The notes under the pieces were generated by a model. That model made no database searches and was not told where the DNA came from. It was given only the letters and a program-made list of their open reading frames with translations. Both the position numbers and the translations under genes were made by a program. This document shows, one piece after another, positions 1 through 64,000 of a stretch of DNA of 64,000 nt; the stretch's first letter is position 1, and each line of letters opens with the position of its first letter. The DNA is from Sphingobacteriales bacterium (GTDB lineage: Bacteria; Bacteroidota; Bacteroidia; Sphingobacteriales; Sphingobacteriaceae), in NCBI GenBank assembly GCA_025353765.1, contig JANXOD010000035.1:124001-188000 (forward strand), read 5' to 3'.

Positions 1-2252
1 GGGACGCTTTTGAGAAAACATCTCCTAATTTTGGTAAAGCTACTCCTTGGGTTGGGGCAGCTAATGATCCAAAAACCTTTTTTGAAACCCCCGTATCTGA
101 TAACCAAAGTATTTTAATTACTAATGGCAATGATAAGGGTACATTTAAATTAGGGTATAATCGAAGTAATGAAAATGGTATTCTGGCTAATAGTACAATG
201 AATAAAAATTCTGTTGACTTTGGTGGTACGTATAATATAACTCCAAAATTAACAGCGGGCGCATCAGTTAACTATTATAATACGAATGGTTTAGGCCGAT
301 ATGGAACTGGTTATGATGGTGCCAATGGCAGAAATGTAATGACTAATTTCAGAGAGTGGTGGCAAGTGAATACTGATATTAAGGAGCAAAAAGATGCATA
401 TTTCAGAACTGGCGGGAAGAATGCAACATGGAATTACTCAGATATAACAGATCCTACCCCTATTTATTGGGATAACCCTTACTTTGTGAGATACCAAAAT
501 TATGAGACTGATACTCGTAATCGTTATTTAGGAAATACTACTTTAAACTTTAAAGCAACAGAATGGTTAAATATTTTGGGAAGAATTTCTTTGGATACCT
601 ATTCACAGATTCAAGAAGAGAGAAAAGCTTTAGGTAGTGTTGGAGTCCCTTATTACTCAAGAAATAACAAATCTTTTAACGAAACCAATTATGATTTATT
701 AGCGAATATTAATAAAGATTTGTCCTCTCAATTTAACTTTAAAGCATTATTGGGTACTAACATTAGAAAGCAACATACAGAAACAGTATCTTCCATAACT
801 AATGGTGGTTTAATTGTTGCGGGTATCTACTCTCTTTCTAATTCAGCTAGTGCACCTAATGCTCCACTGGAGTTTGATGGAAGAAAAGAAGTTGATGGAG
901 TTTTTGCCGGTACAACATTAACATATAAAAATATGTTAGCTTTAGATGGTACCATAAGAAGAGACGCCTCTTCTACTTTACCCAAAGGAAATAATGTATA
1001 TTACTACCCATCAGTATCTTTAGGCTTTACTTTCTCTGAATTAATGAAAACTTCAGATTGGTTATCTTATGGTAAATTAAGAGCAAACTATGCACAAGTA
1101 GGTAGTGATGCAGATTTCTATAGTGTAAATGATACTTATACCATTTCACCTCCATTTGGAGGTTCACCACAGGTTGCAGTTCCAACAACTAAAAATAATG
1201 AGAATTTAAGGCCAGAGCGTACAAGTAGCTCAGAAGTGGGATTAGAAATGTCTTTTTTAAAGAATAGGTTAGGGTTTGATGCAACATATTATAAAACAAG
1301 TACCATTGATCAAATTTTGCCAGTAACAATTTCTACTGCAACAGGTTATAGCTCAAAATTTTTAAACTCAGGAACAGTTGAAAATAAAGGTATTGAGTTA
1401 TCTCTTAATGGAACTCCTGTCCAGACAAAGAACCTTACATGGAAAATTACAGCTAACTGGTCAAGAAACAGAAACAAGGTTACAGAGTTATTTAAAGATG
1501 GAACCGGGCAACAAGCAACTAATCTTCAATTAGGCTCTTTTCAAGGTGGTATTACTGCTAATGCAAGCCTAGGTGAACCTTATGGTATGTTACGTGGTAC
1601 CGATTTTGTTTACTTAGATGGGCAAAAAGTTGTTGGAGCTAATGGAAATTATCTAAAAACAGCTACGTCAAATGTAGCAATTGGTAATCCAAACGCAAAT
1701 TGGATAGGTGGTATTAATAATAGCTTTAGCTATAAGGGAATATCATTAGGCTTTTTAGTAGATATTCGTGATGGTGGTAGTGTATTTTCTACAGATATGT
1801 ATTACGGCTTAGCTACAGGTTTATATCCTGAAACTGCCGGCTTAAATGATCTGGGAAATCCTTCAAGAAACTCAATTGCAAATGGAGGAGGTTTTATCAG
1901 ACCAGGTGTTACTGCGAATGGGCAACCTAATACAACAAGAGTAGCGAATTCAAATTATGGAGCTTATGGTTATAGTATTAACCCGGATGCAGCATTTATT
2001 TATGATGCCAGCTATGTTAAATTAAGAGAAGTGGTTATTGGTTTTGCAATTCCTAAATCTTTGATATCTAAGTTAGGCCCTGTTAAAGGTGCTGATTTCT
2101 CCTTGATTGGTCGTAACTTATGGATCATCCATAAAAACTTACCTTATTCAGACCCAGAAGAGGGGCTAAGCTCTGGAAATCTTCAAGGATACCAGGTTGG
2201 AGCTTATCCAACTACCAGAACCTTTGCCTTAAATTTAAAACTACATTTCTAA
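1..2252 (+). CDS. SusC/RagA-family TonB-linked outer membrane protein, C-terminal part
   Basis: The reading frame is open from the window edge (codons in the frame of position 3), so the gene is cut at its 5' end; about 749 residues are visible. It is the barrel part of a SusC-type transporter, which with a SusD lipoprotein imports glycans or peptides across the outer membrane using TonB energy. Seen: alternating aromatic/polar beta strands throughout, the family signature YVKLREVVIGF about 70 residues from the end, GRNLWI shortly after it, and a terminal Phe as expected for a barrel recognised by the BAM machinery. The plug domain and TonB box lie outside the window. A SusD gene follows 11 bp downstream. 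Family assignment is firm; substrate unknown. Confidence 0.93.
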   Translation, partial: DAFEKTSPNFGKATPWVGAANDPKTFFETPVSDNQSILITNGNDKGTFKLGYNRSNENGILANSTMNKNSVDFGGTYNITPKLTAGASVNYYNTNGLGRYGTGYDGANGRNVMTNFREWWQVNTDIKEQKDAYFRTGGKNATWNYSDITDPTPIYWDNPYFVRYQNYETDTRNRYLGNTTLNFKATEWLNILGRISLDTYSQIQEERKALGSVGVPYYSRNNKSFNETNYDLLANINKDLSSQFNFKALLGTNIRKQHTETVSSITNGGLIVAGIYSLSNSASAPNAPLEFDGRKEVDGVFAGTTLTYKNMLALDGTIRRDASSTLPKGNNVYYYPSVSLGFTFSELMKTSDWLSYGKLRANYAQVGSDADFYSVNDTYTISPPFGGSPQVAVPTTKNNENLRPERTSSSEVGLEMSFLKNRLGFDATYYKTSTIDQILPVTISTATGYSSKFLNSGTVENKGIELSLNGTPVQTKNLTWKITANWSRNRNKVTELFKDGTGQQATNLQLGSFQGGITANASLGEPYGMLRGTDFVYLDGQKVVGANGNYLKTATSNVAIGNPNANWIGGINNSFSYKGISLGFLVDIRDGGSVFSTDMYYGLATGLYPETAGLNDLGNPSRNSIANGGGFIRPGVTANGQPNTTRVANSNYGAYGYSINPDAAFIYDASYVKLREVVIGFAIPKSLISKLGPVKGADFSLIGRNLWIIHKNLPYSDPEEGLSSGNLQGYQVGAYPTTRTFALNLKLHF

Positions 2253-2263
2253 AAATAGAGAAT

Positions 2264-3688
2264 ATGAAAAAGATTTTTATAGCGTTTATTCCTGTATTTT
2301 TCCTTGCCGCATGTACTAAGGATCTTAGCAGCTTAAACGTTGACCCTAAACGACCTCAAGAGGTTCCCTCTTCTGCATTATTTACGAATGCACAGAGAAG
2401 ATTATCAAATACTGTAACATCTTCAAATGTTAATTTAAATATTTTTAGATTAGTTGAACAATATTGGCAGGAAACAACTTATCTTGACGAGAGTAATTAT
2501 GATATTACCACTCGCCCTATTCCTGATTTATTATGGAATGCATTGTACAGAGATGTTCTTAAAAATTTGGAAGAAACAAAGAAAAAAATTCCAAATGATG
2601 TATCTGGCACTAATGAGCAAAAGAATGCAATAGCTGTAACAGATATCATGGAAGTCTATACTTGGTACTATTTGGTTACTACATATGGAAATGTTCCATA
2701 TTCTCAAGCACTAAATGTTGAAAATGCATTTCCAAAATATGATGATGCAAAAACAGTTTATTATGACCTGTTAACTCGTTTAGATGCCGATATTACCGCT
2801 TTAAATCCTGCTGCCGGAAGCTGGGGTGGTGCCGATATCATATATGGTGGAGATGTTGCCTCTTGGAAAAAATTTGCGAATACCTTTAAATTAAAAATGG
2901 GTATCACTATCGCAGATTTTGATGATGCTAAAGCTAAGGCCGTTGTTGAATCAGCAGTAGTAGGTGGAGTTTTTACATCTGCTGATGATAATGCTTCCTT
3001 TAAATATTTAAGCAGTCCTCCAAATACAAACCCTGTTTGGGTAGATTTGGTTCAAAGTGGAAGACAGGATTTTGTCGCTGCAAGTACAATAACTAACACC
3101 ATGAACACACTTAATGATCCAAGAATTTCATTATACTTTACAGTTGATGCAAATGGAGCTTTTTCAGGTGGTGATCCTGGCGCAAGTAGTGATTATACAG
3201 CTTTTTCTAAACCAGCCGTTAGTTTAACAGCCCCAGATTATGCTGCTACATTATTGAGTTATGATGAAACTGAGTTTAATTTAGCTGAAGCTGTAGCGAG
3301 AGGTTATACTGTAGGCGGAACAGCTGCAACTCATTATAATAATGCAGTTACAGCATCCATTAACTTTTGGGGTGGCTCTGATGCAGATGCTACGGCGTAT
3401 TTGTTAAATCCTGCAGTTAACTACTTAACGGCATCAGGTACTTATAAAGAAAAGATAGGTACTCAAAAATGGATTGCTCTATATAATAGAGGATGGGATG
3501 GATGGATTGAAAATCGGAGATTAGATTTTCCGCAGTTAGTTGCTCCTGTTGCTGCTGTTAGTGATTTCCCTGTTAGACTCACGTACCCAATTAATGAGCA
3601 AAATATTAATGTAATTAATTACAACCAAGCATCTACTGCTATTGGTGGTGATGATGTTGCTACAAAATTATTTTGGGATAAATTTTAA
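2264..3688 (+). CDS. SusD/RagB-family nutrient-binding outer membrane lipoprotein
   Basis: This 474-residue protein is the surface lipoprotein partner of the SusC transporter just upstream. The first 17 residues form a lipoprotein signal ending in LAAC, with Cys17 as lipidation site. The rest is helix-rich with a TPR-like pattern typical of SusD-like proteins (probably the SusD-like_2 subfamily), including the end region that reads TQKWIALYNRGWDGWIENRR. It starts 11 bp after the SusC stop and is followed directly by a strong terminator, so it is the last gene of the operon. Which nutrient it binds cannot be read from sequence. Confidence 0.93.
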   Translation: MKKIFIAFIPVFFLAACTKDLSSLNVDPKRPQEVPSSALFTNAQRRLSNTVTSSNVNLNIFRLVEQYWQETTYLDESNYDITTRPIPDLLWNALYRDVLKNLEETKKKIPNDVSGTNEQKNAIAVTDIMEVYTWYYLVTTYGNVPYSQALNVENAFPKYDDAKTVYYDLLTRLDADITALNPAAGSWGGADIIYGGDVASWKKFANTFKLKMGITIADFDDAKAKAVVESAVVGGVFTSADDNASFKYLSSPPNTNPVWVDLVQSGRQDFVAASTITNTMNTLNDPRISLYFTVDANGAFSGGDPGASSDYTAFSKPAVSLTAPDYAATLLSYDETEFNLAEAVARGYTVGGTAATHYNNAVTASINFWGGSDADATAYLLNPAVNYLTASGTYKEKIGTQKWIALYNRGWDGWIENRRLDFPQLVAPVAAVSDFPVRLTYPINEQNINVINYNQASTAIGGDDVATKLFWDKF

Positions 3689-3708
3689 ATTTCATTAAGA
3701 TTATTTTA

Positions 3709-3740
3709 GGCTGCCAATAAAATTGGCAGCCTTTTTTATT
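3709..3740 (+). terminator. Rho-independent terminator of the susCD operon
   Basis: A perfect 10-bp stem (ggctgccaat / attggcagcc) with a 3-nt loop is followed by a run of six T. It lies 20 bp after the SusD stop codon. Confidence 0.93.
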
Positions 3741-3865
3741 TAAAGAGATATGAGCATTTTGAATAAATGTGAGGCATAGTAATGGGCATGTTATTAAGGA
3801 GGGCTCAATTTTATCTTTTCAAGTCTTTATTAAGCGGTGCTCTAAATACAGTCTAATACTATTAC

Positions 3866-5062
3866 TCACTTAACCAATACTACTTCCACTCTCAAATTTT
3901 TTAATTCTTCTTCTGGATCATTGGTGTTTACCAAGGGATTTTTACCACCCATGCCTGTGCAGGATATCCTTTTTTCAGATATAGCATTTTGTGTTAAAAA
4001 CTTCTTAATAGCCAAGGCACGACTAAAAGAAAGTTGCTGTAAATAACGGACAGATGTGAAAACATTGTTATTGGTATGGCCAACTATCTTTGCAGACCAG
4101 GAAGGATGTTCTTTTAAGAAAATAAGTAGTCTTTCTAGCTCAGGTTGTGAAGTTGGTAATATTTGGTCTTTATTAGGATAAAAATGTATGTTAACTAAAA
4201 TCAATTTATTGCCTGCAGATAAAGTATCAAGTTCAAAATCCAGGGTAGTATTTTGAACATTCTTTATAGTAAGATCTTTTGTGGCAAATAAATACTTGAT
4301 ATTAGAAGCTGTTACATTTAAGGCTCGGTAAGTAGGGACATTTAATTTATACTTACCAGTTATGGGATCGGAAATTATTTTGGCAATAGCTGTTCCGGTG
4401 GAATCATCTTCTGCGATTACCTCTGCTGATAAAGGTTTTTTCGTTTTTTTGTCACGTACAATACCTTCTAAAGTAATGAACGGGCTACTATATTTAGGCA
4501 ACAAATTAATTTTAATATCAAACCCACCACCATTGTCATAAATATTATCTACAATTAAGGCCAGTTTTTCTCCGGAATTTACATCAAGTGTTTTTGAATA
4601 ATTATTCCCCTTTCCGGGTCGCGTAAAAGTTTGTGCAACAGTAGGTTTTAAGCCTGTTTTACTGGCTATCGACTCCTGGTTTCGAGTATTGTTTGTTCTC
4701 AAAGGCTTTGCTGTACCTTTTTCAATTTCTTTTTGGAGTCCATCAAAATCAAACAACATCCAATCATAGTCATCATTTACATTATGTGGCACTATCTCAA
4801 AGGTTAATATTCCTTTAAAAGGGATATTTAATGTAAACCAGGCAGTATTACGTTCTTCCTTGAAAATATAGGGTGATCTTTTTGAACTGATTTTAAACTC
4901 TTTTATTAAACCAAAGCCAACAGGCGATTTGCTAAATGAATATTTTCGATTTACCTCCAGTTGTTGTGCTCCTTTTAAATCCCCGTTTAATTTAAGATTT
5001 GTTTGTGCTTTGCAGAAGCCGATACTTAGCAGTAAAAATCCCAACAGATAGCATGAACGCAT
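3866..5062 (-). CDS. OmpA-family protein with C-terminal peptidoglycan-binding domain
   Basis: A 398-residue secreted envelope protein. Residues 1-19 are a signal peptide (ends CKAQ). The N-terminal half resembles secreted bacteroidotal beta domains. Residues roughly 195-275 look like a carboxypeptidase-regulatory/beta-sandwich domain (LEGIVRDKKTKKPLSAEVIA). The last ~110 residues are an OmpA-like domain: IHFYPNKDQI, then VGHTNN, SFSRALAIKKFL, and NLRVEVVL, the usual order of meso-diaminopimelate-binding elements. It probably anchors the outer membrane to peptidoglycan. It lies 3 bp after a DoxX gene and downstream of an LD-carboxypeptidase on the same strand, suggesting an envelope/cell-wall operon. 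Confidence 0.85.
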   Translation of the reverse strand: MRSCYLLGFLLLSIGFCKAQTNLKLNGDLKGAQQLEVNRKYSFSKSPVGFGLIKEFKISSKRSPYIFKEERNTAWFTLNIPFKGILTFEIVPHNVNDDYDWMLFDFDGLQKEIEKGTAKPLRTNNTRNQESIASKTGLKPTVAQTFTRPGKGNNYSKTLDVNSGEKLALIVDNIYDNGGGFDIKINLLPKYSSPFITLEGIVRDKKTKKPLSAEVIAEDDSTGTAIAKIISDPITGKYKLNVPTYRALNVTASNIKYLFATKDLTIKNVQNTTLDFELDTLSAGNKLILVNIHFYPNKDQILPTSQPELERLLIFLKEHPSWSAKIVGHTNNNVFTSVRYLQQLSFSRALAIKKFLTQNAISEKRISCTGMGGKNPLVNTNDPEEELKNLRVEVVLVK

Positions 5063-5065
5063 AAA

Positions 5066-5473
5066 TTATTTTTTATCTACGCTATACTTTCCCGGGCCAA
5101 CAAAAGAAAGTCCTAAAAAGACAATTCCTAATTCTATAGCATGAGACGCAGTCATTAATCCATCGCCACTTTTTAAATGCATGATGGAAGCAATAAGCAT
5201 TGTAAAAGCGAGTAATAAACAAACAGGCCTGAAGGCTAATCCCAATACTAATAAGAAGCCTCCAAAAGTTTCTGTGGCCGCTGCTAAAAATCCCCAAAAG
5301 GATGGAATAAATGAGATACCTATATATTTCATTGCACCTCCTATTTCATTCCATTTTGCAGGTCCGCCCAATAATTTAGGATAACCATGATACATAAGCA
5401 TAACTCCTAAACCTAATCTCATAATTAAAAGGCCTATGTTTTTATAATTACCAAGTTTTATTAAGAAAGCCAT
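5066..5473 (-). CDS. DoxX family membrane protein
   Basis: A 135-residue protein with four hydrophobic segments and the DoxX pattern RLGLGVMLMYHGYPKL near the N-terminus followed by a glycine-rich, Phe/Trp-rich second helix (ATETFGGFLLVLGL). DoxX proteins are inner-membrane proteins, sometimes linked to redox or thiol metabolism; the exact role here is unknown. Its ATG overlaps the stop codon of the upstream LD-carboxypeptidase gene by one base (TAATG), and only 3 bp separate it from the OmpA-like gene, so the three are very likely cotranscribed and translationally coupled. Confidence 0.9.
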   Translation of the reverse strand: MAFLIKLGNYKNIGLLIMRLGLGVMLMYHGYPKLLGGPAKWNEIGGAMKYIGISFIPSFWGFLAAATETFGGFLLVLGLAFRPVCLLLAFTMLIASIMHLKSGDGLMTASHAIELGIVFLGLSFVGPGKYSVDKK

Positions 5474-6372
5474 TATAGATAGGTCAAAGTTATATCACAA
5501 TCATTTACTTCTAAATTTACAAATTTTCCTAATACCAATGCCTGATTATCTACTATATGTCCTGCGGGGAAGTTAAAGCAAACAGGATAGTTATATTCTT
5601 TAACATGAGCCATAACAATATCTTCAGGAGTTTGTCCGAAAGGAATGTCATTATTTTTGAGTTCTGTAAATCCGCCTATAATAAGTCCTTTTAGATGAGT
5701 TAGTTTGCCCGCACGTTTTAAATTCCACAGCATACGGTCAATAGAATATAGGTATTCTCCAACATCCTCCAAAAACAAAATTTTATCTGTATAATCTATT
5801 TCCGAAACAGACCCTGACATTGCTACTAACAATGATAAATTGCCACCAATTAAAATCCCGGTTGTATTTCCATTCCTGCTTTTTAATTCACTTTGATAAT
5901 TATAAATAAGATTTTCTCCAAAAAGTGCTTTGCGTAATGTTTCTAATGAAGGTTTTGTGCCATCCGGAATAGTTAAGGGCATTTGGCCATGTATGCTCTG
6001 AGTTTCATATTTAGCATACACATGACTATGCAAAACCGTAATATCACTAAACCCAACTATCCATTTTGGTTCCTTTGCAAATAAGGAAAAGTCTATTGCA
6101 TCAATAATACGTATAGTTCCATATCCTCCACGGGCAGCAAAGATGGCTTTAATGTTATCATCATCCAGAAAACGCTGTAAATCTTTTGCCCGCAATGCAT
6201 CATCACCTGCAAATTGATGATAGGAAGCATAGACAGTTTCTCCCAGTACAACCTTAAGTCCCCATGACTCCAATAATTTTACAGCATCTGTTATTTCATG
6301 AGGAAGTTTTTTAGCCGGACAGGTAATAGCAACAGTATCGCCTTTTTTTAGTGGTTTTGGTTGATTTATCAT
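5473..6372 (-). CDS. LD-carboxypeptidase (peptidase family S66)
   Basis: A 299-residue enzyme of the LdcA/MccF family, which cleaves the L,D-bond of murein tetrapeptides in cytoplasmic peptidoglycan recycling, or in the MccF branch hydrolyses peptide antibiotics. The S66 triad is visible: Ser109 in GFSDIT, Glu202 in FLEDVGE, His272 in FPAGHIVDNQ. RGGYG at 81-85 is also conserved. Length is normal and there is no signal peptide, fitting a cytosolic enzyme. First gene of a minus-strand trio with DoxX and an OmpA-like protein; divergent from metG with a 63-bp gap. LdcA versus MccF specificity is not decided here. Confidence 0.92.
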   Translation of the reverse strand: MINQPKPLKKGDTVAITCPAKKLPHEITDAVKLLESWGLKVVLGETVYASYHQFAGDDALRAKDLQRFLDDDNIKAIFAARGGYGTIRIIDAIDFSLFAKEPKWIVGFSDITVLHSHVYAKYETQSIHGQMPLTIPDGTKPSLETLRKALFGENLIYNYQSELKSRNGNTTGILIGGNLSLLVAMSGSVSEIDYTDKILFLEDVGEYLYSIDRMLWNLKRAGKLTHLKGLIIGGFTELKNNDIPFGQTPEDIVMAHVKEYNYPVCFNFPAGHIVDNQALVLGKFVNLEVNDCDITLTYL

Positions 6373-6386
6373 TATATCAAAAAACT

Positions 6387-6394
6387 TATCTTTG
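6387..6394 (+). promoter_or_regulatory. Bacteroidota -7 promoter element upstream of metG
   Basis: TATCTTTG matches the TAnnTTTG consensus of the primary sigma factor in this phylum and lies 41 bp before the metG TTG start. I do not see a well-spaced -33 TTG, so only the -7 box is claimed. Confidence 0.55.
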
Positions 6395-6435
6395 CAAATT
6401 ATAAAAAGAAGCTAAGAAACACTAATACATAAATT

Positions 6436-8535
6436 TTGAAAGACCATAGATTTAAACGGTACACCGTTACGGCAGCACTTCCTTATACTAACGGACCCGT
6501 TCATATAGGCCATTTGGCAGGTGTTTATGTACCTGCGGATATTTATGTAAGGTATCTTCGATCTAATAAAAAAGATGTTGTTTTTATTAGCGGATCTGAT
6601 GAACATGGTGTTCCTATCACGTTAAAAGCTAAGAAAGAAGGAATTACTCCGCAACAAGTGGTAGATAAATACCACCGGATAATTGGTGATTCATTCCGTG
6701 ATTTTGGTATCTCATTCAATATCTATCATCGTACTTCATCCAGAACACACCATCAAACAGCATCCGATTTTTTTAAAACGCTATATGATAAAGGTGTTTT
6801 TACCGAAGAAGAAACAGAACAGTATTACGATGAAAAAGCCAATCAGTTTTTGGCCGACAGGTATATTGTAGGTACATGTCCGAATTGTAATAATGAAAAT
6901 GCCTATGGTGATCAGTGTGAAAAGTGTGGTTCATCGTTGAGTCCAACGGAGTTGATTAATCCGAGATCAACTTTATCTGGCGATAAACCAGTTTTGCGAA
7001 AAACAACTAACTGGTTTCTCCCGCTTGATAAAATGCAGCCGGAAATTGAAGCTTATATTGATTCTCATAAAGAATGGCGCCCTACAGTTTACGGGCAATG
7101 TAAATCTTGGCTTAATGGCGGTTTACATCCCAGAGCCATGACCCGCGATTTAGATTGGGGTGTGAAAGTTCCTATTGCCGGAGCGGATGGAAAAGTGTTG
7201 TATGTTTGGTTTGATGCACCTATTGGCTATATATCAGCTACAAAAGATTTATGTAATCCAACTTTAAGCGAACAGGAAAAAACAGATTATTACTTTAATG
7301 AGACCTTCAAACCTTCAGAGCAATGGGAAAATTACTGGCAGTCTGAAGACACTAAACTGGTGCATTTTATTGGGAAAGATAATATTGTTTTCCATTGCAT
7401 CATTTTCCCGGCCATGCTGATGGCTCATGATAAATTTATACTGGCAGATAATGTTCCGGCAAATGAGTTCCTTAATCTGGAAGGAGATAAAATATCAACT
7501 TCCAGGAATTGGGCGGTTTGGCTGCATGAATATTTGGAAGATTTTCCTAATAAACAGGATGTACTTCGTTATGTTTTAACAGCAACTGCACCAGAAACGA
7601 AGGATAATGATTTTACATGGAAGGATTTTCAGGCAAGAAACAACAATGAACTTGTCGCTATTTTTGGAAATTTCATAAATCGTGTTTTAGTTTTATCTCA
7701 TAAATATTTTGAAGGTAAAGTAATGTTCGGCTCCGAACCAACCAATACCGATCAGGAAATCATCGCAGAATTAAAAGCATATCCTGCTAAAATTGCCTCT
7801 TCTATTGAGCAATATCGTTTCCGGGAAGCTTTGTCAGAGTTTATGAATGTGGCCCGTTTGGGGAATAAATATTTGGCCGATGCCGAGCCCTGGAAGTTAA
7901 TTAAAACCGATGAAGAGCGTGTTAAAACTATTCTGAATATAGGTTTACAAATCGCCGCGAATCTGGCTATCCTTGCCCAACCATTTTTACCTTTCAGCGC
8001 AGATAAATTGGTTGCTATGCTTAATCTTGATATAAAGGATTGGGATCAAGCTGGAAGAGTTGATTTACTTGCAGATGGACATCAACTTAATGAAGCAGAA
8101 TTATTATTCGAAAAAATTGAAGACGATGCCATTGAAGCGCAAATGCAAAAGCTAATGAATACCAAAACTACCAATGAACAGGAAGAAGTGATATTACCTG
8201 CTGCAAAAACAAATATTACCTATGAGCAGTTCCTGACTATGGATATTCGTGTAGGTACAATCTTAACCGCAGAAAAAATAGCTAAAACAAAAAAACTACT
8301 TAAGCTTACGGTAGGTACAGGCATTGATCAGCGCACAGTAGTGTCTGGTATTGCAGAGCATTTTGAACCCGAGCAAATTGTGGGTAAACAGGTTTCTATA
8401 GTACTTAATTTAGAACCGCGTGAAATTAAAGGGATTTTATCACAAGGCATGATATTAATGGCTGAAAATGCGAAAGGTAAACTTAGTTTTGTATCGCCAG
8501 GCGAAAAGTTAGCAAATGGCAGTGTAATCCGTTAA
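6436..8535 (+). CDS. metG: Methionine-tRNA ligase with C-terminal tRNA-binding domain
   Basis: Charges tRNA-Met with methionine in the cytosol. A 699-residue class I synthetase: HIGH at 23-26, a zinc knuckle with Cys148, Cys151, Cys161 and Cys164, and a KMSKS-type loop reading KISTS at 352-356. The last ~100 residues form an EMAP/CsaA-type tRNA-binding domain ([14 protein letters not shown]), giving the dimeric long form of MetRS. The start is TTG at 6436, chosen because the conserved N-terminus ([20 protein letters not shown]) begins a few codons later and no in-frame ATG lies nearby. Single gene, divergent from the LD-carboxypeptidase operon. Confidence 0.98.
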
Positions 8536-8573
8536 AAAGGAAAGAACTGTAACAACTTTTACTCTTTAACCCC

Positions 8574-8597
8574 GTGGTTAGTATCCTTACTAACCAC
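8574..8597. repeat. Perfect 10-bp inverted repeat between metG and rplM
   Basis: Arms gtggttagta and tactaaccac enclose a tcct loop, 39 bp after the metG stop. No T run follows on either strand within a few bases, so it is not a standard terminator; it may stop or stabilise the metG transcript. Confidence 0.6.
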
Positions 8598-8633
8598 AAC
8601 TAACTAAAACAATCAAAATTCTCATTCAATCAC

Positions 8634-8663
8634 TTGATAATTAAAGTTATTAACATATCTTTG
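8634..8663 (+). promoter_or_regulatory. Promoter of the rplM-rpsI-rpsB-tsf operon
   Basis: TTG at 8634-8636 is followed after exactly 19 bp by TATCTTTG at 8656-8663, a textbook -33/-7 promoter of this phylum. Transcription should begin around 8668-8670, giving a leader of about 50 nt that contains a small ccctaa/ttaggg hairpin near its 5' end. Confidence 0.82.
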
Positions 8664-8717
8664 CAGTCCCTAATTTTAGGGATAATAGAAATTGTTAAAT
8701 AATTTAAATTCAAGCAA

Positions 8718-9161
8718 GTGAATACGTTAAGTTACAAAACTGTCTCTGCCAACAAAGCGACCGTCAACAAAGAATGGGTAGTTGTTGACGCTCAAGGCGA
8801 GATTTTGGGGCGCTTGTCTTCTAAAATCGCAATGATTATTAGAGGAAAAACCAAGCCATCGTACACCCCACACGTAGACTGCGGAGATAACGTCATTGTT
8901 ATTAATGCAGACAAAATTAAACTGACCGGAAACAAATTCGCTGAAAAGCAATATGTTTCTTACACCGGATATCCGGGCGGGCAGAAATTTATTTCTCCAA
9001 AAGAGTTGATGGCAAAGCATCCTACTCGTATAGTAGAGAAAGCTGTACGTGGTATGTTACCTAAAAACAGTTTGGGCCGCACATTGTACAAAAACCTGTT
9101 TGTTTATGCAGGTACTGAACATCCGCATGCAGCGCAAAATCCTAAAACCATTAAACCGTAA
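8718..9161 (+). CDS. rplM: Large ribosomal subunit protein uL13
   Basis: A 147-residue protein of the 50S subunit, recognised by its N-terminus (KTVSANKATVNKEWVVVDAQ), the VINADKIKLTGNK segment and the conserved RGMLPKNSLGR region. Translation starts at GTG (8718), which gives the usual bacteroidotal N-terminus; no in-frame ATG exists upstream before a stop. First gene of a ribosomal operon, transcribed from the promoter at 8634-8663 and followed after 9 bp by rpsI. In other bacteria L13 can regulate its own operon through the leader; nothing here proves this. Confidence 0.98.
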   Translation: MNTLSYKTVSANKATVNKEWVVVDAQGEILGRLSSKIAMIIRGKTKPSYTPHVDCGDNVIVINADKIKLTGNKFAEKQYVSYTGYPGGQKFISPKELMAKHPTRIVEKAVRGMLPKNSLGRTLYKNLFVYAGTEHPHAAQNPKTIKP

Positions 9162-9170
9162 TTAAGAGAA

Positions 9171-9557
9171 ATGTCAACTACAAACACTTCAGGAAGAAGA
9201 AAAACCGCAGTTGCCCGCATTTATTTAACAGAAGGAAGCGGCAACATTACCGTAAATGGTAAAGATTACAAAGAGTACTTTCCAACATTGCCATTGCAAT
9301 ACATTGTTACGCAATCTACAGAAGTTTCTGGTTCTACCGGAAAATTCGATGTGGTTGTTAACGTTGCAGGTGGTGGCGTAACCGGACAAGCATCAGCTGT
9401 TCGTTTGGCAATTGCAAAAGCGATTGTTGAACTGGACCCAGAGACAAAGCCTTCATTGAGAGCTAAAGGTATTATGACCCGTGATGACCGTATGGTTGAG
9501 CGTAAAAAACCAGGTCGTAAGAAAGCCCGTAAGAAATTTCAATTTAGTAAACGTTAA
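9171..9557 (+). CDS. rpsI: Small ribosomal subunit protein uS9
   Basis: A 128-residue 30S protein. It has the family N-terminus GRRKTAVARIYLTEG and the basic C-terminal tail ending KKFQFSKR, whose final Arg contacts P-site tRNA in known ribosomes. It lies 9 bp after rplM and 18 bp before rpsB, in the standard L13-S9-S2-EF-Ts order of this phylum. Confidence 0.98.
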   Translation: MSTTNTSGRRKTAVARIYLTEGSGNITVNGKDYKEYFPTLPLQYIVTQSTEVSGSTGKFDVVVNVAGGGVTGQASAVRLAIAKAIVELDPETKPSLRAKGIMTRDDRMVERKKPGRKKARKKFQFSKR

Positions 9558-9561
9558 TCTC

Positions 9562-9567
9562 AGGAGG
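9562..9567 (+). promoter_or_regulatory. Strong Shine-Dalgarno sequence of rpsB
   Basis: AGGAGG is placed 8 nt before the rpsB ATG, an ideal spacing. Most genes in this window lack any such motif, as expected for Bacteroidota whose ribosomes hide the anti-Shine-Dalgarno. The site therefore stands out and may be regulatory. Confidence 0.75.
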
Positions 9568-9575
9568 ATCAGACA

Positions 9576-10463
9576 ATGGCAAGAACAACATATCAGGATT
9601 TATTGGATGCAGGTGTACATTTTGGTCACCTTACCCGCAAATGGGATCCGAAAATGGCACCGTACATTTTCATGGAGCGTAATGGCATCCACATTATAGA
9701 TTTAAATAAAACATTAACAAAATTAGAAGAAGGAGCTGCAGCGATTAAACAAATCGTTAAATCCGGACGTAAAATCTTATTTGTTTCTACCAAGAAACAA
9801 GCTAAAGATATTGTTGCTGAACAAGCTCGTTCTGTAAACATGCCGTACGTAACCGAACGTTGGTTAGGTGGGATGTTAACTAACTTTGCAACAGTACGTA
9901 AGTCAATCAAAAAGATGTCTAACATCGATAAGATGACTAAAGACGGAACGTATGATGTACTTTCTAAGAAAGAAAAATTAATGATTCAGCGTGAGCGTAT
10001 TAAATTAGAAACCCTTTTAGGAGGAATAGCTGATTTGAACCGATTACCTGCAGCATTATTTATCATTGATGTTAAAAAAGAACATATCTCTGTTGCTGAG
10101 GCGATGAAATTAAACATCCCTACATTTGCAATGGTTGATACGAACTCAGATCCATCAAACATTGATTTCCCTATTCCGGCGAATGATGATGCAACCAAAT
10201 CTATCACTTTGATTATGGATGTAATTATGAAAGCGATACACGAAGGTTTGGAAGAACGTAAACGTGAGAAGGAAGAAGAAGCGGATAAGGAAGCAGCAGC
10301 AGCAAAGGCTAAAGTTGATACAGAAGGCGAAGAAAAAGATGCACCTGCTGCTACTGGTAAACGTACACGTAAAGCAAGTACAGAAACAGAAGCAACAACA
10401 ACTGAAACTGCTGTAGCTACAGCCGAAACAGAAGCTGAGCCAACTGCTAAAAGCGAAGAATAA
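9576..10463 (+). CDS. rpsB: Small ribosomal subunit protein uS2 with acidic C-terminal extension
   Basis: A 295-residue protein; the S2 core covers about residues 1-225 (DLLDAGVHFGHLTRKWDPKM, TERWLGGMLTN, FAMVDTNSDPSNIDFPIPANDD). About 65 extra residues follow, rich in Ala, Glu, Lys and Thr (repeated TE/AE stretches), a disordered low-complexity tail of a kind often seen in this phylum. Assembles late into the 30S subunit. It is preceded by an unusually good Shine-Dalgarno and separated from tsf by a 97-bp spacer containing a large inverted repeat. Confidence 0.97.
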   Translation: MARTTYQDLLDAGVHFGHLTRKWDPKMAPYIFMERNGIHIIDLNKTLTKLEEGAAAIKQIVKSGRKILFVSTKKQAKDIVAEQARSVNMPYVTERWLGGMLTNFATVRKSIKKMSNIDKMTKDGTYDVLSKKEKLMIQRERIKLETLLGGIADLNRLPAALFIIDVKKEHISVAEAMKLNIPTFAMVDTNSDPSNIDFPIPANDDATKSITLIMDVIMKAIHEGLEERKREKEEEADKEAAAAKAKVDTEGEEKDAPAATGKRTRKASTETEATTTETAVATAETEAEPTAKSEE

Positions 10464-10468
10464 TACAC

Positions 10469-10530
10469 GTTGTGGGTTGCAAGTTGTGAATGGCAGGGAA
10501 ACCTGAAATCTTCAACTTACAACCCACAAC
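10469..10530. repeat. Heptamer-type inverted repeat between rpsB and tsf
   Basis: Arm gttgtgggttgcaagttg (10469-10486) pairs with 10513-10530 at 17 of 18 positions (the odd pair is a C/T difference). Each arm is itself a chain of 7-bp units (gttgtgg, gttgcaa, gttgtga). The right arm is followed by TTTTAT, so the RNA could act as a partial terminator that lowers tsf expression relative to the ribosomal genes, or it may be a passive intergenic repeat. Confidence 0.75.
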
Positions 10531-10560
10531 TTTTATAGAAACAATTAAAAACAAAAAAAC

Positions 10561-11400
10561 ATGTCTACAGTACAAATTACTGCCACAGATGTAAATAAAT
10601 TACGCCAGCAAACCGGAGCCGGGATGATGGATTGCAAAAAAGCATTAACCGAAGCAAACGGTGATTTTGAAGCAGCTATTGATTACCTGCGTAAAAAAGG
10701 AGCTAAAGTTGCAGCCAGCCGTCAGGATCGTGAATCTAATGAAGGTGTTGTTATTGCAAAAACTACAGCAGAGGGGAAACATGGTATTATCGTAGAGATA
10801 AACTGCGAAACTGATTTCGTAGCCAAAAACGCTGAATTTATTGCTTTTGCAAACAGTATTGCTGATTTAGCGATTGAAAAAAACCCTACTTCTATTGAAG
10901 AATTAGTAGGTTTAGAATTAAACGGAGCCAAATTATCTGATACTATATTAGATCAAACCGGGAAAATCGGCGAAAAAGTTGGAGTTTCTAAATACGAAAA
11001 AGTTACAGGCGAAAAAGTAATTGCTTATATACATGGCAATTACCGTTTAGGTGTATTAGTTGCTTTAAGTGCTAATGCGGCTCAGGCTGACGAAGCTGGA
11101 AAAGACGTTGCTATGCAAATTGCGGCCATGAATCCAGTTGCTTTGGATAAAGGTGATGTAGACTCAAAAACGATCGAACGCGAATTAGAAATTGCAAAAG
11201 ATGTGATCCGTGCAGAAGGTAAACCAGAAGAGATGGTTGAAAAAATTGCTGCAGGTAAACTGAATAAATTTTATAAAGATTCTACTTTATTAAATCAGGA
11301 GTTCGTGAAAGATTCATCTAAAACTGTTGCTCAGTTTTTAAATGATGTACATAAAGGCTTAACTGTTACCGCCTTTAAGCGGGTTCAATTAGGAGCTTAA
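10561..11400 (+). CDS. tsf: Elongation factor Ts
   Basis: The 279-residue nucleotide exchange factor for EF-Tu. An N-terminal UBA-like domain (VNKLRQQTGAGMMDCKKAL) and the signature ETDFVAKN, which contacts EF-Tu, are clear; length is standard. It completes the operon: a strong terminator begins 7 bp after its stop codon. Confidence 0.98.
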   Translation: MSTVQITATDVNKLRQQTGAGMMDCKKALTEANGDFEAAIDYLRKKGAKVAASRQDRESNEGVVIAKTTAEGKHGIIVEINCETDFVAKNAEFIAFANSIADLAIEKNPTSIEELVGLELNGAKLSDTILDQTGKIGEKVGVSKYEKVTGEKVIAYIHGNYRLGVLVALSANAAQADEAGKDVAMQIAAMNPVALDKGDVDSKTIERELEIAKDVIRAEGKPEEMVEKIAAGKLNKFYKDSTLLNQEFVKDSSKTVAQFLNDVHKGLTVTAFKRVQLGA

Positions 11401-11406
11401 TATTTT

Positions 11407-11435
11407 ATCCCGATGATTTCATCGGGATTTTTTTT
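11407..11435 (+). terminator. Rho-independent terminator after tsf
   Basis: Stem atcccgatga / tcatcgggat (10 bp) with a 2-nt apex and a following run of T ends the ribosomal operon. Confidence 0.93.
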
Positions 11436-11544
11436 GCCCTATACTTTTTCGATGATATGAAAACTGCACTAAGCCACAAAGTTAAAACCAGAAAAAATTA
11501 ATTAGTTATACCTTTTTAATACCTTTATTAAACTCTTATCTCAA

Positions 11545-12252
11545 ATGAAATATAAAAGAATCTTATTAAAATTAAGTGGCGAAGCATTGATGGGAGATAA
11601 GCAATACGGTATTGATATAGATCGTGTTGCCCAATACGCGAAAGATATTAAAGCAGTGCATGATAAAGGTATTGAAATTGCCCTAGTTATAGGTGGAGGC
11701 AATATTTATCGTGGTTTGAGTGCAGAAAAAGCAGGTATGGATCGAGTTCAGGCGGATTATATGGGTATGCTTGCCACCGTAATTAATAGTATGGCCTTGC
11801 AGGATGCTTTAGAGAAAGTAGGTGTAAAGACTCGATTGCTTACCGCTATAAAAATGGAGCAAATTTGTGAGCCCTTCATTCGTCGCAGGGCTGTACGACA
11901 TCTTGAAAAAGGAAGAATTGTAATTTTTGGTGCCGGTACAGGGAATCCATATTTTACAACGGATACTGCCGCTTCTTTAAGAGCCGTAGAAATTAATGCA
12001 GACGTAGTAATGAAAGGTACTCGTGTAGATGGAATTTATACATCAGATCCACTTAAAAATGATGATGCCATACGATATGATGAAATCACATTTGATGAAG
12101 TGTATAAAAAGAATTTGAGCGTAATGGATATGACAGCAATTACACTTTGTCAGGAAAATAATCTTCCCATTATTGTGTTTGATATGAATAAACCAGGTAA
12201 TTTCATGAGAATTACCAATGGTGAAACTATTGGCACCTTAGTAAAAGGGTAA
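11545..12252 (+). CDS. pyrH: Uridylate kinase
   Basis: A 235-residue bacterial UMP kinase of the amino-acid-kinase fold, making UDP from UMP. Visible: [14 protein letters not shown] at the N-terminus, the glycine loop [27 protein letters not shown], and the C-terminal DMNKPGNF. Length is normal. It lies 145 bp after the tsf terminator, so it has its own promoter, and 78 bp before frr, the usual pyrH-frr pairing. Confidence 0.98.
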
Positions 12253-12330
12253 GCTCAACTAATCAATAGAGAATAGGGATATCAGTCAAATACATTTTTT
12301 CTTATTTTTACAGCTTGAAACCGCAATTTT

Positions 12331-12897
12331 ATGAATGATCATATAAAAAAACAGTTAGAAGATGCGAAGGCTCACATGGAAAAAGCCATAGAGTTTTGTG
12401 ATAATGAACTGGTAAAAATTCGTGCAGGTAAAGCCATGCCGTCTATGTTGGATGGTATTGTGGTTGATTATTATGGTACACCAACTCCGTTGGCTCAAAT
12501 CGGAACAGTTAATACTCCCGATGCCCGCACATTAGTGGTTCAGCCTTGGGAAAAAACAATGCTTATTGCTATTGAAAAAGCAATTATGGAAGCCAATATT
12601 GGACTTAATCCACAAAATGACGGTATAGTTATTCGTTTAAATGTACCGCCTTTAACTGAAGAGCGCCGTAAAGATCTGGTTAAGAAAGTAAAAGAAGAGG
12701 CGGAAAAGGGGCGTATTGTAATTCGAAATATTCGTAAAGATGCTAACGAAAAAATTAAACGGTCAAAAGCAGAAGGCATTTCTGATGATGATGAAATAAA
12801 ACTTGGCGAAGCTGAAGTTCAAAAATTAACAGATGGTTATATTGTAAAAGTAGATCACCTTGCAGAACTTAAAGAAAAAGATATTATGACTGTTTAA
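12331..12897 (+). CDS. frr: Ribosome recycling factor
   Basis: A 188-residue protein that splits post-termination ribosomes with EF-G. Conserved pieces: KIRAGKAMPSMLDGIVVDYYGTPTPL, VQPWEKTM, GLNPQNDG, and the C-terminal helical LTDGYIVKVDHLAELKEKDIM. Normal length. Followed by a terminator. Confidence 0.98.
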   Translation: MNDHIKKQLEDAKAHMEKAIEFCDNELVKIRAGKAMPSMLDGIVVDYYGTPTPLAQIGTVNTPDARTLVVQPWEKTMLIAIEKAIMEANIGLNPQNDGIVIRLNVPPLTEERRKDLVKKVKEEAEKGRIVIRNIRKDANEKIKRSKAEGISDDDEIKLGEAEVQKLTDGYIVKVDHLAELKEKDIMTV

Positions 12898-12919
12898 GCG
12901 TAATCTAATTGTAAAAAGC

Positions 12920-12953
12920 AAGGGAATCATGTAAATACATCATTCCCTTTTTT
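12920..12953 (+). terminator. Rho-independent terminator after frr
   Basis: Stem aagggaat / attccctt, extended inward by atgta/tacat across a small mismatch, followed by TTTTT. Confidence 0.88.
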
Positions 12954-13104
12954 AATTTTATATCCTTCATGAAACCTGCATGGACTTCCGATCACAAATA
13001 GAAATAAATAAGTTCATGCAAGCTTCATCACTATTAAAAACTTAGCGAAGCACTCTCTTGAGTGCCATTAAAACCCCAAAAAAACAAAAAAACAGTTTAA
13101 TTTG

Positions 13105-14859
13105 ATGAAAATATTACTTAATTACTTAAAAAATTATAAAGGTTTAATTGTTATTGCTTTGCTTTTAGCAGCAATAAGTCAGGTCTTTACACTTTTAGAT
13201 CCGCATATTACGGGTAAAATTGTAGATAATTTTATTGAAAAACGGGCAGCTTTACCCCGTTCTGAATTTATAAAAGGTATTCTCTATTTGGTGGGATTGG
13301 CCGTTGGAGCTGCTATGGTATCGCGTATAGCTAAAAATCTGCAAGATTATTTCACAAGCATCGTGGTTCAGAAATTGGGCGCTAAAATGTATGCCGATGG
13401 GCTTAAACACTCTTTAGAGTTACCATACCAAACTTTTGAAGATCAGCGAAGCGGAGAAACATTAGGGATTTTACAAAAAGTACGAATGGATTCCGAAAAA
13501 TTCATCACCTCTTTCATCAGTATTTTATTTGCCAGTTTGGTTGGGATGATCTTCGTTGTGGTTTATTCATTAACCATAAGCTATAAAGTAACTTTAGTAT
13601 ATTTTGCTGCCGTACCCATTATTGCTTTCACCAGCTGGATGCTAAGCCGTAAAATTAAGGTCGTACAAAAAAGTATTGTTAAAGAAACTACCTCATTGGC
13701 GGGTTCTACCACAGAATCACTACGTAATATAGAATTAGTAAAAAGCCTTGGACTCGCAAACCAGGAAATTGAGCGTTTAAATAATACCACCTACAAAATT
13801 CTGGACCTCGAACTTAAAAAAGTAAAATATGTAAGAGGCATGGGTTTTTTACAAGGAACCACTGTAAATTTTATACGAAGTGTGATGGTGGTAATTTTAC
13901 TGATGCTCATTTTCGATAATGAGATATCAGCAGGTAAATATTTCACGTTTCTTTTTTATTCATTCTTTTTATTCGGGCCTTTACAGGAACTGGGTAATGT
14001 CATTATTGCTTATCGCGAAGCAGAAGTTTCTTTATTAAATTTTGATCGTATATTAAATCTGCCTAAAGAGGTACGACCATTGAATCCGGTTAACATTGGT
14101 AGAGTTACAGCACTTAGCTTTAACAACGTTAGTTTTAAACATCAAACAGCAAAACATAATGCTCTGAATAATATCTCTTTTCAAACTAATAACGGACAAA
14201 CGATTGCTTTTGTGGGCCCGTCAGGATCAGGAAAAAGCACACTGGTAAAACTTTTAGTAGGCTTATACCCACCAAAAGAAGGTACAGTTTTGTATAATAA
14301 TATTTCAAGTACTGAGATAAACCTAGATGAACTGCGTGAAAAAATAGGTTTTGTAACTCAGGATACACAGCTATTTTCGGGAACTATTCGCGAAAACTTA
14401 TTATTTGTAAGGCCATTTGCTACAGATGAAGACTGTATGATAGTATTAAAAAAAGCAGCCTGCCAAACCTTGCTTTCCCGTGCTGATAAAGGATTAGATA
14501 CCGTAATTGGTGAAGGCGGAGTAAAAGTTTCTGGTGGAGAAAAACAGCGTTTATCCATTGCACGAGCTCTATTGCGCCAGCCAGATATTTTAGTATTTGA
14601 CGAAGCAACCTCTTCTTTAGATTCCATTACGGAAGAAGAAATTACAGAAACCATACGTGACGTTTCGGTCATTAAAGATCACATCACTATTTTAATTGCA
14701 CATCGATTATCAACCATTATGCATGCGGATAAGATTTTCGTGCTTGAAAAAGGCCAAATTATAGAATCTGGTAAACACGAAGAATTATTGGTAGAAAAGG
14801 GATTATATTATGCCATGTGGCGCCAGCAGATTGGTGAAAAATATGCAGTAGAAGTTTAA
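13105..14859 (+). CDS. ABC transporter, fused permease and ATPase (MsbA-like exporter)
   Basis: A 584-residue half-transporter that would work as a homodimer in the inner membrane. Residues 1-320 form a type-1 ABC exporter transmembrane domain with six hydrophobic helices; residues ~335-584 are the ATPase: Walker A GPSGSGKS at 371-378, signature VSGGEKQ, Walker B ILVFDEATSSLD, and the IAHRLS switch His. It lacks the extra N-terminal C39 peptidase domain of bacteriocin exporters. A TTG codon precedes the ATG by one codon; ATG at 13105 is preferred. Substrate (lipid, drug or peptide) cannot be told from sequence. Confidence 0.93.
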   Translation: MKILLNYLKNYKGLIVIALLLAAISQVFTLLDPHITGKIVDNFIEKRAALPRSEFIKGILYLVGLAVGAAMVSRIAKNLQDYFTSIVVQKLGAKMYADGLKHSLELPYQTFEDQRSGETLGILQKVRMDSEKFITSFISILFASLVGMIFVVVYSLTISYKVTLVYFAAVPIIAFTSWMLSRKIKVVQKSIVKETTSLAGSTTESLRNIELVKSLGLANQEIERLNNTTYKILDLELKKVKYVRGMGFLQGTTVNFIRSVMVVILLMLIFDNEISAGKYFTFLFYSFFLFGPLQELGNVIIAYREAEVSLLNFDRILNLPKEVRPLNPVNIGRVTALSFNNVSFKHQTAKHNALNNISFQTNNGQTIAFVGPSGSGKSTLVKLLVGLYPPKEGTVLYNNISSTEINLDELREKIGFVTQDTQLFSGTIRENLLFVRPFATDEDCMIVLKKAACQTLLSRADKGLDTVIGEGGVKVSGGEKQRLSIARALLRQPDILVFDEATSSLDSITEEEITETIRDVSVIKDHITILIAHRLSTIMHADKIFVLEKGQIIESGKHEELLVEKGLYYAMWRQQIGEKYAVEV

Positions 14860-14912
14860 CATCTAAAAAAATAGTATATTAGACTCTTAATAAAGTTTAA
14901 ACCATAAAATAA

Positions 14913-15812
14913 ATGCTTGCAAAAATAACTCTTTCAGCCATCTTACTATCTTTCGGTTATAATATTTATGCCCAGGAAATTGCGTCGGCAGATACCATAA
15001 AAAGTTCAGTGAAATTAGATATCGGATTTGGATATACTCCCACAACTGACTATACTAATACTCAAAATACCGAATTAATATCATCCCCAATAGTAAGCCC
15101 TGGCATTGCATATTCTCATAAATCTGGTTTTGGTCTTTCACTAAATAGTTCATTTTTATTAAGTAACTCCAACAACCAAAGCCTTTATGAGATGATTATA
15201 TCGCCCTCTTATAATTATGGTAAATCTAAATTATATTCATTGGGAGCTTCTTATTCGAGATTTTACTATAATAAGAATAGTCCAATTCCTCAAACTCCTA
15301 TAAACAATGAGCTATACACATTTTTCAGTTATGATGATCTTTTTATAAAACCATCTATAGAGTTTGATTATGGCTTTGGAACAATTAAAAATGCAAAGGT
15401 ATATTCATTTAAGAAAAAAACGAGCTTGGGTTCTCAAACGATATCCGGCCATGATCTTTCAGTAACCTTAAATGCATCTAAAAGTTTATCCTTTGATAAT
15501 TTGTTAACTCCAGAAGATGAATTGGAGGTTGCTACTAAAGTATCATTAATAAGCGGTACAGAAAATTTTTTCAGGAACTTGAAAACTTCCAAAAATTTAT
15601 CAAGAAATAAGCATTTTCAAGATAATTCTACTTCAGCTACATCCACAGATGGAAGTAAATTTGAACTCCGTTCTTTTCAAACTGCTGTAAGTTTAAATTA
15701 TGCTATAGGGAAATTTAACTTAATACCTCAATATGATATTGCTTTTCCATTAAGCGGTGATAGCAAAACTCCTTATGGATATTTCACCGCTAATCTTCAA
15801 TTTACATTTTAA
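14913..15812 (+). CDS. Putative outer membrane beta-barrel protein, function unknown
   Basis: A 299-residue protein that I do not recognise. It has a signal peptide (ends YAQ around residue 21), then alternating polar/aromatic strands, many Ser, Tyr and Asn residues, and a C-terminus ending in Phe (NLQFTF), all pointing to an outer-membrane barrel of roughly 10-14 strands. It stands alone 53 bp after the ABC exporter gene, so it may be cotranscribed with it. Confidence 0.65.
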   Translation: MLAKITLSAILLSFGYNIYAQEIASADTIKSSVKLDIGFGYTPTTDYTNTQNTELISSPIVSPGIAYSHKSGFGLSLNSSFLLSNSNNQSLYEMIISPSYNYGKSKLYSLGASYSRFYYNKNSPIPQTPINNELYTFFSYDDLFIKPSIEFDYGFGTIKNAKVYSFKKKTSLGSQTISGHDLSVTLNASKSLSFDNLLTPEDELEVATKVSLISGTENFFRNLKTSKNLSRNKHFQDNSTSATSTDGSKFELRSFQTAVSLNYAIGKFNLIPQYDIAFPLSGDSKTPYGYFTANLQFTF

Positions 15813-16002
15813 TCACTAGATTTCTACAACTCGTTTTTTACCTAATCTAAGTATCACTTTCCCTCTTGTACTTCGTTCATATCTTCTCCATTGCATGCTA
15901 CAAATATGAAAGAGGCATATATGTTTTTTGATTGTACTTTTTCTAATTCGTTCATGGAACTATACCAGACAATAAAAACAGCCTGCTAAAAAAAATATTA
16001 TT

Positions 16003-17400
16003 TTATTCAAGCCCATCAATACTAATAGAAAACTTACCTTTTGCAACTACCATAGTAATGATAGCATTAGATGTTAAAAATATTTTATTAGGAGCCAGTT
16101 CTGTCATTGAGCCATTTATTTTTACTCCTTTTAAAGGTTGATAATTATTCAAATAACCCGCCATTTTCTTTTCGCCTTCTTTTAACTGATCTTCAATAGA
16201 AAAACTACAACTCTGCTGAATTTTTTTTAGGATTAATCCATGTGCCAGCCAATCGCTTGTTTTTAAGAGCTTATTTTTAGAGTCGAGCACAAAATCAACC
16301 TGATCTAAGTAAATTTCTTTTTTAACAGCATCATACATCGGGGTACCGGAAAGATAAACCTCACCATTAACAGAACCACTCAGATTCAATTCAATAATTA
16401 ATTTCCCATCTTTACCCCAAAGATCAATTTTATTAACGGTTACAGAACGTTTTCCTGATTCGAATTTTTGTCCGGCGAAGTTTTTCTGGACCAAAGCAGC
16501 GGCATTAGGATAGGTTACAAAGCCTGCAATATTCGCATTAAATTCATTTGGTATTTTATCTACAGCCATCAACATCAGTTTATTTTTATCAAACTGAAGA
16601 GTAGGTTTTGAACCTACAGCTGTTTCCAGGTAAGCTTTCATGCCCAATGTCAGTGTTATTTTTTTATTGGCCACACTGGCCTTGTTTGTATAAAGTTCTA
16701 CAGGTTGAAGGGCAAACCAGGTATGATAATCTGTATTTACTTCTAGCGGCTTACTCACCTGCTCCAAGGCATCCATTACGTATGGTTTAATATCAACAGA
16801 TTGTGCAATGGCATTATCAATTGCCTTGGCTAACTTATTTTTAACTAGCGGCAATGCAGGATTAATAAGGTAAGTTATGGGTATATTTTTACCGGCAATA
16901 GTTACACTCGGACTTTCTGCCCAGTCCACACCTTCAATCTGTGTATTGGTAGTTAATTTCCAGTTGCTTAGCCCGGCTACTGTATTCATTTTCATGATAC
17001 CGTTTAGATTTACCTCACGGGTATCATAAGCCGAAAGTCCAAATTTTTCGATCCCATATCTTATTTTTATCCAAATTTTTAAGGGGAATTGCATTTCCAG
17101 TTTTCCACCTTTTTCTGAAATTAAAAAGGGAGCTTGCTTCCATACTTTTAGCATCATATTATCATCTTCTATATCCTTATCCTCATAAATTAATCCGTTA
17201 AGATATTTATTGGTTTGCGTTTGTAAATCAGACAAACTTATCTCTACCGGAAGATTTACGTATGATAATTGTTTATCATATACCACTTCAGAGCTGTAAT
17301 CAGGCAATGGTTTAAGGGCCTGAATTTTTTGTGTTGTGCTGCAGGATGATAAACAAATGAATAATGTAGTAAGAAACAAATAGGGATAGGTTAATTTCAT
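16003..17400 (-). CDS. DUF4403 family lipoprotein
   Basis: About 465 residues when started at the ATG at 17400; the frame is open 17 codons further upstream, but only this start gives a proper lipoprotein signal (MKLTYPYLFLTTLFICLSSC). The body matches DUF4403: short N-terminal strand SYVNLPVEISLSDL, then long amphipathic beta strands, suggesting a lipid-binding-like tubular fold; this structural idea is inference. It stands alone and its cellular role is not known. Confidence 0.82.
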   Translation of the reverse strand: MKLTYPYLFLTTLFICLSSCSTTQKIQALKPLPDYSSEVVYDKQLSYVNLPVEISLSDLQTQTNKYLNGLIYEDKDIEDDNMMLKVWKQAPFLISEKGGKLEMQFPLKIWIKIRYGIEKFGLSAYDTREVNLNGIMKMNTVAGLSNWKLTTNTQIEGVDWAESPSVTIAGKNIPITYLINPALPLVKNKLAKAIDNAIAQSVDIKPYVMDALEQVSKPLEVNTDYHTWFALQPVELYTNKASVANKKITLTLGMKAYLETAVGSKPTLQFDKNKLMLMAVDKIPNEFNANIAGFVTYPNAAALVQKNFAGQKFESGKRSVTVNKIDLWGKDGKLIIELNLSGSVNGEVYLSGTPMYDAVKKEIYLDQVDFVLDSKNKLLKTSDWLAHGLILKKIQQSCSFSIEDQLKEGEKKMAGYLNNYQPLKGVKINGSMTELAPNKIFLTSNAIITMVVAKGKFSISIDGLE

Positions 17401-17558
17401 CTTGTTGGATAATTGATTTCCGAAGATATTGTTGATTTTTATTATTATCAAATGGTTTGTTGGTATATGTGATAAATCATTTTTTAATTATTAAATGCCA
17501 AGGCAAATAATCAATTTTTGTTAGATAATGATAATAGTAATTATCTCATTACAGTTGA

Positions 17559-17566
17559 TATCTTTG
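17559..17566 (+). promoter_or_regulatory. Candidate -7 promoter element of the 17588 gene
   Basis: TATCTTTG (TAnnTTTG consensus) ends 21 bp before the ATG. No -33 TTG at good spacing was found. Confidence 0.5.
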
Positions 17567-17587
17567 AATTAAAATAAAAATATAATT

Positions 17588-18031
17588 ATGTATAAATTCT
17601 TATTAAGCCTGCATTCGGGCTTTCGTTATATTGTGCTGGTACTTACAGTTTTGGCTTTAGTACAATCATTGGTAGGATTATTCGGCAAGAAAAAATATAC
17701 GGAGACTAATCGCAAAATTAATCTCTTTACTCTGATATCCGCCCATACACAATTGCTGATTGGCTTGGTATTGTATTTTTATAGTCCATTTGTAAACTAT
17801 GGTAATATGGGCGCAGCCATGAAAGATACTACAACCCGTTACTGGACAGTAGAACATTTAGCCATGATGATTTTTGCAATCATATTAATCACAATAGGTC
17901 ATTCAAGGTCTAAAAAAGCAATAGATGCACTAAACAAACACAGAGCTATTGCTTTATATTATGGCTTAGCTATTCTTATAATTCTGCTTGCTGTCTACCA
18001 GAGTAGCCGTCCGATATTGGGAATGTCATAA
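17588..18031 (+). CDS. Small four-helix membrane protein (cytochrome b-like)
   Basis: A 147-residue integral membrane protein with four hydrophobic helices and conserved-looking His residues near membrane edges (LLSLHSGFRYIV, LISAHTQLLIG, VEHLAMMIF, TIGHSRSKKA). Such proteins are often annotated cytochrome b-like in Bacteroidota because the histidines could hold haem, but there is no direct evidence of that here. It lies just upstream of the trp leader on the same strand; 52 bp separate its stop from the leader ATG, and a separate promoter is likely for trp. Confidence 0.7.
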   Translation: MYKFLLSLHSGFRYIVLVLTVLALVQSLVGLFGKKKYTETNRKINLFTLISAHTQLLIGLVLYFYSPFVNYGNMGAAMKDTTTRYWTVEHLAMMIFAIILITIGHSRSKKAIDALNKHRAIALYYGLAILIILLAVYQSSRPILGMS

Positions 18032-18048
18032 ATAAAATAATGGAAAAT

Positions 18049-18077
18049 TTGAAATATCATTTTTCTTTATATTTTTG
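18049..18077 (+). promoter_or_regulatory. Candidate promoter of the trp leader
   Basis: TTG at 18049-18051 and TATTTTTG at 18070-18077 are 18 bp apart, close to the -33/-7 consensus. If used, the mRNA would begin only a few bases before the leader-peptide ATG, a nearly leaderless arrangement. Confidence 0.5.
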
Positions 18078-18083
18078 TTGAAG

Positions 18084-18161
18084 ATGATTAGAGAAATAAA
18101 TATTCTTAACTATTGGTGGCCTGTAATAACAACAGCGCCCGGGACAGGTATTTTGAAATAA
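18084..18161 (+). CDS. trpL: trp operon leader peptide with tandem Trp codons
   Basis: A 25-codon open frame, ATG to TAA, encoding a peptide with two consecutive Trp codons at positions 11-12 (context LNYWWPVITTAPG). It sits 193 bp before trpE and 30 bp before an intrinsic terminator. This is the classical layout of ribosome-mediated attenuation: when charged tRNA-Trp is scarce the ribosome stalls at the Trp pair and the terminator should not form. Known biology: trp attenuation leaders have been predicted in Bacteroidota (the Bacteroid-trp RNA motif). Inference: this peptide is the sensor for this trp operon. Too short for normal gene callers. Confidence 0.82.
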   Translation: MIREINILNYWWPVITTAPGTGILK

Positions 18162-18191
18162 ACTAATCAACCAAAACCTAAACAAATGTAA

Positions 18192-18221
18192 AACCCGACG
18201 CTCAACCCGTTGGGTTTTTTT
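18192..18221 (+). terminator. trp attenuator (terminator hairpin)
   Basis: Stem aacccgacg / cgttgggtt (9 bp with one G-T wobble), loop ctcaacc, followed by a run of T. It lies between the leader peptide and trpE. Upstream cct/agg and cccggg segments (18120-18148) lie within reach and could form the competing pairing, but I could not define the antiterminator with certainty. Confidence 0.82.
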
Positions 18222-18354
18222 GTGGCCGAGCCTCAACTCTATTTTAATATAAAATAGGAACATCTTTTATGAATCATCATGAGCCGTATCTTACAAATAA
18301 GAATAAATAAATTTCACTTATGACTTCATTATCGCTTAATAACAATTTGTTCTA

Positions 18355-19764
18355 ATGAAAAACTATAAATTATATACATCACATAAAAAAATATTGGCGG
18401 ACACTACCACTCCGGTTAGCATATATCTGCGTTTACGCGATGCTTTCCCTAACAGTATTCTGCTGGAAAGCTCAGATTATCATAATCGGGAAAATAGTTT
18501 GAGCTACGTTTGCTGTGATCCGATTGCAGGAATTATGCTAAAAGAGGATAAGTTGGAAGAGTATTTTCCGGATGGCAAACTAAACAACTATTCTTTACAG
18601 GATGTGGATTTAAAAAAACAAGTTTCAGAATTTAGAAACCAGTTTGAATCAGTATGTGATACCAATTTTAAATTTATATCAAACGGCCTCTTTGGTTACT
18701 TTGCTTATGAAACTATTCAATATTTTGAAGATATAAAACTAAACAATCCATCCGCCGAAGGGCGTAATATACCCTTAATGCAGTATCATGTTTACCGATA
18801 TATTATTGCAATTGATCATTTTAAAAACGAATTATATCTTCTTGAACATCGTATAGACAAGAATGCTCCAGATGGATTGGAAAAAATTCAATACCTGATG
18901 CAGAATAAAAGCTTCCCGGAATATGCGTTTAGTCAGAATGGAGAAGAGAAATCTAATTTTACTAATGACGAATTTTTAAGCATTATTGAAGGAGTAAAAA
19001 AGCATATTTATCGTGGTGATGTCTTTCAAATGGTATCTTCAAGAGCATTTTCAAAACCTTTTTTAGGAGATGAGTTTAATGTATACCGGGCATTGCGCTC
19101 TATCAATCCATCGCCTTATCTATTCTATTTCGACTATGGTGATTTCAAGCTTTTTGGTTCATCGCCGGAAGCACAACTTACTATAAAAAATAATGAAGCA
19201 ACTATTTACCCCATTGCCGGAACGTTTAAAAGAACAGGCAATGATGTATTAGATGCCGAATTAGCAGAAAATTTGAAGAAGGATACCAAAGAGAATGCAG
19301 AGCATGTGATGCTGGTTGACTTGGCAAGAAATGATTTAAGCCGGCACTGTGAACAGGTTGAGGTGAAATCTTTTAAGGAAGTACAATATTATTCGCATCT
19401 TATTCACCTAGTATCTAAAGTTGTCGGTCAACTGCAAACTGATGTTAACCCCTTTGATGTGGTTGGCGATACTTACCCAGCAGGTACATTGAGCGGAGCG
19501 CCTAAATATATGGCTCTTCAATTAATAGATAAGTTTGAGAATCAAAAACGAGGATTTTATAGTGGTGCTATAGGCTTTATGGGGTTTAATGGGGATTTCA
19601 ACCATGCTATTATGATCCGCTCTTTCTTAAGTCAAAATAACGTCTTGCATTACCAGGCTGGTGCAGGTATAGTAGCAGATTCAGATCCGCAAAGTGAACT
19701 AGACGAGGTGAATAATAAAATAATGGCTTTACGAAAAGCTATTGAAATGGCAACGAAGATTTAA
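18355..19764 (+). CDS. trpE: Anthranilate synthase component I
   Basis: A 469-residue enzyme that with TrpG converts chorismate and glutamine to anthranilate, the first step of tryptophan synthesis. The N-terminal LLES motif at 36-39 is the tryptophan feedback site, which separates TrpE from PabB. The chorismate-binding half shows GSSPEAQL, PIAGTFKRTG, LVDLARNDL and GTLSGAPK. Length is normal. It is preceded by a transcribed leader with attenuator and followed by trpG after an 88-bp repeat-containing gap. Confidence 0.97.
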   Translation: MKNYKLYTSHKKILADTTTPVSIYLRLRDAFPNSILLESSDYHNRENSLSYVCCDPIAGIMLKEDKLEEYFPDGKLNNYSLQDVDLKKQVSEFRNQFESVCDTNFKFISNGLFGYFAYETIQYFEDIKLNNPSAEGRNIPLMQYHVYRYIIAIDHFKNELYLLEHRIDKNAPDGLEKIQYLMQNKSFPEYAFSQNGEEKSNFTNDEFLSIIEGVKKHIYRGDVFQMVSSRAFSKPFLGDEFNVYRALRSINPSPYLFYFDYGDFKLFGSSPEAQLTIKNNEATIYPIAGTFKRTGNDVLDAELAENLKKDTKENAEHVMLVDLARNDLSRHCEQVEVKSFKEVQYYSHLIHLVSKVVGQLQTDVNPFDVVGDTYPAGTLSGAPKYMALQLIDKFENQKRGFYSGAIGFMGFNGDFNHAIMIRSFLSQNNVLHYQAGAGIVADSDPQSELDEVNNKIMALRKAIEMATKI

Positions 19765-19769
19765 TTGTA

Positions 19770-19845
19770 GTATCAAGTATTTAGTATAAAGTATATAGAC
19801 CGGATACTTAAATAAAAATCTTGATACCTTATACTTTATACTTAT
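19770..19845. repeat. Heptamer-type repeat pair between trpE and trpG
   Basis: From 19770 the sequence runs as 7-bp units agtatca, agtattt, agtataa, agtatat. Around 19820-19845 the complementary type occurs (cttgata, tatactttatac). The segment gtataaagtata (19784-19795) is exactly complementary to 19830-19841, so a hairpin can form inside the operon. Confidence 0.7.
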
Positions 19846-19852
19846 TTATTTT

Positions 19853-20422
19853 ATGGAAACTATTTTAGTTATAGATAATTACGATTCTTTCACATTTAAT
19901 TTAGTCCATTTGTTGAATGAAACGGGGCACAAAGCTACGGTTTGGCGTAATGATAAATTTGCTTTAGCAGATATAAATACTTTTGATAAGATTCTGTTAT
20001 CGCCAGGCCCTGGAATACCATCTGAAGCAGGTTTACTGCTTGATATAATACGTAAGTATGCTCCCACAAAAAGTATTTTAGGCATTTGCTTAGGGATGCA
20101 GGCCATTGCAGAAGTATTTGGTGCCCAATTATATAATTTATCACGCCCAGTGCATGGAAGAGCTACCTCAATTGAAGTGTTGGATAAAACTGAAAATCTG
20201 TTTGCAAATTGTCCAGTGGAGTTTAAAGTTGGACGCTATCATTCATGGGCGGTTTCCAATGAGGATTTGCCTGATAAACTAAAAATTACTGCTCAGGATG
20301 CCGATGGCGTAATTATGGCATTAAGTCATGTAAGCCTTAATGTAAAAGGCGTTCAGTTTCATCCAGAATCTGTACTGACTGAGCATGGCAAATTGCTGAT
20401 ATCAAACTGGCTAAAGAGTTAA
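19853..20422 (+). CDS. trpG: Anthranilate synthase component II (glutamine amidotransferase)
   Basis: A 189-residue class I glutaminase that feeds ammonia to TrpE. The triad is complete: Cys79 in GICLGMQA, His170 and Glu172 in GVQFHPES. The oxyanion loop LLSPGPGIP is also present. Because no other amidotransferase pairing is visible it might also serve PabB. It lies two bases before trpC. Confidence 0.95.
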   Translation: METILVIDNYDSFTFNLVHLLNETGHKATVWRNDKFALADINTFDKILLSPGPGIPSEAGLLLDIIRKYAPTKSILGICLGMQAIAEVFGAQLYNLSRPVHGRATSIEVLDKTENLFANCPVEFKVGRYHSWAVSNEDLPDKLKITAQDADGVIMALSHVSLNVKGVQFHPESVLTEHGKLLISNWLKS

Positions 20423-20424
20423 CA

Positions 20425-21210
20425 ATGAATATACTGGATAAAATTGTCGCAAAAAAGAAAGAAGAGGTTGCGCTTTCAAAACTCAAATTTCCTTTTATAC
20501 GATTGGAAGAAAGTGAATTATTTTTTCGTGAGTGCTATTCTTTCCGTGATTTTATACTTGATCCTAAACGTACCGGAATTATCGCAGAATTTAAGCGGCA
20601 ATCGCCATCTAAAGGAGTCATCAACAATAAAGTAAATGTTGCAGAAGTAACTCATAACTATGCAGAAGCCGGGGCTTCTGCTTTATCTGTTCTAACGGAT
20701 ACAAGCTTTTTTGGCGGATACAAACGAGATCTGGTAGAAGTCCGTAAAGCCAATAGCATTCCTGTATTGCGTAAAGATTTTGTACTTGATGAATATCAGG
20801 TAATTGAAGCTAAAGCGCTGGGTGCAGATATTATTTTACTAATTGCTTCAATATTAAATCCGCAAGAGATTGAAAAATTAGTAAAACGTGCTAAAGATTT
20901 AGGCATGAATGTGCTTTTAGAGGTTCATAATAAAGAAGAACTTTCCCGAAGTTTGTGTAACGATTTAGATGCAGTTGGTATAAATAATAGAAACCTATCC
21001 GATTTTTCTGTCTCACTTAATCACTCCTATAGTTTAGTTGATGATATTCCGGACCAATTTTTAAAAGTTTCAGAAAGTGGAATTAGTGATCCTGAGACTA
21101 TAAAAGCATTAAAAAAAGTAGGATTTAATGGGTTTTTAGTAGGTGAAAATTTTATGAAAGAAAGTGATCCGGGAAAAGCCTTTCAGAAATTTATTGAGCT
21201 ATTAAAATAG
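20425..21210 (+). CDS. trpC: Indole-3-glycerol phosphate synthase
   Basis: A 261-residue TIM barrel making indole-3-glycerol phosphate from CdRP. Seen: N-terminal MNILDKIVAKKKEEVA, IIAEFKRQSPSKG with Lys57, VLRKDFVLDEYQV, LLEVHNKEEL, GINNRNL and ESGI. It begins 2 bp after trpG. The enzyme for the step in between (trpD) is not in the operon and neither are trpF, trpB and trpA, so the pathway is split over the genome. Confidence 0.97.
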   Translation: MNILDKIVAKKKEEVALSKLKFPFIRLEESELFFRECYSFRDFILDPKRTGIIAEFKRQSPSKGVINNKVNVAEVTHNYAEAGASALSVLTDTSFFGGYKRDLVEVRKANSIPVLRKDFVLDEYQVIEAKALGADIILLIASILNPQEIEKLVKRAKDLGMNVLLEVHNKEELSRSLCNDLDAVGINNRNLSDFSVSLNHSYSLVDDIPDQFLKVSESGISDPETIKALKKVGFNGFLVGENFMKESDPGKAFQKFIELLK

Positions 21211-21301
21211 GAATTCAATTATTATTGCAAAATCGAGAGAATTTGCTTTAATTATTAAATGGCGAATGAAAATAATCATTTCAATGTAAATAAAATAAAA
21301 C

Positions 21302-21309
21302 TATATTTG
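21302..21309 (+). promoter_or_regulatory. Candidate -7 promoter element of the 21346 gene
   Basis: TATATTTG matches TAnnTTTG and lies 36 bp before the ATG; -33 box not evident. It suggests that the following membrane protein is not part of the trp operon. Confidence 0.45.
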
Positions 21310-21345
21310 GTTTAATTAAATTTCTAACTTAAACAAAATATCATT

Positions 21346-21768
21346 ATGATTTACGGACTTACCTTAATTATTTTAAGTATTTTAGCAGTACCATCACTAA
21401 TACTGTCTAAAAGACCAGATGCCAAAGAAATGCTTGATAAATTTGCTCCTTATCAGGGATGGATCGGATTAGTTTTCTGTTTTTGGGGTGTTTGGGGTAT
21501 TATTGGCTCTGTTTTACACATGGGTTGGTTAACTACTTATCCCATTTGGTGGATTACCCTTTTAGCAAGCAGTTTAGTAGAAGCAGTATTAGGCTTTATG
21601 TTGGGCTATGGAACAATATCTAAATATGTACTTTCTAAAAATGAAGAGAGTAAAAAGAAAGGCGAGGAACTTTTAGCTAAATTAGCTCCTATGCAAGGTA
21701 AACTAGGTATTTTTGGCATTATAGTGGGTGTGTGGACTATTATAGCCAGCATGATGTTTTTCATGTAA
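21346..21768 (+). CDS. Four-helix inner membrane protein, function unknown
   Basis: A 140-residue protein with four hydrophobic segments arranged as two similar halves: [27 protein letters not shown] in the first and [27 protein letters not shown] in the second, which looks like an internal duplication. I recognise it only as a small membrane protein found in this phylum. It lies 135 bp after trpC with its own candidate promoter and is closed by a strong terminator. Confidence 0.75.
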
Positions 21769-21801
21769 AATATATTTTACAAAATTCTATTTTCTTAGAA
21801 T

Positions 21802-21845
21802 AAAAATTAACCCCTGAGAGTTCTTACTCTCAGGGGTTAATTTTT
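21802..21845. terminator. Bidirectional terminator
   Basis: A perfect 20-bp stem with a 4-nt loop, GC-rich in the middle (aacccctgagagt) and flanked by A's on the left and T's on the right, so it can stop transcription from both sides. It sits between convergent genes ending at 21768 and 21879. Confidence 0.95.
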
Positions 21846-21878
21846 GTCTGAATGAGTCTATCTGGCAATTTTTTTAAA

Positions 21879-22808
21879 CTAAAGGACAGGGACTAAAAAA
21901 ATTTCTGCTAACATACACCTTACACTCCCACCACCATGCGTTTCAATAGTGGGAACCTTTCCGATAATCGGTTTGGCATGTTGGCCTAAGAGAATTAACT
22001 GATCCTCAGAAAGTGAATCAAAAGCAGAATTTGATAAAATAACAAGTTTTTCCCCGGCCTTATTTTTTACGAAAAGCATATTGCCTGCAAATTGATTCAT
22101 CTGCTCATAACTTATTTCCAATATTTTTTTGCCAGATTTACTTAGCGAAGCAATTACTTTATCTTTCCCTGATGAAATAGCCTCTGTACAAATTACAGCT
22201 AATGTATCGCCTAAAGCCATTAAAACATTAGTATGATATACAGGTATGGACTGTTGATCACAAGCTTCAAAAGTAATAGCCTTGTAGTCCATTGATCTAC
22301 AAAAATCTTCCATTACTGATGAATTAGTTCGTGGGGAAATACAGGCATAGGCAATTGAATTTTCTCTATCAAGTACCATGCTACCCGTTCCTTCCAGAAA
22401 TTTTTGTTCCCGTTCATGCGGGCTTAGGTCAATAACTGATTTAATATGAAATATTCTTTTTAATTGTTCAATTATTTCCGTATTACGCTCCAGTCTACGA
22501 TTAATAGCCAGCATTGGATAAAGAATGAGAGTCCCGTTGCTATGTGTGGAAAACCAGTTGTTAGGGAAAATAGCATCCGGCTTAGCGGGTTCAGGGGTAT
22601 CTTGCAAGATGAATATCTCCAAACCTGCAGCTTTTAAAGTTTCTGCAAAAGCATCAAACTCGGCCAATGCTTGTGTGGAAATAAGAGAGACATTTTTATT
22701 AGCAATATGTTGGAAAGTATTTGAAGGGGCAGTTTCCGGATTAAACCCAAAACAAGCCGGCCTTATCATCAATAATTGATGTGTTAGCTGGTTATTCATA
22801 TAATTCAA
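21879..22808 (-). CDS. Arginine deiminase-related hydrolase (CtlX-like)
   Basis: A 309-residue member of the amidinotransferase/guanidine-modifying fold. The catalytic His lies in the HTNVLMALGD motif and the nucleophile Cys298 in GGGSVRCMLAEIF. An FPNNWFSTH motif with the conserved acidic/Asn pattern is near residue 85. Proteins of this type are named citrulline utilisation hydrolase CtlX, after a Francisella homologue; the real substrate here is not shown. A second in-frame ATG three codons downstream is an equally good start. Isolated minus-strand gene between convergent and divergent neighbours. Confidence 0.83.
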   Translation of the reverse strand: MNYMNNQLTHQLLMIRPACFGFNPETAPSNTFQHIANKNVSLISTQALAEFDAFAETLKAAGLEIFILQDTPEPAKPDAIFPNNWFSTHSNGTLILYPMLAINRRLERNTEIIEQLKRIFHIKSVIDLSPHEREQKFLEGTGSMVLDRENSIAYACISPRTNSSVMEDFCRSMDYKAITFEACDQQSIPVYHTNVLMALGDTLAVICTEAISSGKDKVIASLSKSGKKILEISYEQMNQFAGNMLFVKNKAGEKLVILSNSAFDSLSEDQLILLGQHAKPIIGKVPTIETHGGGSVRCMLAEIFLVPVL

Positions 22809-22837
22809 TAAAAGTAAACATAAAATAAGCTTTAGTG

Positions 22838-22845
22838 TATATTTG
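22838..22845 (+). promoter_or_regulatory. Candidate -7 promoter element of hflX
   Basis: TATATTTG ends 16 bp before the hflX ATG, fitting a very short 5' untranslated region. Confidence 0.5.
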
Positions 22846-22861
22846 AAAGGTTAAGATTCTA

Positions 22862-24049
22862 ATGGCAAAAAAAAAACTTTACGAAACGGCAATAAAACCT
22901 GAAAGGGCAGTTTTGGTGGGCATTATTAAACCTGGCGAAACAGAGGAACAAACCAAAGAATACCTAGATGAATTAAAATTTCTGGTAGATACTGCCGGTG
23001 GTGAAACCGTACACTCATTTACTCAAAAAATGCAGCGACCGGATAGAGCGACTTTTGTGGGTACGGGTAAACTAGAAGAAATTAATGACTATGTAAAATC
23101 TGAAGAGATTGATATTGTTGTTTTTGATGATGAATTATCTCCTTCACAACTTCGTAATATTGAAAATGAATTACAGGTTAAGGTTTTAGATCGTAGCAAC
23201 CTGATCCTTGATATTTTTGCAAAGCGTGCTCAAACATCACAGGCTAAAACACAAGTTGAGCTTGCACAATTACAGTATTTACTACCACGTTTAACCCGTT
23301 TATGGACCCACCTTGAACGTCAAAAAGGAGGTATTGGAATGCGTGGTCCGGGTGAAAGCCAGATCGAAACCGACCGTCGTATCATTTTAAATAAAATCAC
23401 CTTGCTTAAAGAAAGACTTCGAGAAATTGATAAGCAAAATGAAACTCAACGCAAAAATCGTAGTCAATTAATACGTGTAGCTTTAGTGGGATATACTAAT
23501 GTTGGTAAGTCAACCATTATGAATATGATCTCCAAATCTGAGGTATTTGCAGAGAATAAATTATTTGCTACGTTGGATACTACTGTTCGTAAAGTAGTAA
23601 TAGAAAACCTCCCATTTTTACTTTCGGATACGGTTGGTTTCATTCGTAAATTACCACATCATTTAGTTGAATGTTTTAAATCTACGTTGGATGAAGTTCG
23701 GGAAGCAGATACCCTCATTCATGTAGTTGATATTTCTCATCAAAACTTTGAAGATCAAATTAACACCGTAAATGAAACATTAAAAGAACTTGGTGTAATT
23801 GATAAAGAGATCATCACAGTTTTTAATAAGATTGATGCGTATAAACCTGCAGATGTAGATCCTCAGGAAGAACAAGCTCCTTTAACCTTAGCTGATTTTA
23901 AAAACAGCTGGATGAATAAACATAATATGCCGGCTATATTTATTTCGGCATTAAATAAAGAAAATATTGAGGAGTTTAGGACCTTGCTTTATGAGAAAGT
24001 AAAAGCCGTTCATACAGAACGCTATCCATATGATAAGCTGTTATTTTAA
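22862..24049 (+). CDS. hflX: GTPase HflX
   Basis: A 395-residue ribosome-associated GTPase that rescues or splits stalled and hibernating 70S ribosomes in studied bacteria. The N-terminal HflX domain shows FVGTGKLEEI; the glycine-rich GGIGMRGPGESQIETDRR linker follows; the G domain has G1 GYTNVGKST at 210-218, G3 DTVGFIRKLPHHLV and G4 NKID. Length is typical. Its stop codon is directly adjacent to the stop of the convergent YjbR gene, with no spacer. Confidence 0.97.
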   Translation: MAKKKLYETAIKPERAVLVGIIKPGETEEQTKEYLDELKFLVDTAGGETVHSFTQKMQRPDRATFVGTGKLEEINDYVKSEEIDIVVFDDELSPSQLRNIENELQVKVLDRSNLILDIFAKRAQTSQAKTQVELAQLQYLLPRLTRLWTHLERQKGGIGMRGPGESQIETDRRIILNKITLLKERLREIDKQNETQRKNRSQLIRVALVGYTNVGKSTIMNMISKSEVFAENKLFATLDTTVRKVVIENLPFLLSDTVGFIRKLPHHLVECFKSTLDEVREADTLIHVVDISHQNFEDQINTVNETLKELGVIDKEIITVFNKIDAYKPADVDPQEEQAPLTLADFKNSWMNKHNMPAIFISALNKENIEEFRTLLYEKVKAVHTERYPYDKLLF

Positions 24050-24415
24050 TTATCTATTATTATTTTCAGGATTTAACAAAGCTTGTTTATTTTTTGGCAG
24101 ACTTTTGACAACCAGATCATAGGAATGGTCAATCATTTCAAGTAACTGTTTATCCGTTAGCTTTCCGATAATGTGAACGGTATTCCAATGGATTTTATTC
24201 ATGTGATAACCAGGTTGTATTTCTTCATACCGTTCACGTAAATGAACAGCCCTTTCCGGATCACATTTTACATTCATCCGATCAGCGTTATTAAGATTCA
24301 TAAGGAGAAACATTTTATCCAGCACTTTGAAAACCAATGTTTCTGCACCAAATGGAAAAGTTTCGGTAACACTAGGTTTTGAAAGACAATAATTATGAAT
24401 AGTTTCAATATTCAT
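24050..24415 (-). CDS. MmcQ/YjbR family DNA-binding protein
   Basis: A 121-residue protein of the YjbR (CyaY-like fold) family, recognised by its order of segments: N-terminal YCLSKPSVTETFPFG, then KVLDKMFLLM, CDPERAVHLRERY, and MNKIHWNTVHI. The DNA-binding label comes from the family; the biological role is poorly defined. It is convergent with hflX, the two stops being adjacent, and 8 bp separate it from the upstream barrel-protein gene on the same strand. Confidence 0.9.
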   Translation of the reverse strand: MNIETIHNYCLSKPSVTETFPFGAETLVFKVLDKMFLLMNLNNADRMNVKCDPERAVHLRERYEEIQPGYHMNKIHWNTVHIIGKLTDKQLLEMIDHSYDLVVKSLPKNKQALLNPENNNR

Positions 24416-24423
24416 ATCAGAAA

Positions 24424-25131
24424 TTATCTATGAAGTGTGCGATAGAAAAGTCCTTCGGGACCAAAGCAGTATTTTACACCTATAGTTGTATAAGTATAAT
24501 AATCGGGCGCTTTGTTTTTAAATTTAGCAGACGGATCGTTATAACCATCTAAGCCTTCGCCAAGAGTTATATTGGTTTGGTAATTGGCACTTAATATGAA
24601 ACGGGTCTGATCATAATAATCTTTTAGCCCAAAACTTATACCCAAATTAAAAGGAAATGAAATATTGGTACTATTATCTTTGCCAGGGAAAATATAATTT
24701 GATCCATCGGGTTTAATACGAACAATTTCTTTCATATTATTTTGAATAACCCCTATTCCTACACCAGCATAAAGTCCTTTAATAACATTTAAAATGGGTT
24801 GGTACTCATAATCAACAAACTGACCCAACTGTACTTTCCCATTAAAGCCAAAAGATTTATAACTATTTTTAAAAGCTCGTAAATGTGGGTCTGTAATAGT
24901 ATTTCCACCAGCTATGGTTCCGAATTGAGTTTCCATTCCTACAGTTAAAAACGGACTTAAATAATAATCGGCATTAATGTGATAGGCCAAGGCATATTTC
25001 CCTTGTTGAACATCTGTATAGGATCGGGTAACACCCACACCAGCACCCGCACTCCATAGGCTGTAATTATATTGAGAAAACGCATTGAAAAACGTCAAGA
25101 GACCAATTGTGGACAATAAGAATTTTTTCAA
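24424..25131 (-). CDS. Outer membrane beta-barrel protein, function unknown
   Basis: A 235-residue protein with a signal peptide (MKKFLLSTIGLLTFFNAFSQ) and small-barrel character: GAGVGVTRSY strand, YYLSPFLTVGMETQFGTI, GLYAGVGIGVI and many Tyr/Asn residues. It resembles the general OmpW/PorT-like barrel class only by pattern. Probably cotranscribed with the YjbR gene 8 bp downstream. Confidence 0.75.
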   Translation of the reverse strand: MKKFLLSTIGLLTFFNAFSQYNYSLWSAGAGVGVTRSYTDVQQGKYALAYHINADYYLSPFLTVGMETQFGTIAGGNTITDPHLRAFKNSYKSFGFNGKVQLGQFVDYEYQPILNVIKGLYAGVGIGVIQNNMKEIVRIKPDGSNYIFPGKDNSTNISFPFNLGISFGLKDYYDQTRFILSANYQTNITLGEGLDGYNDPSAKFKNKAPDYYTYTTIGVKYCFGPEGLFYRTLHR

Positions 25132-25259
25132 AGCGCTAAATTGTATAGTAATGAAAGTAAACTTACAAAATTTATTAAATTAAAATCCTGTTTCAGTTCA
25201 TTCTAATTCGAAATTAGCATTATTTTACGGAAAAATTAAATTTTAGTTACTTATAAACC

Positions 25260-26519
25260 ATGACAATAAAAGATCAATTTAGTTTTACAGCGCTTGAGCG
25301 TTTTCTTAAATATGTAAAAATTGATACCCAGTCTGATCCTTATTCTTCTACCCAACCTTCTACTGAAAAGCAAAAAAACTTGGGCTCAGTATTGATTAAT
25401 GAGTTGTATACTATGGGGATTACGGATGCTCATTTAGATGAATATGGTTATGTATATGCTACCATTGCCTCAAATACTCCTAAAAAAGTGCCGGTTATTT
25501 GTTTTTGTTCTCATATGGATACCTCCCCGGATTGTTCTGGAAAGGATGTAAAACCCATTGTCCATAAAAATTACCGGGGACAGGATATTATTTTACCAGA
25601 TGATCCGACCCAGATAATTCTAATGAAAGACCACCCTGATCTTAAAAATCAAATAGGGAATGATATAGTTACTGCCAGTGGTACTACTTTACTTGGTGCT
25701 GATAATAAAGCTGGTTTGGCAGAAATTATGGATGCAAGCTATTTTTTAGTCACTCATCCTGAAATTAAACATGGTACCATAAAATTACTTTTTACTCCAG
25801 ATGAAGAAATTGGTCGCGGAGTAGATAGGGTAGATATTAAGAAATTGGGAGCTGATTTTGCTTATACAATTGATGGTGAAACTGCTGGGTCTATTGAAAA
25901 TGAAACCTTCTCTGCAGACGGTGCTGTGATTACCATTAATGGCGTAAGCTCTCATCCCGGTTTTGCCAAAGGTAAAATGGAAAGTGCCCTGAAAATTGCC
26001 TCAGAAATTATAGCTGCTTTACCGAAAGATCAGCTTTCGCCGGAAAGTACAGACCAAAAAGAAGGGTTTATTCATCCTACGGGCATTAAAGGAAATGTTG
26101 AGCAGGCAACCATAGAACTCATCATTAGAGATTTTACGGATGAAGCTTTACATGCTCATGAACGGATTTTAGAAATTATTATCAATGAAATTCTGGCCGG
26201 ATACCCTCATTCATCTTATTCTTTAGAGATTAAAGAACAGTATCGAAACATGAAGAAAGTCCTGGATTTACATCCCAGAATCATTGACTTTGGTAAAAAA
26301 GCAATCGAGCGTTCGGGCTTAACTCCAAAATTACAAAGTATTAGAGGGGGCACGGATGGTTCGAGACTTTCTTTTATGGGATTACCGTGTCCTAATATTT
26401 TTGCAGGAGAACATGCATTCCATGGTAAACAGGAATGGGTTTCTGTACAGGATATGCAAAAAGCAGTAGAAACTATTATTAATCTGGCTGTAATTTGGGA
26501 GGAAGAAAGTCAGAATTAA
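25260..26519 (+). CDS. pepT: Peptidase T (tripeptide aminopeptidase)
   Basis: A 419-residue M20 metallopeptidase removing the N-terminal residue of tripeptides in the cytosol. The two-zinc site is complete: His85 and catalytic Asp87 in CSHMDTSPD, Asp148 in LGADNKAG, catalytic Glu182 with Glu183 in TPDEEIGRG, Asp205 in YTIDGE, and the C-terminal His in FAGEHAFHGK. Length is typical. Monocistronic. Confidence 0.96.
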   Translation: MTIKDQFSFTALERFLKYVKIDTQSDPYSSTQPSTEKQKNLGSVLINELYTMGITDAHLDEYGYVYATIASNTPKKVPVICFCSHMDTSPDCSGKDVKPIVHKNYRGQDIILPDDPTQIILMKDHPDLKNQIGNDIVTASGTTLLGADNKAGLAEIMDASYFLVTHPEIKHGTIKLLFTPDEEIGRGVDRVDIKKLGADFAYTIDGETAGSIENETFSADGAVITINGVSSHPGFAKGKMESALKIASEIIAALPKDQLSPESTDQKEGFIHPTGIKGNVEQATIELIIRDFTDEALHAHERILEIIINEILAGYPHSSYSLEIKEQYRNMKKVLDLHPRIIDFGKKAIERSGLTPKLQSIRGGTDGSRLSFMGLPCPNIFAGEHAFHGKQEWVSVQDMQKAVETIINLAVIWEEESQN

Positions 26520-26718
26520 AGGTAATGTCGAATTATTTATCTATTGAAAATGGCTGGGTTTGATTATGTCAATTCTCTTAAAAAATGCTCATTCTATTCT
26601 TTGAAATTTTGAATGAATAGTGATAATATATTCTATTATATTCTTTCATCCCCAAATAAAAACTTAAGCAAACGTTTTAGCTTTTTTCGTGTTATATAAG
26701 GGTATTTACTTATAAACT

Positions 26719-27909
26719 ATGAATAAAACAGAGCCAAAGATCATTAAGACTAATGGTATTAAAACAGCAGTACAATTACCCTCCAATTTATTATGCTTCT
26801 CCCACTTAAGGTGGGATTTTGTATATCAAAGACCACAGCATTTATTAACACGTTTCTCTAAAATATTTAATGTTTACTTTTTTGAAGAACCAGTTTCAGA
26901 GAACATAGATCATCCTTTTTTAGCTATATCAGTAATAAATGATAATTTATGGGTACTAACTCCGCATTTACAAAAGGGATTAAGTCATTCTGAAAGTATA
27001 TATTATCAAACTGATATGCTGAATAAGTTCCTTCTGGATAAGATCCTTTCAGATTTTGTGTTTTGGTACTATACCCCCATGGCATTAGAGTTTTCTAACC
27101 AACATTACCCTTCTTTAGTAGTTTATGATTGTATGGATGAATTGTCTGCATTTAAATCTGCCCCCTTACAATTAAAGGAAAATGAAAAAAATCTTTTAAT
27201 TAAAGCACATCTAGCTTTTACCGGCGGACACTCCTTGTATGAAGCTAAAAAAAATCAACATGAAAACATTTTTCCATTTCCAAGCAGTATTGATAAAAAG
27301 CATTTTGAAAAAGCCAGGAGTATAAAAATTGATCCCAATGATCAGAATAATATTCCTCATCCCCGAATAGGCTTTTTTGGAGTTATTGATGAGCGGTTTG
27401 ATATAGATTTGATCCAAGAAATGGCAGAAGCCAGGCCGGATTGGCATCTGGTCCTTATCGGCCCGGTAATAAAAATTGACAAGGCTTTATTGCCTCAAAG
27501 AAATAATATTCATTATTTAGGCCAGAAAAACTATCAGGAATTACCAGGATATCTATCAGGATGGGACATAGCTTTGATTCCATTTTTAATGAATGAGTCT
27601 ACCCGATATATAAGTCCTACTAAAACCCCCGAATATTTAGCCGCAGGAATACCTGTAATATCAACTCCAATAAAAGATGTGGTAAAGCCTTATGCTGATA
27701 CCGGAATGGTACATATTGCATCTAACTCCAAAGAATTTATTCATGCTATTGAAAAAGAATTTATTTCATCAAAGGAGGAATGGCTTACACAGGTAGACGA
27801 ATTTTTAGAACAGAATTCGTGGGATCTAACTTGCTCCAAAATGCTCCAACACATCAGAGAAACTCTGATTAGTAAAGGTAATACAGTAAAAAAATATAAA
27901 AATGTTTGA
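26719..27909 (+). CDS. Glycosyltransferase (GT4-like)
   Basis: A 396-residue GT-B fold enzyme. The N-terminal domain has the pattern LLCFSHLRWDFVYQRPQHLL; the C-terminal nucleotide-sugar domain has IGFFGVIDERFDIDL, HYLGQKNYQELPGYL and the donor-binding region SPTKTPEYLAAGIPVIST, with the Glu of the EX7E-type motif. It has no signal peptide. Its end overlaps glf by 8 bp, so the product of UDP-galactopyranose mutase, UDP-galactofuranose, is a plausible donor; that is inference from position. Confidence 0.86.
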   Translation: MNKTEPKIIKTNGIKTAVQLPSNLLCFSHLRWDFVYQRPQHLLTRFSKIFNVYFFEEPVSENIDHPFLAISVINDNLWVLTPHLQKGLSHSESIYYQTDMLNKFLLDKILSDFVFWYYTPMALEFSNQHYPSLVVYDCMDELSAFKSAPLQLKENEKNLLIKAHLAFTGGHSLYEAKKNQHENIFPFPSSIDKKHFEKARSIKIDPNDQNNIPHPRIGFFGVIDERFDIDLIQEMAEARPDWHLVLIGPVIKIDKALLPQRNNIHYLGQKNYQELPGYLSGWDIALIPFLMNESTRYISPTKTPEYLAAGIPVISTPIKDVVKPYADTGMVHIASNSKEFIHAIEKEFISSKEEWLTQVDEFLEQNSWDLTCSKMLQHIRETLISKGNTVKKYKNV

Positions 27910-29044
27910 CTATTTAATTGTAGGGGCAGGATATGCAGGAAGCGTATTGGCAGAAAGATTAGCGCAAGTTGCAAATAAAAAAGTATTAATTATAGATAAA
28001 CGAAATCATATAGCAGGCAATGCTTATGATTATTACAATGAAGACGGCATATTAATACATAAATATGGCCCTCATATTTTTCATACAAATAGTAAAGATG
28101 TTTTTGATTACCTATCAAAATTTACAGAATGGCATTACTATCAGCATAAAGTACTGGCCAGTGTTGACGGGCAAATGGTTCCCATCCCCATCAATCTCAA
28201 TACGATAAACGCTCTTTATGGATTAAGTTTAAACAGTAATGAAGTAGAAGATTTTTTTGCCTCTAAGGCAGAAGATGTAAAACAAATTGCTACATCAGAA
28301 GATGTAGTAGTAAGCAAGGTAGGGCGAGAGCTTTATGAAAAGTTTTTTAAAGGGTACACCAAGAAACAGTGGGAGTTGGATCCATCAGAACTGGATGCTT
28401 CTGTAACTGCACGTGTGCCTACGCGAACTAATAAGGATGATCGGTACTTTACTGATACTTACCAGGCTATGCCTCTTTATGGTTACACCAAAATGTTTGA
28501 AAAAATGCTCGATCATCCCAACATAAAAATAATGCTGAATACCGATTACCAGGATATTATTGATGAAATAAGATATAAAAAATTAATTTTTACCGGGCCG
28601 GTTGATGAATATTTTAACTATTGCTACGGCAAACTACCTTACCGTTCATTAGAGTTTAAGTTTGAAACCATTGACAGAGACCAATTTCAGCAAGCAGGTA
28701 CCATAAACTACCCTAATGATTACGCATTTACCCGTATTACCGAATTTAAACACTTAACAGGGCAAAAGCATCCTAAAACATCATTAGTTTATGAATATCC
28801 AAAGGCAGAAGGCGATCCGTATTATCCTATTCCAAAAATGGAAAATACATTACTGTATAAAAAGTATCAAGCTTTAGCCGATCAATTAACAAATACTTAT
28901 TTCGTAGGCAGATTAGCAACTTATAAGTATTATAATATGGATCAGGTAGTAGCTCAGGCCTTAACTACTTTCAAGAAAATTCTTACCCAGGAAACCACAA
29001 AACCATCTACCAATGGAAAGCAAATACTTAAGTCCAAAAATTGA
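27902..29044 (+). CDS. glf: UDP-galactopyranose mutase
   Basis: A 380-residue flavoenzyme that interconverts UDP-galactopyranose and UDP-galactofuranose. The FAD-binding start YLIVGAGYAGSVLAERL, the HIAGNAYDYYNEDGI segment, YGPHIFHTN, KGYTKKQW and the C-terminal YKYYNMDQVVAQAL are diagnostic. Overlaps its upstream neighbour by 8 bp and its downstream neighbour by 32 bp, so the three genes are translated as a unit. Galactofuranose would be expected in a surface glycan. Confidence 0.96.
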   Translation: MFDYLIVGAGYAGSVLAERLAQVANKKVLIIDKRNHIAGNAYDYYNEDGILIHKYGPHIFHTNSKDVFDYLSKFTEWHYYQHKVLASVDGQMVPIPINLNTINALYGLSLNSNEVEDFFASKAEDVKQIATSEDVVVSKVGRELYEKFFKGYTKKQWELDPSELDASVTARVPTRTNKDDRYFTDTYQAMPLYGYTKMFEKMLDHPNIKIMLNTDYQDIIDEIRYKKLIFTGPVDEYFNYCYGKLPYRSLEFKFETIDRDQFQQAGTINYPNDYAFTRITEFKHLTGQKHPKTSLVYEYPKAEGDPYYPIPKMENTLLYKKYQALADQLTNTYFVGRLATYKYYNMDQVVAQALTTFKKILTQETTKPSTNGKQILKSKN

Positions 29045-31190
29045 GATATGGGGAGGAATTGAATGTACTATAAACAGAGTCCTTGATATCTATTTTGATC
29101 AGCTTCATTATTCAGGTCATTATGAAAGAGATGAGGATATTGAATTTTTTGCCGAGTTAGGAATTAAAAAAATGAGATACCCCATTTTATGGGAAAAACA
29201 TGAACCTGAACTTAATACTTCGATTGACTGGGATAAAACAGAAAAGAAATTAAACAGGCTTAAGGAGTTAGGAATTGAACCTATAGCAGGCTTAGTACAT
29301 CATGGCAGCGGACCAAAATTTGCTAATATTTTTGATGAGAAATTTCCACAAGCTTTGGCAAATTATGCTGCTAAAGTAGCCGAAAAATTTCCATGGATTG
29401 AATATTATACTCCAATAAATGAACCCTTAACAACAGCCCGCTTTTGTGGTCTTTACGGGATCTGGCATCCTCATAAAAAAGATGATAAAAGCTTTGCAAA
29501 AATATTGGTTAATGAATGCAAAGCTACTGTATTATCTATGAAAGCCATCTGCAAAGTAAATCCGAATGCAAAGCTGATACAAACCGAAGATTTAGGGAAA
29601 ACCCATAGTACTGTCCTGATGCAATACCAGGCAGATTTTGAAAATCAGCGTCGATGGTTGGCATTTAATCTGCTTTGCGGCAAAGTAACTCCTGTTCATC
29701 CCATGTGGCAGTATTTGATTTGGGCAGGTATAGATAAGGAGGAACTACTTTTTTTTATTGATCATACTTGTAAACCCTTTATAATCGGCTTTAATCATTA
29801 CCTCACTTCAGAACGGTATTTAGATGAAAATATAGAGAGCTATCCACTCCATACTCATGGAAATAATTGTCAACATAGTTATGCGGATGTAGAGGCTATA
29901 CGTGTCGATTTTGAAGGAGTTTGTGGTATTGAAGGTCTGATAAAAGAAGCATGGGATTATTTTAAATTACCTATAGCTATTACAGAAGTCCAACTACATT
30001 GTACACGGGAAGAACAATTGAGATGGTTTAGCACTGTTTGGAAATCTGCTCATAAGCTGGTAGAAGATGGCATTCCTATTAAAGCAATAACCACCTGGGC
30101 TATGCTGGGATCTTATGGCTGGAATAATCTTTTAATCCACGATAAAGGGGATTACGAGTCTGGGGTTTTTGACGTTCGATCGGGGAGTCCCCGAGCTACC
30201 GCACTTACAAAAATGATTAAAGCTTATGCTGCTAATGAAAACTATCATCATCCTGTTCTCAACAATGAAGGTTGGTGGTTAAGAGATAGCAGAATTATAT
30301 ACCCTTCCAGAAAGAAAATTGAAGAATATAATTTAAAACCGATGTCGCCGCTTCTAATAACCGGCAGAACTGGTACGCTTGGAAGTGCATTTTCTAAAAT
30401 TTGCACTTCCCGTGGCATCACCCATTTATTATTAGGCCGGCAGGATTTGAATATAACAGATCCGGCACAGATTGAGCATCTAATCTTAGAAACTAAACCG
30501 TGGGCCATAGTAAACACTGCCGGGTTTGTAAAGGTTGATGAAGCAGAAAATGAAGCAATAAATTGCTTTATGGTTAATGCTATAGGGCCCGAAAATTTAG
30601 CTCTCATTTGCCGGAAACATAACGTCAGGCTACTTACGTTTTCTTCTGATCTGGTTTTTAATGGTGAAAAAACAGAACCTTATTCAGAAAGGGATAAAGT
30701 ATCCCCATTAAATATTTACGGGCATAGCAAAGCAATAGCCGAACAAATTGTTTTAAAAACTGATCCTTCAGCTTTAATTATACGAACAAGTGCATTTTTT
30801 GGTCCTTGGGATGCTTATAACTTTGCAACTCATGTTCTTTTTAAGGCACAAAATAATCAGGAGTTTAAAGCTGCAAATGATATTTTTATCTCACCAACTT
30901 ATTTGCCAGATCTGGTAAATACAAGTTTAGATCTCCTGCTGGATCAGGAATGTGGGGTTTGGCATTTAGCGAATAAGGGTGAATTAAGTTGGGCAGAGTT
31001 TGCGTATAAAGTAGTTAATCGTGGAGGATATAATGCAAATTTAATTATTCCTTCACCGCTTAAAGAAATTGGTTTTAAAGCGACGCGACCCCGTTACAGC
31101 GTTTTAAAAAGTGAACATGGCTTATTACTGCCTTCTTTAGATGATGCTTTGAGTAGATATTTTTCAGAACAGGAATTATTGAAATTATAA
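29013..31190 (+). CDS. Fusion of a GH1-like glycosidase and an RmlD-like sugar-nucleotide reductase
   Basis: A 725-residue two-domain protein. Residues ~10-430 are a family 1 glycoside hydrolase barrel with the acid/base Glu137 in TPINEP and a candidate nucleophile Glu325 in AITEVQ (usual form ITENG), plus GFNHYLTSERY. Residues 444-725 are a short-chain reductase of the dTDP-4-dehydrorhamnose reductase type: nucleotide loop GRTGTLG near 450, SSDLVFNGEKTEPYSE, and the catalytic YGHSK with Tyr569 and Lys573. No signal peptide, so the glycosidase acts in the cytosol. It starts inside the glf gene (32-bp overlap). Seen: both domains in one frame. Inferred: it makes or edits a precursor used by the neighbouring glycosyltransferase. 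Confidence 0.87.
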   Translation: MESKYLSPKIEIWGGIECTINRVLDIYFDQLHYSGHYERDEDIEFFAELGIKKMRYPILWEKHEPELNTSIDWDKTEKKLNRLKELGIEPIAGLVHHGSGPKFANIFDEKFPQALANYAAKVAEKFPWIEYYTPINEPLTTARFCGLYGIWHPHKKDDKSFAKILVNECKATVLSMKAICKVNPNAKLIQTEDLGKTHSTVLMQYQADFENQRRWLAFNLLCGKVTPVHPMWQYLIWAGIDKEELLFFIDHTCKPFIIGFNHYLTSERYLDENIESYPLHTHGNNCQHSYADVEAIRVDFEGVCGIEGLIKEAWDYFKLPIAITEVQLHCTREEQLRWFSTVWKSAHKLVEDGIPIKAITTWAMLGSYGWNNLLIHDKGDYESGVFDVRSGSPRATALTKMIKAYAANENYHHPVLNNEGWWLRDSRIIYPSRKKIEEYNLKPMSPLLITGRTGTLGSAFSKICTSRGITHLLLGRQDLNITDPAQIEHLILETKPWAIVNTAGFVKVDEAENEAINCFMVNAIGPENLALICRKHNVRLLTFSSDLVFNGEKTEPYSERDKVSPLNIYGHSKAIAEQIVLKTDPSALIIRTSAFFGPWDAYNFATHVLFKAQNNQEFKAANDIFISPTYLPDLVNTSLDLLLDQECGVWHLANKGELSWAEFAYKVVNRGGYNANLIIPSPLKEIGFKATRPRYSVLKSEHGLLLPSLDDALSRYFSEQELLKL

Positions 31191-31388
31191 ATAGAGTTTT
31201 AGTAATAATTTAATTTAGTTTCTGCTCCTAACAAAATTTAACAACCTCTCTCAAAATCCTTACCTATATTGCGATCAATCTAAAAACAGGTTATTAATAA
31301 TTTTTTCTATGCATAATATTTCACAATGGCTGAAATATCCAAATAAACCGTACTAAACCTTTTATAGTTTGCTTAGTCACACCTAATA

Positions 31389-32198
31389 ATGAAATATAAA
31401 TTTCTAATACTTCCTCTATTTTTATCAGTACTAGTGCAATCTAAAGTTGCTTTCTCTCAAAAAAAGAAAGAAGATAGTACAAATATTTGGGCAAATAATT
31501 CAATAAAAATTGATGGAAAGCTAAATGACTGGAATGATAGCTTAATGCTGTATAATGATGATACCAAGTTCTATTATGCTATCTCTAATAACGATGAAAA
31601 CATTTATTTAGCCATAAAGGGCCTTAATACTGCTGATATTTCCAGAATATTTGCTGGAGGAATAAGCTTTATGATTAATGTAGAAGGCAAAAAGAAACCA
31701 GGGCCTAAAGTAACTTTTCCTATTATTGACAGAAAGGGAATGAAAAAGGGAAAAGATTCACAAAATAAGGAAAAACCTTCAGTAGATATAAAAGAAGTAA
31801 GAAAGCAAATGCTTTCTCAAATAAAAGAAATAAAAGTAGAGGGCTTTAAAAGTATTATTGATGGTAGTATATCTTTATATAATACGTACGGCATACAGGT
31901 AGCTGTAACATTTGATGATAACGATAACCTGATCTACGAAGTTGCTATACCCCTAAATTTGCTAAATGTAACTATAGAGAACTCTCCTCTATTAGCTTAT
32001 AATATAAAAATTAATGGATTGGTACGTCCCCAAATGCCAGGAGGCCAAAAACCGGGTGAAAGGAGTAATATACAAGGTCGCTCAGGATATGATGGGTTTA
32101 GGGATGCTTCCAATCGGCCAGATAATAATATAGAAACAAGCAAATTGTTTTCATCGACTGATTTCTGGATAAAATCCTGCCTGGCACAAAAGCAATAA
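31389..32198 (+). CDS. Secreted protein with CBM9-like domain
   Basis: A 269-residue exported protein (signal peptide ending AFSQ near residue 24). Residues ~35-80 (IKIDGKLNDWNDSLMLYNDDTK) match the start of CBM9/DOMON-like carbohydrate-binding beta-sandwiches. The central part is lysine-rich, and a late stretch (MPGGQKPGERSNIQGRSGYDG) looks disordered. It is 14 bp upstream of a TonB-type receptor gene and probably shares its operon, which suggests a role at the outer membrane. Confidence 0.65.
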   Translation: MKYKFLILPLFLSVLVQSKVAFSQKKKEDSTNIWANNSIKIDGKLNDWNDSLMLYNDDTKFYYAISNNDENIYLAIKGLNTADISRIFAGGISFMINVEGKKKPGPKVTFPIIDRKGMKKGKDSQNKEKPSVDIKEVRKQMLSQIKEIKVEGFKSIIDGSISLYNTYGIQVAVTFDDNDNLIYEVAIPLNLLNVTIENSPLLAYNIKINGLVRPQMPGGQKPGERSNIQGRSGYDGFRDASNRPDNNIETSKLFSSTDFWIKSCLAQKQ

Positions 32199-32212
32199 CG
32201 TTTTAATTTAAC

Positions 32213-35011
32213 ATGAAAAAAGTCTTATTAATATTGTTGGCCATTAGTTTTAATTACACCGCTTTTGCACAAATCAATAGAGAGGTAAGTGGAGTTGTGA
32301 GAGATTCTACAGGGGAAAGTGTTATCGCTGCAACGATAAAACTAATTATTGCAAAAGATACTATTTTTACGCGGACAGATATTGATGGAGCATTTACTTT
32401 TAAAGCTGTAAAATCATCGACCTTCCTATTAACGATTTCTAATTTAGGCTATCAAACTTTAAATAAACGCTATTTGTATAACGATGATTCTTCGCCACTT
32501 AAACTTGATCCCATTACTTTAAAATCTCAGAATAGATTGCTGAATGAAGTGGTTATTTCTGGTATACCTGCGGTAACTATAAAAGAAGATACGGTTGAGT
32601 ATCGTGCATCTGACTATAAACTAAGAGAAAATGCTCTTGCTGAAGATCTTTTAAAAAAATTACCAGGAGTTGAAGTTGACAAAGATGGGAATGTAACGGC
32701 CCATGGGAAAAGTGTTACTAAGATTAGGGTTAATGGCAAGGATTTTTTTGGAGGAGATGTAAAAACTGCAACGCAACAATTGCCCGCAGATCTTATTGAT
32801 AAAATACAAATAGTTGATGATTATGGAGATCAGGCAAATATAACCGGAATAAAAAATGGCGATCCAGATAAGGTTTTAAATATTCAAATCAGGCCCGATA
32901 AAAATAAAGGATATTTTGCCAGGGGAAGTTTAGGTGCAGGAGATAAAGAGCGCTATCAGGCTTCATTAACCGCAAATACATATAATAATGCAGAGCAAAT
33001 TTCTTTTATAGGAAATTTAAATAATACCAACAGCTCTGTTTTTAATGCTAACGGGAACGGAGGTAATACGGGTGGAGGCCAGCGTATTCAAATAAATACG
33101 GGTGGAGGCGGGCGTAATCAATCTGGAAACTCTAATGGGAATAATTCGGATGGGCTTACCAATGTAGGTTCAATAGGTTTTAATTATCGTAACGACTGGG
33201 GCAAAAAAGTAGTTTCTTACGGAACTTACAATTTCTCTAACCGTGATAATAATGTAGCAAGTAGCTCTTTAGAGCAAAATAACTCTTTAAATAAAACTGA
33301 TAACAGCATTACCAATACGTTGAATAATAATCACAGGTTAAATTGGAATATAGAATATCGTCCGGACACCTTGAATTATATTAAGTTTTCTCCTTCTTTT
33401 AGCTACTCAAAAACGGATGCTAATGGTATATCAAATTATAGACAGTTAATTGATTCTCAATTAAGTTCTGATGGATCTTTATCAAGTGATAACAGATCAG
33501 AAATACCTAATATTGGGAGTAATATTTTGCTAAACCACCGTTTTTCAAAACGAGGACGCAATATATCACTTAATTTATCCTTAAATAATTCTAAAAATAG
33601 CCAGAATAACGACGCTTTAAATCAGTATACAAATTATTCAAATCAGAATAGTAATGATATATATCAAAATCAACAAATAGATATCATTAACAGGAATATC
33701 AGTACAGGTGCAACATTATCATACAAGGAACCTTTAAGTAAGACTGCTAATTTAGAGTTTAACTATGCCTACAATTATACTAAATATAAAAATGAGCGGG
33801 AAACCTTTGATATTGACCAACAGGGCATTTCTACCCAAAATTCTACATTGAGTAATAATTATGATTATTCATTTACAACAAATAGAATTGGTTTAAATTA
33901 TAAGGTTACCGAGAAAAGATATAATTATTCATTAGGGGCCAGCGTACAACCTACTATTTTAGATGGGAATTCTGTTATATCCAGCATCTCAAATTCATAT
34001 CATATTATAGGATTTAATTTTATACCTGTTGCCCGCTTTGCTTATAATTTTTCGAAAACACGCTCATTTAATATCGGTTATTTTGGAAGGAGTAATGAAC
34101 CAAGTTATTCACAATTGCAGCCAATTCCTGATTTATCTAACCCTCAATATCCGGTATATGGAAATCCGGATTTGCAAGCTGAATTTAATCATACCATAAA
34201 TTTAAGATACAACAGTTTTGATTTTAATACAGGAGATGTATTATTTACCAATATTTCAGCATCAGTTGTAGAAAATAAAATAGTTTCAAACATTATTTCA
34301 AAAATGGATCCCAATTTGGGTTTAGTGCAGGAAAACAGGTTTCTTAATACCAATGGTTATTATGCCTTAAATGGTTTTTACACGTTCTCAAAACCTTTCG
34401 CTGAGAAAAAATATGTGGTTTCCTTAACTGGATCTGCTAATTATAATAATAACATTTCATTTAATAATAACCTTAAAAATACAGGCCGCAATACAGTCTT
34501 GTCACAAGGCTTAAATGTTCAGTTGAATCCCAATAAATCTTTCGAACTAAATCCAGGTATTAATTATAGCTATAATATTAATTCAAATGATCTGGTTACC
34601 AATGCGAATACGGAGGTATCGGCATGGAAATATAATTTCAATAGCAAAGTGTATTTTCTCAAAACCTGGCTAATTGGAGCAGATTTAAATAAGACTATTA
34701 ATAATGGTTACAGCAGCTCTCTGGCAATAGATCCACTTATTTTAAACACTTACTTAGAGAAGCAATTTTTCAAGAATAAAACAGGTACCTTAAGATTACA
34801 AGCCTATGATTTATTTAATCAGAATACAAGTGTTACAAATACTGTGAATGCAACTACAGCGTCTACTATTCAAAGCCAAAGTAATAAACTATCGAGGTAT
34901 TTTCTCTTAAGCTTTACCCTGCGTCTTCAAAAATTTAGCGGACAAGCACCACAAATGCAAACGCCTGGTCGTGATATGATTAATATAAAAAGAGATGGTA
35001 TGGGATTCTAA
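32213..35011 (+). CDS. TonB-dependent receptor-like outer membrane protein with carboxypeptidase-regulatory domain
   Basis: A 932-residue protein: signal peptide (ends AFAQ), a carboxypeptidase-regulatory-like beta domain at ~25-105 (REVSGVVRDSTGESVIAATIKL), then a plug-like region (LLKKLPGVEVDKDGNVTAHGKSVTKI) and a large barrel. It belongs to the bacteroidotal outer membrane beta-barrel family (OMP_b-brl type) rather than SusC, and no SusD follows. A Gly/Asn-rich loop around residues 280-310 is low complexity. The barrel body is rich in Asn and Ser. The partner 14 bp upstream is a CBM9-like secreted protein. Confidence 0.85.
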   Translation: MKKVLLILLAISFNYTAFAQINREVSGVVRDSTGESVIAATIKLIIAKDTIFTRTDIDGAFTFKAVKSSTFLLTISNLGYQTLNKRYLYNDDSSPLKLDPITLKSQNRLLNEVVISGIPAVTIKEDTVEYRASDYKLRENALAEDLLKKLPGVEVDKDGNVTAHGKSVTKIRVNGKDFFGGDVKTATQQLPADLIDKIQIVDDYGDQANITGIKNGDPDKVLNIQIRPDKNKGYFARGSLGAGDKERYQASLTANTYNNAEQISFIGNLNNTNSSVFNANGNGGNTGGGQRIQINTGGGGRNQSGNSNGNNSDGLTNVGSIGFNYRNDWGKKVVSYGTYNFSNRDNNVASSSLEQNNSLNKTDNSITNTLNNNHRLNWNIEYRPDTLNYIKFSPSFSYSKTDANGISNYRQLIDSQLSSDGSLSSDNRSEIPNIGSNILLNHRFSKRGRNISLNLSLNNSKNSQNNDALNQYTNYSNQNSNDIYQNQQIDIINRNISTGATLSYKEPLSKTANLEFNYAYNYTKYKNERETFDIDQQGISTQNSTLSNNYDYSFTTNRIGLNYKVTEKRYNYSLGASVQPTILDGNSVISSISNSYHIIGFNFIPVARFAYNFSKTRSFNIGYFGRSNEPSYSQLQPIPDLSNPQYPVYGNPDLQAEFNHTINLRYNSFDFNTGDVLFTNISASVVENKIVSNIISKMDPNLGLVQENRFLNTNGYYALNGFYTFSKPFAEKKYVVSLTGSANYNNNISFNNNLKNTGRNTVLSQGLNVQLNPNKSFELNPGINYSYNINSNDLVTNANTEVSAWKYNFNSKVYFLKTWLIGADLNKTINNGYSSSLAIDPLILNTYLEKQFFKNKTGTLRLQAYDLFNQNTSVTNTVNATTASTIQSQSNKLSRYFLLSFTLRLQKFSGQAPQMQTPGRDMINIKRDGMGF

Positions 35012-35052
35012 AAAAAATATGCTGGGATATTTTAGTAATTGAGATAAAATTT

Positions 35053-35060
35053 TATCTTTG
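35053..35060 (+). promoter_or_regulatory. Candidate -7 promoter element before a 28-codon ORF
   Basis: TATCTTTG fits TAnnTTTG and lies 24 bp before a small ATG-started frame. It supports that the small frame is transcribed independently of the receptor gene upstream. Confidence 0.45.
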
Positions 35061-35084
35061 CTCAATAACTATTATAAAATCATT

Positions 35085-35171
35085 ATGGAAAAGAAATACT
35101 TATATTTTTTTGTTGTTTTTATTGTATTTTTTGTTGTTATTATTCAAATTGTAGAAAAATTAAGTATTTAA
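35085..35171 (+). CDS. Putative 28-residue single-span membrane peptide
   Basis: An ATG-to-TAA frame encoding Met-Glu-Lys-Lys-Tyr followed by about 18 strongly hydrophobic residues (Phe, Val, Ile) and a charged tail (VEKLSI). This is the composition of a tiny membrane peptide. A -7 promoter box lies 24 bp upstream. There is no homology I can name; a chance frame in AT-rich DNA also gives Phe/Ile/Val runs, so confidence is limited. Confidence 0.35.
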   Translation: MEKKYLYFFVVFIVFFVVIIQIVEKLSI

Positions 35172-35219
35172 TTAGTGCTTCACTAATACTTTTACATACA
35201 ATACAAGTATACGCACTAA

Positions 35220-36236
35220 CTATTTAAAAGTTACAATAACAGTAATTTGAGTTGCTATGCCCGAAGAATCTGCCTTCCAGCTAGGGCCGTCTTTAATTAA
35301 ACGTATAGCTTCTGCGTTGTAAGCATCACTAAGTCCTTTTATAATATAAAAACTAGTTAGTTTTCCATCCTGGTTTACCCAAAATGATAATTTTACTTTC
35401 CCTTTTACTATTGGTTGATCTTTCAACTGATGTGTATTTTGCTCTAAATATTGCTTATAAGAACTCCAACCAGTAGTTGGTTGAGCAGGTGTAGATTTTG
35501 ATTTTGAAAATACACCTGTTGTTTCAGCAATTCCTGAAAGCTTCTTAAAATCACTAGTAGTTAATGAGCCAGTTACCGGATCCTCTGGCTTAGCTTTAAT
35601 TTCTGTGGAAGATGCTGTTAAGGGCTCTTTTTTTGCATCCTCAAGATCAGCTATCTTGTTCTTCAAACCAAAAGCAGCATCTTTTGCACTAACTGAAGCC
35701 AATTGATTCTTTTTTAAATTTTCAGAGGTAGCAGGTTTATCAGCAAGAGTTACACTTGGTTTAACTGTTGGGGGTAGATTAGCAACAAGAGCGTCCTTTT
35801 TCAAAGAACTGTTTTCCTTTGGAGAAGGATTTACAGGTTGATTTAGATTAGCTTTTAAAGTATCTGCAGGTGTTAAATTAGTTTCAACCTGTTTAATATT
35901 TGAGGCAAGTTTAGTATCCTGTTTTTGACTATGCATCCAGAATAGGATACCTGCACTTATAAACATAACAGCTGCAGCGGCAGCTACGCTTAACCGTTTC
36001 CAAGTAAGGTCAAAAACTTTTTTGTTTTCCTGTAAATGAACAATTAGCTCCTGTAATTGCCGCTGTAAAATACTTAAATTATGTTGTGGATCTGCTGTAT
36101 TTTCATATCCTTCTAATGCTTCAAAAAGAAATGGATCATCCATTGCCCGCTTCTCCAGCTCATGCATCAGTTTAGGATCCAGCTTACCTTCAATGTATTG
36201 CTGGATTGTTAAGCTATCAGGATAATTAATCTTCAC
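35220..36236 (-). CDS. Anti-sigma-like membrane protein with TonB-type C-terminal domain
   Basis: A 338-residue protein: an N-terminal cytosolic zinc-free anti-sigma-like region (TIQQYIEGKLDPKLMHELEKRAMDDPFLFEALEGYE), one transmembrane helix near residues 82-102, a long Lys/Ala/Pro/Ser-rich periplasmic linker, and a C-terminal TonB-like fold (GKVKLSFWVNQDGKLTSFYIIKG). It overlaps the sigma gene upstream by 11 bp. Most likely it holds the ECF sigma factor at the membrane and senses a periplasmic signal with its C-terminal domain. Confidence 0.8.
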   Translation of the reverse strand: MKINYPDSLTIQQYIEGKLDPKLMHELEKRAMDDPFLFEALEGYENTADPQHNLSILQRQLQELIVHLQENKKVFDLTWKRLSVAAAAAVMFISAGILFWMHSQKQDTKLASNIKQVETNLTPADTLKANLNQPVNPSPKENSSLKKDALVANLPPTVKPSVTLADKPATSENLKKNQLASVSAKDAAFGLKNKIADLEDAKKEPLTASSTEIKAKPEDPVTGSLTTSDFKKLSGIAETTGVFSKSKSTPAQPTTGWSSYKQYLEQNTHQLKDQPIVKGKVKLSFWVNQDGKLTSFYIIKGLSDAYNAEAIRLIKDGPSWKADSSGIATQITVIVTFK

Positions 36237-36804
36237 CGTTTTTTTCTATGCAAATTTTCAGATTACGTTTGCCGTTCTGAATATAACTCTTCACTTTATT
36301 TAAATCATATCCGGTAATACCAGATACCTCTTTGTAACATTTTTGCTCAAGATAAAAAAGAGAAATCGTATCTTTTTGTTCCGGAGGCAGCTTTTCTACG
36401 CATTTTTCCATCATACTAAGCTTTCGCTCACGTACATCATCAACATCCAGATGCACAAAAGCATTGGTTTCCATAAAATTATCATCGATAGGAACAAATT
36501 CCTTCTTTGAAGATGAACGTAGTTCCATTAAACAATAATTTCTTGCTAATGTATACAGCCAGCTTTTAAAATTTGTTACTTCATGCACTCTCAATTTATC
36601 AATCAATTGTTCAAAGATCTGCATTACGGCATCTTTGCTTTTCTCTTCATCTTTAAGATACTTCAGACAGAGACCATAAACCAGTGACATATAATGTTCA
36701 TACAATTTCCCAAGCACCTCTAAATCTCCCTTACGGTGATACTCACGGAGCATGGAAAGCTCGTTAAAATCAGATTTAAAAGAGTTGTTTTTGATGAATT
36801 TCAA
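36226..36804 (-). CDS. ECF-type RNA polymerase sigma factor
   Basis: A 192-residue sigma-70-family factor. Region 2 is visible as LYEHYMSLVYGLCLKYLKDEEKSKDAVMQIF and SWLYTLARNYCLMELR; region 4 as LPPEQKDTISLFYLEQKCYKEVSGITGYDLNKVKSYIQNGKRNL. It overlaps the anti-sigma-like gene. The pair is divergent from a carboxypeptidase-regulatory/VWA gene pair (36903, 37430), a likely target or functional partner. Confidence 0.93.
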   Translation of the reverse strand: MKFIKNNSFKSDFNELSMLREYHRKGDLEVLGKLYEHYMSLVYGLCLKYLKDEEKSKDAVMQIFEQLIDKLRVHEVTNFKSWLYTLARNYCLMELRSSSKKEFVPIDDNFMETNAFVHLDVDDVRERKLSMMEKCVEKLPPEQKDTISLFYLEQKCYKEVSGITGYDLNKVKSYIQNGKRNLKICIEKNGED

Positions 36805-36902
36805 TTTATTAAATGTTTTTCAGCTCAAGTATAAAAAATATTTAGCAGATTTTATGGAAAGTTATGCAATTGCCCATCTCATCATAACAACAAATGTATG
36901 TT

Positions 36903-37361
36903 ATGAAGATTTTTACTATTTGCTTTTTGTTATTTACTTCCAAGTTTACTTATGCATTTACTTCTAATAAAACGAGAACCATTACCGGAACAGTAAGAGC
37001 AAGAGAAACGAATATCCCTTTAGCCAAAGTAATAGTTACTGTGAAAGGAACATTTATTGGAGTCCAAACAGATAAGGGTGGGAATTATAAAATTAAAGTA
37101 CCCAACGGATATAAAACATTAGTATTTAAATGTAAAGGATATAAATCCCAGCAGGTAAAAATAAAAACAGGTTTAGAAGACGTTTTAAATATTGAATTAA
37201 TGACTGAAGTAACCAATGAAATAGCTATAACAAATCCAAAGTCATTCGTTAAATTACAAAAACCCTATTCTATAAATTCTAAAGCTATATTCATTTCAGG
37301 GAGATATTATGTGAATGAATGGCAAAAAATTCGCGAACTGGTTGGAAAAATAAACTTATGA
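36903..37361 (+). CDS. Short exported carboxypeptidase-regulatory-like protein
   Basis: About 152 residues when started at the ATG at 36903; an ATG three codons earlier is less suitable because the later one matches the start of the next gene. Signal peptide to about residue 19, then a beta-sandwich carboxypeptidase-regulatory-like domain (RTITGTVRARETNIPLAKVIVTVKG). It is clearly similar to the N-terminal domain of the following VWA protein, and ends with ~45 residues of unrelated sequence, so it is either a truncated duplicate of that gene or a separate secreted partner. Neighbouring and co-oriented. Confidence 0.7.
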   Translation: MKIFTICFLLFTSKFTYAFTSNKTRTITGTVRARETNIPLAKVIVTVKGTFIGVQTDKGGNYKIKVPNGYKTLVFKCKGYKSQQVKIKTGLEDVLNIELMTEVTNEIAITNPKSFVKLQKPYSINSKAIFISGRYYVNEWQKIRELVGKINL

Positions 37362-37429
37362 AGCCACATGAAAATAGAAATGAATAAGTTATATAATTGT
37401 TTATTCACAATAACAACAAATCAAACATT

Positions 37430-39304
37430 ATGAAAGCTCTCACTATTTACTTTTTGCTATTTATTAGCTTCTCAATTTATGCATTTACTGCTGAGGGGGT
37501 TAGAACTATTACTGGGACAGTAGTTGCAAAAGAAGACGGATTGTCCCTTCCGGGAGTAGCGGTTGCTGTGAAAGGAACCTCTAGTAAAGTTTTAACCGAT
37601 AACAATGGGAACTATGAAATTAAAGTCCCAGATGGTAAGAGAACGTTAGTATTTAAGTACATAGGCTACAAACCAAAAGAATATAGTATTGGAAAGGAGA
37701 GTATTTTGAATGCTGTTCTTGAAACGGATAATCGTGCTTTATCAGAAATGGTTGTAACCAGCGCCCTTGGAGTTAGATCAGCAGCTAAAATGGGATGGGG
37801 TATGACTAACCCAATTTCAAGCGGAAATTATAAGTTCAAAAGTGAAGATGAACCTGCATTTAATACCGAATCTTATAATGCCATTAATGAGAATCGCTTT
37901 ATGGAAGCTAAACAAAATCCGCTTTCTACTTTTGGAATAGACGTAGACGCAGCATCATACAGTAACATTAGGCGTTTCATAAATGATGGCCAACTTCCAC
38001 CGATTGATGCTGTCCGCATTGAAGAAATGATTAATTACTTTGATTATGAATATCCACAACCCCCAAATTCCGACCCTATATCTATCCAAACTGAAATCTC
38101 TACTGCACCCTGGAACACAGAACACCTTCTGGTAAAAATCGGTTTACAGGGGAAAACTATTTCAACAGATAACCTGCCTGCCTCAAACCTGGTTTTCCTA
38201 ATTGATGTTTCCGGATCTATGGATGCACCAAATAAATTACCATTGTTAAAATCATCTATGAGATTACTCATTGATCAACTACGTTCTAAAGACAAGGTGT
38301 CTATTGTTGTTTACGCCGGTGCAGCCGGACAAGTTCTTGAGCCAACTTCTGGCGATCATAAGCAAACTATAAAAGAGGCCATTAACAAACTCGAAGCAGG
38401 AGGTTCTACCGCTGGTGGTGCAGGAATTAAGCTGGCTTATAAACTGGCTCAGGAAAATTTTATTAAAGGGGGCAATAACCGTATTATTTTAGCTACTGAT
38501 GGCGATTTCAACATAGGAGCTTCAAGTGATGCAGAAATGCAGCGTTTAATTGAAGAAAAACGAGAAACTGGTGTTTATCTTACTGTTTTAGGTTATGGGA
38601 TGGGGAATTATAAAGACAGTAAAATGGAAGCCCTTGCTGATAAAGGCAATGGTAATTACGCCTATATTGACAACATCAGTGAAGCTAAAAAAACATTGGT
38701 CAATGAATTTGGTGGTACATTATTTACAATTGCTAAGGATGTAAAATTACAGGTGGAGTTTAATCCACTCAAGGTAAAATCTTACCGCCTCATCGGTTAT
38801 GAAAACCGGCTGCTGAGTAAAGAAGATTTCAATGATGACAAAAAAGATGCGGGCGATCTTGGTTCCGGGCATAAAGTAACTGCATTGTATGAAATCATCC
38901 CGGTAGAAGTAGGGAACTACTGCCTTGCTAAAGTCGATGATTTAATATACCAGGACATGCCGGAAGCCAACTCAAAGGCACTTACCAACGAATTACTTAC
39001 AGTTAAACTCAGATATAAAAATCCAGATCAAAAAGACAGTAAGTTAATTTCAAAACCTGTTTTAGATCAAATTATAAATTGGAATAATACATCAGATAAT
39101 TTTCGCTTTGCGGCAGCTGTTGCCGGATACGGAATGCTTTTACGCAATTCGGAATTTAAACAAAATACCAATTACAGTAACGTTATCAATTGGGCAGGAA
39201 ATGCTTTGGGTAAAGACAAAGAAGGTTATCGGGCTGAGTTTTTGAAAATGGTGAAATCAAGTGAATTAATGGCAAAAGATTTGTTAACTTCATCAGAAAA
39301 ATAA
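37430..39304 (+). CDS. VWA-domain protein with carboxypeptidase-regulatory domain and DUF3520
   Basis: A 624-residue exported protein. The ATG at 37430 starts a good signal peptide (MKALTIYFLLFISFSIYAF); the frame is open further upstream from a TTG but this adds a non-signal N-terminus. Order: regulatory-like beta domain (~25-100), linker, a von Willebrand N-terminal region (QNPLSTFGIDVDAASYSNIRRF), the VWA domain with its metal site DVSGS at 259-263, and a C-terminal DUF3520-type part. YfbK-like proteins of this design occur next to ECF sigma genes in this phylum. Four bases separate it from a DUF4197 lipoprotein gene. Confidence 0.88.
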   Translation: MKALTIYFLLFISFSIYAFTAEGVRTITGTVVAKEDGLSLPGVAVAVKGTSSKVLTDNNGNYEIKVPDGKRTLVFKYIGYKPKEYSIGKESILNAVLETDNRALSEMVVTSALGVRSAAKMGWGMTNPISSGNYKFKSEDEPAFNTESYNAINENRFMEAKQNPLSTFGIDVDAASYSNIRRFINDGQLPPIDAVRIEEMINYFDYEYPQPPNSDPISIQTEISTAPWNTEHLLVKIGLQGKTISTDNLPASNLVFLIDVSGSMDAPNKLPLLKSSMRLLIDQLRSKDKVSIVVYAGAAGQVLEPTSGDHKQTIKEAINKLEAGGSTAGGAGIKLAYKLAQENFIKGGNNRIILATDGDFNIGASSDAEMQRLIEEKRETGVYLTVLGYGMGNYKDSKMEALADKGNGNYAYIDNISEAKKTLVNEFGGTLFTIAKDVKLQVEFNPLKVKSYRLIGYENRLLSKEDFNDDKKDAGDLGSGHKVTALYEIIPVEVGNYCLAKVDDLIYQDMPEANSKALTNELLTVKLRYKNPDQKDSKLISKPVLDQIINWNNTSDNFRFAAAVAGYGMLLRNSEFKQNTNYSNVINWAGNALGKDKEGYRAEFLKMVKSSELMAKDLLTSSEK

Positions 39305-39308
39305 ACTG

Positions 39309-40043
39309 ATGAAATCCTTAAAAATTATTGCAATACTCACTTCCGTTCTTTTTATTACCAGTTGTGATACTTTAAATCAAGCCAGTCAGATTTTAACTCA
39401 ATCTGGCATTGGTAATCCAACCCAATCTGAAATTACGATGGGATTAAAGGAAGCTCTTGAATTTGGAACCAGCTCCAGTTCAGACCGCTTAGCTATAAAA
39501 GATGGTTATTTTGGAAATCTTGCCATTAAAATCCTCTTCCCCGAAGAGGCTCAAAAAGTTGAACGAACTTTAAGAAGTATCGGCTTAAATTCATTAGCAG
39601 ACAATGTTATTTTAAGCGTAAACCGTGCAGCAGAAGATGCAGCTAAAGAAGCAAAACCCATATTTATTGCGGCAATTAAGCAAATGACCATTGCTGATGC
39701 TACTCATATTTTGCTGGGCACCAATAAGGATGCGGCTACTCAATACTTTAAAAGAGTAACCAGCGAAGAGTTACGCAGCAAATTTCAACCTATTGTTCAA
39801 AATAGTTTAACTAAGGTTGGTGCAACCCGTTATTGGTCTGATGTAGTGACGCGTTATAATCAGATCCCCCTGGTAAATCATGTAAACCCAGATTTGGAAG
39901 GATATGTTACTCAAAAAGCAATTGATGGGTTATTTGTAGAAATTGCCCGGGAAGAATTAAAAATACGGCAGAATGTTTCTGCAAGAAGTACCACTTTATT
40001 ACAAAAAGTGTTTGGTTATGCGGATAAGAATTACGGTGGTTAA
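39309..40043 (+). CDS. DUF4197 family lipoprotein
   Basis: A 244-residue helical lipoprotein with signal MKSLKIIAILTSVLFITSC (Cys19) and the DUF4197 pattern: GLKEALEFGTSSSSDRLAIKDGYFGN, ILFPEEAQKVERTLRSIG, then FIAAIKQMTIADATHILLG, and the Tyr/Asp end KVFGYADKNYGG. Function of the family is unknown. It is the third gene of the run after the VWA gene and is followed by a terminator. Confidence 0.9.
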   Translation: MKSLKIIAILTSVLFITSCDTLNQASQILTQSGIGNPTQSEITMGLKEALEFGTSSSSDRLAIKDGYFGNLAIKILFPEEAQKVERTLRSIGLNSLADNVILSVNRAAEDAAKEAKPIFIAAIKQMTIADATHILLGTNKDAATQYFKRVTSEELRSKFQPIVQNSLTKVGATRYWSDVVTRYNQIPLVNHVNPDLEGYVTQKAIDGLFVEIAREELKIRQNVSARSTTLLQKVFGYADKNYGG

Positions 40044-40056
40044 TTGCACATTGAAA

Positions 40057-40101
40057 ACAAACAAAAAAGATCAACTTATTAAGCTGATCTTTTTTGTTTG
40101 T
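40057..40101. terminator. Bidirectional terminator between DUF4197 and the small lipoprotein gene
   Basis: A 20-bp stem with a single mismatch (core aaaaaagatcaac / gctgatctttttt) and a 5-nt loop; A-rich on the left and T-rich on the right, so both converging transcripts can be stopped. Confidence 0.9.
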
Positions 40102-40136
40102 AGACTTTTGTCTCTGATAGAATGGGGATCTTTGAT

Positions 40137-40304
40137 TTAGCTCCGGTTTCTGAATTTAGAGAGTATCCAGATAACCAAAGCTACAAGAACCACTACTATA
40201 AATATTCCTGTGTAAGCTCCAGCTTTAAATATGTCGCCAATAACTTGACAGCCTGATAAAAGGGTAATAACACACAGAGCGGATAATAGACTAAATTTTC
40301 TCAT
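40137..40304 (-). CDS. Small 55-residue lipoprotein with one transmembrane helix
   Basis: An ATG-started frame encoding signal-like MRKFSLLSALCVITLLSGC (Cys19 as lipidation site), then QVIGDIFKAGAYTGIF and a second hydrophobic helix (VVVLVALVIWIL) with a basic end (SKFRNRS). The motif Cys-x-x-Ile-Gly-x-Ile-Phe-Lys-Ala-Gly is familiar from tiny envelope proteins found widely in Bacteroidota, whose function is unknown. It lies 69 bp upstream of the SOD stop and 33 bp before the bidirectional terminator. It is shorter than standard ORF cut-offs. Confidence 0.75.
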   Translation of the reverse strand: MRKFSLLSALCVITLLSGCQVIGDIFKAGAYTGIFIVVVLVALVIWILSKFRNRS

Positions 40305-40372
40305 GTTTTCTAAGTTTTAAAAATTGATATACAAAACTTACACCAATTTTTAAACCTTGTATAAAATGTTAA

Positions 40373-40984
40373 TTATTTTTTCGCTTTTGCAAAACGATCT
40401 GCAACAGCATTCCAATTAACTACATTCCAGAAAGCCGCAACATAATCTGCACGCTTATTCTGATATTTCAAATAATAAGCATGTTCCCAAACATCCATTC
40501 CTAATATCGGAGTACCTTTTGCCTCAACTATATCCATTAAGGGATTATCCTGATTAGGAGTGGAGCTTACCTGAAGTTTTCCATCAGCAGCAACAGTTAA
40601 CCAGGCCCATCCGGAACCAAAACGGGTAACACCAGCCTCAGCAAATTTCTTTTTAAATTCATCAAATGACCCGAAAGCAGCATCTATAGCTTTTGCTAAT
40701 TCACCAGATGGATTGCCACCACCACTTGGCGACATAATTGACCAATATAATGTATGATTAAAATGACCACCACCGTTATTTCTAACAGCCATAGGATATT
40801 TTGAAACCGTATGCATGATCTCTTCAATTTTTAGATTTGCACTTTCTGTGCCCGCTAAGGCTTTATTCAGATTATCTACATATGCCTGATGATGTTTACC
40901 ATGGTGAATTTCCATAGTCATTTTATCAATATGGGGCTCTAAAGCGTCTGTTGCGTATGGTAACGCGGGTAATTCAAATGCCAT
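40373..40984 (-). CDS. Superoxide dismutase [Fe/Mn]
   Basis: A 203-residue enzyme that dismutates superoxide to oxygen and hydrogen peroxide. Metal ligands are in place: His27 in MEIHHGKHH, His78 in [10 protein letters not shown], Asp165 and His169 in MDVWEHAYY. The region GSGWAWLTV is also conserved. Whether it uses Fe, Mn or either cannot be read safely from sequence. A -7 box (TATATTTG on this strand) lies 35 bp upstream of the start. Confidence 0.97.
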
Positions 40985-41018
40985 GTGTTTTATGTTTAAA
41001 AGGGTTTATAATTATGTA

Positions 41019-41026
41019 CAAATATA
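41019..41026 (-). promoter_or_regulatory. Candidate -7 promoter element of the SOD gene
   Basis: On the minus strand this reads TATATTTG, ending 34-35 bp before the SOD ATG. A matching -33 TTG is not seen. Confidence 0.5.
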
Positions 41027-41057
41027 ACTTTGTAATGCTAAAACTTGTTTTTTGTTA

Positions 41058-41534
41058 TCAACTTTTATTCCGTTTACTTAAAAAGAAGTCCTTCACCAAT
41101 TGTGCAGCTTCATTGGCTTTAATACCACTAATAACCTCTGTTTTAGGATGAGTGATGCGTTGTTTTATTTGTGAAAACCCCCGTTGAGGATCATCGGCAC
41201 CATATACTATACGGCTAATCTGTGTCCAATAGGATGCGCCTGCACACATTACACAAGGTTCGATGGTTACGTAAAGTGTACAATCTTTTAAATACTTGCC
41301 GCCTGTATAATTAGCGGCTGCTGTAAAAGCCTGCATTTCTGCATGAGCTGTGACATCTTTTAATTGTTCGGTTAAATTATGTCCGCGTCCGATTATCCTA
41401 CCGCTATGTACAATTACTGCGCCAATAGGTACCTCATCTAATGCTAAGGCTTTTTGTGCCTCCTTCAAGGCTTCATTCATAAAAAATTCGTCGGGAGCTA
41501 TAGTTGGTTCATCTGTGAAACTGATGTATTTCAT
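41058..41534 (-). CDS. Nucleoside/tRNA adenosine deaminase (TadA-like)
   Basis: A 158-residue zinc deaminase of the CMP/dCMP deaminase fold. The zinc and catalytic residues are His64 and Glu66 in HAEMQAF and Cys94 and Cys97 in PCVMCAGA. It is either tRNA-specific adenosine deaminase (A34 to inosine in tRNA-Arg) or a guanine deaminase-like enzyme; the sequence alone gives a slight lean to a general nucleoside deaminase. Followed by a 73-bp gap and SOD on the same strand. Confidence 0.88.
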   Translation of the reverse strand: MKYISFTDEPTIAPDEFFMNEALKEAQKALALDEVPIGAVIVHSGRIIGRGHNLTEQLKDVTAHAEMQAFTAAANYTGGKYLKDCTLYVTIEPCVMCAGASYWTQISRIVYGADDPQRGFSQIKQRITHPKTEVISGIKANEAAQLVKDFFLSKRNKS

Positions 41535-41546
41535 TGTAGTATTTTA

Positions 41547-41573
41547 GTATTGCGTAATGAGTATTGCGTATTG
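41547..41573. repeat. Degenerate heptamer tandem gtattgc
   Basis: Units gtattgc, gtaatga, gtattgc and gtattgc follow each other at 7-bp steps just upstream of the TadA gene. The reverse complement of the same string occurs near 57130. Confidence 0.75.
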
Positions 41574-41610
41574 CGATGTTAAATTGTAAAATGTAAAAAG
41601 TGCGATTTTT

Positions 41611-41673
41611 GCTAACTGCTAACTGCTAACTGCTAACTGCTAACTGCTAACTGCTAACTGCTAACTGCTAACT
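41611..41673. repeat. Nine perfect tandem copies of the heptamer gctaact
   Basis: The 7-bp unit gctaact is repeated nine times without error over 63 bp in the intergenic space between the TadA gene and csaA. Perfect identity of the copies implies recent expansion and likely length variation between strains. Confidence 0.97.
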
Positions 41674-41687
41674 TCCCTGGCTACTTC

Positions 41688-42080
41688 TCAAATAAGTTTC
41701 GAACCATTTGGGACAGGTCGTTCAATGCTGCCTAAAACAATATCTCCTTGTTCATTTGCAAAACCGGTTATTAAAAATTCGGATATGAAATTTGCAATTT
41801 GCTTTTTAGGAAAGTTAAGTACCCCAACTATTTGTCGTCCGATTAATTTGTCCTTTGTATAATTTTTAGTAATCTGTGCGCTGCTCCATCGAATCCCAAA
41901 ATCTCCAAAATCAACTCTTACTTTGTATGCCGGTTTGCGGGCTTCCGGAAAATCAAGCACCTCAAGAATAGTTCCTGCACGCAGTTCTACTTTTTCAAAG
42001 TCAGCCCAGCTAATCGTCTCGCCCGCTGTTTTATTTTCTTTAACATCACTTTTTAAAGAGTGGTTATTTCTGGAATCCAT
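41688..42080 (-). CDS. csaA: CsaA-like tRNA-binding protein
   Basis: A 130-residue single-domain OB-fold protein of the same family as the C-terminal domain of Met[37 protein letters not shown], and the end [17 protein letters not shown]. CsaA was first described as a chaperone in Bacillus; tRNA binding is shared by the fold. A -7 box (TATATTTG on this strand) lies only about 4 bp before the ATG. Divergent from the RlmI-like gene. Confidence 0.9.
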
Positions 42081-42084
42081 ACAT

Positions 42085-42092
42085 CAAATATA
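42085..42092 (-). promoter_or_regulatory. -7 promoter element directly before csaA
   Basis: TATATTTG on the minus strand ends 4 bp before the csaA ATG. If used, the transcript would begin at or next to the start codon (leaderless). Confidence 0.5.
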
Positions 42093-42128
42093 GAAAACAT
42101 GGCCTTCTGCTTCAAACGAAAGATTGTT

Positions 42129-42136
42129 TAGATTTG
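42129..42136 (+). promoter_or_regulatory. -7 promoter element directly before the RlmI-like gene
   Basis: TAGATTTG ends 4 bp before the ATG at 42141, again implying a leaderless transcript; the divergent csaA gene shows the same arrangement 37 bp away. Confidence 0.5.
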
Positions 42137-42140
42137 CCCC

Positions 42141-43331
42141 ATGTATTCGGTAAGATTAAAAAAAGGAAAAGAAAAAGCGGTTAAGCAATTACATCCCTGG
42201 ATTTTTTCCGGTGCGATAGAACAGGTAAAAGGCAAACCTGAAAACGGGGATATCATCACGCTTACTGATTATAATAATGATTTCCTGGCTTATGGATTTT
42301 ATAATGACCAATCACGCGTAGCGGTGCGTTTATTAGAATGGAACCAGGAAACAGAGATTAATGAAAGCTGGTGGCGCAAAAAAATACAAAAAGCGGTGGG
42401 AGCCCGACAAGATCTTATCCAAAAAGAAGATACCAATACCTATCGTTTAATATTCAGCGAAGCCGATTTTTTACCCGGATTAATTGTAGATCGCTTTGCA
42501 GATTTTCTTTCTGTACAGTTGCTTACTTCAGGGGTCGAACGCATTAAACCTATTTTGTTGGACGAACTTCAGCAATTATTAAAACCCAAAGGCATTTTCG
42601 ACCGGAGTGATGCATCATCCCGTACGCATGAGGGTTTAGAGGCTTCATCCGGCGGAGTTCTTTCAGGAATAGAACCGCCGGAATTTCTAACGGTTAAAGA
42701 AAATGGGATTTTATACGATGTAAATATTGTCCAAGGTCAAAAATCAGGCTTTTATTGCGATCAGCGGGATAACCGCCGGTTGGTAGCGGATTATGCAAAA
42801 GGCAAGCGTATGCTGGATTGTTTTAGTTATTCTGGTGGTTTTACGTTGAATGCATTAAAGCAGGGCGTTTTGGAAGTGGTGAGTGTAGACAGTTCTGCTT
42901 TAGCTTTAGAAACGCTAAAACGCAATATAGAAATCAATAAATTCAATAAAATACCTCATCGTTTCATACAATCTGACGTCAATAAGCAATTGCGCCAGTT
43001 TCGCGAAAGCGATGAAAAATTTGATATCATCGTTCTCGATCCACCTAAATATGCACCTTCACGTTCTGCTTTGACTAAGGCTTCCAGAGCGTATAAAGAC
43101 CTCAATCGCATGGCTATGCTTTTATTGAAAGAAGGTGGTTTACTGGCTACCTATTCTTGTTCCGGTGCGGTTAATATCAGTTTATTCAAACAAATTATGG
43201 CCTGGGCTGCCCTGGATGCCGGTAAAGAAGTGCAGTTTATCCATCAGTTTTGCCAGCCTTCAGATCATCCTATTCGTTCTTCTTTCCCCGAAGGAGAATA
43301 TTTGAAAGGTTTGCTTTGCAGGGTGGGGTAG
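42141..43331 (+). CDS. Class I SAM-dependent rRNA methyltransferase (RlmI-like)
   Basis: A 396-residue enzyme with an N-terminal PUA RNA-binding domain (LKKGKEKAVKQLHPWIFSGAI) and a Rossmann methyltransferase: QGQKSGFYCDQRDNRR, MLDCFSYSGGFTLNAL with the SAM loop, VVSVDSSALALE, and the catalytic segment IVLDPPKYAPSR. Homologues (RlmI/YccW) make m5C in 23S rRNA using Cys residues; here CSGAV near the end of the domain fits. Monocistronic; followed directly by a long tandem repeat. Confidence 0.93.
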   Translation: MYSVRLKKGKEKAVKQLHPWIFSGAIEQVKGKPENGDIITLTDYNNDFLAYGFYNDQSRVAVRLLEWNQETEINESWWRKKIQKAVGARQDLIQKEDTNTYRLIFSEADFLPGLIVDRFADFLSVQLLTSGVERIKPILLDELQQLLKPKGIFDRSDASSRTHEGLEASSGGVLSGIEPPEFLTVKENGILYDVNIVQGQKSGFYCDQRDNRRLVADYAKGKRMLDCFSYSGGFTLNALKQGVLEVVSVDSSALALETLKRNIEINKFNKIPHRFIQSDVNKQLRQFRESDEKFDIIVLDPPKYAPSRSALTKASRAYKDLNRMAMLLLKEGGLLATYSCSGAVNISLFKQIMAWAALDAGKEVQFIHQFCQPSDHPIRSSFPEGEYLKGLLCRVG

Positions 43332-43333
43332 TT

Positions 43334-43627
43334 GATCGGCGCAGGCTGAAGTTTGATCGGTGCAGGTCGGAGTTTGATTGATACAGGTTGAAGTTTGATT
43401 GATGCAGGCTGGAGTTTGATCGGTGCAGGTCGGAGTTTGATTGGAGCAGGTTAGAGTTTGATCGGCGCAGGTTAGAGTTTGATGGGTGCAGGTTGAAGTT
43501 TGATTGATGCAGGTTGGAGTTTGATTGGTGCAGGTTGAAGTTTGATTGATGCAGGTTAGAGTTTGATCGGCGCAGGTCGGAGTTTGATTGGTGCAGGTTG
43601 AAGTTTGATTGGAGCAGATTGAAATTA
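43334..43627. repeat. 21-bp tandem repeat array (13 full copies and one partial)
   Basis: Starting 2 bp after the methyltransferase stop, a 21-bp unit of the form gatYgRtgcaggttgRagttt is repeated 13 times with sequence variation at a few fixed positions, then a last partial copy. Since 21 is three times seven, the unit is frame-neutral and on the minus strand reads as a heptapeptide of the type Gln-Ser-Asn-x-Asn-Leu-His. No spacers are present, so it is not a CRISPR. Confidence 0.96.
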
Positions 43628-43654
43628 TAAATTATTCGCTTCTTAGTAAGACTT

Positions 43655-43772
43655 AACCACCTCCGTCTTATTCCGCTTCGCTTCATAATCCACCTCCGCC
43701 GGCGGAAGACAGGCCTTTTTTCCTCCGTTTGCGGAGGTGCCGAAGGCGGAGGTGGTTTGTAGACAGACCTTG
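43655..43772. repeat. Palindromic GC-rich intergenic element
   Basis: Outer arms aaccacctccg (43655-43665) and cggaggtggtt (43747-43757) are perfectly complementary, with inner palindromes (cctccgccggcgg; cctccgtttgcggagg) between them. It is much richer in GC than the surroundings. Its right edge (agacagaccttg) resembles half of the hairpin repeat found at 49885, 52900 and 53596. Confidence 0.8.
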
Positions 43773-43782
43773 AAGAGAAATT

Positions 43783-44517
43783 TTATTGAACCCGTTTAAA
43801 TGCCAGTTTAGATATGGCTTTACATTGCACATTCTCTTTCGTAAATACTCCTTTAACGTACTGTTTAACTGCTAAAGCTGTATCTACCAATCCGCTCTCA
43901 TTCGCATATAATTGTGTATTGCGTAAGCCACGGGCGCCGTCAAGCACGGTTTCAATGGTATCAGCAGAATCATTAATAGCCTTCATTTCGGCCAGTAAAG
44001 CCCGCAAGCTATTCACCGAAAACTCTGCCTCATTGGGGGCATAAGCCGGGTTAGCAGCCAATACCTCAATAAACTGTTCCATATTTTCATAAATACTATC
44101 ATAACTCTGGCGTGAGGTAGAAATACTCTTGGCAGTTGGGTCTGCTGGATCGGGACTTTTTGCCGCCGGTTTTTTACTCATAAAACCACGCATCAAATCG
44201 GCCAGGTGCTGTGCCGTATCAATTTGCGCTTTATTGCTCACCGATGATCGAAACAAGTTTAGCGTACGGGTAATAAGCTTAGGCAGCGGCCCGTAAATGG
44301 CCTCCCGCTTATCCACCATATCAGCATAAATGGCTTTAGCCGTAGCCAGTGCAGTTAATCCACTTTGTGCCGCCTGTAGCTGTGTTTCTAATTGTGCCTG
44401 TTGTAAAGCAGTTTTTGCAGGGTTATACGCTGCTCCAAAAGCATTGGTGCGGGTTACTAATTCGCTAAAATTCGCAATGTTTTTAGCGTGTCCAGTTTCT
44501 GAAGTTGATGCCATCAT
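43783..44517 (-). CDS. Conserved alpha-helical protein of Bacteroidota, function unknown
   Basis: A 244-residue soluble protein predicted almost entirely helical, rich in Ala, Leu and Gln (KTALQQAQLETQLQAAQSGL), with no signal peptide. The order of segments (STSETGHAKNIANF at the start, RQSYDSIYENMEQFIEVLAANPAYAPNEAEF in the middle, a TGLV-like NESGLVDTALAVKQYVKGVF near the end) is what I associate with an uncharacterised family widespread in this phylum. GC content is higher than in the neighbouring island. Possible stored/structural or phasin-like helical bundle, but this is speculation. Confidence 0.72.
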   Translation of the reverse strand: MMASTSETGHAKNIANFSELVTRTNAFGAAYNPAKTALQQAQLETQLQAAQSGLTALATAKAIYADMVDKREAIYGPLPKLITRTLNLFRSSVSNKAQIDTAQHLADLMRGFMSKKPAAKSPDPADPTAKSISTSRQSYDSIYENMEQFIEVLAANPAYAPNEAEFSVNSLRALLAEMKAINDSADTIETVLDGARGLRNTQLYANESGLVDTALAVKQYVKGVFTKENVQCKAISKLAFKRVQ

Positions 44518-44887
44518 GTTTTTATTTAGATAAATTAAAAAATAAATAGAAGCTCAATAATAAGAATTTATATTTTAAATATAAGTCAGAAATTAAATAA
44601 ATTTTATATTATGAAATAGTAAAATATGTGAAAACCTGCCTGAAATGTGTGTTAGGGTATATGTGATGCCGGTTTTTTAGAAAAGCAATGCTTTGGTTTT
44701 CATCGGGTCCAGTAGTCCCGCCATTTGCTCATACGGCTGAAGGCCTTAGGCTCAAGGGCCGGTATCCACGGCTGTCTGGTTTAGGGGGGGAGGGGATTTA
44801 AGGTGTGAAAAACTTTTGTAATTATCTTGTTACATAACTGTTTATATTTATCCAGATAATTAATCTAATTAATTAGGAAAAGTTAAT
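44518..44887. other. 370-bp gene-free region with a GC-rich structured segment
   Basis: No credible ORF. The first ~120 bp are very AT-rich and probably hold the promoter of the minus-strand gene. Positions 44690-44790 are GC-rich with several short self-complementary parts: cggg/cccg at 44704-44720 and ggcctt/aagggcc at 44742-44760. This segment may be a structured RNA or the remnant of a mobile or repeated element. A 7-base G run at about 44784 follows. Confidence 0.6.
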
Positions 44888-45358
44888 ATGAACAGAGTTT
44901 TAAATCCTTCGAAATACCTTAGAGGTATTGTTAAAGAAAATCAAAAGTATTACATAGGCTTTGGTGTTAAAGATTTAACAAATCTAGCCAAAAGCTATCC
45001 TCCTATTAATGATTTAATTAATGGGAAAAGATCAACTATTGTAGTATCTGGAAAAAAAGGAGTGCTAAAAGAGAACACAGAGGGTAAATGGGTGAGAAAA
45101 CAACCAGAATCTAAGCATTATGAATGGAAGCATATAGAATATTATAGCAAAAAATTTGAGAAAACTATTGAGTATGATAGGGAATTCGAAAAGTGGATAA
45201 AAGTTATACTTCACCAATATAACTTGGAACTAGAGTTAGCTAAAAGTCCTCAAAATGAAATTATATTGCATTTCCCACAATTTCAATTTAAGGATGCAGA
45301 GGATCATTATTTGATAGCAGGAGCTGCTATGAATATAGCAATTTTATTAGGTAGTTAG
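44888..45358 (+). CDS. Hypothetical protein, first gene of an AT-rich accessory island
   Basis: A 156-residue soluble protein with no signal peptide and no motif I recognise. It has a basic, Tyr/Trp-containing middle (SKHYEWKHIEYYSKKFEKTIEYDREFEKWIKVILHQ is the most distinctive stretch, quoted here by its key residues Tyr, Trp, His, Glu) and a hydrophobic end (LIAGAAMNIAILLGS). It is followed after 3 bp by another hypothetical gene, a spacing typical of a two-gene toxin/antitoxin- or toxin/immunity-like module; that reading is only a guess. Confidence 0.7.
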   Translation: MNRVLNPSKYLRGIVKENQKYYIGFGVKDLTNLAKSYPPINDLINGKRSTIVVSGKKGVLKENTEGKWVRKQPESKHYEWKHIEYYSKKFEKTIEYDREFEKWIKVILHQYNLELELAKSPQNEIILHFPQFQFKDAEDHYLIAGAAMNIAILLGS

Positions 45359-45361
45359 TTT

Positions 45362-45805
45362 ATGCCTTATGATTTGAAATTTGACCCTATAATAGTTACA
45401 AAATATGAGGATCGAAAACTTCTTCCATCGGGTAAGAATTATACCATTAAAGAAAAATTAGAAATTATTGAAAATAGAATATCAGATGAAAAAGCAAGGG
45501 ATAAATCAATAGGTAATAGCTACCGTTTTGCAATGTTAAAGGAACGAGTGCCTACAGATGTTACTATGGGAATTGGAGGATTCAATGAGTATTTAATGTT
45601 TGAATATATTGAAGAAAATTTAATGATATTGGAGAATTTGAATAGTGGTAATGCAACCTTTATTTTCACTTTGAATAAGTTTGATAAAGAAAGGCCCTTA
45701 AACAAACAGACAGCTTCAAAAGATCCTTCTTTTTTAAAAAGAATAGTACATGATAATATAGAATCTTGGGGCACTCAATTGAGTCAATATTTTAAAAGTG
45801 TATAA
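45362..45805 (+). CDS. Hypothetical protein paired with the 44888 gene
   Basis: A 147-residue soluble, Lys/Glu-rich protein without recognised motifs. It begins with MPYDLKFDPIIVTKYEDRK, has a central hydrophobic beta segment (NEYLMFEYIEENLMILENL, TFIFTLNKF), and ends with amphipathic helices. Starting 3 bp after the previous stop, it is surely cotranscribed with it. Unknown function. Confidence 0.7.
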   Translation: MPYDLKFDPIIVTKYEDRKLLPSGKNYTIKEKLEIIENRISDEKARDKSIGNSYRFAMLKERVPTDVTMGIGGFNEYLMFEYIEENLMILENLNSGNATFIFTLNKFDKERPLNKQTASKDPSFLKRIVHDNIESWGTQLSQYFKSV

Positions 45806-46006
45806 ATTCAATATTTTTTATTCCTTCTCATACTAATTTATGCTAGAAATTTAATAATGTGATAATGACAACAACAGCCACAATTAAAAAATATAGTTAA
45901 ATTTTCGAATTATGACTAACGTCAAAAAAGCTACTTCAATTAAAAAATTAGAGGCAAATAATATATAAAGTGACATCATAAATAAGAACGTAGAAATTAA
46001 AGCTAA

Positions 46007-47812
46007 ATGAATTATACAGACAGAATTTTCCCAACAAATAAAGGGCTGACAACCTATCTTGATGAATTAATGGCCCAAAACTATCAAATACCAACTTTTC
46101 AAAGAGAAGTTGTATGGGAACCTGGAAATGTCAAAAAACTTTGGGACAGTATTTATAAGTTTTATCCTTTGGGGAGTATTCTTATTTGGAAAACTGACTT
46201 AAAACTTCAAAATCATAGAAAAATTGGCGGGCATCAAATTACTGATCCTAATTTTAACAGAACAGAATATCAATACATTTTAGACGGGCAACAAAGAACT
46301 ACATCATTACTTACTTCATTACATGGAGGAAGCATTGAGAGAAAACCGGACTTTAATCCATTATTATATGTTGATTTGACAATTCCTATTGATAACGATA
46401 CAGATGACGAAAGTTATCATAACCGTTTTTTATTTGGGAGTGAAATAGATGACAGAAACGGAGAAATCAGACAAAATATTGGAAAGAAAAAAAGATTTGA
46501 TGATGGATTAATTGTAAAACTAATTGACATTAAAAACAACTTTACAAAGGTGCAAGCAAATGTATTCAATAGTGAAGTTGTAAATAAAGACTTTAATCAT
46601 TTTATTCTTACAGAGCTTTCAAAGATTAAGGGCGTTCTTGACAATTATAGAATTTCATTTATAGAAGTAAAGGGTATCCAAGTTTCAGAAGTTTGCCAAA
46701 TTTTTGAGAGAATAAACCAAGCAGGAAAACCATTAGATATCTTTGACATTGTTGTCGCTAAAACATTTAAGCCATTAACACAAACATCAACAGAACAAGT
46801 TGATAACGGGTTTTACTTAAGGGATTTAATTGACGATTTCAGAAACCACAATAACAGCGAGTTTTTAAAAATTGGTGACTTGGACTACCTGCAAATTTTA
46901 GCAGTAATTATCAATCAAAATGTTCCTAATAGTGGGGTGGCAAATATTACAGATCGCTATTTAAATGAAATAAAAACAGAGCATATTTTGGCAGTATGGG
47001 ATGAATCAAAAAAAGCAATGTTAAAAACCTTTGACTTCTTTGAAAATCATCTTCATACTAAAACTCCTTATCTAATTCCATTCCGATATTTTTATTTTAC
47101 TATTACAACTTACTTTTATAAAAACAGTTCTCCAAATTATGACTTTCTTAAAAAGTACTTTTGGTTTAACAGTTTTCACAATGAAGATTTATTAAGCAAC
47201 ACAACTCAATTATTTCAGCATATCGAATTTTTAAATACAGAAAAGCAAAATCGAGCTTTACAATTTAATAGGTTTTTAATTGACAAGCAAAAACTTCGCT
47301 CTGCTACTTACAGTTCCAAAGGTCGAATGAGTAGAACTATCTTATCACTTTATGCAAGCGCACAACCTAAAGATTGGGATCATTGTGACAGAGAAGTTTT
47401 AGTACAAAACTTTTTCTTTACAAATGACAAACCAAATCTACATCACGTATTCCCAACAAATTCAGAGTACGTATTGAACAACCAACATAAAAACAGAGTT
47501 ACAAGTGATAGTTTAATGAATATTGCATATTTGACACAAACCACAAATCTTGATATTACTAACAGACCACCACTTGAGTACATTAAGGATTATGATAAGG
47601 CAGAATTTGAAGCAATTATGCCTTCTCATCTTTTGCCATTAGAAATTTTAGAATGGGCAAGGACTGGCCAAATGCCTGATAATGCATTAGATTTATTTAT
47701 TGAAAGTCGTGTAGATAATATTTTGGCTGACTTGAAAAGTAAACTTTCAGGGATAGTATTTGAAGAAATGGATACAATTGAAGTAAAAGAAACGATAATG
47801 ATAGAAGAATAG
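46007..47812 (+). CDS. DUF262/HNH protein (GmrSD-like)
   Basis: A 601-residue protein. The N-terminal DUF262 (ParB/sulfiredoxin-like) domain shows NYQIPTFQREVVW, FYPLGSILIW, and the hallmark DGQQR at residues 93-97. The C-terminal part contains an HNH/DUF1524-type core: HHVFPTN at 479-485, followed by SLMNIAYLTQTTNLDI and Asn/Arg residues in the spacing expected. Related GmrSD proteins are nucleotide-dependent restriction enzymes acting on modified phage DNA. Here both halves are in one chain. It lies in an AT-rich island with small unknown genes, supporting a defence role by inference. Confidence 0.86.
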   Translation: MNYTDRIFPTNKGLTTYLDELMAQNYQIPTFQREVVWEPGNVKKLWDSIYKFYPLGSILIWKTDLKLQNHRKIGGHQITDPNFNRTEYQYILDGQQRTTSLLTSLHGGSIERKPDFNPLLYVDLTIPIDNDTDDESYHNRFLFGSEIDDRNGEIRQNIGKKKRFDDGLIVKLIDIKNNFTKVQANVFNSEVVNKDFNHFILTELSKIKGVLDNYRISFIEVKGIQVSEVCQIFERINQAGKPLDIFDIVVAKTFKPLTQTSTEQVDNGFYLRDLIDDFRNHNNSEFLKIGDLDYLQILAVIINQNVPNSGVANITDRYLNEIKTEHILAVWDESKKAMLKTFDFFENHLHTKTPYLIPFRYFYFTITTYFYKNSSPNYDFLKKYFWFNSFHNEDLLSNTTQLFQHIEFLNTEKQNRALQFNRFLIDKQKLRSATYSSKGRMSRTILSLYASAQPKDWDHCDREVLVQNFFFTNDKPNLHHVFPTNSEYVLNNQHKNRVTSDSLMNIAYLTQTTNLDITNRPPLEYIKDYDKAEFEAIMPSHLLPLEILEWARTGQMPDNALDLFIESRVDNILADLKSKLSGIVFEEMDTIEVKETIMIEE

Positions 47813-47914
47813 ATTTCAATAAATTAATATTAGTATAGATGTTTTAAAGAATTCATATGCAATAATCTGAAAAATATTGATCAGAGTGCTATATATAAGT
47901 ATAAATAAATAATA

Positions 47915-48496
47915 ATGAAACGAAAAAACATAGACATATCAAGTAACTTTCGGAAATTTGAGCAGCTTGTAGTTGATAGAAAGAATACGACTCAAAAAGT
48001 AATTACACTTGATACTCAAAAACAAAATCGCAATGACATTAATTATTTTGAATCAAAAGTGAAGCATATAACTCTCGCAGACGAAATTTCATTAATAATT
48101 GAAGCTAAGGTTAGAAATCACAGTGATTTTAAATTTAAGTTGCGTTGCAAATCACTTACAGAAGAACCTTATTTTAGGTTTGACTCTGACGGAGTAGCTC
48201 ATCAAAATAAAGATCCAGAAATTCCATTGAGAGAGCAAATGGTAACAACACCTCACTTTAATTCTTTTGACAAAAACGGCAGATCTATTGCTTATAAAAC
48301 TGATAAACTTAAGGACGAAAGAGAAGCAAAAGCCTTGGAGGATATTAATTTATGCTTTGCCCATTTCTGTTTTGAAACAAATTTGCGCTATTTGATTGAA
48401 GACATCACTGAGATAGTTCCAACACCTTCAACTGAACTTTTTTTCGCTTCAACAAGTAATGAAGATATACTTTCAAATATTACCTTCATAAAATGA
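47915..48496 (+). CDS. Hypothetical protein, DUF6978-like
   Basis: A 193-residue soluble protein. The central pattern (FKFKLRCKSLTEEPYFRFDSDG, then AHQNKDPEIPLREQMVTTPHFNSF) recalls a small family in which a positively charged strand is followed by a conserved Asp-Ser-Asp-Gly and a His/Pro-rich segment; the DUF6978 name is from memory and uncertain. Its last codons overlap the start of the next gene by 4 bp (ATGA), so the two are translationally coupled. Perhaps one functional pair with the DUF1828-like protein. Confidence 0.65.
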   Translation: MKRKNIDISSNFRKFEQLVVDRKNTTQKVITLDTQKQNRNDINYFESKVKHITLADEISLIIEAKVRNHSDFKFKLRCKSLTEEPYFRFDSDGVAHQNKDPEIPLREQMVTTPHFNSFDKNGRSIAYKTDKLKDEREAKALEDINLCFAHFCFETNLRYLIEDITEIVPTPSTELFFASTSNEDILSNITFIK

Positions 48497-49305
48497 ATAT
48501 GACAGAAATATTTTACAATGTAAAAGAATCTTTTTGCTCTTTATGGTCTTTTAAAGTTCGTGGAAAAACATTAGAAATTATTACTCCATATTCGACCACA
48601 AACTTCAAATTTATTTCAGTCTTTGTTACCCAACAAAGAGACGAATTAATAGTTACGGACGGAGGTTGGTTGGCATGTGGTGAATATGAAATAAAGCCTG
48701 ATTTTGATGATGAAATATTTATGAAAATATTCAATCATTATGAAACATTTTATGAAATAAATAAATTAGATAATTCATCCAATACTTACTACTACAAGAC
48801 AACAAATAAAGTAGATCTCGTCCCAAATCTAGTCTACGATTTAACAAATTTTTTATCATCAATATTAAGCACATCACAAATTCAATTCCTTGACCAAAAG
48901 GAAAAAGAAGAGAAAGAGAATTTTGGGAAAATGGCTGACAGTTATTTGTCTAGTTTTATAAATAAGGATAATCTTAAATTTCGAAAAGAACTTGGTGATA
49001 GCTATAAGACAGTTCGTTTTAATGCAATAGTTTCAAAAGGTCCAAAAATTAATTTAGTTAAATATATAACAGGTTCAACACCTAACTATTTTTTAAGCAG
49101 CTTGACAAAGGCAACTGTTGATTTTGAAATAGCAAATCATTCTCCTTTCAATGACCATATTGATAATCGCGTTGCTTTGGTAAATGACATTGCATCAGGT
49201 TTTGATGAACGGAAACTTTATCGTTATCTTGAAACATTAGAAGAACATACCAAAAAGCCAAGTATAAAATGGTCTCAACGTGAAATGCTGACACTGGTAC
49301 TTTAA
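48493..49305 (+). CDS. DUF1828/DUF1829-like protein
   Basis: A 270-residue protein. Near the N-terminus ITPYSTTNFKFISVFVTQQRDELIVTDGG fits the DUF1828 pattern (a threonine-proline turn followed by a beta hairpin ending in ThrAspGlyGly). A Lys/Glu-rich coiled region around residues 130-150 (QKEKEEKENFGKMADSYLS) connects to a second domain (YKTVRFNAIVSKGPKINLVKYITG). Overlaps its upstream neighbour by 4 bp. DUF1828 genes are commonly found in accessory and phage-related regions, which agrees with the context, but the activity is unknown. Confidence 0.7.
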   Translation: MNMTEIFYNVKESFCSLWSFKVRGKTLEIITPYSTTNFKFISVFVTQQRDELIVTDGGWLACGEYEIKPDFDDEIFMKIFNHYETFYEINKLDNSSNTYYYKTTNKVDLVPNLVYDLTNFLSSILSTSQIQFLDQKEKEEKENFGKMADSYLSSFINKDNLKFRKELGDSYKTVRFNAIVSKGPKINLVKYITGSTPNYFLSSLTKATVDFEIANHSPFNDHIDNRVALVNDIASGFDERKLYRYLETLEEHTKKPSIKWSQREMLTLVL

Positions 49306-49486
49306 AAGAAGTCTAGGAACTAATTGGATACAAGTATGAAGTGCAAGAAAGGAAAGCAGAAGGCAACATACTTGTGCTAAACTGAAGAAGTAGAGTTGAA
49401 TATTACTTTTCCCTTTCTACATTTCACCCCTCATTTTATATATTTATTTTTCCTTGGTTATCATGCCAGTCATCAGTAAATAAATT

Positions 49487-49885
49487 ATGTTCAGTCTCCA
49501 GCAAATTCAAGCCGCACATGCCAAAGTAAAAAGCGGGGCAGATTTTCCGGCCTATGTGCAAGAGCTTATTCAATTAGGGCTCATCAGTTATGATACGTTT
49601 GTAAGCGATGGTCGTGCAGTTTATGTTGGAAAAGATAATTATTCTGTTCAGTCGGATGCGAAATACCCGGTACTTCTTATAGCCGAAAAAAGTGAACCAG
49701 AAAAGTTTAAAGCTTACTTAAAAATTCACCAGCAAGGGCAAACGGATTATCTTACTTTTTGTAAGCATTCGGCAGAAACAGGTGTGGAGAAATGGACAGT
49801 AGATTTGCTTGAAATGACTTGCACTTATTATGATAAAGCAGGGAGTATCATGCTGGTGGAGGAAATACCGGGACGGCGGTTATAA
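49487..49885 (+). CDS. DUF1398 family protein
   Basis: A 132-residue cytosolic protein of the YbcV/DUF1398 type: AHAKVKSGADFPAYVQELIQLGLISYDTFVSDGRAVY at the start (given here by its key features), then YLKIHQQGQTDYLTFCKHSAETGVEKW and DLLEMTCTYYDKAG. The family function is unknown. Its stop codon abuts a hairpin repeat. A second copy of its last 169 bp lies at 52639-52807, so this gene marks the left end of a duplicated segment. Confidence 0.88.
   Translation: MFSLQQIQAAHAKVKSGADFPAYVQELIQLGLISYDTFVSDGRAVYVGKDNYSVQSDAKYPVLLIAEKSEPEKFKAYLKIHQQGQTDYLTFCKHSAETGVEKWTVDLLEMTCTYYDKAGSIMLVEEIPGRRL
49702..49870. repeat. Left copy of a 169-bp direct repeat
   Basis: Positions 49702-49870, the 3' part of the DUF1398 gene, align without gaps to 52639-52807 with about 12 differences by hand count (about 93 % identical). 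The two copies bracket the lipoprotein/secreted-partner cassette. Confidence 0.92.
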
Positions 49886-49908
49886 AGGTCTGTGAGGACA
49901 CAGACCTT
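49885..49908. repeat. Hairpin repeat, copy 1
   Basis: Perfect 10-bp stem aaggtctgtg / cacagacctt with a 4-nt loop agga, directly at the DUF1398 stop. Same element at 52900 and 53596. Confidence 0.93.
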
Positions 49909-49933
49909 GGAGCGAAATGGAACTTTATATCTG

Positions 49934-50449
49934 CTAGTTTTTTATAGTCTTATCAATCATTAATAAGTAGGGCCGAAAATATATACGGTTTTCTATTGCA
50001 TCCAATTCTTCTCCTTCCCTATAGAAAAATACTGACATTATATTATCAGCAGGTCTATTATGTGCAGGGAAGCTCTTTAGTGTAGTATTTGCAATGTCCA
50101 ATAATACCGGAAAAATGAAGATAGCTTGTTTTCTATCCTTCATAAATAATCCATAGTTTATTGTTTCTAAGAATTTATACTTTGGATAAATTGTGTAAGC
50201 TATTGTATCATTTGCTGTGAGAGAAATAAGCTGCGCTTTTCCTTTTGTATCTTTCTTAACTACTGCTTTAAAAGCAAAAGCATAAACCATATTAGAGTCC
50301 TTTGTTGTATTTATAGGAATATTGTTAGAAAAGAAATCTTCAATCCGTTTTTGCTCCGTATAAACAGCATCCTGCTTTTTTTGTGCATATGCCATTTGTA
50401 TTCCCAATAAACATAAAAAAATGAAAATATTTTGCTTTAGATTGTTCAT
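49934..50449 (-). CDS. Hypothetical secreted protein
   Basis: A 171-residue exported protein (signal peptide ending MAYAQ near residue 22). The mature part has alternating charged and aromatic residues, including AFAFKAVVKKDTKGKAQL and a C-terminal RIYFRPYLLMIDKTIKN. I recognise no domain. It lies downstream of a fossil end of the lipoprotein family found at 51276, as the 221-residue gene lies downstream of the intact one, so both may be partner (possibly immunity or chaperone) proteins of that family. Confidence 0.7.
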   Translation of the reverse strand: MNNLKQNIFIFLCLLGIQMAYAQKKQDAVYTEQKRIEDFFSNNIPINTTKDSNMVYAFAFKAVVKKDTKGKAQLISLTANDTIAYTIYPKYKFLETINYGLFMKDRKQAIFIFPVLLDIANTTLKSFPAHNRPADNIMSVFFYREGEELDAIENRIYFRPYLLMIDKTIKN

Positions 50450-50471
50450 ATTATAAATTTATATTTTTTCT

Positions 50472-50580
50472 TTAATTACAAATTGGAGTGCCTGAATATT
50501 TAGTTATATAATTTCTGGAAATATCTCCTAATTCTTCTTTAGCCATTGTTCCACCCGGTTGGCAGGCCTCTGCAAACTAT
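50472..50580 (-). pseudogene. Fossil C-terminus of a paralogue of the 51276 lipoprotein
   Basis: In one minus-strand frame about 34 codons read FAEACQPGGTMAKEELGD, then ISRNYITKYSGTPICN and a stop. This matches the end of the lipoprotein at 51276-52517 (PGGTMTKDEVGDIYRNYVTKY). There is an in-frame stop directly before the fragment and no start, so the rest of the paralogue is gone. The fragment abuts the stop codon of the 221-residue gene, marking a recombination junction. Confidence 0.8.
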
Positions 50581-51246
50581 TTATTTCAATCGTGGTCTAT
50601 TTTGAATAGGAAGAATAACGTCATCTTTAAATGCTTGCTTAACTAATTCTGTCAGCTTAGTATACGTATTCACAAAACCCTTAAGAATTCCATATTCCGG
50701 ATTCGAGGGATAGCAGTTTTTTAAAAAAAATGAAGGGGCATATGTATTAATACCTTTTTTAGAGTTTTTAGTATATTCAAATATATATAAAGTACTATCG
50801 TCATATATTTGTTCTTCAACAGTATCAGTTCCCTGAATTACTGTGCAGCTTTGGGAAACTTTAAGATAATCCTCATTAGAGAATTTGAATGCTTCTGAAG
50901 ATGCAATTTCCTTTAAATAGATTTGTGCTTCTAAAGCTGTGAGTTTCTTTTGATTAATCTTGAACTCTGGCTTTTTCGCATACACGTCTAAATTTGCTAA
51001 TCTCATTAAATAGTAATCCCTTTTCTTTCTAATAATGCCATAAAATATATCATCTAAACTAATCCAGTTAGAAGTAGAATAAGTGATTAATGCATAATCA
51101 ATCTTATTTAATTTTATAAATTGTTCAATAGAATCAACTTGTGGAGTAAGAAATTTTCGTGTATCATTTTTTAGTTCTATCTGGGCATAGCTTCCTGTAC
51201 TTAAAAAGAATGTAGCTATAAATATTAATTTCTTTAAATGCCTCAT
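50581..51246 (-). CDS. Hypothetical secreted protein
   Basis: A 221-residue exported protein with signal peptide MRHLKKLIFIATFFLSTGSYAQ. The mature domain is mixed alpha/beta with two or three Cys (QSCTVIQGTD; FFLKNCYPS) that could form a disulphide in the periplasm. No family recognised. It starts 30 bp after the metallopeptidase-like lipoprotein stop, co-oriented, so the two are very probably one transcript; the secreted location matches that of the lipoprotein. Confidence 0.75.
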   Translation of the reverse strand: MRHLKKLIFIATFFLSTGSYAQIELKNDTRKFLTPQVDSIEQFIKLNKIDYALITYSTSNWISLDDIFYGIIRKKRDYYLMRLANLDVYAKKPEFKINQKKLTALEAQIYLKEIASSEAFKFSNEDYLKVSQSCTVIQGTDTVEEQIYDDSTLYIFEYTKNSKKGINTYAPSFFLKNCYPSNPEYGILKGFVNTYTKLTELVKQAFKDDVILPIQNRPRLK

Positions 51247-51275
51247 AATATAAATTAATTACAAACGGGTATACC

Positions 51276-52517
51276 TTAATATTTAGTTACATAATTGCGA
51301 TAAATATCCCCTACTTCATCTTTAGTCATGGTCCCTCCTGGATAGTCAAAATTAGTTGAATTAATATAGCTATTTGCATTTCTTAATCCAGTCCAAGCTA
51401 AAGCTGTGGCATCTTTTATAGGAATATTATACAGCCCGGAAAGAAAATTAGTCATGGGTTGTATATAATCAGTTGCCATTTTTTGATGTTCTATAGAAGA
51501 TAGTTTGTTGTTTTGTCCTGTATAAGCAAAATACGCATGGACTATTTCATGAACTATGGTAGCAGCTGTATTCTCCTTCGTACTAATTGATAAGGTATTT
51601 ATGCTTATGGTGATAGTGCCAGAAAAAATATTAGTTGTCGAAGTTGGATTTGCTTGAAATTTAGCGGCTATAGACTCACCATTACTATTATAAACTTCCG
51701 GCGCATCCACCACGTTAATTTGCACTTTGGTATTTTCATCCAACGCACTAATAATGTCGGATATTTTGCCGGCGATATTAGAATTTTTTAATGTGTTTAC
51801 TACCGCTTTCAAGCAAGGGTCTTGTACATTATTGGTTATATCTGCTGATGCCGTTGCTGGTTCTACTGGAGTAGGTGAACCACCACCACCTCCACCATGA
51901 GGTGGGTTAAAAGGAGCCTGAGGGCCACCAACAGGAGATGAAGGAAAATGAATGGCATGCTCATTGGGATCAAAAGGATGATTGTCTCCGGGGGCAGTAA
52001 CAATTACCACAGGCAATTCAATAGGATCTTCTCCGCCTCCAATAGGATCATCATCACCCGGAACTCTAGAGGAGGGCGCTCTCAGGATTCTAAACTTAGG
52101 GAAGTTATTAAATTTATGCATATCATAACGCCTGCTCTCCAGAAATCTACCACCATCTCTATAAACATTCAATAGCTTCTTATCTAATAAGTATTGTTTA
52201 ATAATCCCATAGTTTTTACCATTTTCAGCTAATACGTTTAACTCTATATAGCTTTGGGGAGAATTCGATAGTGGTACTCCAATTATGTCTTGCCCATCTA
52301 TATTTTTAACGATTTGGGCTTTGCTCCAATCGGGAGTATAGGTTTTCAGATCTACAGATCCGGGTGTAGTGGTTAATAACCTTTGGTTACTATACCAGTC
52401 TTTGGCCTGTTGTAGTAAATAAGGATTTGCAGAGGGCTCTACTTTGATAGGTGCATCTTTTCTGCATGAAATAGAACATACAATAAGTGCTGTTAATAGG
52501 TAGGGATAAATCTTCAT
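51276..52517 (-). CDS. Lipoprotein with HExxH metallopeptidase-like domain
   Basis: A 413-residue lipoprotein (signal MKIYPYLLTALIVCSISC, Cys18). A first domain (~30-145) is followed by a Pro/Gly/Asp-rich linker with a GGGGGG run (~150-215), then a C-terminal domain with His323-Glu324-x-x-His327 in TIVHEIVHAYFAYTG, a zinc-protease-like motif. The gene ends in a TAA where the fossil paralogue has TCA; the seven codons beyond it (GIPVCN in the same frame, then a stop) still resemble the paralogue, so the protein has been shortened by a point change. The linker-plus-variable-C-terminal-domain design recalls secreted toxins, but a wall or surface protease is equally possible. Confidence 0.8.
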   Translation of the reverse strand: MKIYPYLLTALIVCSISCRKDAPIKVEPSANPYLLQQAKDWYSNQRLLTTTPGSVDLKTYTPDWSKAQIVKNIDGQDIIGVPLSNSPQSYIELNVLAENGKNYGIIKQYLLDKKLLNVYRDGGRFLESRRYDMHKFNNFPKFRILRAPSSRVPGDDDPIGGGEDPIELPVVIVTAPGDNHPFDPNEHAIHFPSSPVGGPQAPFNPPHGGGGGGSPTPVEPATASADITNNVQDPCLKAVVNTLKNSNIAGKISDIISALDENTKVQINVVDAPEVYNSNGESIAAKFQANPTSTTNIFSGTITISINTLSISTKENTAATIVHEIVHAYFAYTGQNNKLSSIEHQKMATDYIQPMTNFLSGLYNIPIKDATALAWTGLRNANSYINSTNFDYPGGTMTKDEVGDIYRNYVTKY

Positions 52518-52637
52518 GTTAATTATAAGTAATGTTAGTTTCTATAAGTTTTTTAAGTAAACCTGCTTTAATTAATAATGTTTTTTGTTTAAGAAATTTA
52601 TTTCCTGGTTTGCGCACCGGTGAGGAAAACCCATACC

Positions 52638-52813
52638 GAAAGTTTAAGCAGTACTTAAAAATTCACCAGCAAGGACAAACGGATTATCTTACCTTTTGTA
52701 AGCATTCGGCAGAAACAGGCGTGGAGAAATGGACAGTAGATTTGCTGGAAATGACTTGCACTTATTATGATAAAGCAGGAAATATCATGCTGATGGAGGA
52801 GATACCGGCATAA
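52638..52813 (+). pseudogene. 5'-truncated duplicate of the DUF1398 gene
   Basis: The last ~57 codons of the 49487 gene are repeated here with few changes (YLKIHQQGQTDYLTFCKHSA onward), ending in a new stop. The open frame reaches back to an ATG at 52532, but those ~35 codons have no similarity to the DUF1398 N-terminus and look like chance coding. The fragment is therefore a partial gene copy left by segment duplication. Confidence 0.88.
52639..52807. repeat. Right copy of the 169-bp direct repeat
   Basis: Partner of 49702-49870 at a constant offset of 2937 bp, same orientation. Recombination between the two would delete the three-gene lipoprotein cassette. Confidence 0.92.
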
Positions 52814-52899
52814 TATGGAATTGTGAAAGAGTAGGTTAATTAAAGGGTTTGCTATTCGCATCGGGATGCCTCATTTTATTCGACATGACTACGGTTATA

Positions 52900-52923
52900 A
52901 AGATCTGTGGGGGCACAGACCTT
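52900..52923. repeat. Hairpin repeat, copy 2
   Basis: Stem aagatctgtg / cacagacctt (one G-T type mismatch) with loop gggg. The preceding bases acggttataa are shared with copy 1 (gcggttataa), showing that DUF1398 tail and hairpin were duplicated together. Confidence 0.88.
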
Positions 52924-52971
52924 GGGGGGAATAATTTAATATCGCTTTTATAATTCTTTATTAGATAAATT

Positions 52972-52990
52972 AAAGGGGCAAAATGCCCCA
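52972..52990 (-). terminator. Weak terminator after the GG-leader peptide gene
   Basis: On the minus strand a 6-bp GC-rich stem (tggggca / tgcccc type) is followed by TTTAATTTA, 38 bp after the peptide stop codon. The T run is imperfect. Confidence 0.55.
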
Positions 52991-53027
52991 TTAATGGTTT
53001 TTTAAAACCGATAGGCTTTATGCCGGC

Positions 53028-53231
53028 TTACCCTTGTACTACCCACAAACAGGTTGCTGCCCCGGATGCACAATAATTAGCAATATCGGCATTGATTGTT
53101 GATTGTGCAGGCTGGTTACTGCCTGTGTAAAACCATTGACCAGTACCTCCTGAGCAGGTGCAGGTATATTTTACATCATTTTTAAAGCCACCCATCAAAT
53201 TTTTCATTTCTGCTCTTGATAACTTTTTCAT
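53028..53231 (-). CDS. Double-glycine-leader peptide (bacteriocin/natural-product precursor)
   Basis: A 67-residue peptide with leader MKKLSRAEMKNLMGG: a short amphipathic stretch with the Leu-Ser-x-x-Glu-Met pattern and Gly14-Gly15 cleavage site, matching the GG-leader precursors known from Bacteroidota. The 52-residue core begins FKNDVKYTCTCSGG and contains four Cys (24, 26, 54 and 61), plus many Gly, Ser and Thr, suited to disulphides or other modification. No C39-peptidase exporter or modifying enzyme is within the window, so processing would be supplied from elsewhere. It lies in the repeat-rich accessory zone next to hairpin copies. Confidence 0.82.
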   Translation of the reverse strand: MKKLSRAEMKNLMGGFKNDVKYTCTCSGGTGQWFYTGSNQPAQSTINADIANYCASGAATCLWVVQG

Positions 53232-53305
53232 TTTTTTTAAATTTTAATTGTTTTTTGCTGCAAGGCTGCCTGTTGCAACGGATTAATTATTATTCTTTAG
53301 CAACC

Positions 53306-53331
53306 GGTTAATTGCTGCGAAGCAATTAACC
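53306..53331. repeat. 11-bp perfect hairpin with GNRA-type loop upstream of the GG-leader gene
   Basis: Arms ggttaattgct and agcaattaacc are fully complementary, loop gcga on the plus strand. It lies 75 bp before the start of the minus-strand precursor gene, where it could act as an operator or as an RNA element in the leader. Confidence 0.7.
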
Positions 53332-53595
53332 AAAGTAGTTTTGTTTGTAAATATTTCTTTTTATCCAGGTACAGTTTGCTTCTAGATATAAGTAACACCA
53401 ATAGATCATCTTTTGTGTTCAACTTGAAAATATAATGAAACCATCATGAGCAGGGCATGAGAGGAACTGTTCTAATTTGATAGTATTTATGGCGTCCCTG
53501 ATTAGCACTAAAAGTTTACGCATTCAGAATCTCTGCTTAAAAATAAGATTTTGAATATATACGATACCCTTGGTGAGTATACCAACTGCGGTAAA

Positions 53596-53619
53596 AAGGT
53601 CTGTGAGGACACAGACCTT
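53596..53619. repeat. Hairpin repeat, copy 3
   Basis: Perfect stem aaggtctgtg / cacagacctt, loop agga, identical to copy 1. It lies 20 bp beyond the terC stop, where it could help end transcription. Confidence 0.92.
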
Positions 53620-53639
53620 GAGGATATTTTGGATCTCTT

Positions 53640-54449
53640 TTATTCGCCGGTTATTTCATTAATGTTATTGTGGAGAGTAACGGGCTTTTTAGAGCGCATT
53701 TTAAGATTTAACATCTCAACTAATAAAGAAAAGGCTATTGCAAAATATAAGTATCCTTTAGGCACAGTTCCAACTTCTGAGGTTCCGAACCTAACATTTG
53801 CGATATGGGCACCTTCCACAATCAGCATAAAACCAATCAGAATTAAAAAGGATAAACCAAGAATTTGCATGGTTGGATGTTTATTAATGAATTTTCCAAT
53901 GGGATGAGCAAATAGCATCATGATAAAACCCGATAAAACAACAGCAATAATCATTAATATAAGCGCTCCTTTAACTCCGGTAGTCATTCCAACTGCAGTA
54001 AGGATAGAATCAAATGAAAAGATGATATTCAGAAGTGTAATTTGAAGTATGACGCTGATAAAAGAACTTCTTTTAATTTCGCTTTCTCCCGCTACATGAT
54101 CTTCACCTTCTAATTTATCATGTATTTCTGAAACAGATTTATATAATAAAAATATACCTCCTGCTATTAATATTAAGCTTTGCCCACTAAAAGCGCCGCT
54201 TATACCAATAAAATTGAAGCTAAACCAAGGCTTTTTCATTCCTATTAAAATGTTTATTCCAAATAGCAGCATAATGCGTAAAGCCATAGCGATAAGCAAT
54301 CCTATATTTATAGCATTCTTTTGCTTGTTTTCTGGTAGTTTATTAGCTGCTATAGTTATAAAAATGATATTATCTATTCCCAGAACAACTTCTAAAAAAG
54401 TAAGTGTTAATAAAGCAATCCAAGCCTCAGTATTATAAATCCATTCCAT
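53640..54449 (-). CDS. TerC family membrane protein
   Basis: A 269-residue inner-membrane protein with seven or so helices and the TerC signature: EAWIALLTLTFLEVVLGIDNIIF near the N-terminus with acidic residues inside the membrane, and LLNIIFSFDSILTAVGMT in the second half. TerC-like proteins are linked to metal (manganese) handling and tellurite resistance; which applies here is open. Monocistronic, minus strand. Confidence 0.94.
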   Translation of the reverse strand: MEWIYNTEAWIALLTLTFLEVVLGIDNIIFITIAANKLPENKQKNAINIGLLIAMALRIMLLFGINILIGMKKPWFSFNFIGISGAFSGQSLILIAGGIFLLYKSVSEIHDKLEGEDHVAGESEIKRSSFISVILQITLLNIIFSFDSILTAVGMTTGVKGALILMIIAVVLSGFIMMLFAHPIGKFINKHPTMQILGLSFLILIGFMLIVEGAHIANVRFGTSEVGTVPKGYLYFAIAFSLLVEMLNLKMRSKKPVTLHNNINEITGE

Positions 54450-54502
54450 AGTTTGATTTAAGATTGGCTAAAATAATAAAGAAAAACGAATAGTGCTGAT
54501 AA

Positions 54503-54535
54503 CAAAAAAACCTTCCAGATAGTTTCGGAAGGTTT
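54503..54535 (-). terminator. Terminator of the sigma/anti-sigma/adhesin operon
   Basis: On the minus strand the stem aaaccttcc / ggaaggttt with a 10-nt loop is followed by a run of T, 20 bp after the last gene of the operon. Confidence 0.88.
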
Positions 54536-54554
54536 AGATTTTAGAAAACTATTT

Positions 54555-55862
54555 TTATAAAAACTTCACCCCGCCATAATCAGATTTAATAATAATGCGA
54601 GAATCTGATCCTTTACCAAAATGTCCTTTGTAATTTTTAGTTGGGTTCCATCCTCTTTCTTTATCCTCTGGCGTTTTGCTGGTGATATTAACCTTATCAT
54701 CATTATTGTAATTAAAGACGGCATAACTAACCGTTACATCAAAATCAAAGTTGGCAGTTTCATCTATTCCAAGCGTAACATTGGAATAAGAAGAATTAAT
54801 ATGCAGGTCCTTCACATTCTTATCCACTTCATCAATTTTAAAACCTCCGGTATAGCTCACATCAATATTACCACTATTGGTTAATTTCGCAATTTTTGCA
54901 CTGCCATAACGAATATCTGCATTCAATTTATCTGCATTAGTTAATTTCAAATTTCCGTATGAAACATCTAAATTACCATTCGAAAAACCTATAATATCTG
55001 CTGATCCGTAGCTTACTTTTACCCGGTTTGCTGCATTATCTAATTTTTGAGCTTTAAAAGAACCATAAGAGCTATTAATATTTACCGGCCCGTCAAAATC
55101 TGGGATAATAGTGCCACCATAACGGTTACTAATATCTAAAGGGTTTTTAGATGGCATGTAGATCACGTAATTTACTTCAACACCACGATGTTCTTCTTTA
55201 CCATTTTTAACATGCGACCACCAATTCATATTATTTTTTTCAAAATTGGTTTTAAAACTAATTAAGTCATCCTTACGTGATTCTGCAATACTTACACCGT
55301 CTAATAAATCCTGGGCTTTACTGTCTGATGATTCATAAGCCTTAATCTCCACATCTACTTTGATCTCATTTTTAGCCCATACATTAACAGTTACTTTTCC
55401 GTATTGATTGTTGATGGATAGCTTGTCTTTACTATCTACCGAATACGTTTTACTGATAAGCTTTATCTTTTCTGCTCCCTGAGTGTAGTTATCATCCCGG
55501 TTGGAACCGGATTTTTTATCAACATCTTTAAAAGCTTTTTCGAATGATTTATCAAAATTAAAATCAAAGTTTTTATCAAAATCTTTAAAGCTATCAGCCA
55601 ATTTGATATTAATATCAGCCATAGCCAGATTTAATTTTTCCAGGTTTTTAACATGAATATCTTTCAATTTAACATTGATATCTTTCAATTTCAGATCCAG
55701 ATCTTTCAAGTTAACATCTAGATCCTCCATAAAATTTGGGGCAATAAGCGGTTCAACCGGTGCTACAGGAGGCATGGGTGGTGCTATCTGGGCAAATAAG
55801 GGCTGAGTAAGTAGTATGGCCAGTACAAAACCAACGATACTATTATATAGTTTGCGTTTCAT
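54555..55862 (-). CDS. Exported adhesin-like protein (DUF4097/head-GIN-type beta solenoid)
   Basis: A 435-residue exported protein (signal peptide ending FAQ around 25), then a Pro-rich stretch, an amphipathic region of near-heptad repeats (LKLKDIN, VKLKDIH, then VKNLEKL), and a C-terminal ~270-residue domain of repeating short strands (VKVSYGSADI, LDVSYGNLKL, ADIRYGSAKI, IDVSYTGGFK), typical of DUF4097-type beta solenoids. The start ATG overlaps the anti-sigma gene by 20 bp. Operon with an ECF sigma and its anti-sigma. Confidence 0.85.
   Translation of the reverse strand: MKRKLYNSIVGFVLAILLTQPLFAQIAPPMPPVAPVEPLIAPNFMEDLDVNLKDLDLKLKDINVKLKDIHVKNLEKLNLAMADINIKLADSFKDFDKNFDFNFDKSFEKAFKDVDKKSGSNRDDNYTQGAEKIKLISKTYSVDSKDKLSINNQYGKVTVNVWAKNEIKVDVEIKAYESSDSKAQDLLDGVSIAESRKDDLISFKTNFEKNNMNWWSHVKNGKEEHRGVEVNYVIYMPSKNPLDISNRYGGTIIPDFDGPVNINSSYGSFKAQKLDNAANRVKVSYGSADIIGFSNGNLDVSYGNLKLTNADKLNADIRYGSAKIAKLTNSGNIDVSYTGGFKIDEVDKNVKDLHINSSYSNVTLGIDETANFDFDVTVSYAVFNYNNDDKVNITSKTPEDKERGWNPTKNYKGHFGKGSDSRIIIKSDYGGVKFL
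55659..55721. repeat. Three 21-bp tandem units inside the adhesin gene
   Basis: Unit atctttcaatttaacattgat and its two variants follow at exact 21-bp steps, encoding the heptapeptide repeats of the amphipathic region on the minus strand. Same 3 x 7 periodicity as the 43334 array. Confidence 0.85.
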
Positions 55863-56406
55863 TTTTCTGTTCTTTTTTTGCTTTATTAATTTGTTGTATA
55901 ATATCCAACTGCTGGTTTAACACCTGGGTTTGTATCTGCAAGTTCCGGATCATTGCTTTTACAGTTTCCTCCTGGTTAGGGCTGTTGGGTAAATCGTTTT
56001 TGAGTTTTTGATAACTTTCATCCATTTTTCTGATCTCTGATGAAAATTCCTGGTATAATTTCGGTTCTTCTTTTTCTATACGCTTTAACTCATTGCGTTT
56101 AATTTCAATTACCGAAGCATAATGAACTTGTTGTTGCGCCAATTGCGGATTGATATTGCTTAAATCCATAGCTTGTTTTGCTTGGTACTGATAAAACCAC
56201 AGCCCGGCGCTAAGTACCAATATAATCGATGCCGCCATTTTCAACAGGAAGCTTAAACGTACAACCCGTTCTTTTTTAGGTTGTAAAATTTGCTTTTCAT
56301 CCATTTGCTTTTCTATTTTATCCCACAAAGCAACAGGTGGTTCAAGCTCGTCAAACTCTTTTTTATTATCTCTGATAAAATTTTCTAATCTGTTTTTCAT
56401 CTTCAA
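55843..56406 (-). CDS. Putative anti-sigma factor with coiled-coil periplasmic domain
   Basis: A 187-residue single-pass membrane protein: cytosolic part (LENFIRDNKKEFDELEPPVALWDKIEKQM), one helix around residues 52-68, then a long Lys/Glu/Gln-rich coiled coil (IKRNELKRIEKEEPKLYQEF; QIQTQVLNQQLDIIQQINKAK). It lies between the ECF sigma gene (33 bp upstream) and the adhesin gene (20-bp overlap), the usual place of an anti-sigma factor. Confidence 0.75.
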   Translation of the reverse strand: MKMKNRLENFIRDNKKEFDELEPPVALWDKIEKQMDEKQILQPKKERVVRLSFLLKMAASIILVLSAGLWFYQYQAKQAMDLSNINPQLAQQQVHYASVIEIKRNELKRIEKEEPKLYQEFSSEIRKMDESYQKLKNDLPNSPNQEETVKAMIRNLQIQTQVLNQQLDIIQQINKAKKEQKNETQTI

Positions 56407-56439
56407 TCCCTTTTAAACCTCTCGTAGGAGGACGAACAA

Positions 56440-57033
56440 TTAATTATAATTAATTCCTTTATTTCTTAATATTTCCACCAGTTTACGCCTTGCACGCATA
56501 AACTGCGTTCTGGATGTATTTTCACTAATCTTTAGGATGTGTGAAATTTCTTCATGATCATAGCCTTCTAACAAATACAGACTAAGTACAAACCGATAAC
56601 CGTCCGGAAGCTGCTGAATAGCCAATCTTACCTGCCTTACCTGTAATTCTAACTCTTCGGTATCCACGTCTTCTTCATCAGGTATTTCTTCTACATCTAT
56701 CTCATCTATAGCTACCAGATCCAGTTTCTTCTTACGCAAATGGCTGATGGATTTATTGATCACAATCTGCTTCATCCACAAACCAAACGTAGTTTCTTGT
56801 CTGAAATCTGCCATGCGACCAAAAGCATCTACAAATGCTTCCTGCAACACATCGGCAGCTTCATCTTCATTATTTATGACACGCATAGCGATATTAAACA
56901 TAGCTTTTGAATAGAGCTTGTATAATTCGTAATGTGCCTTTCTACTACCGTTTTTGCACTCAACCACCAGGTCGAAATGCTTATCTACGTAAACAGCTTC
57001 CAAATTTTTTACGCTTTTCTTAATATGACGCAA
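56440..57033 (-). CDS. ECF-type RNA polymerase sigma factor
   Basis: A 197-residue sigma factor: region 2 as LYKLYSKAMFNIAMRVINNEDEAADVLQEAFVDAF and TTFGLWMKQIVINKSISHLRKK (key features given), an acidic linker (EEIPDEEDVDTEE), region 4 as LPDGYRFVLSLYLLEGYDHEEISHILKISENTSRTQFMRARRKL. First gene of a three-gene minus-strand operon with anti-sigma and adhesin-like protein. Confidence 0.95.
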   Translation of the reverse strand: MRHIKKSVKNLEAVYVDKHFDLVVECKNGSRKAHYELYKLYSKAMFNIAMRVINNEDEAADVLQEAFVDAFGRMADFRQETTFGLWMKQIVINKSISHLRKKKLDLVAIDEIDVEEIPDEEDVDTEELELQVRQVRLAIQQLPDGYRFVLSLYLLEGYDHEEISHILKISENTSRTQFMRARRKLVEILRNKGINYN

Positions 57034-57129
57034 CAGGTATTACAACGTTGCATGCGGTTAACAAAAATTAAAAGTAGTTCTAAAAGTCAGAAAAGTTCGG
57101 AAGTCGGAAAGATTAGAAGTTTCCCATCA

Positions 57130-57158
57130 ATCGCAATACCCAATACTCATTACGCAAT
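57130..57158. repeat. Degenerate heptamer tandem gcaatac
   Basis: Units gcaatac, ccaatac, tcattac and gcaatac at 7-bp steps, just before hisS. It is the reverse complement of the 41547 repeat, so the same family is found in both orientations. Confidence 0.75.
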
Positions 57159-57186
57159 ACTTATATAAAATCAATACTTTTACCGC

Positions 57187-58707
57187 ATGGCGAATATCAA
57201 ACCAGCTATCCCGAAAGGAACCCGTGATTTTTCACCTTCAGAAATGGTGAAGCGGAACTATATTTTTGATACCATTAAATCTGTTTTTAAAAAATATGGA
57301 TACCAGGAAATTCAAACTCCAACTATGGAAAATTTGGATACCTTAACCGGGAAGTATGGAGATGAAGGAGATAAATTGATATTTAAGATTTTAAATTCAG
57401 GACCACTTATAAGTGAATCTTTGGTAAGTCTAAGTTCAGATATTCAAAAACTAAAGGAAGAAAACATTAAAATTAATATTGAAGATGAAAGGATCATTAG
57501 TCAAATAGAGGGAGCTAATGCATATGAAACCTTAGGAAATTTTTTGTGGCAGGATAGAAAAGACTACGATGCATCGTATAAAAAAACCAATTATGATTTA
57601 ACAAAATTATTATCCGAAAAAGCCTTACGTTACGATCTAACCGTTCCCTTCGCTCGTTATGTGGTGATGCATCAAAATGATATTTCATTTCCTTTTAAAC
57701 GTTTTCAAATACAACCTGTTTGGCGTGCAGATCGTCCGCAGAAAGGGCGCTACCGCGAATTTTATCAATGCGATGCGGATGTGGTGGGATCTGATAGTTT
57801 ATTAAATGAAGCAGAATTTGTTCTCATCTATTATGAAGCATTAAGTAAACTTGGTTTAAAAGATTTCACCATTCAAATTAATAACCGCAAAATCCTATCC
57901 GGCATAGCCGAAATAATTGGCAAACCAGAACTGATTATAGATATGACCGTTGCCATTGACAAACTGGATAAAATCGGTTTAGATGGCGTCATAAAAGAAC
58001 TAATTGAAAGGGGCTTCACAGAAACGGACATTGAGAAACTAGAACCCATTATTTTGTTGAAAGGTTCCAATGTTGAAAAGTTGGAAAGTTTGCGAAATGT
58101 GTTATCCAATTCCAAAATCGGCTTAAAAGGAATAGAGGAAATAGAAGCCATTTTCAACTATTTATACAAACTCACAACTCATAACTCACAACTCACAACT
58201 GTACAACTCGACATTACTTTAGCCCGCGGATTAAACTATTATACCGGGGCAATTTTTGAAGTTAAAACCAACGAAGTAGCTATGGGAAGCATTGGTGGCG
58301 GCGGCCGTTATGATGATTTAACGGGTATGTTTGGTTTGAAAGATTTAACGGGAGTGGGTATTTCCTTTGGGGCAGATCGTATTTATGATGTATTGGAAGA
58401 ATTAAATTTGTTTCCTGAAAATACCGGAGAAAGTACTCGTGTACTAATCAGTAATTTTGATAGCGAAGCTGAATTGTATGCCCTTCCTTTATTACAACAG
58501 CTTCGGGACGAAGGAATTGCAGCAGAACTTTATCCCACAGCAGCGAAACTGAAAAAGCAAATGAGCTACGCAAATGATAAGCATATTCCTTATGTACTGT
58601 TAATCGGCAGTGATGAAATGCAATCAGAGAGGTTAACTCTAAAAGATATGCAGTCGGGCGAACAGGAAAAATTATCGATTCGAGAGATTATAGAAAAATT
58701 ATCATAA
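57187..58707 (+). CDS. hisS: Histidine-tRNA ligase
   Basis: A 506-residue class II synthetase: GTRDFSP near the N-terminus, motif 2 region [28 protein letters not shown] (key residues Arg and Glu), histidine-binding [15 protein letters not shown] and [14 protein letters not shown], then a C-terminal anticodon domain. It is about 45-50 residues longer than the usual bacteroidotal enzyme: extra Ser/Lys/Glu-rich sequence at ~80-130, and a short stretch TTHNSQLTT at ~331-339 encoded by four tandem heptamers (58173-58200). All catalytic motifs are intact, so the enzyme is probably functional despite these insertions. Confidence 0.96.
58173..58200. repeat. Heptamer tandem inside hisS
   Basis: Units cacaact, cataact, cacaact, cacaact run for 28 bp in the coding region and read in frame as Thr, His, Asn, Ser, Gln and Leu residues. 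The unit is the reverse complement of the heptamer in the rpsB-tsf spacer (agttgtg). Confidence 0.9.
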
Positions 58708-58944
58708 TCAAATTCACAAACACATCATTCTTTTCGAAAATTAATCTCAATAGATTTTTTATCTTTTTTATTTCTCCAATAAACCTTTTTGAATTTCGTC
58801 TCGTAACGCTTAATATAAAGCATTCGTCATAGCTTGCTTTATAAATTTGTATCATTTTTTGTTTTTATTAAAAATATATTTTATTTCATAAATATTAATT
58901 TATAAATTAGCTTTATATTAATTTTATAACTTTAATCAATCATC

Positions 58945-59388
58945 ATGGAACGTAAAGATTTTTTAACAATGTTAGGTATGGGCGCAGGCTCTATTGTAAT
59001 TGCATCATGTTTGGGTGCTTGTGGTAAAAGTGATACAGGAACTCCCTCTACTCCAACAAATCCTGGTAACGGTAGTAAGCTTGATTTTACTATTGCTGAT
59101 GTAACTGCTAATACTGATTTTAATAACAAAGGATGGACTATCCAACAAGGTGTTATTATAGCTAAGAATGGAGCAAGCTATATCGCTTTATCGGCAGCCT
59201 GTACTCACGAAGGAAACCCATTGAAATATGATTCGGCTACCAATACTTTCCCTTGTTCATTGCCTGCTCCTACTCATGGTTCTATATTTGATGCAAATGG
59301 TGTTAAACAAAGTGGGCCAGCACAAGCTAATTTAAAAAAATACAGTACCACACTTACTGGAAATTCTTTGCGGGTTTTTGAAGCATAA
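58945..59388 (+). CDS. Rieske-type [2Fe-2S] lipoprotein with unusual cluster motif
   Basis: A 147-residue exported protein with a lipoprotein-like signal (a Cys at 22 or 26) and a Rieske domain. The first half of the cluster motif is canonical, Cys86-Thr-His88. The second is Cys104 followed by six residues and His111 instead of the usual Cys-x-x-His, an insertion of four residues (LPAP). The C-terminal HGSIFDANG and GPAQANLKKY fit the family. It is followed by DUF5777 and YceI genes, a common grouping in this phylum, perhaps serving a periplasmic redox or lipid-oxidation step. Confidence 0.83.
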   Translation: MERKDFLTMLGMGAGSIVIASCLGACGKSDTGTPSTPTNPGNGSKLDFTIADVTANTDFNNKGWTIQQGVIIAKNGASYIALSAACTHEGNPLKYDSATNTFPCSLPAPTHGSIFDANGVKQSGPAQANLKKYSTTLTGNSLRVFEA

Positions 59389-59465
59389 ACGGTAGTTTTA
59401 TTATACAAATTTGTTGATTTATACTATTTTATTCAGTAGTATTGATCATTCAAAATTATACTCTT

Positions 59466-60344
59466 ATGCATAAATTAATTGCTTTTCTCCTCCTTATTTT
59501 ACCTTTTTCTGCTTTAGCCCAAGATGATGACCTTATGAAAATGGCTACAGACAGCTCGGAAGTTATAGTTAAAACGGCCACATTTAAAGCTACCCGTATT
59601 ATTAACGGACATTCTGTAGAAACCGTAGGTAAAAACAATCTTGATTTTACCATCTCTCATCGCTTTGATCGTGTAAACCGTGGCTTTGAAGACTTTTTTG
59701 GCTTAGATGCCGCAACAAATCATCTTGGTTTGGAATATGGTCTAACTAATAATGTGATGATTGGCGTTGGAAGAAGTTCTTTTCAAAAGATCTATGACTT
59801 TTTTGGGAAATACAAACTGTTAAAGCAAAGTACTGGAGGCAGTAGCATTCCGGTTTCTCTTACTGCTTTTACAGGCTACTCCTTGCGTACACAAAAAACA
59901 ATACCACAACTTTCGGGCAGTGACCGTAGCAGTTATACCGCACAATTATTAATAGCCCGGAAGTTTAGTGAATCAATATCTATACAATTATCTCCAACAT
60001 ATATCTATACCCAATTACCCGATGTATCAACTGATTCCAAGGCTATTTTTGCTACCGGAATAGGGGGAAGAATAAAAGTTACTAAACGGACTTCTATTAA
60101 CGGGGAGTATAATTATGTTTTTCCGAACCAAATTGATAAAAACTATACTAACAATCTCTCATTCAGTTATGATATTGAAACCGGAGGACACGTTTTTCAA
60201 TTACTTTTTACTAACTCTTTCGGCATGATAGAACGCCAATTTATAACCGAAACCACAGGTCGCTGGAGCAAAGGCGATATTCATTTTGGTTTTAATATAG
60301 CCCGTACTTTTTCATTCGATAAGAAAAAAAAATATAAATCATGA
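59466..60344 (+). CDS. DUF5777 family beta-barrel protein
   Basis: About 292 residues from the ATG at 59466, which begins a signal peptide (MHKLIAFLLLILPFSALAQ); the frame opens eight codons earlier without improving it. Body pattern NNLDFTISHRFDRVNRGFEDFFGLDAATNH is the start of the DUF5777 barrel, followed by GLEYGLTNNVMIGVGRS and beta strands to the end. Its end overlaps the YceI gene by 4 bp (ATGA). Probably outer membrane. Confidence 0.88.
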   Translation: MHKLIAFLLLILPFSALAQDDDLMKMATDSSEVIVKTATFKATRIINGHSVETVGKNNLDFTISHRFDRVNRGFEDFFGLDAATNHLGLEYGLTNNVMIGVGRSSFQKIYDFFGKYKLLKQSTGGSSIPVSLTAFTGYSLRTQKTIPQLSGSDRSSYTAQLLIARKFSESISIQLSPTYIYTQLPDVSTDSKAIFATGIGGRIKVTKRTSINGEYNYVFPNQIDKNYTNNLSFSYDIETGGHVFQLLFTNSFGMIERQFITETTGRWSKGDIHFGFNIARTFSFDKKKKYKS

Positions 60345-60895
60345 CCAGAATATTTTTATCAGGCATAATTCTGCTAATCAGTATTTTCTCTGCATCTGCA
60401 CAGAATTCCATTTTTTCGACCAAAAACGGAGAATTTAGTTTTTACTCTAAAGCTCCCATGGAAGATATTGAAGCTAAAAATACTAATGTTACTTCTTTAA
60501 TTAATGTAAATAACAATGAGGTGGTTGTGCGAGTACCTATGACTCAATTTCAGTTTAGCAATAAGCTGATGCAGCAGCATTTTAATGAAAATTACATGGA
60601 AAGTGAGCGATATCCGTATGCTACGTTTAAAGGGAAGATCAATGAGATTGTAGATTTTAAAAAATCAGGTATATACAATGTGACCTCAACTGGTGTTTTG
60701 AATCTGCATGGTGTAAATAATAAACGCACTATTAATGGTAAGCTAACAGTAAAGGACACGGGTTTAGCACTGGAAACAAAATTTGATATACTGCTTGAAG
60801 ATTATAAAATTGAGATCCCAAAGCTTGTATTCAAAAAAATTGCTGAAAAGGTTGCTGTAACTGCCAACATGAATTATTCTCCTTACAAAAAATAA
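60341..60895 (+). CDS. YceI family periplasmic lipid-binding protein
   Basis: A 184-residue secreted lipocalin-like protein (signal ends ASAQ). Typical YceI features: NGEFSFYSKAPMEDIEAKN, VPMTQFQFSNKLMQQHFNENYMESERYPYATFKGKI (key residues Phe, His, Met, Glu), and VTSTGVLNLHGVNNKR. YceI folds bind isoprenoids or fatty acids. Overlaps the DUF5777 gene by 4 bp; third gene of the Rieske-DUF5777-YceI run. Confidence 0.93.
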   Translation: MTRIFLSGIILLISIFSASAQNSIFSTKNGEFSFYSKAPMEDIEAKNTNVTSLINVNNNEVVVRVPMTQFQFSNKLMQQHFNENYMESERYPYATFKGKINEIVDFKKSGIYNVTSTGVLNLHGVNNKRTINGKLTVKDTGLALETKFDILLEDYKIEIPKLVFKKIAEKVAVTANMNYSPYKK

Positions 60896-60945
60896 AAAAG
60901 GTACATATTCATCGATTTTTTTCATTTTTGAAAGAAATTGCCAGA

Positions 60946-62430
60946 ATGAACAATTACTCAATAGGTTCAGAACGTTTATCATTACCTCTGCTGCAAAAAA
61001 TCAGAGATAAAAAATCCCATTTAGCTCTATCTGAGAAAGCTAAGACTTCTATTCTTAATTGCCGTAAATACCTTGATCATAAGCTTTCTGAAAGCCCATC
61101 GCCTATTTATGGTATCAATACTGGTTTTGGCTATCTTCAAAATATAATTATCCCCAACGATAAGCTTACACAACTGCAGCATAATTTATTGCTTTCACAC
61201 GCCTGCGGTACTGGTGAATTAGTGCCACAGGAAATTGTAAAGTTTATGCTGTTGCTCAAAATTCAATCCTTGTCTTATGGGAATTCAGGTATCAGTTTAC
61301 AAACGGTTGAACGCTTAATATACATGTACAACCATGATGTATTACCTGTAATTCATACACAAGGATCTTTGGGAGCTTCCGGCGACCTTGCTCCGCTGGC
61401 ACATCTGGCTTTACCATTAATTGGAGAAGGAGAAGTTTGGATAAATAACCAGCGGATCACAAGTGCAGAATGGTACGCAAAAACTGATTTAAAACCTTTA
61501 AAACTGCAAACCAAGGAAGGTTTGGCACTTATTAATGGTACACAATTTATGGCTGCTTACGGAGTATATATTTTGCTTCATAGCCAGCGGCTATCTGATT
61601 GGGCTGATACTATTGCTGCGCTTTCCGCGGATGTTTTTGATTGCAGAATTGATCCGTTCAAACCCTTAAGTCACCGAATAAGGCCCCATAAAGGACAGAT
61701 ACAAACTGCTGAAAAATTATGTAGTTTACTTTCAGGAAGTGAATTAATAAAACAAGTGAACAAGCAAGTTCAGGATCCATATTCGTTTCGCTGCATTCCA
61801 CAGGTTCACGGAGCCAGTAAAGACACAATAGCCTATGCCTGGTCTATATTTGATACGGAAATTAATTCGGTTACTGATAATCCCAATATTTTCCCCGCTG
61901 AAGATGAGATCATTTCCGCGGGAAATTTTCATGGCCAACCTTTGGCTTTTGCATTTGATTTTCTAAGCATTGCGTTAGCAGAATTAGGCTCCATCTCTGA
62001 ACGAAGAATATTTCAGTTAATATCCGGCCAACGCAATTTGCCTAATTTCCTAGTTAAAAATGCAGGCTTAAATTCAGGTTTAATGATTCCGCAATATACA
62101 GCAGCATCTATAGCTAGCGAGAATAAACAATTAGCTACACCAGCTTCTGTTGACTCCATTGTATCTAGCAATGGACAGGAAGATCATGTAAGTATGGGAG
62201 CCAATGCAGCCACAAAATGTTTACGGGTTTTAAATAATTTGGAACGAATTATAGCTATTGAATTACTTACAGCTGCACAAGGTTTAGAGTTTAGAAGGCC
62301 TCTTAAAACTTCCCCAAACTTAGAGGAATTAGTTTTCATGTATCGTAAGAAAGTAGCTCCAAATGATTATGATAGGCTATTGGCTGTTGATATAGAACAA
62401 TCTATTCAATTTATCAGGAAAGATTTATAA
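60946..62430 (+). CDS. hutH: Histidine ammonia-lyase
   Basis: A 494-residue enzyme that deaminates histidine to urocanate, first step of histidine degradation. The MIO cofactor forms from Ala144-Ser145-Gly146 in GSLGASGDLAPLAH. Other marks: YGINTGFGYLQ near residue 53, NGTQFMAAYG, and QDPYSFRCIPQVHGA. ATG at 60946 was chosen over an in-frame TTG 18 bp upstream. The rest of the hut pathway is not in the window. It lies 50 bp after the YceI gene. Confidence 0.94.
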   Translation: MNNYSIGSERLSLPLLQKIRDKKSHLALSEKAKTSILNCRKYLDHKLSESPSPIYGINTGFGYLQNIIIPNDKLTQLQHNLLLSHACGTGELVPQEIVKFMLLLKIQSLSYGNSGISLQTVERLIYMYNHDVLPVIHTQGSLGASGDLAPLAHLALPLIGEGEVWINNQRITSAEWYAKTDLKPLKLQTKEGLALINGTQFMAAYGVYILLHSQRLSDWADTIAALSADVFDCRIDPFKPLSHRIRPHKGQIQTAEKLCSLLSGSELIKQVNKQVQDPYSFRCIPQVHGASKDTIAYAWSIFDTEINSVTDNPNIFPAEDEIISAGNFHGQPLAFAFDFLSIALAELGSISERRIFQLISGQRNLPNFLVKNAGLNSGLMIPQYTAASIASENKQLATPASVDSIVSSNGQEDHVSMGANAATKCLRVLNNLERIIAIELLTAAQGLEFRRPLKTSPNLEELVFMYRKKVAPNDYDRLLAVDIEQSIQFIRKDL

Positions 62431-62480
62431 GTTTAAAATTGGGCAAACATTTTTATCCTATTGAATATTGTTAAGAAAAA

Positions 62481-63461
62481 ATGGAAAAGGTGAAAGTAAA
62501 AGAAATTAGCGGATGGCTTAAATGTACAGGGAAGTTATTTATAGATGCATTCAACTCATTTATAAATGATAAAGCATTGAAAATGAGCGCATCATTAGCC
62601 TATTATACCGTATTTTCTATGGCTCCTTTATTAATTATGCTTATTTCACTTGCTGGCTTAATTTATGGTAAAGATGCGGTTGAGGGTAAAGTTTTTTCAG
62701 AAATTAATGGTTTTGTAGGTAATGATGCAGCTTTGCAGATACAGCAAATCATTAGTAAAATTAGTCAGTCTGGGCATTCAACATTTGCCGTAATTATTGG
62801 TACCATTACTCTTTTCGTAGGCGCTACAGGAGTATTTATAGAAATCCAGGATTCTTTAAATCAAATTTGGAGAGTTAAAGCCAAACCCAAAAAAGGCTGG
62901 AAAAAAATGATAATGAACCGAATTTTATCATTTTCAATGATTTTAGGTTTGGGATTTTTACTGATTGTATCGCTAATTATAAACGGGATAGTTTTGGCTT
63001 TAAGTAATAAATTAAACTATTACTTTCCGGATATTACCATATTGTTGGTACATGCATTTAACATCGCATTAACTTTTCTTATTATTTCTACGTTGTTTGC
63101 TATTATTTTTAAATTTTTGCCGGATGTTAAAATAAGATGGAAAGATGTACTTGCAGGTGCCTTGTTTACAGCTATACTTTTTATGATTGGTAAATTTATT
63201 ATTGGACTATATATTGAAAAAGTAGGCCCCGGATCAGCTTACGGTGCTGCCGGATCTCTTATTATTATATTAGTTTGGGTCTATTATACAGCAGCTATAT
63301 TATATTTTGGTGCAGAGTTTACTCAAGTGTATGCAGAATGTTATGGTGGTAAAATAAAACCAGCAGAATACGCTGTGCATATAATTCAAACCGAACAGGA
63401 AAAGGATGTAAAAGTATTGCCTTCACAAAAGGATGAAGACATTATTTCTAAAAAAAATTAG
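62481..63461 (+). CDS. YihY/BrkB family inner-membrane protein
   Basis: A 326-residue protein with about six transmembrane helices and the YihY pattern: LKMSASLAYYTVFSMAPLLIMLISLAGLIYG at the start (key residues Ser, Tyr, Pro), FVGATGVFIEIQDSLNQIWRVKAKPKKGW, and GSAYGAAGSLIIILVWVYYTAAILYFGAEFTQVYA at the end. Family function (formerly called RNase BN) is unresolved; homologues are membrane proteins of uncertain transport role. Monocistronic. Confidence 0.94.
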   Translation: MEKVKVKEISGWLKCTGKLFIDAFNSFINDKALKMSASLAYYTVFSMAPLLIMLISLAGLIYGKDAVEGKVFSEINGFVGNDAALQIQQIISKISQSGHSTFAVIIGTITLFVGATGVFIEIQDSLNQIWRVKAKPKKGWKKMIMNRILSFSMILGLGFLLIVSLIINGIVLALSNKLNYYFPDITILLVHAFNIALTFLIISTLFAIIFKFLPDVKIRWKDVLAGALFTAILFMIGKFIIGLYIEKVGPGSAYGAAGSLIIILVWVYYTAAILYFGAEFTQVYAECYGGKIKPAEYAVHIIQTEQEKDVKVLPSQKDEDIISKKN

Positions 63462-63573
63462 TTGCAATTTTTAGATGTATTAGAAATAGGTTATTATAAA
63501 ACTTCTGGAGCGTAAGCAAAATATTTATGCCAAAATGATATGAATAGGATTACAAGCTGTAACTTGTGATTGT

Positions 63574-64000
63574 ATGTTAAACTGTTTACATAAAAAACTA
63601 TCGTTTTTAAATATTTTGTTCCTGTTAATAGTATTACTATTATTTAGTATAAATATTTATGCGCAATCTTTTGAGTTTACGGGTAAACGGAAGCGTGAAA
63701 CTGTTTCATTCAAGCTGGTAAAAAACCTGATGATCATCCCCCTAAAAATAAATGGGAAAGGTCCTTATGATTTTGTTTTAGATACCGGTGTAGGACTATT
63801 TTTGATAACAGATCCCAGCTTAATAGATACCCTTGAAATTAAAAATATTAGAAGTATTAAAATTGCCGGTTTTGGTGAAGGAGGTGATTTAAGTGCATTT
63901 GTAACGCCATCTATAGAAGTGGACATTGCCAGTACTAAAGCCCAGTCTATACCTGCGGCGATTTTAAAGAAAGACCTGTTTGATTTATCGAGTTTTGTAG
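63574..64000 (+). CDS. Retropepsin-like aspartyl protease family protein, N-terminal part
   Basis: The gene begins with ATG at 63574 and runs off the right edge. A hydrophobic signal segment (~residues 10-30, ending IYAQ) is followed by the sequence PYDFVLDTGVGLFLI, where Asp-Thr-Gly is the retropepsin active site. Proteins of this kind in Bacteroidota often carry a C-terminal PDZ domain, which would lie outside the window. Likely periplasmic. Confidence 0.8.
   Translation, partial: MLNCLHKKLSFLNILFLLIVLLLFSINIYAQSFEFTGKRKRETVSFKLVKNLMIIPLKINGKGPYDFVLDTGVGLFLITDPSLIDTLEIKNIRSIKIAGFGEGGDLSAFVTPSIEVDIASTKAQSIPAAILKKDLFDLSSFV

Follow-up and report, generated by a model that had tools for sequence, protein, structure and literature searches.

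The classical tryptophan attenuator, Escherichia coli trpL, combines tandem Trp codons with pairings between regions 1:2, 2:3 and 3:4 and an intrinsic terminator before trpE, on a leader mRNA whose 5′UTR carries a Shine-Dalgarno (SD) sequence. The locus described here differs from it in lacking an SD, in being near-leaderless and in its sequences. In the same phylum and class as our locus, the described counterpart is the Bacteroid-trp motif (Rfam RF01692; Weinberg et al. 2010, PMC2864571), whose members have in common with it a Trp-rich leader of about 20 codons, typically with Trp-Trp-Trp, before trp genes. Leader mRNAs that start at or next to the leader AUG are known from Sinorhizobium meliloti trpL/rnTrpL, whose leader RNA or peptide, once released, has been reported to act in trans (PMC7298713), and the attenuator leader of the amino acid genes ilvBNC in Corynebacterium glutamicum is leaderless (PMC11857589). 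Both belong to other phyla and are unrelated in sequence, and because of them a near-leaderless attenuator is not a new principle. In Flavobacterium psychrophilum, from the same phylum and a different family, a map of transcription start sites gave clues to attenuation before amino acid operons, none of those named in the main text being for tryptophan (PMC9723704). A search of the open literature returned no study devoted to the trp leaders of Sphingobacteriaceae; earlier predictions in Bacteroidota may exist.

The window, by which we mean the whole 64,000-nt stretch of DNA analysed, comes from a genome of 2.8 Mb; among named bacteria, its nearest relatives are Daejeonella (Sphingobacteriaceae). 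It very probably contains a ribosome-mediated transcription attenuator of a trpEGC operon, arranged in the order leader ORF, intrinsic terminator, trpE-trpG-trpC:

17588-18031: upstream ORF, ending about 160 nt before the terminator
18084-18161, + strand: leader peptide ORF of 25 codons, MIREINILNYWWPVITTAPGTGILK, from sequence and translation
18114-18119, + strand: tandem Trp (control) codons, TGGTGG
18190-18221, + strand: intrinsic terminator, AAAACCCGACG - CTCAACC - CGTTGGGTTTT plus a T run
18355-19764, + strand: trpE, anthranilate synthase component I, the regulated gene
19853-20422, + strand: trpG, anthranilate synthase component II
20425-21210, + strand: trpC, indole-3-glycerol phosphate synthase

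An earlier note, made from the letters alone, had proposed a 25-residue frame with adjacent Trp codons, a terminator after it and then trpE, in the arrangement of ribosome-mediated attenuation. Sequence and translation confirm the frame, a short ORF with clustered Trp codons ahead of a tryptophan biosynthetic gene. The terminator, which lies between this leader and the first structural gene, begins 28 nt past the leader stop codon with a perfect 11-bp stem (18190-18200 with 18208-18218), and its T run extends to 18221. The spacer from terminator to trpE measures 136 nt, compared with about 40-75 nt in most relatives of the genus, and contains an inverted repeat, CTATTTTA-ATA-TAAAATAG, at 18239-18257 that may represent an operator or have arisen by chance. 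The upstream ORF matches neither Pfam nor NCBIfam.

A micro-ORF with two adjacent Trp codons is not rare by chance, being present in 6 of the 666 ATG ORFs of 10-50 codons in the window, and we dropped it as evidence on its own because it occurs elsewhere in the window by chance. That the locus is non-random follows from its position, from the terminator and above all from conservation in relatives. We examined 145 non-identical stretches upstream of trpE, nearly all from Sphingobacteriaceae, a few sharing one genome or coming from nearly identical ones; many are closely related, so the counts are not independent. A Trp-Trp or Trp-x-Trp leader precedes trpE in 143 of them, and a terminator lies downstream of the leader in 140 of the 143; a Trp-rich leader ORF is present before trpE in 20 of 20 genomes of the genus. 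Two stretches without a detected terminator, L128 and L154, have the same leader as L078 and L062, which differ in the gene-start setting and do show one; we attribute the absence to a misplaced trpE start. The search of relatives that the earlier note had recommended thus returned Trp-Trp leaders, terminators and a covarying antiterminator kept across genus and family, all of which support the attenuation arrangement.

A covariance model built from 17 genus sequences (R1) scores 114 bits at the window locus, where the next match in the window reaches 29 bits, and in the window's genome this locus is its sole match at E ≤ 0.1. Elsewhere in the family it finds trpE leaders too: in a scan of 41 genomes, the strong matches (E < 1e-3) adjoin trpE wherever trpE positions are comparable. 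As judged by these comparisons of sequence, the trpE attenuator is common to the whole family Sphingobacteriaceae, for which a covariance model that finds it is now available.

These results bear on a simpler account, in which the terminator acts as a simple constitutive attenuator or ends the transcript of the 17588-18031 gene and the Trp-Trp ORF is incidental. The count of such micro-ORFs given above is compatible with it, as is an upstream gene that ends just about 160 nt from the terminator. We nevertheless consider it very improbable, given the family-wide Trp-rich leader with its promoter-ATG spacing and covarying antiterminator, the lineage-consensus promoter that lies past the upstream gene and ahead of the leader, and a similarly built promoter-leader-terminator unit before an unlinked trpD, each of which is described below.

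The link that the earlier note drew to the Bacteroid-trp motif stands in part. The locus is predicted to work like that motif and has its Trp-rich leader before trp genes in Bacteroidota, but running the Rfam model, as the note had suggested, left the locus unmatched. RF01692, with a membership cut-off of 49 bits, gives no match between 17500 and 18800 at E values up to 10, none in the whole genome and none at the gathering threshold within the window; the locus therefore falls outside RF01692. No curated Rfam family reaches its own threshold in the window, and no riboswitch family matches. The best Rfam match, Phe_leader, was rejected at 28 bits against a gathering threshold of 55. Over the corresponding loci of 14 relatives, Rfam at E up to 0.5 returned just two sub-threshold sRNA matches. 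The mechanism is classical: this is a known kind of switch in a version absent from RNA databases, and it extends Trp attenuation to a large Bacteroidota family without a matching Rfam model.

The position of the promoter sets these leaders apart from the RF01692 members, in which the distance from promoter box to ATG is mostly about 16-20 nt, compared with 5-10 nt here. In the window, the two predicted promoter elements are separated by an 18-nt spacer, with 6 nt between box and ATG:

18048-18051, + strand: predicted −33 element of a Bacteroidota sigma-A promoter, TTTG
18070-18077, + strand: predicted −7 element, TATTTTTG, consensus TAnnTTTG

In 128 of 143 leaders the start codon is preceded, at a distance of 4-11 nt, by an exact TAnnTTTG box, where dinucleotide shuffles give an expectation of 1.9; the leader of one of the 20 genus genomes (L020) lacks it. 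Of the 128 boxed leaders, 103 have TTTG 17-22 nt before the box, 96 of them at exactly 18 nt. In Flavobacterium johnsoniae the G of the promoter box is at −5 (PMC6847099), and in F. psychrophilum the box covers −12 to −5 (PMC9723704). Together with the 6-nt gap, this mapped offset implies a +1 at about 18082 in the window and a predicted 5′UTR of 2 nt, a near-leaderless leader mRNA. The family's box-ATG spacings, usually 5-10 nt, would likewise yield 5′UTRs of 1-6 nt, and the box position places the predicted start 0-6 nt before the AUG. The spacing thus agrees family-wide with the earlier proposal that the mRNA starts nearly at the leader ATG. No SD-like sequence is present upstream of the leader ORF in the window or in any of the 143 family leaders.

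Such leaders are uncommon for the phylum, most of whose mRNAs have longer 5′ leaders: 5′UTRs under 10 nt account for 3.7% in Bacteroides thetaiotaomicron, 87% of F. johnsoniae 5′UTRs exceed 10 nt (PMC6847099), and leaderless mRNAs make up about 5.5% overall in F. psychrophilum (PMC9723704). In a phylum without SD sequences and with few very short 5′UTRs, the leader mRNAs of this family appear to be near-leaderless. A near-leaderless trp leader would offer a clean test of how translation starts fast enough for attenuation without an SD.

In the class Bacteroidia (L187-L260), Trp-Trp or Trp-Trp-Trp leaders precede trpE in most of the loci sampled; outside the family, their promoter-ATG spacing is either short (about 4-10 nt) or longer (mostly 12-23 nt). 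Searches with loose patterns, aimed at His leaders and at further Trp-Trp leaders after a TTTG box, returned too many chance matches and were set aside. The window's own fold also contains a helix, UGAUUAG / CUAAUCA, that pairs 18085-18091 with 18163-18169 and covers the leader start. Start-codon sequestration through this helix, on the C. glutamicum ilvBNC model, was rejected for its weak family-wide support (a median of 37% of foreign 5′ ends pair equally well; z −0.6).

The pairing elements of the leader RNA surround and follow the Trp codons:

18098-18103, + strand: region 1, AAATAT, 5′ of the Trp codons, pairing with GTATTT at 18148-18153 in the RNAalifold consensus
18118-18139, + strand: predicted local protector hairpin, GGCCTGT / ACAG-c-GCC, from the minimum-free-energy fold of the window
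18134-18143, + strand: antiterminator strand 2, AGCG CC CGGG, within the leader ORF
18146-18155, + strand: 5′ strand of the inner antiterminator helix, AGGU..UUUG, whose GTATTT part competes with region 1
18172-18179, + strand: 3′ strand of the inner antiterminator helix, CAAAACCT (CAAAACCU)
18194-18202, + strand: antiterminator strand 3, CCCG-a-CGCT, overlapping the terminator 5′ arm

Downstream of the Trp codons, the antiterminator and the terminator are mutually exclusive: the window leader adopts the terminator fold, and the antiterminator fold once its 5′ part is removed. In the latter, strand 2 (18134-18143) is paired with strand 3 (18194-18202), and 18146-18155 with 18172-18179. In the minimum-free-energy fold, the protector hairpin overlaps the second Trp codon and hides strand 2. 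The region 1:2 helix, which flanks the Trp codons and is conserved, has 8 bp in relatives (CAAAATAC/GTATTTTG) and is reduced to AAATAT/GTATTT in the window. We infer that it plays the classical 1:2 role, a stalled ribosome covering region 1 and freeing strand 2; the stall geometry is taken from usual ribosome footprints.

Among the 17 genus sequences, the inner antiterminator helix has 95.6% of its cells paired. Some observations count against the attenuator reading: the outer helix is imperfect within the genus (69% of cells paired), and the genus terminator helix is too conserved for two-sided covariation to be visible. Across the family, the antiterminator duplex is stronger than in dinucleotide shuffles (mean z −2.5), and in 94 of 140 duplexes at most 5 of 100 shuffles, which ignore kinship, are equally good. 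Strand 2 also pairs preferentially with the terminator arm of its own leader: the median share of foreign arms that pair equally well is 15%, where 50% is expected. Compensatory changes between genera link the terminator arm to strand 2 (CCCGG/CCGG, CCCGA/TCGG and CCCGAT/ATCGG).

Also among the counter-observations, the frame after the Trp codons varies between relatives through indels of 1-4 nt and is unconserved; constraint seems to act on the Trp codons and the RNA structure alone, in which case such variation would be expected. The RNA around AGGTATTTTG and CAAAACCT is strongly conserved whatever the coding frame, and in L017 and L019 the antiterminator strand sits past the leader stop codon, as might be expected if a tryptophan- or protein-binding RNA (a riboswitch or TRAP-like system) controlled the terminator without leader translation and the peptide were a by-product. 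Against this stand tandem Trp codons that are near-invariant and close behind the promoter while other residues and lengths vary, and the lack of a riboswitch family match; we assign such a mechanism only a minimal probability. Other leader-peptide systems use Rho-dependent termination or translational coupling in place of an intrinsic terminator, and the 136 nt between terminator and trpE in the window speak for such a route. A strong U-tailed hairpin with a competing antiterminator in 140 of 143 leaders makes this route extremely unlikely too, as does the distance from leader stop codon to trpE, which at about 190 nt is long for coupling.

Under the favoured attenuator reading, transcription would start 0-3 nt ahead of the leader AUG. 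The near-leaderless 5′ end would then be loaded with a ribosome that trails RNA polymerase. When charged tRNA-Trp is plentiful, the ribosome would pass UGG-UGG, reach the stop codon and cover strand 2 (18134-18155), allowing the 11-bp terminator to form and transcription to end near 18221. When charged tRNA-Trp is scarce, the ribosome would stall on the Trp codons and cover region 1 and the protector hairpin; the freed strand 2 would then pair with CAAAACCT and with CCCG-CGCT, using up the terminator 5′ arm, so that trpEGC is transcribed. Comparison of the sequences shows the leader, Trp codons, promoter position, terminator and covarying antiterminator; the start site, translation of the leader and Trp-dependent switching are predicted from them.

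The trpD gene of the window's genome is unlinked to trpEGC, lying on another contig (G000:C13), and is followed by ORFs that resemble trpF and trpB (named by eye). It has a leader of its own:

G000:C13, about 121589-121750: trpD leader locus (L270), peptide MRKNNVNTAWWCQTITRLAIRKSM

A promoter-like CATATTTG lies 12 nt before the ATG of this leader, and its terminator, AAGGGTTGC-CACAA-GCAGCCCTT, is followed by T's and then trpD. Of the 12 genus genomes inspected, 11 have a second Trp-rich leader and a AAGGGTTGCC-type terminator ahead of trpD, and in most of them a CATATTTG or CATCTTTG box precedes the ATG by 6-12 nt. From their sequences, trpEGC and trpD, the two parts of the split pathway, each appear to have an attenuator of their own, so that two switches which read the same tRNA could be compared in a natural setting.

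These features could be joined into one broader reading, which we offer tentatively and regard as somewhat doubtful. Near-leaderless trp attenuators would form an RNA family not yet on record, with two copies in each genome, one at trpEGC and one at the trpD unit of the split pathway. A ribosome that loads on the AUG as the 5′ end emerges would couple to RNA polymerase with no SD step, and selection for a shorter time to stalling would account for the near-absence of a 5′UTR across the family.

RF01692 itself has only marginal matches in Sphingobacteriaceae, and the four inspected all lie at trpD, none at trpE. In two other genera of the family, Trp-Trp-Trp leaders precede trpD units (L261-L264) and score 46-48 bits, marginally below the cut-off of 49, which indicates that RF01692 is narrower than the real spread of such leaders.
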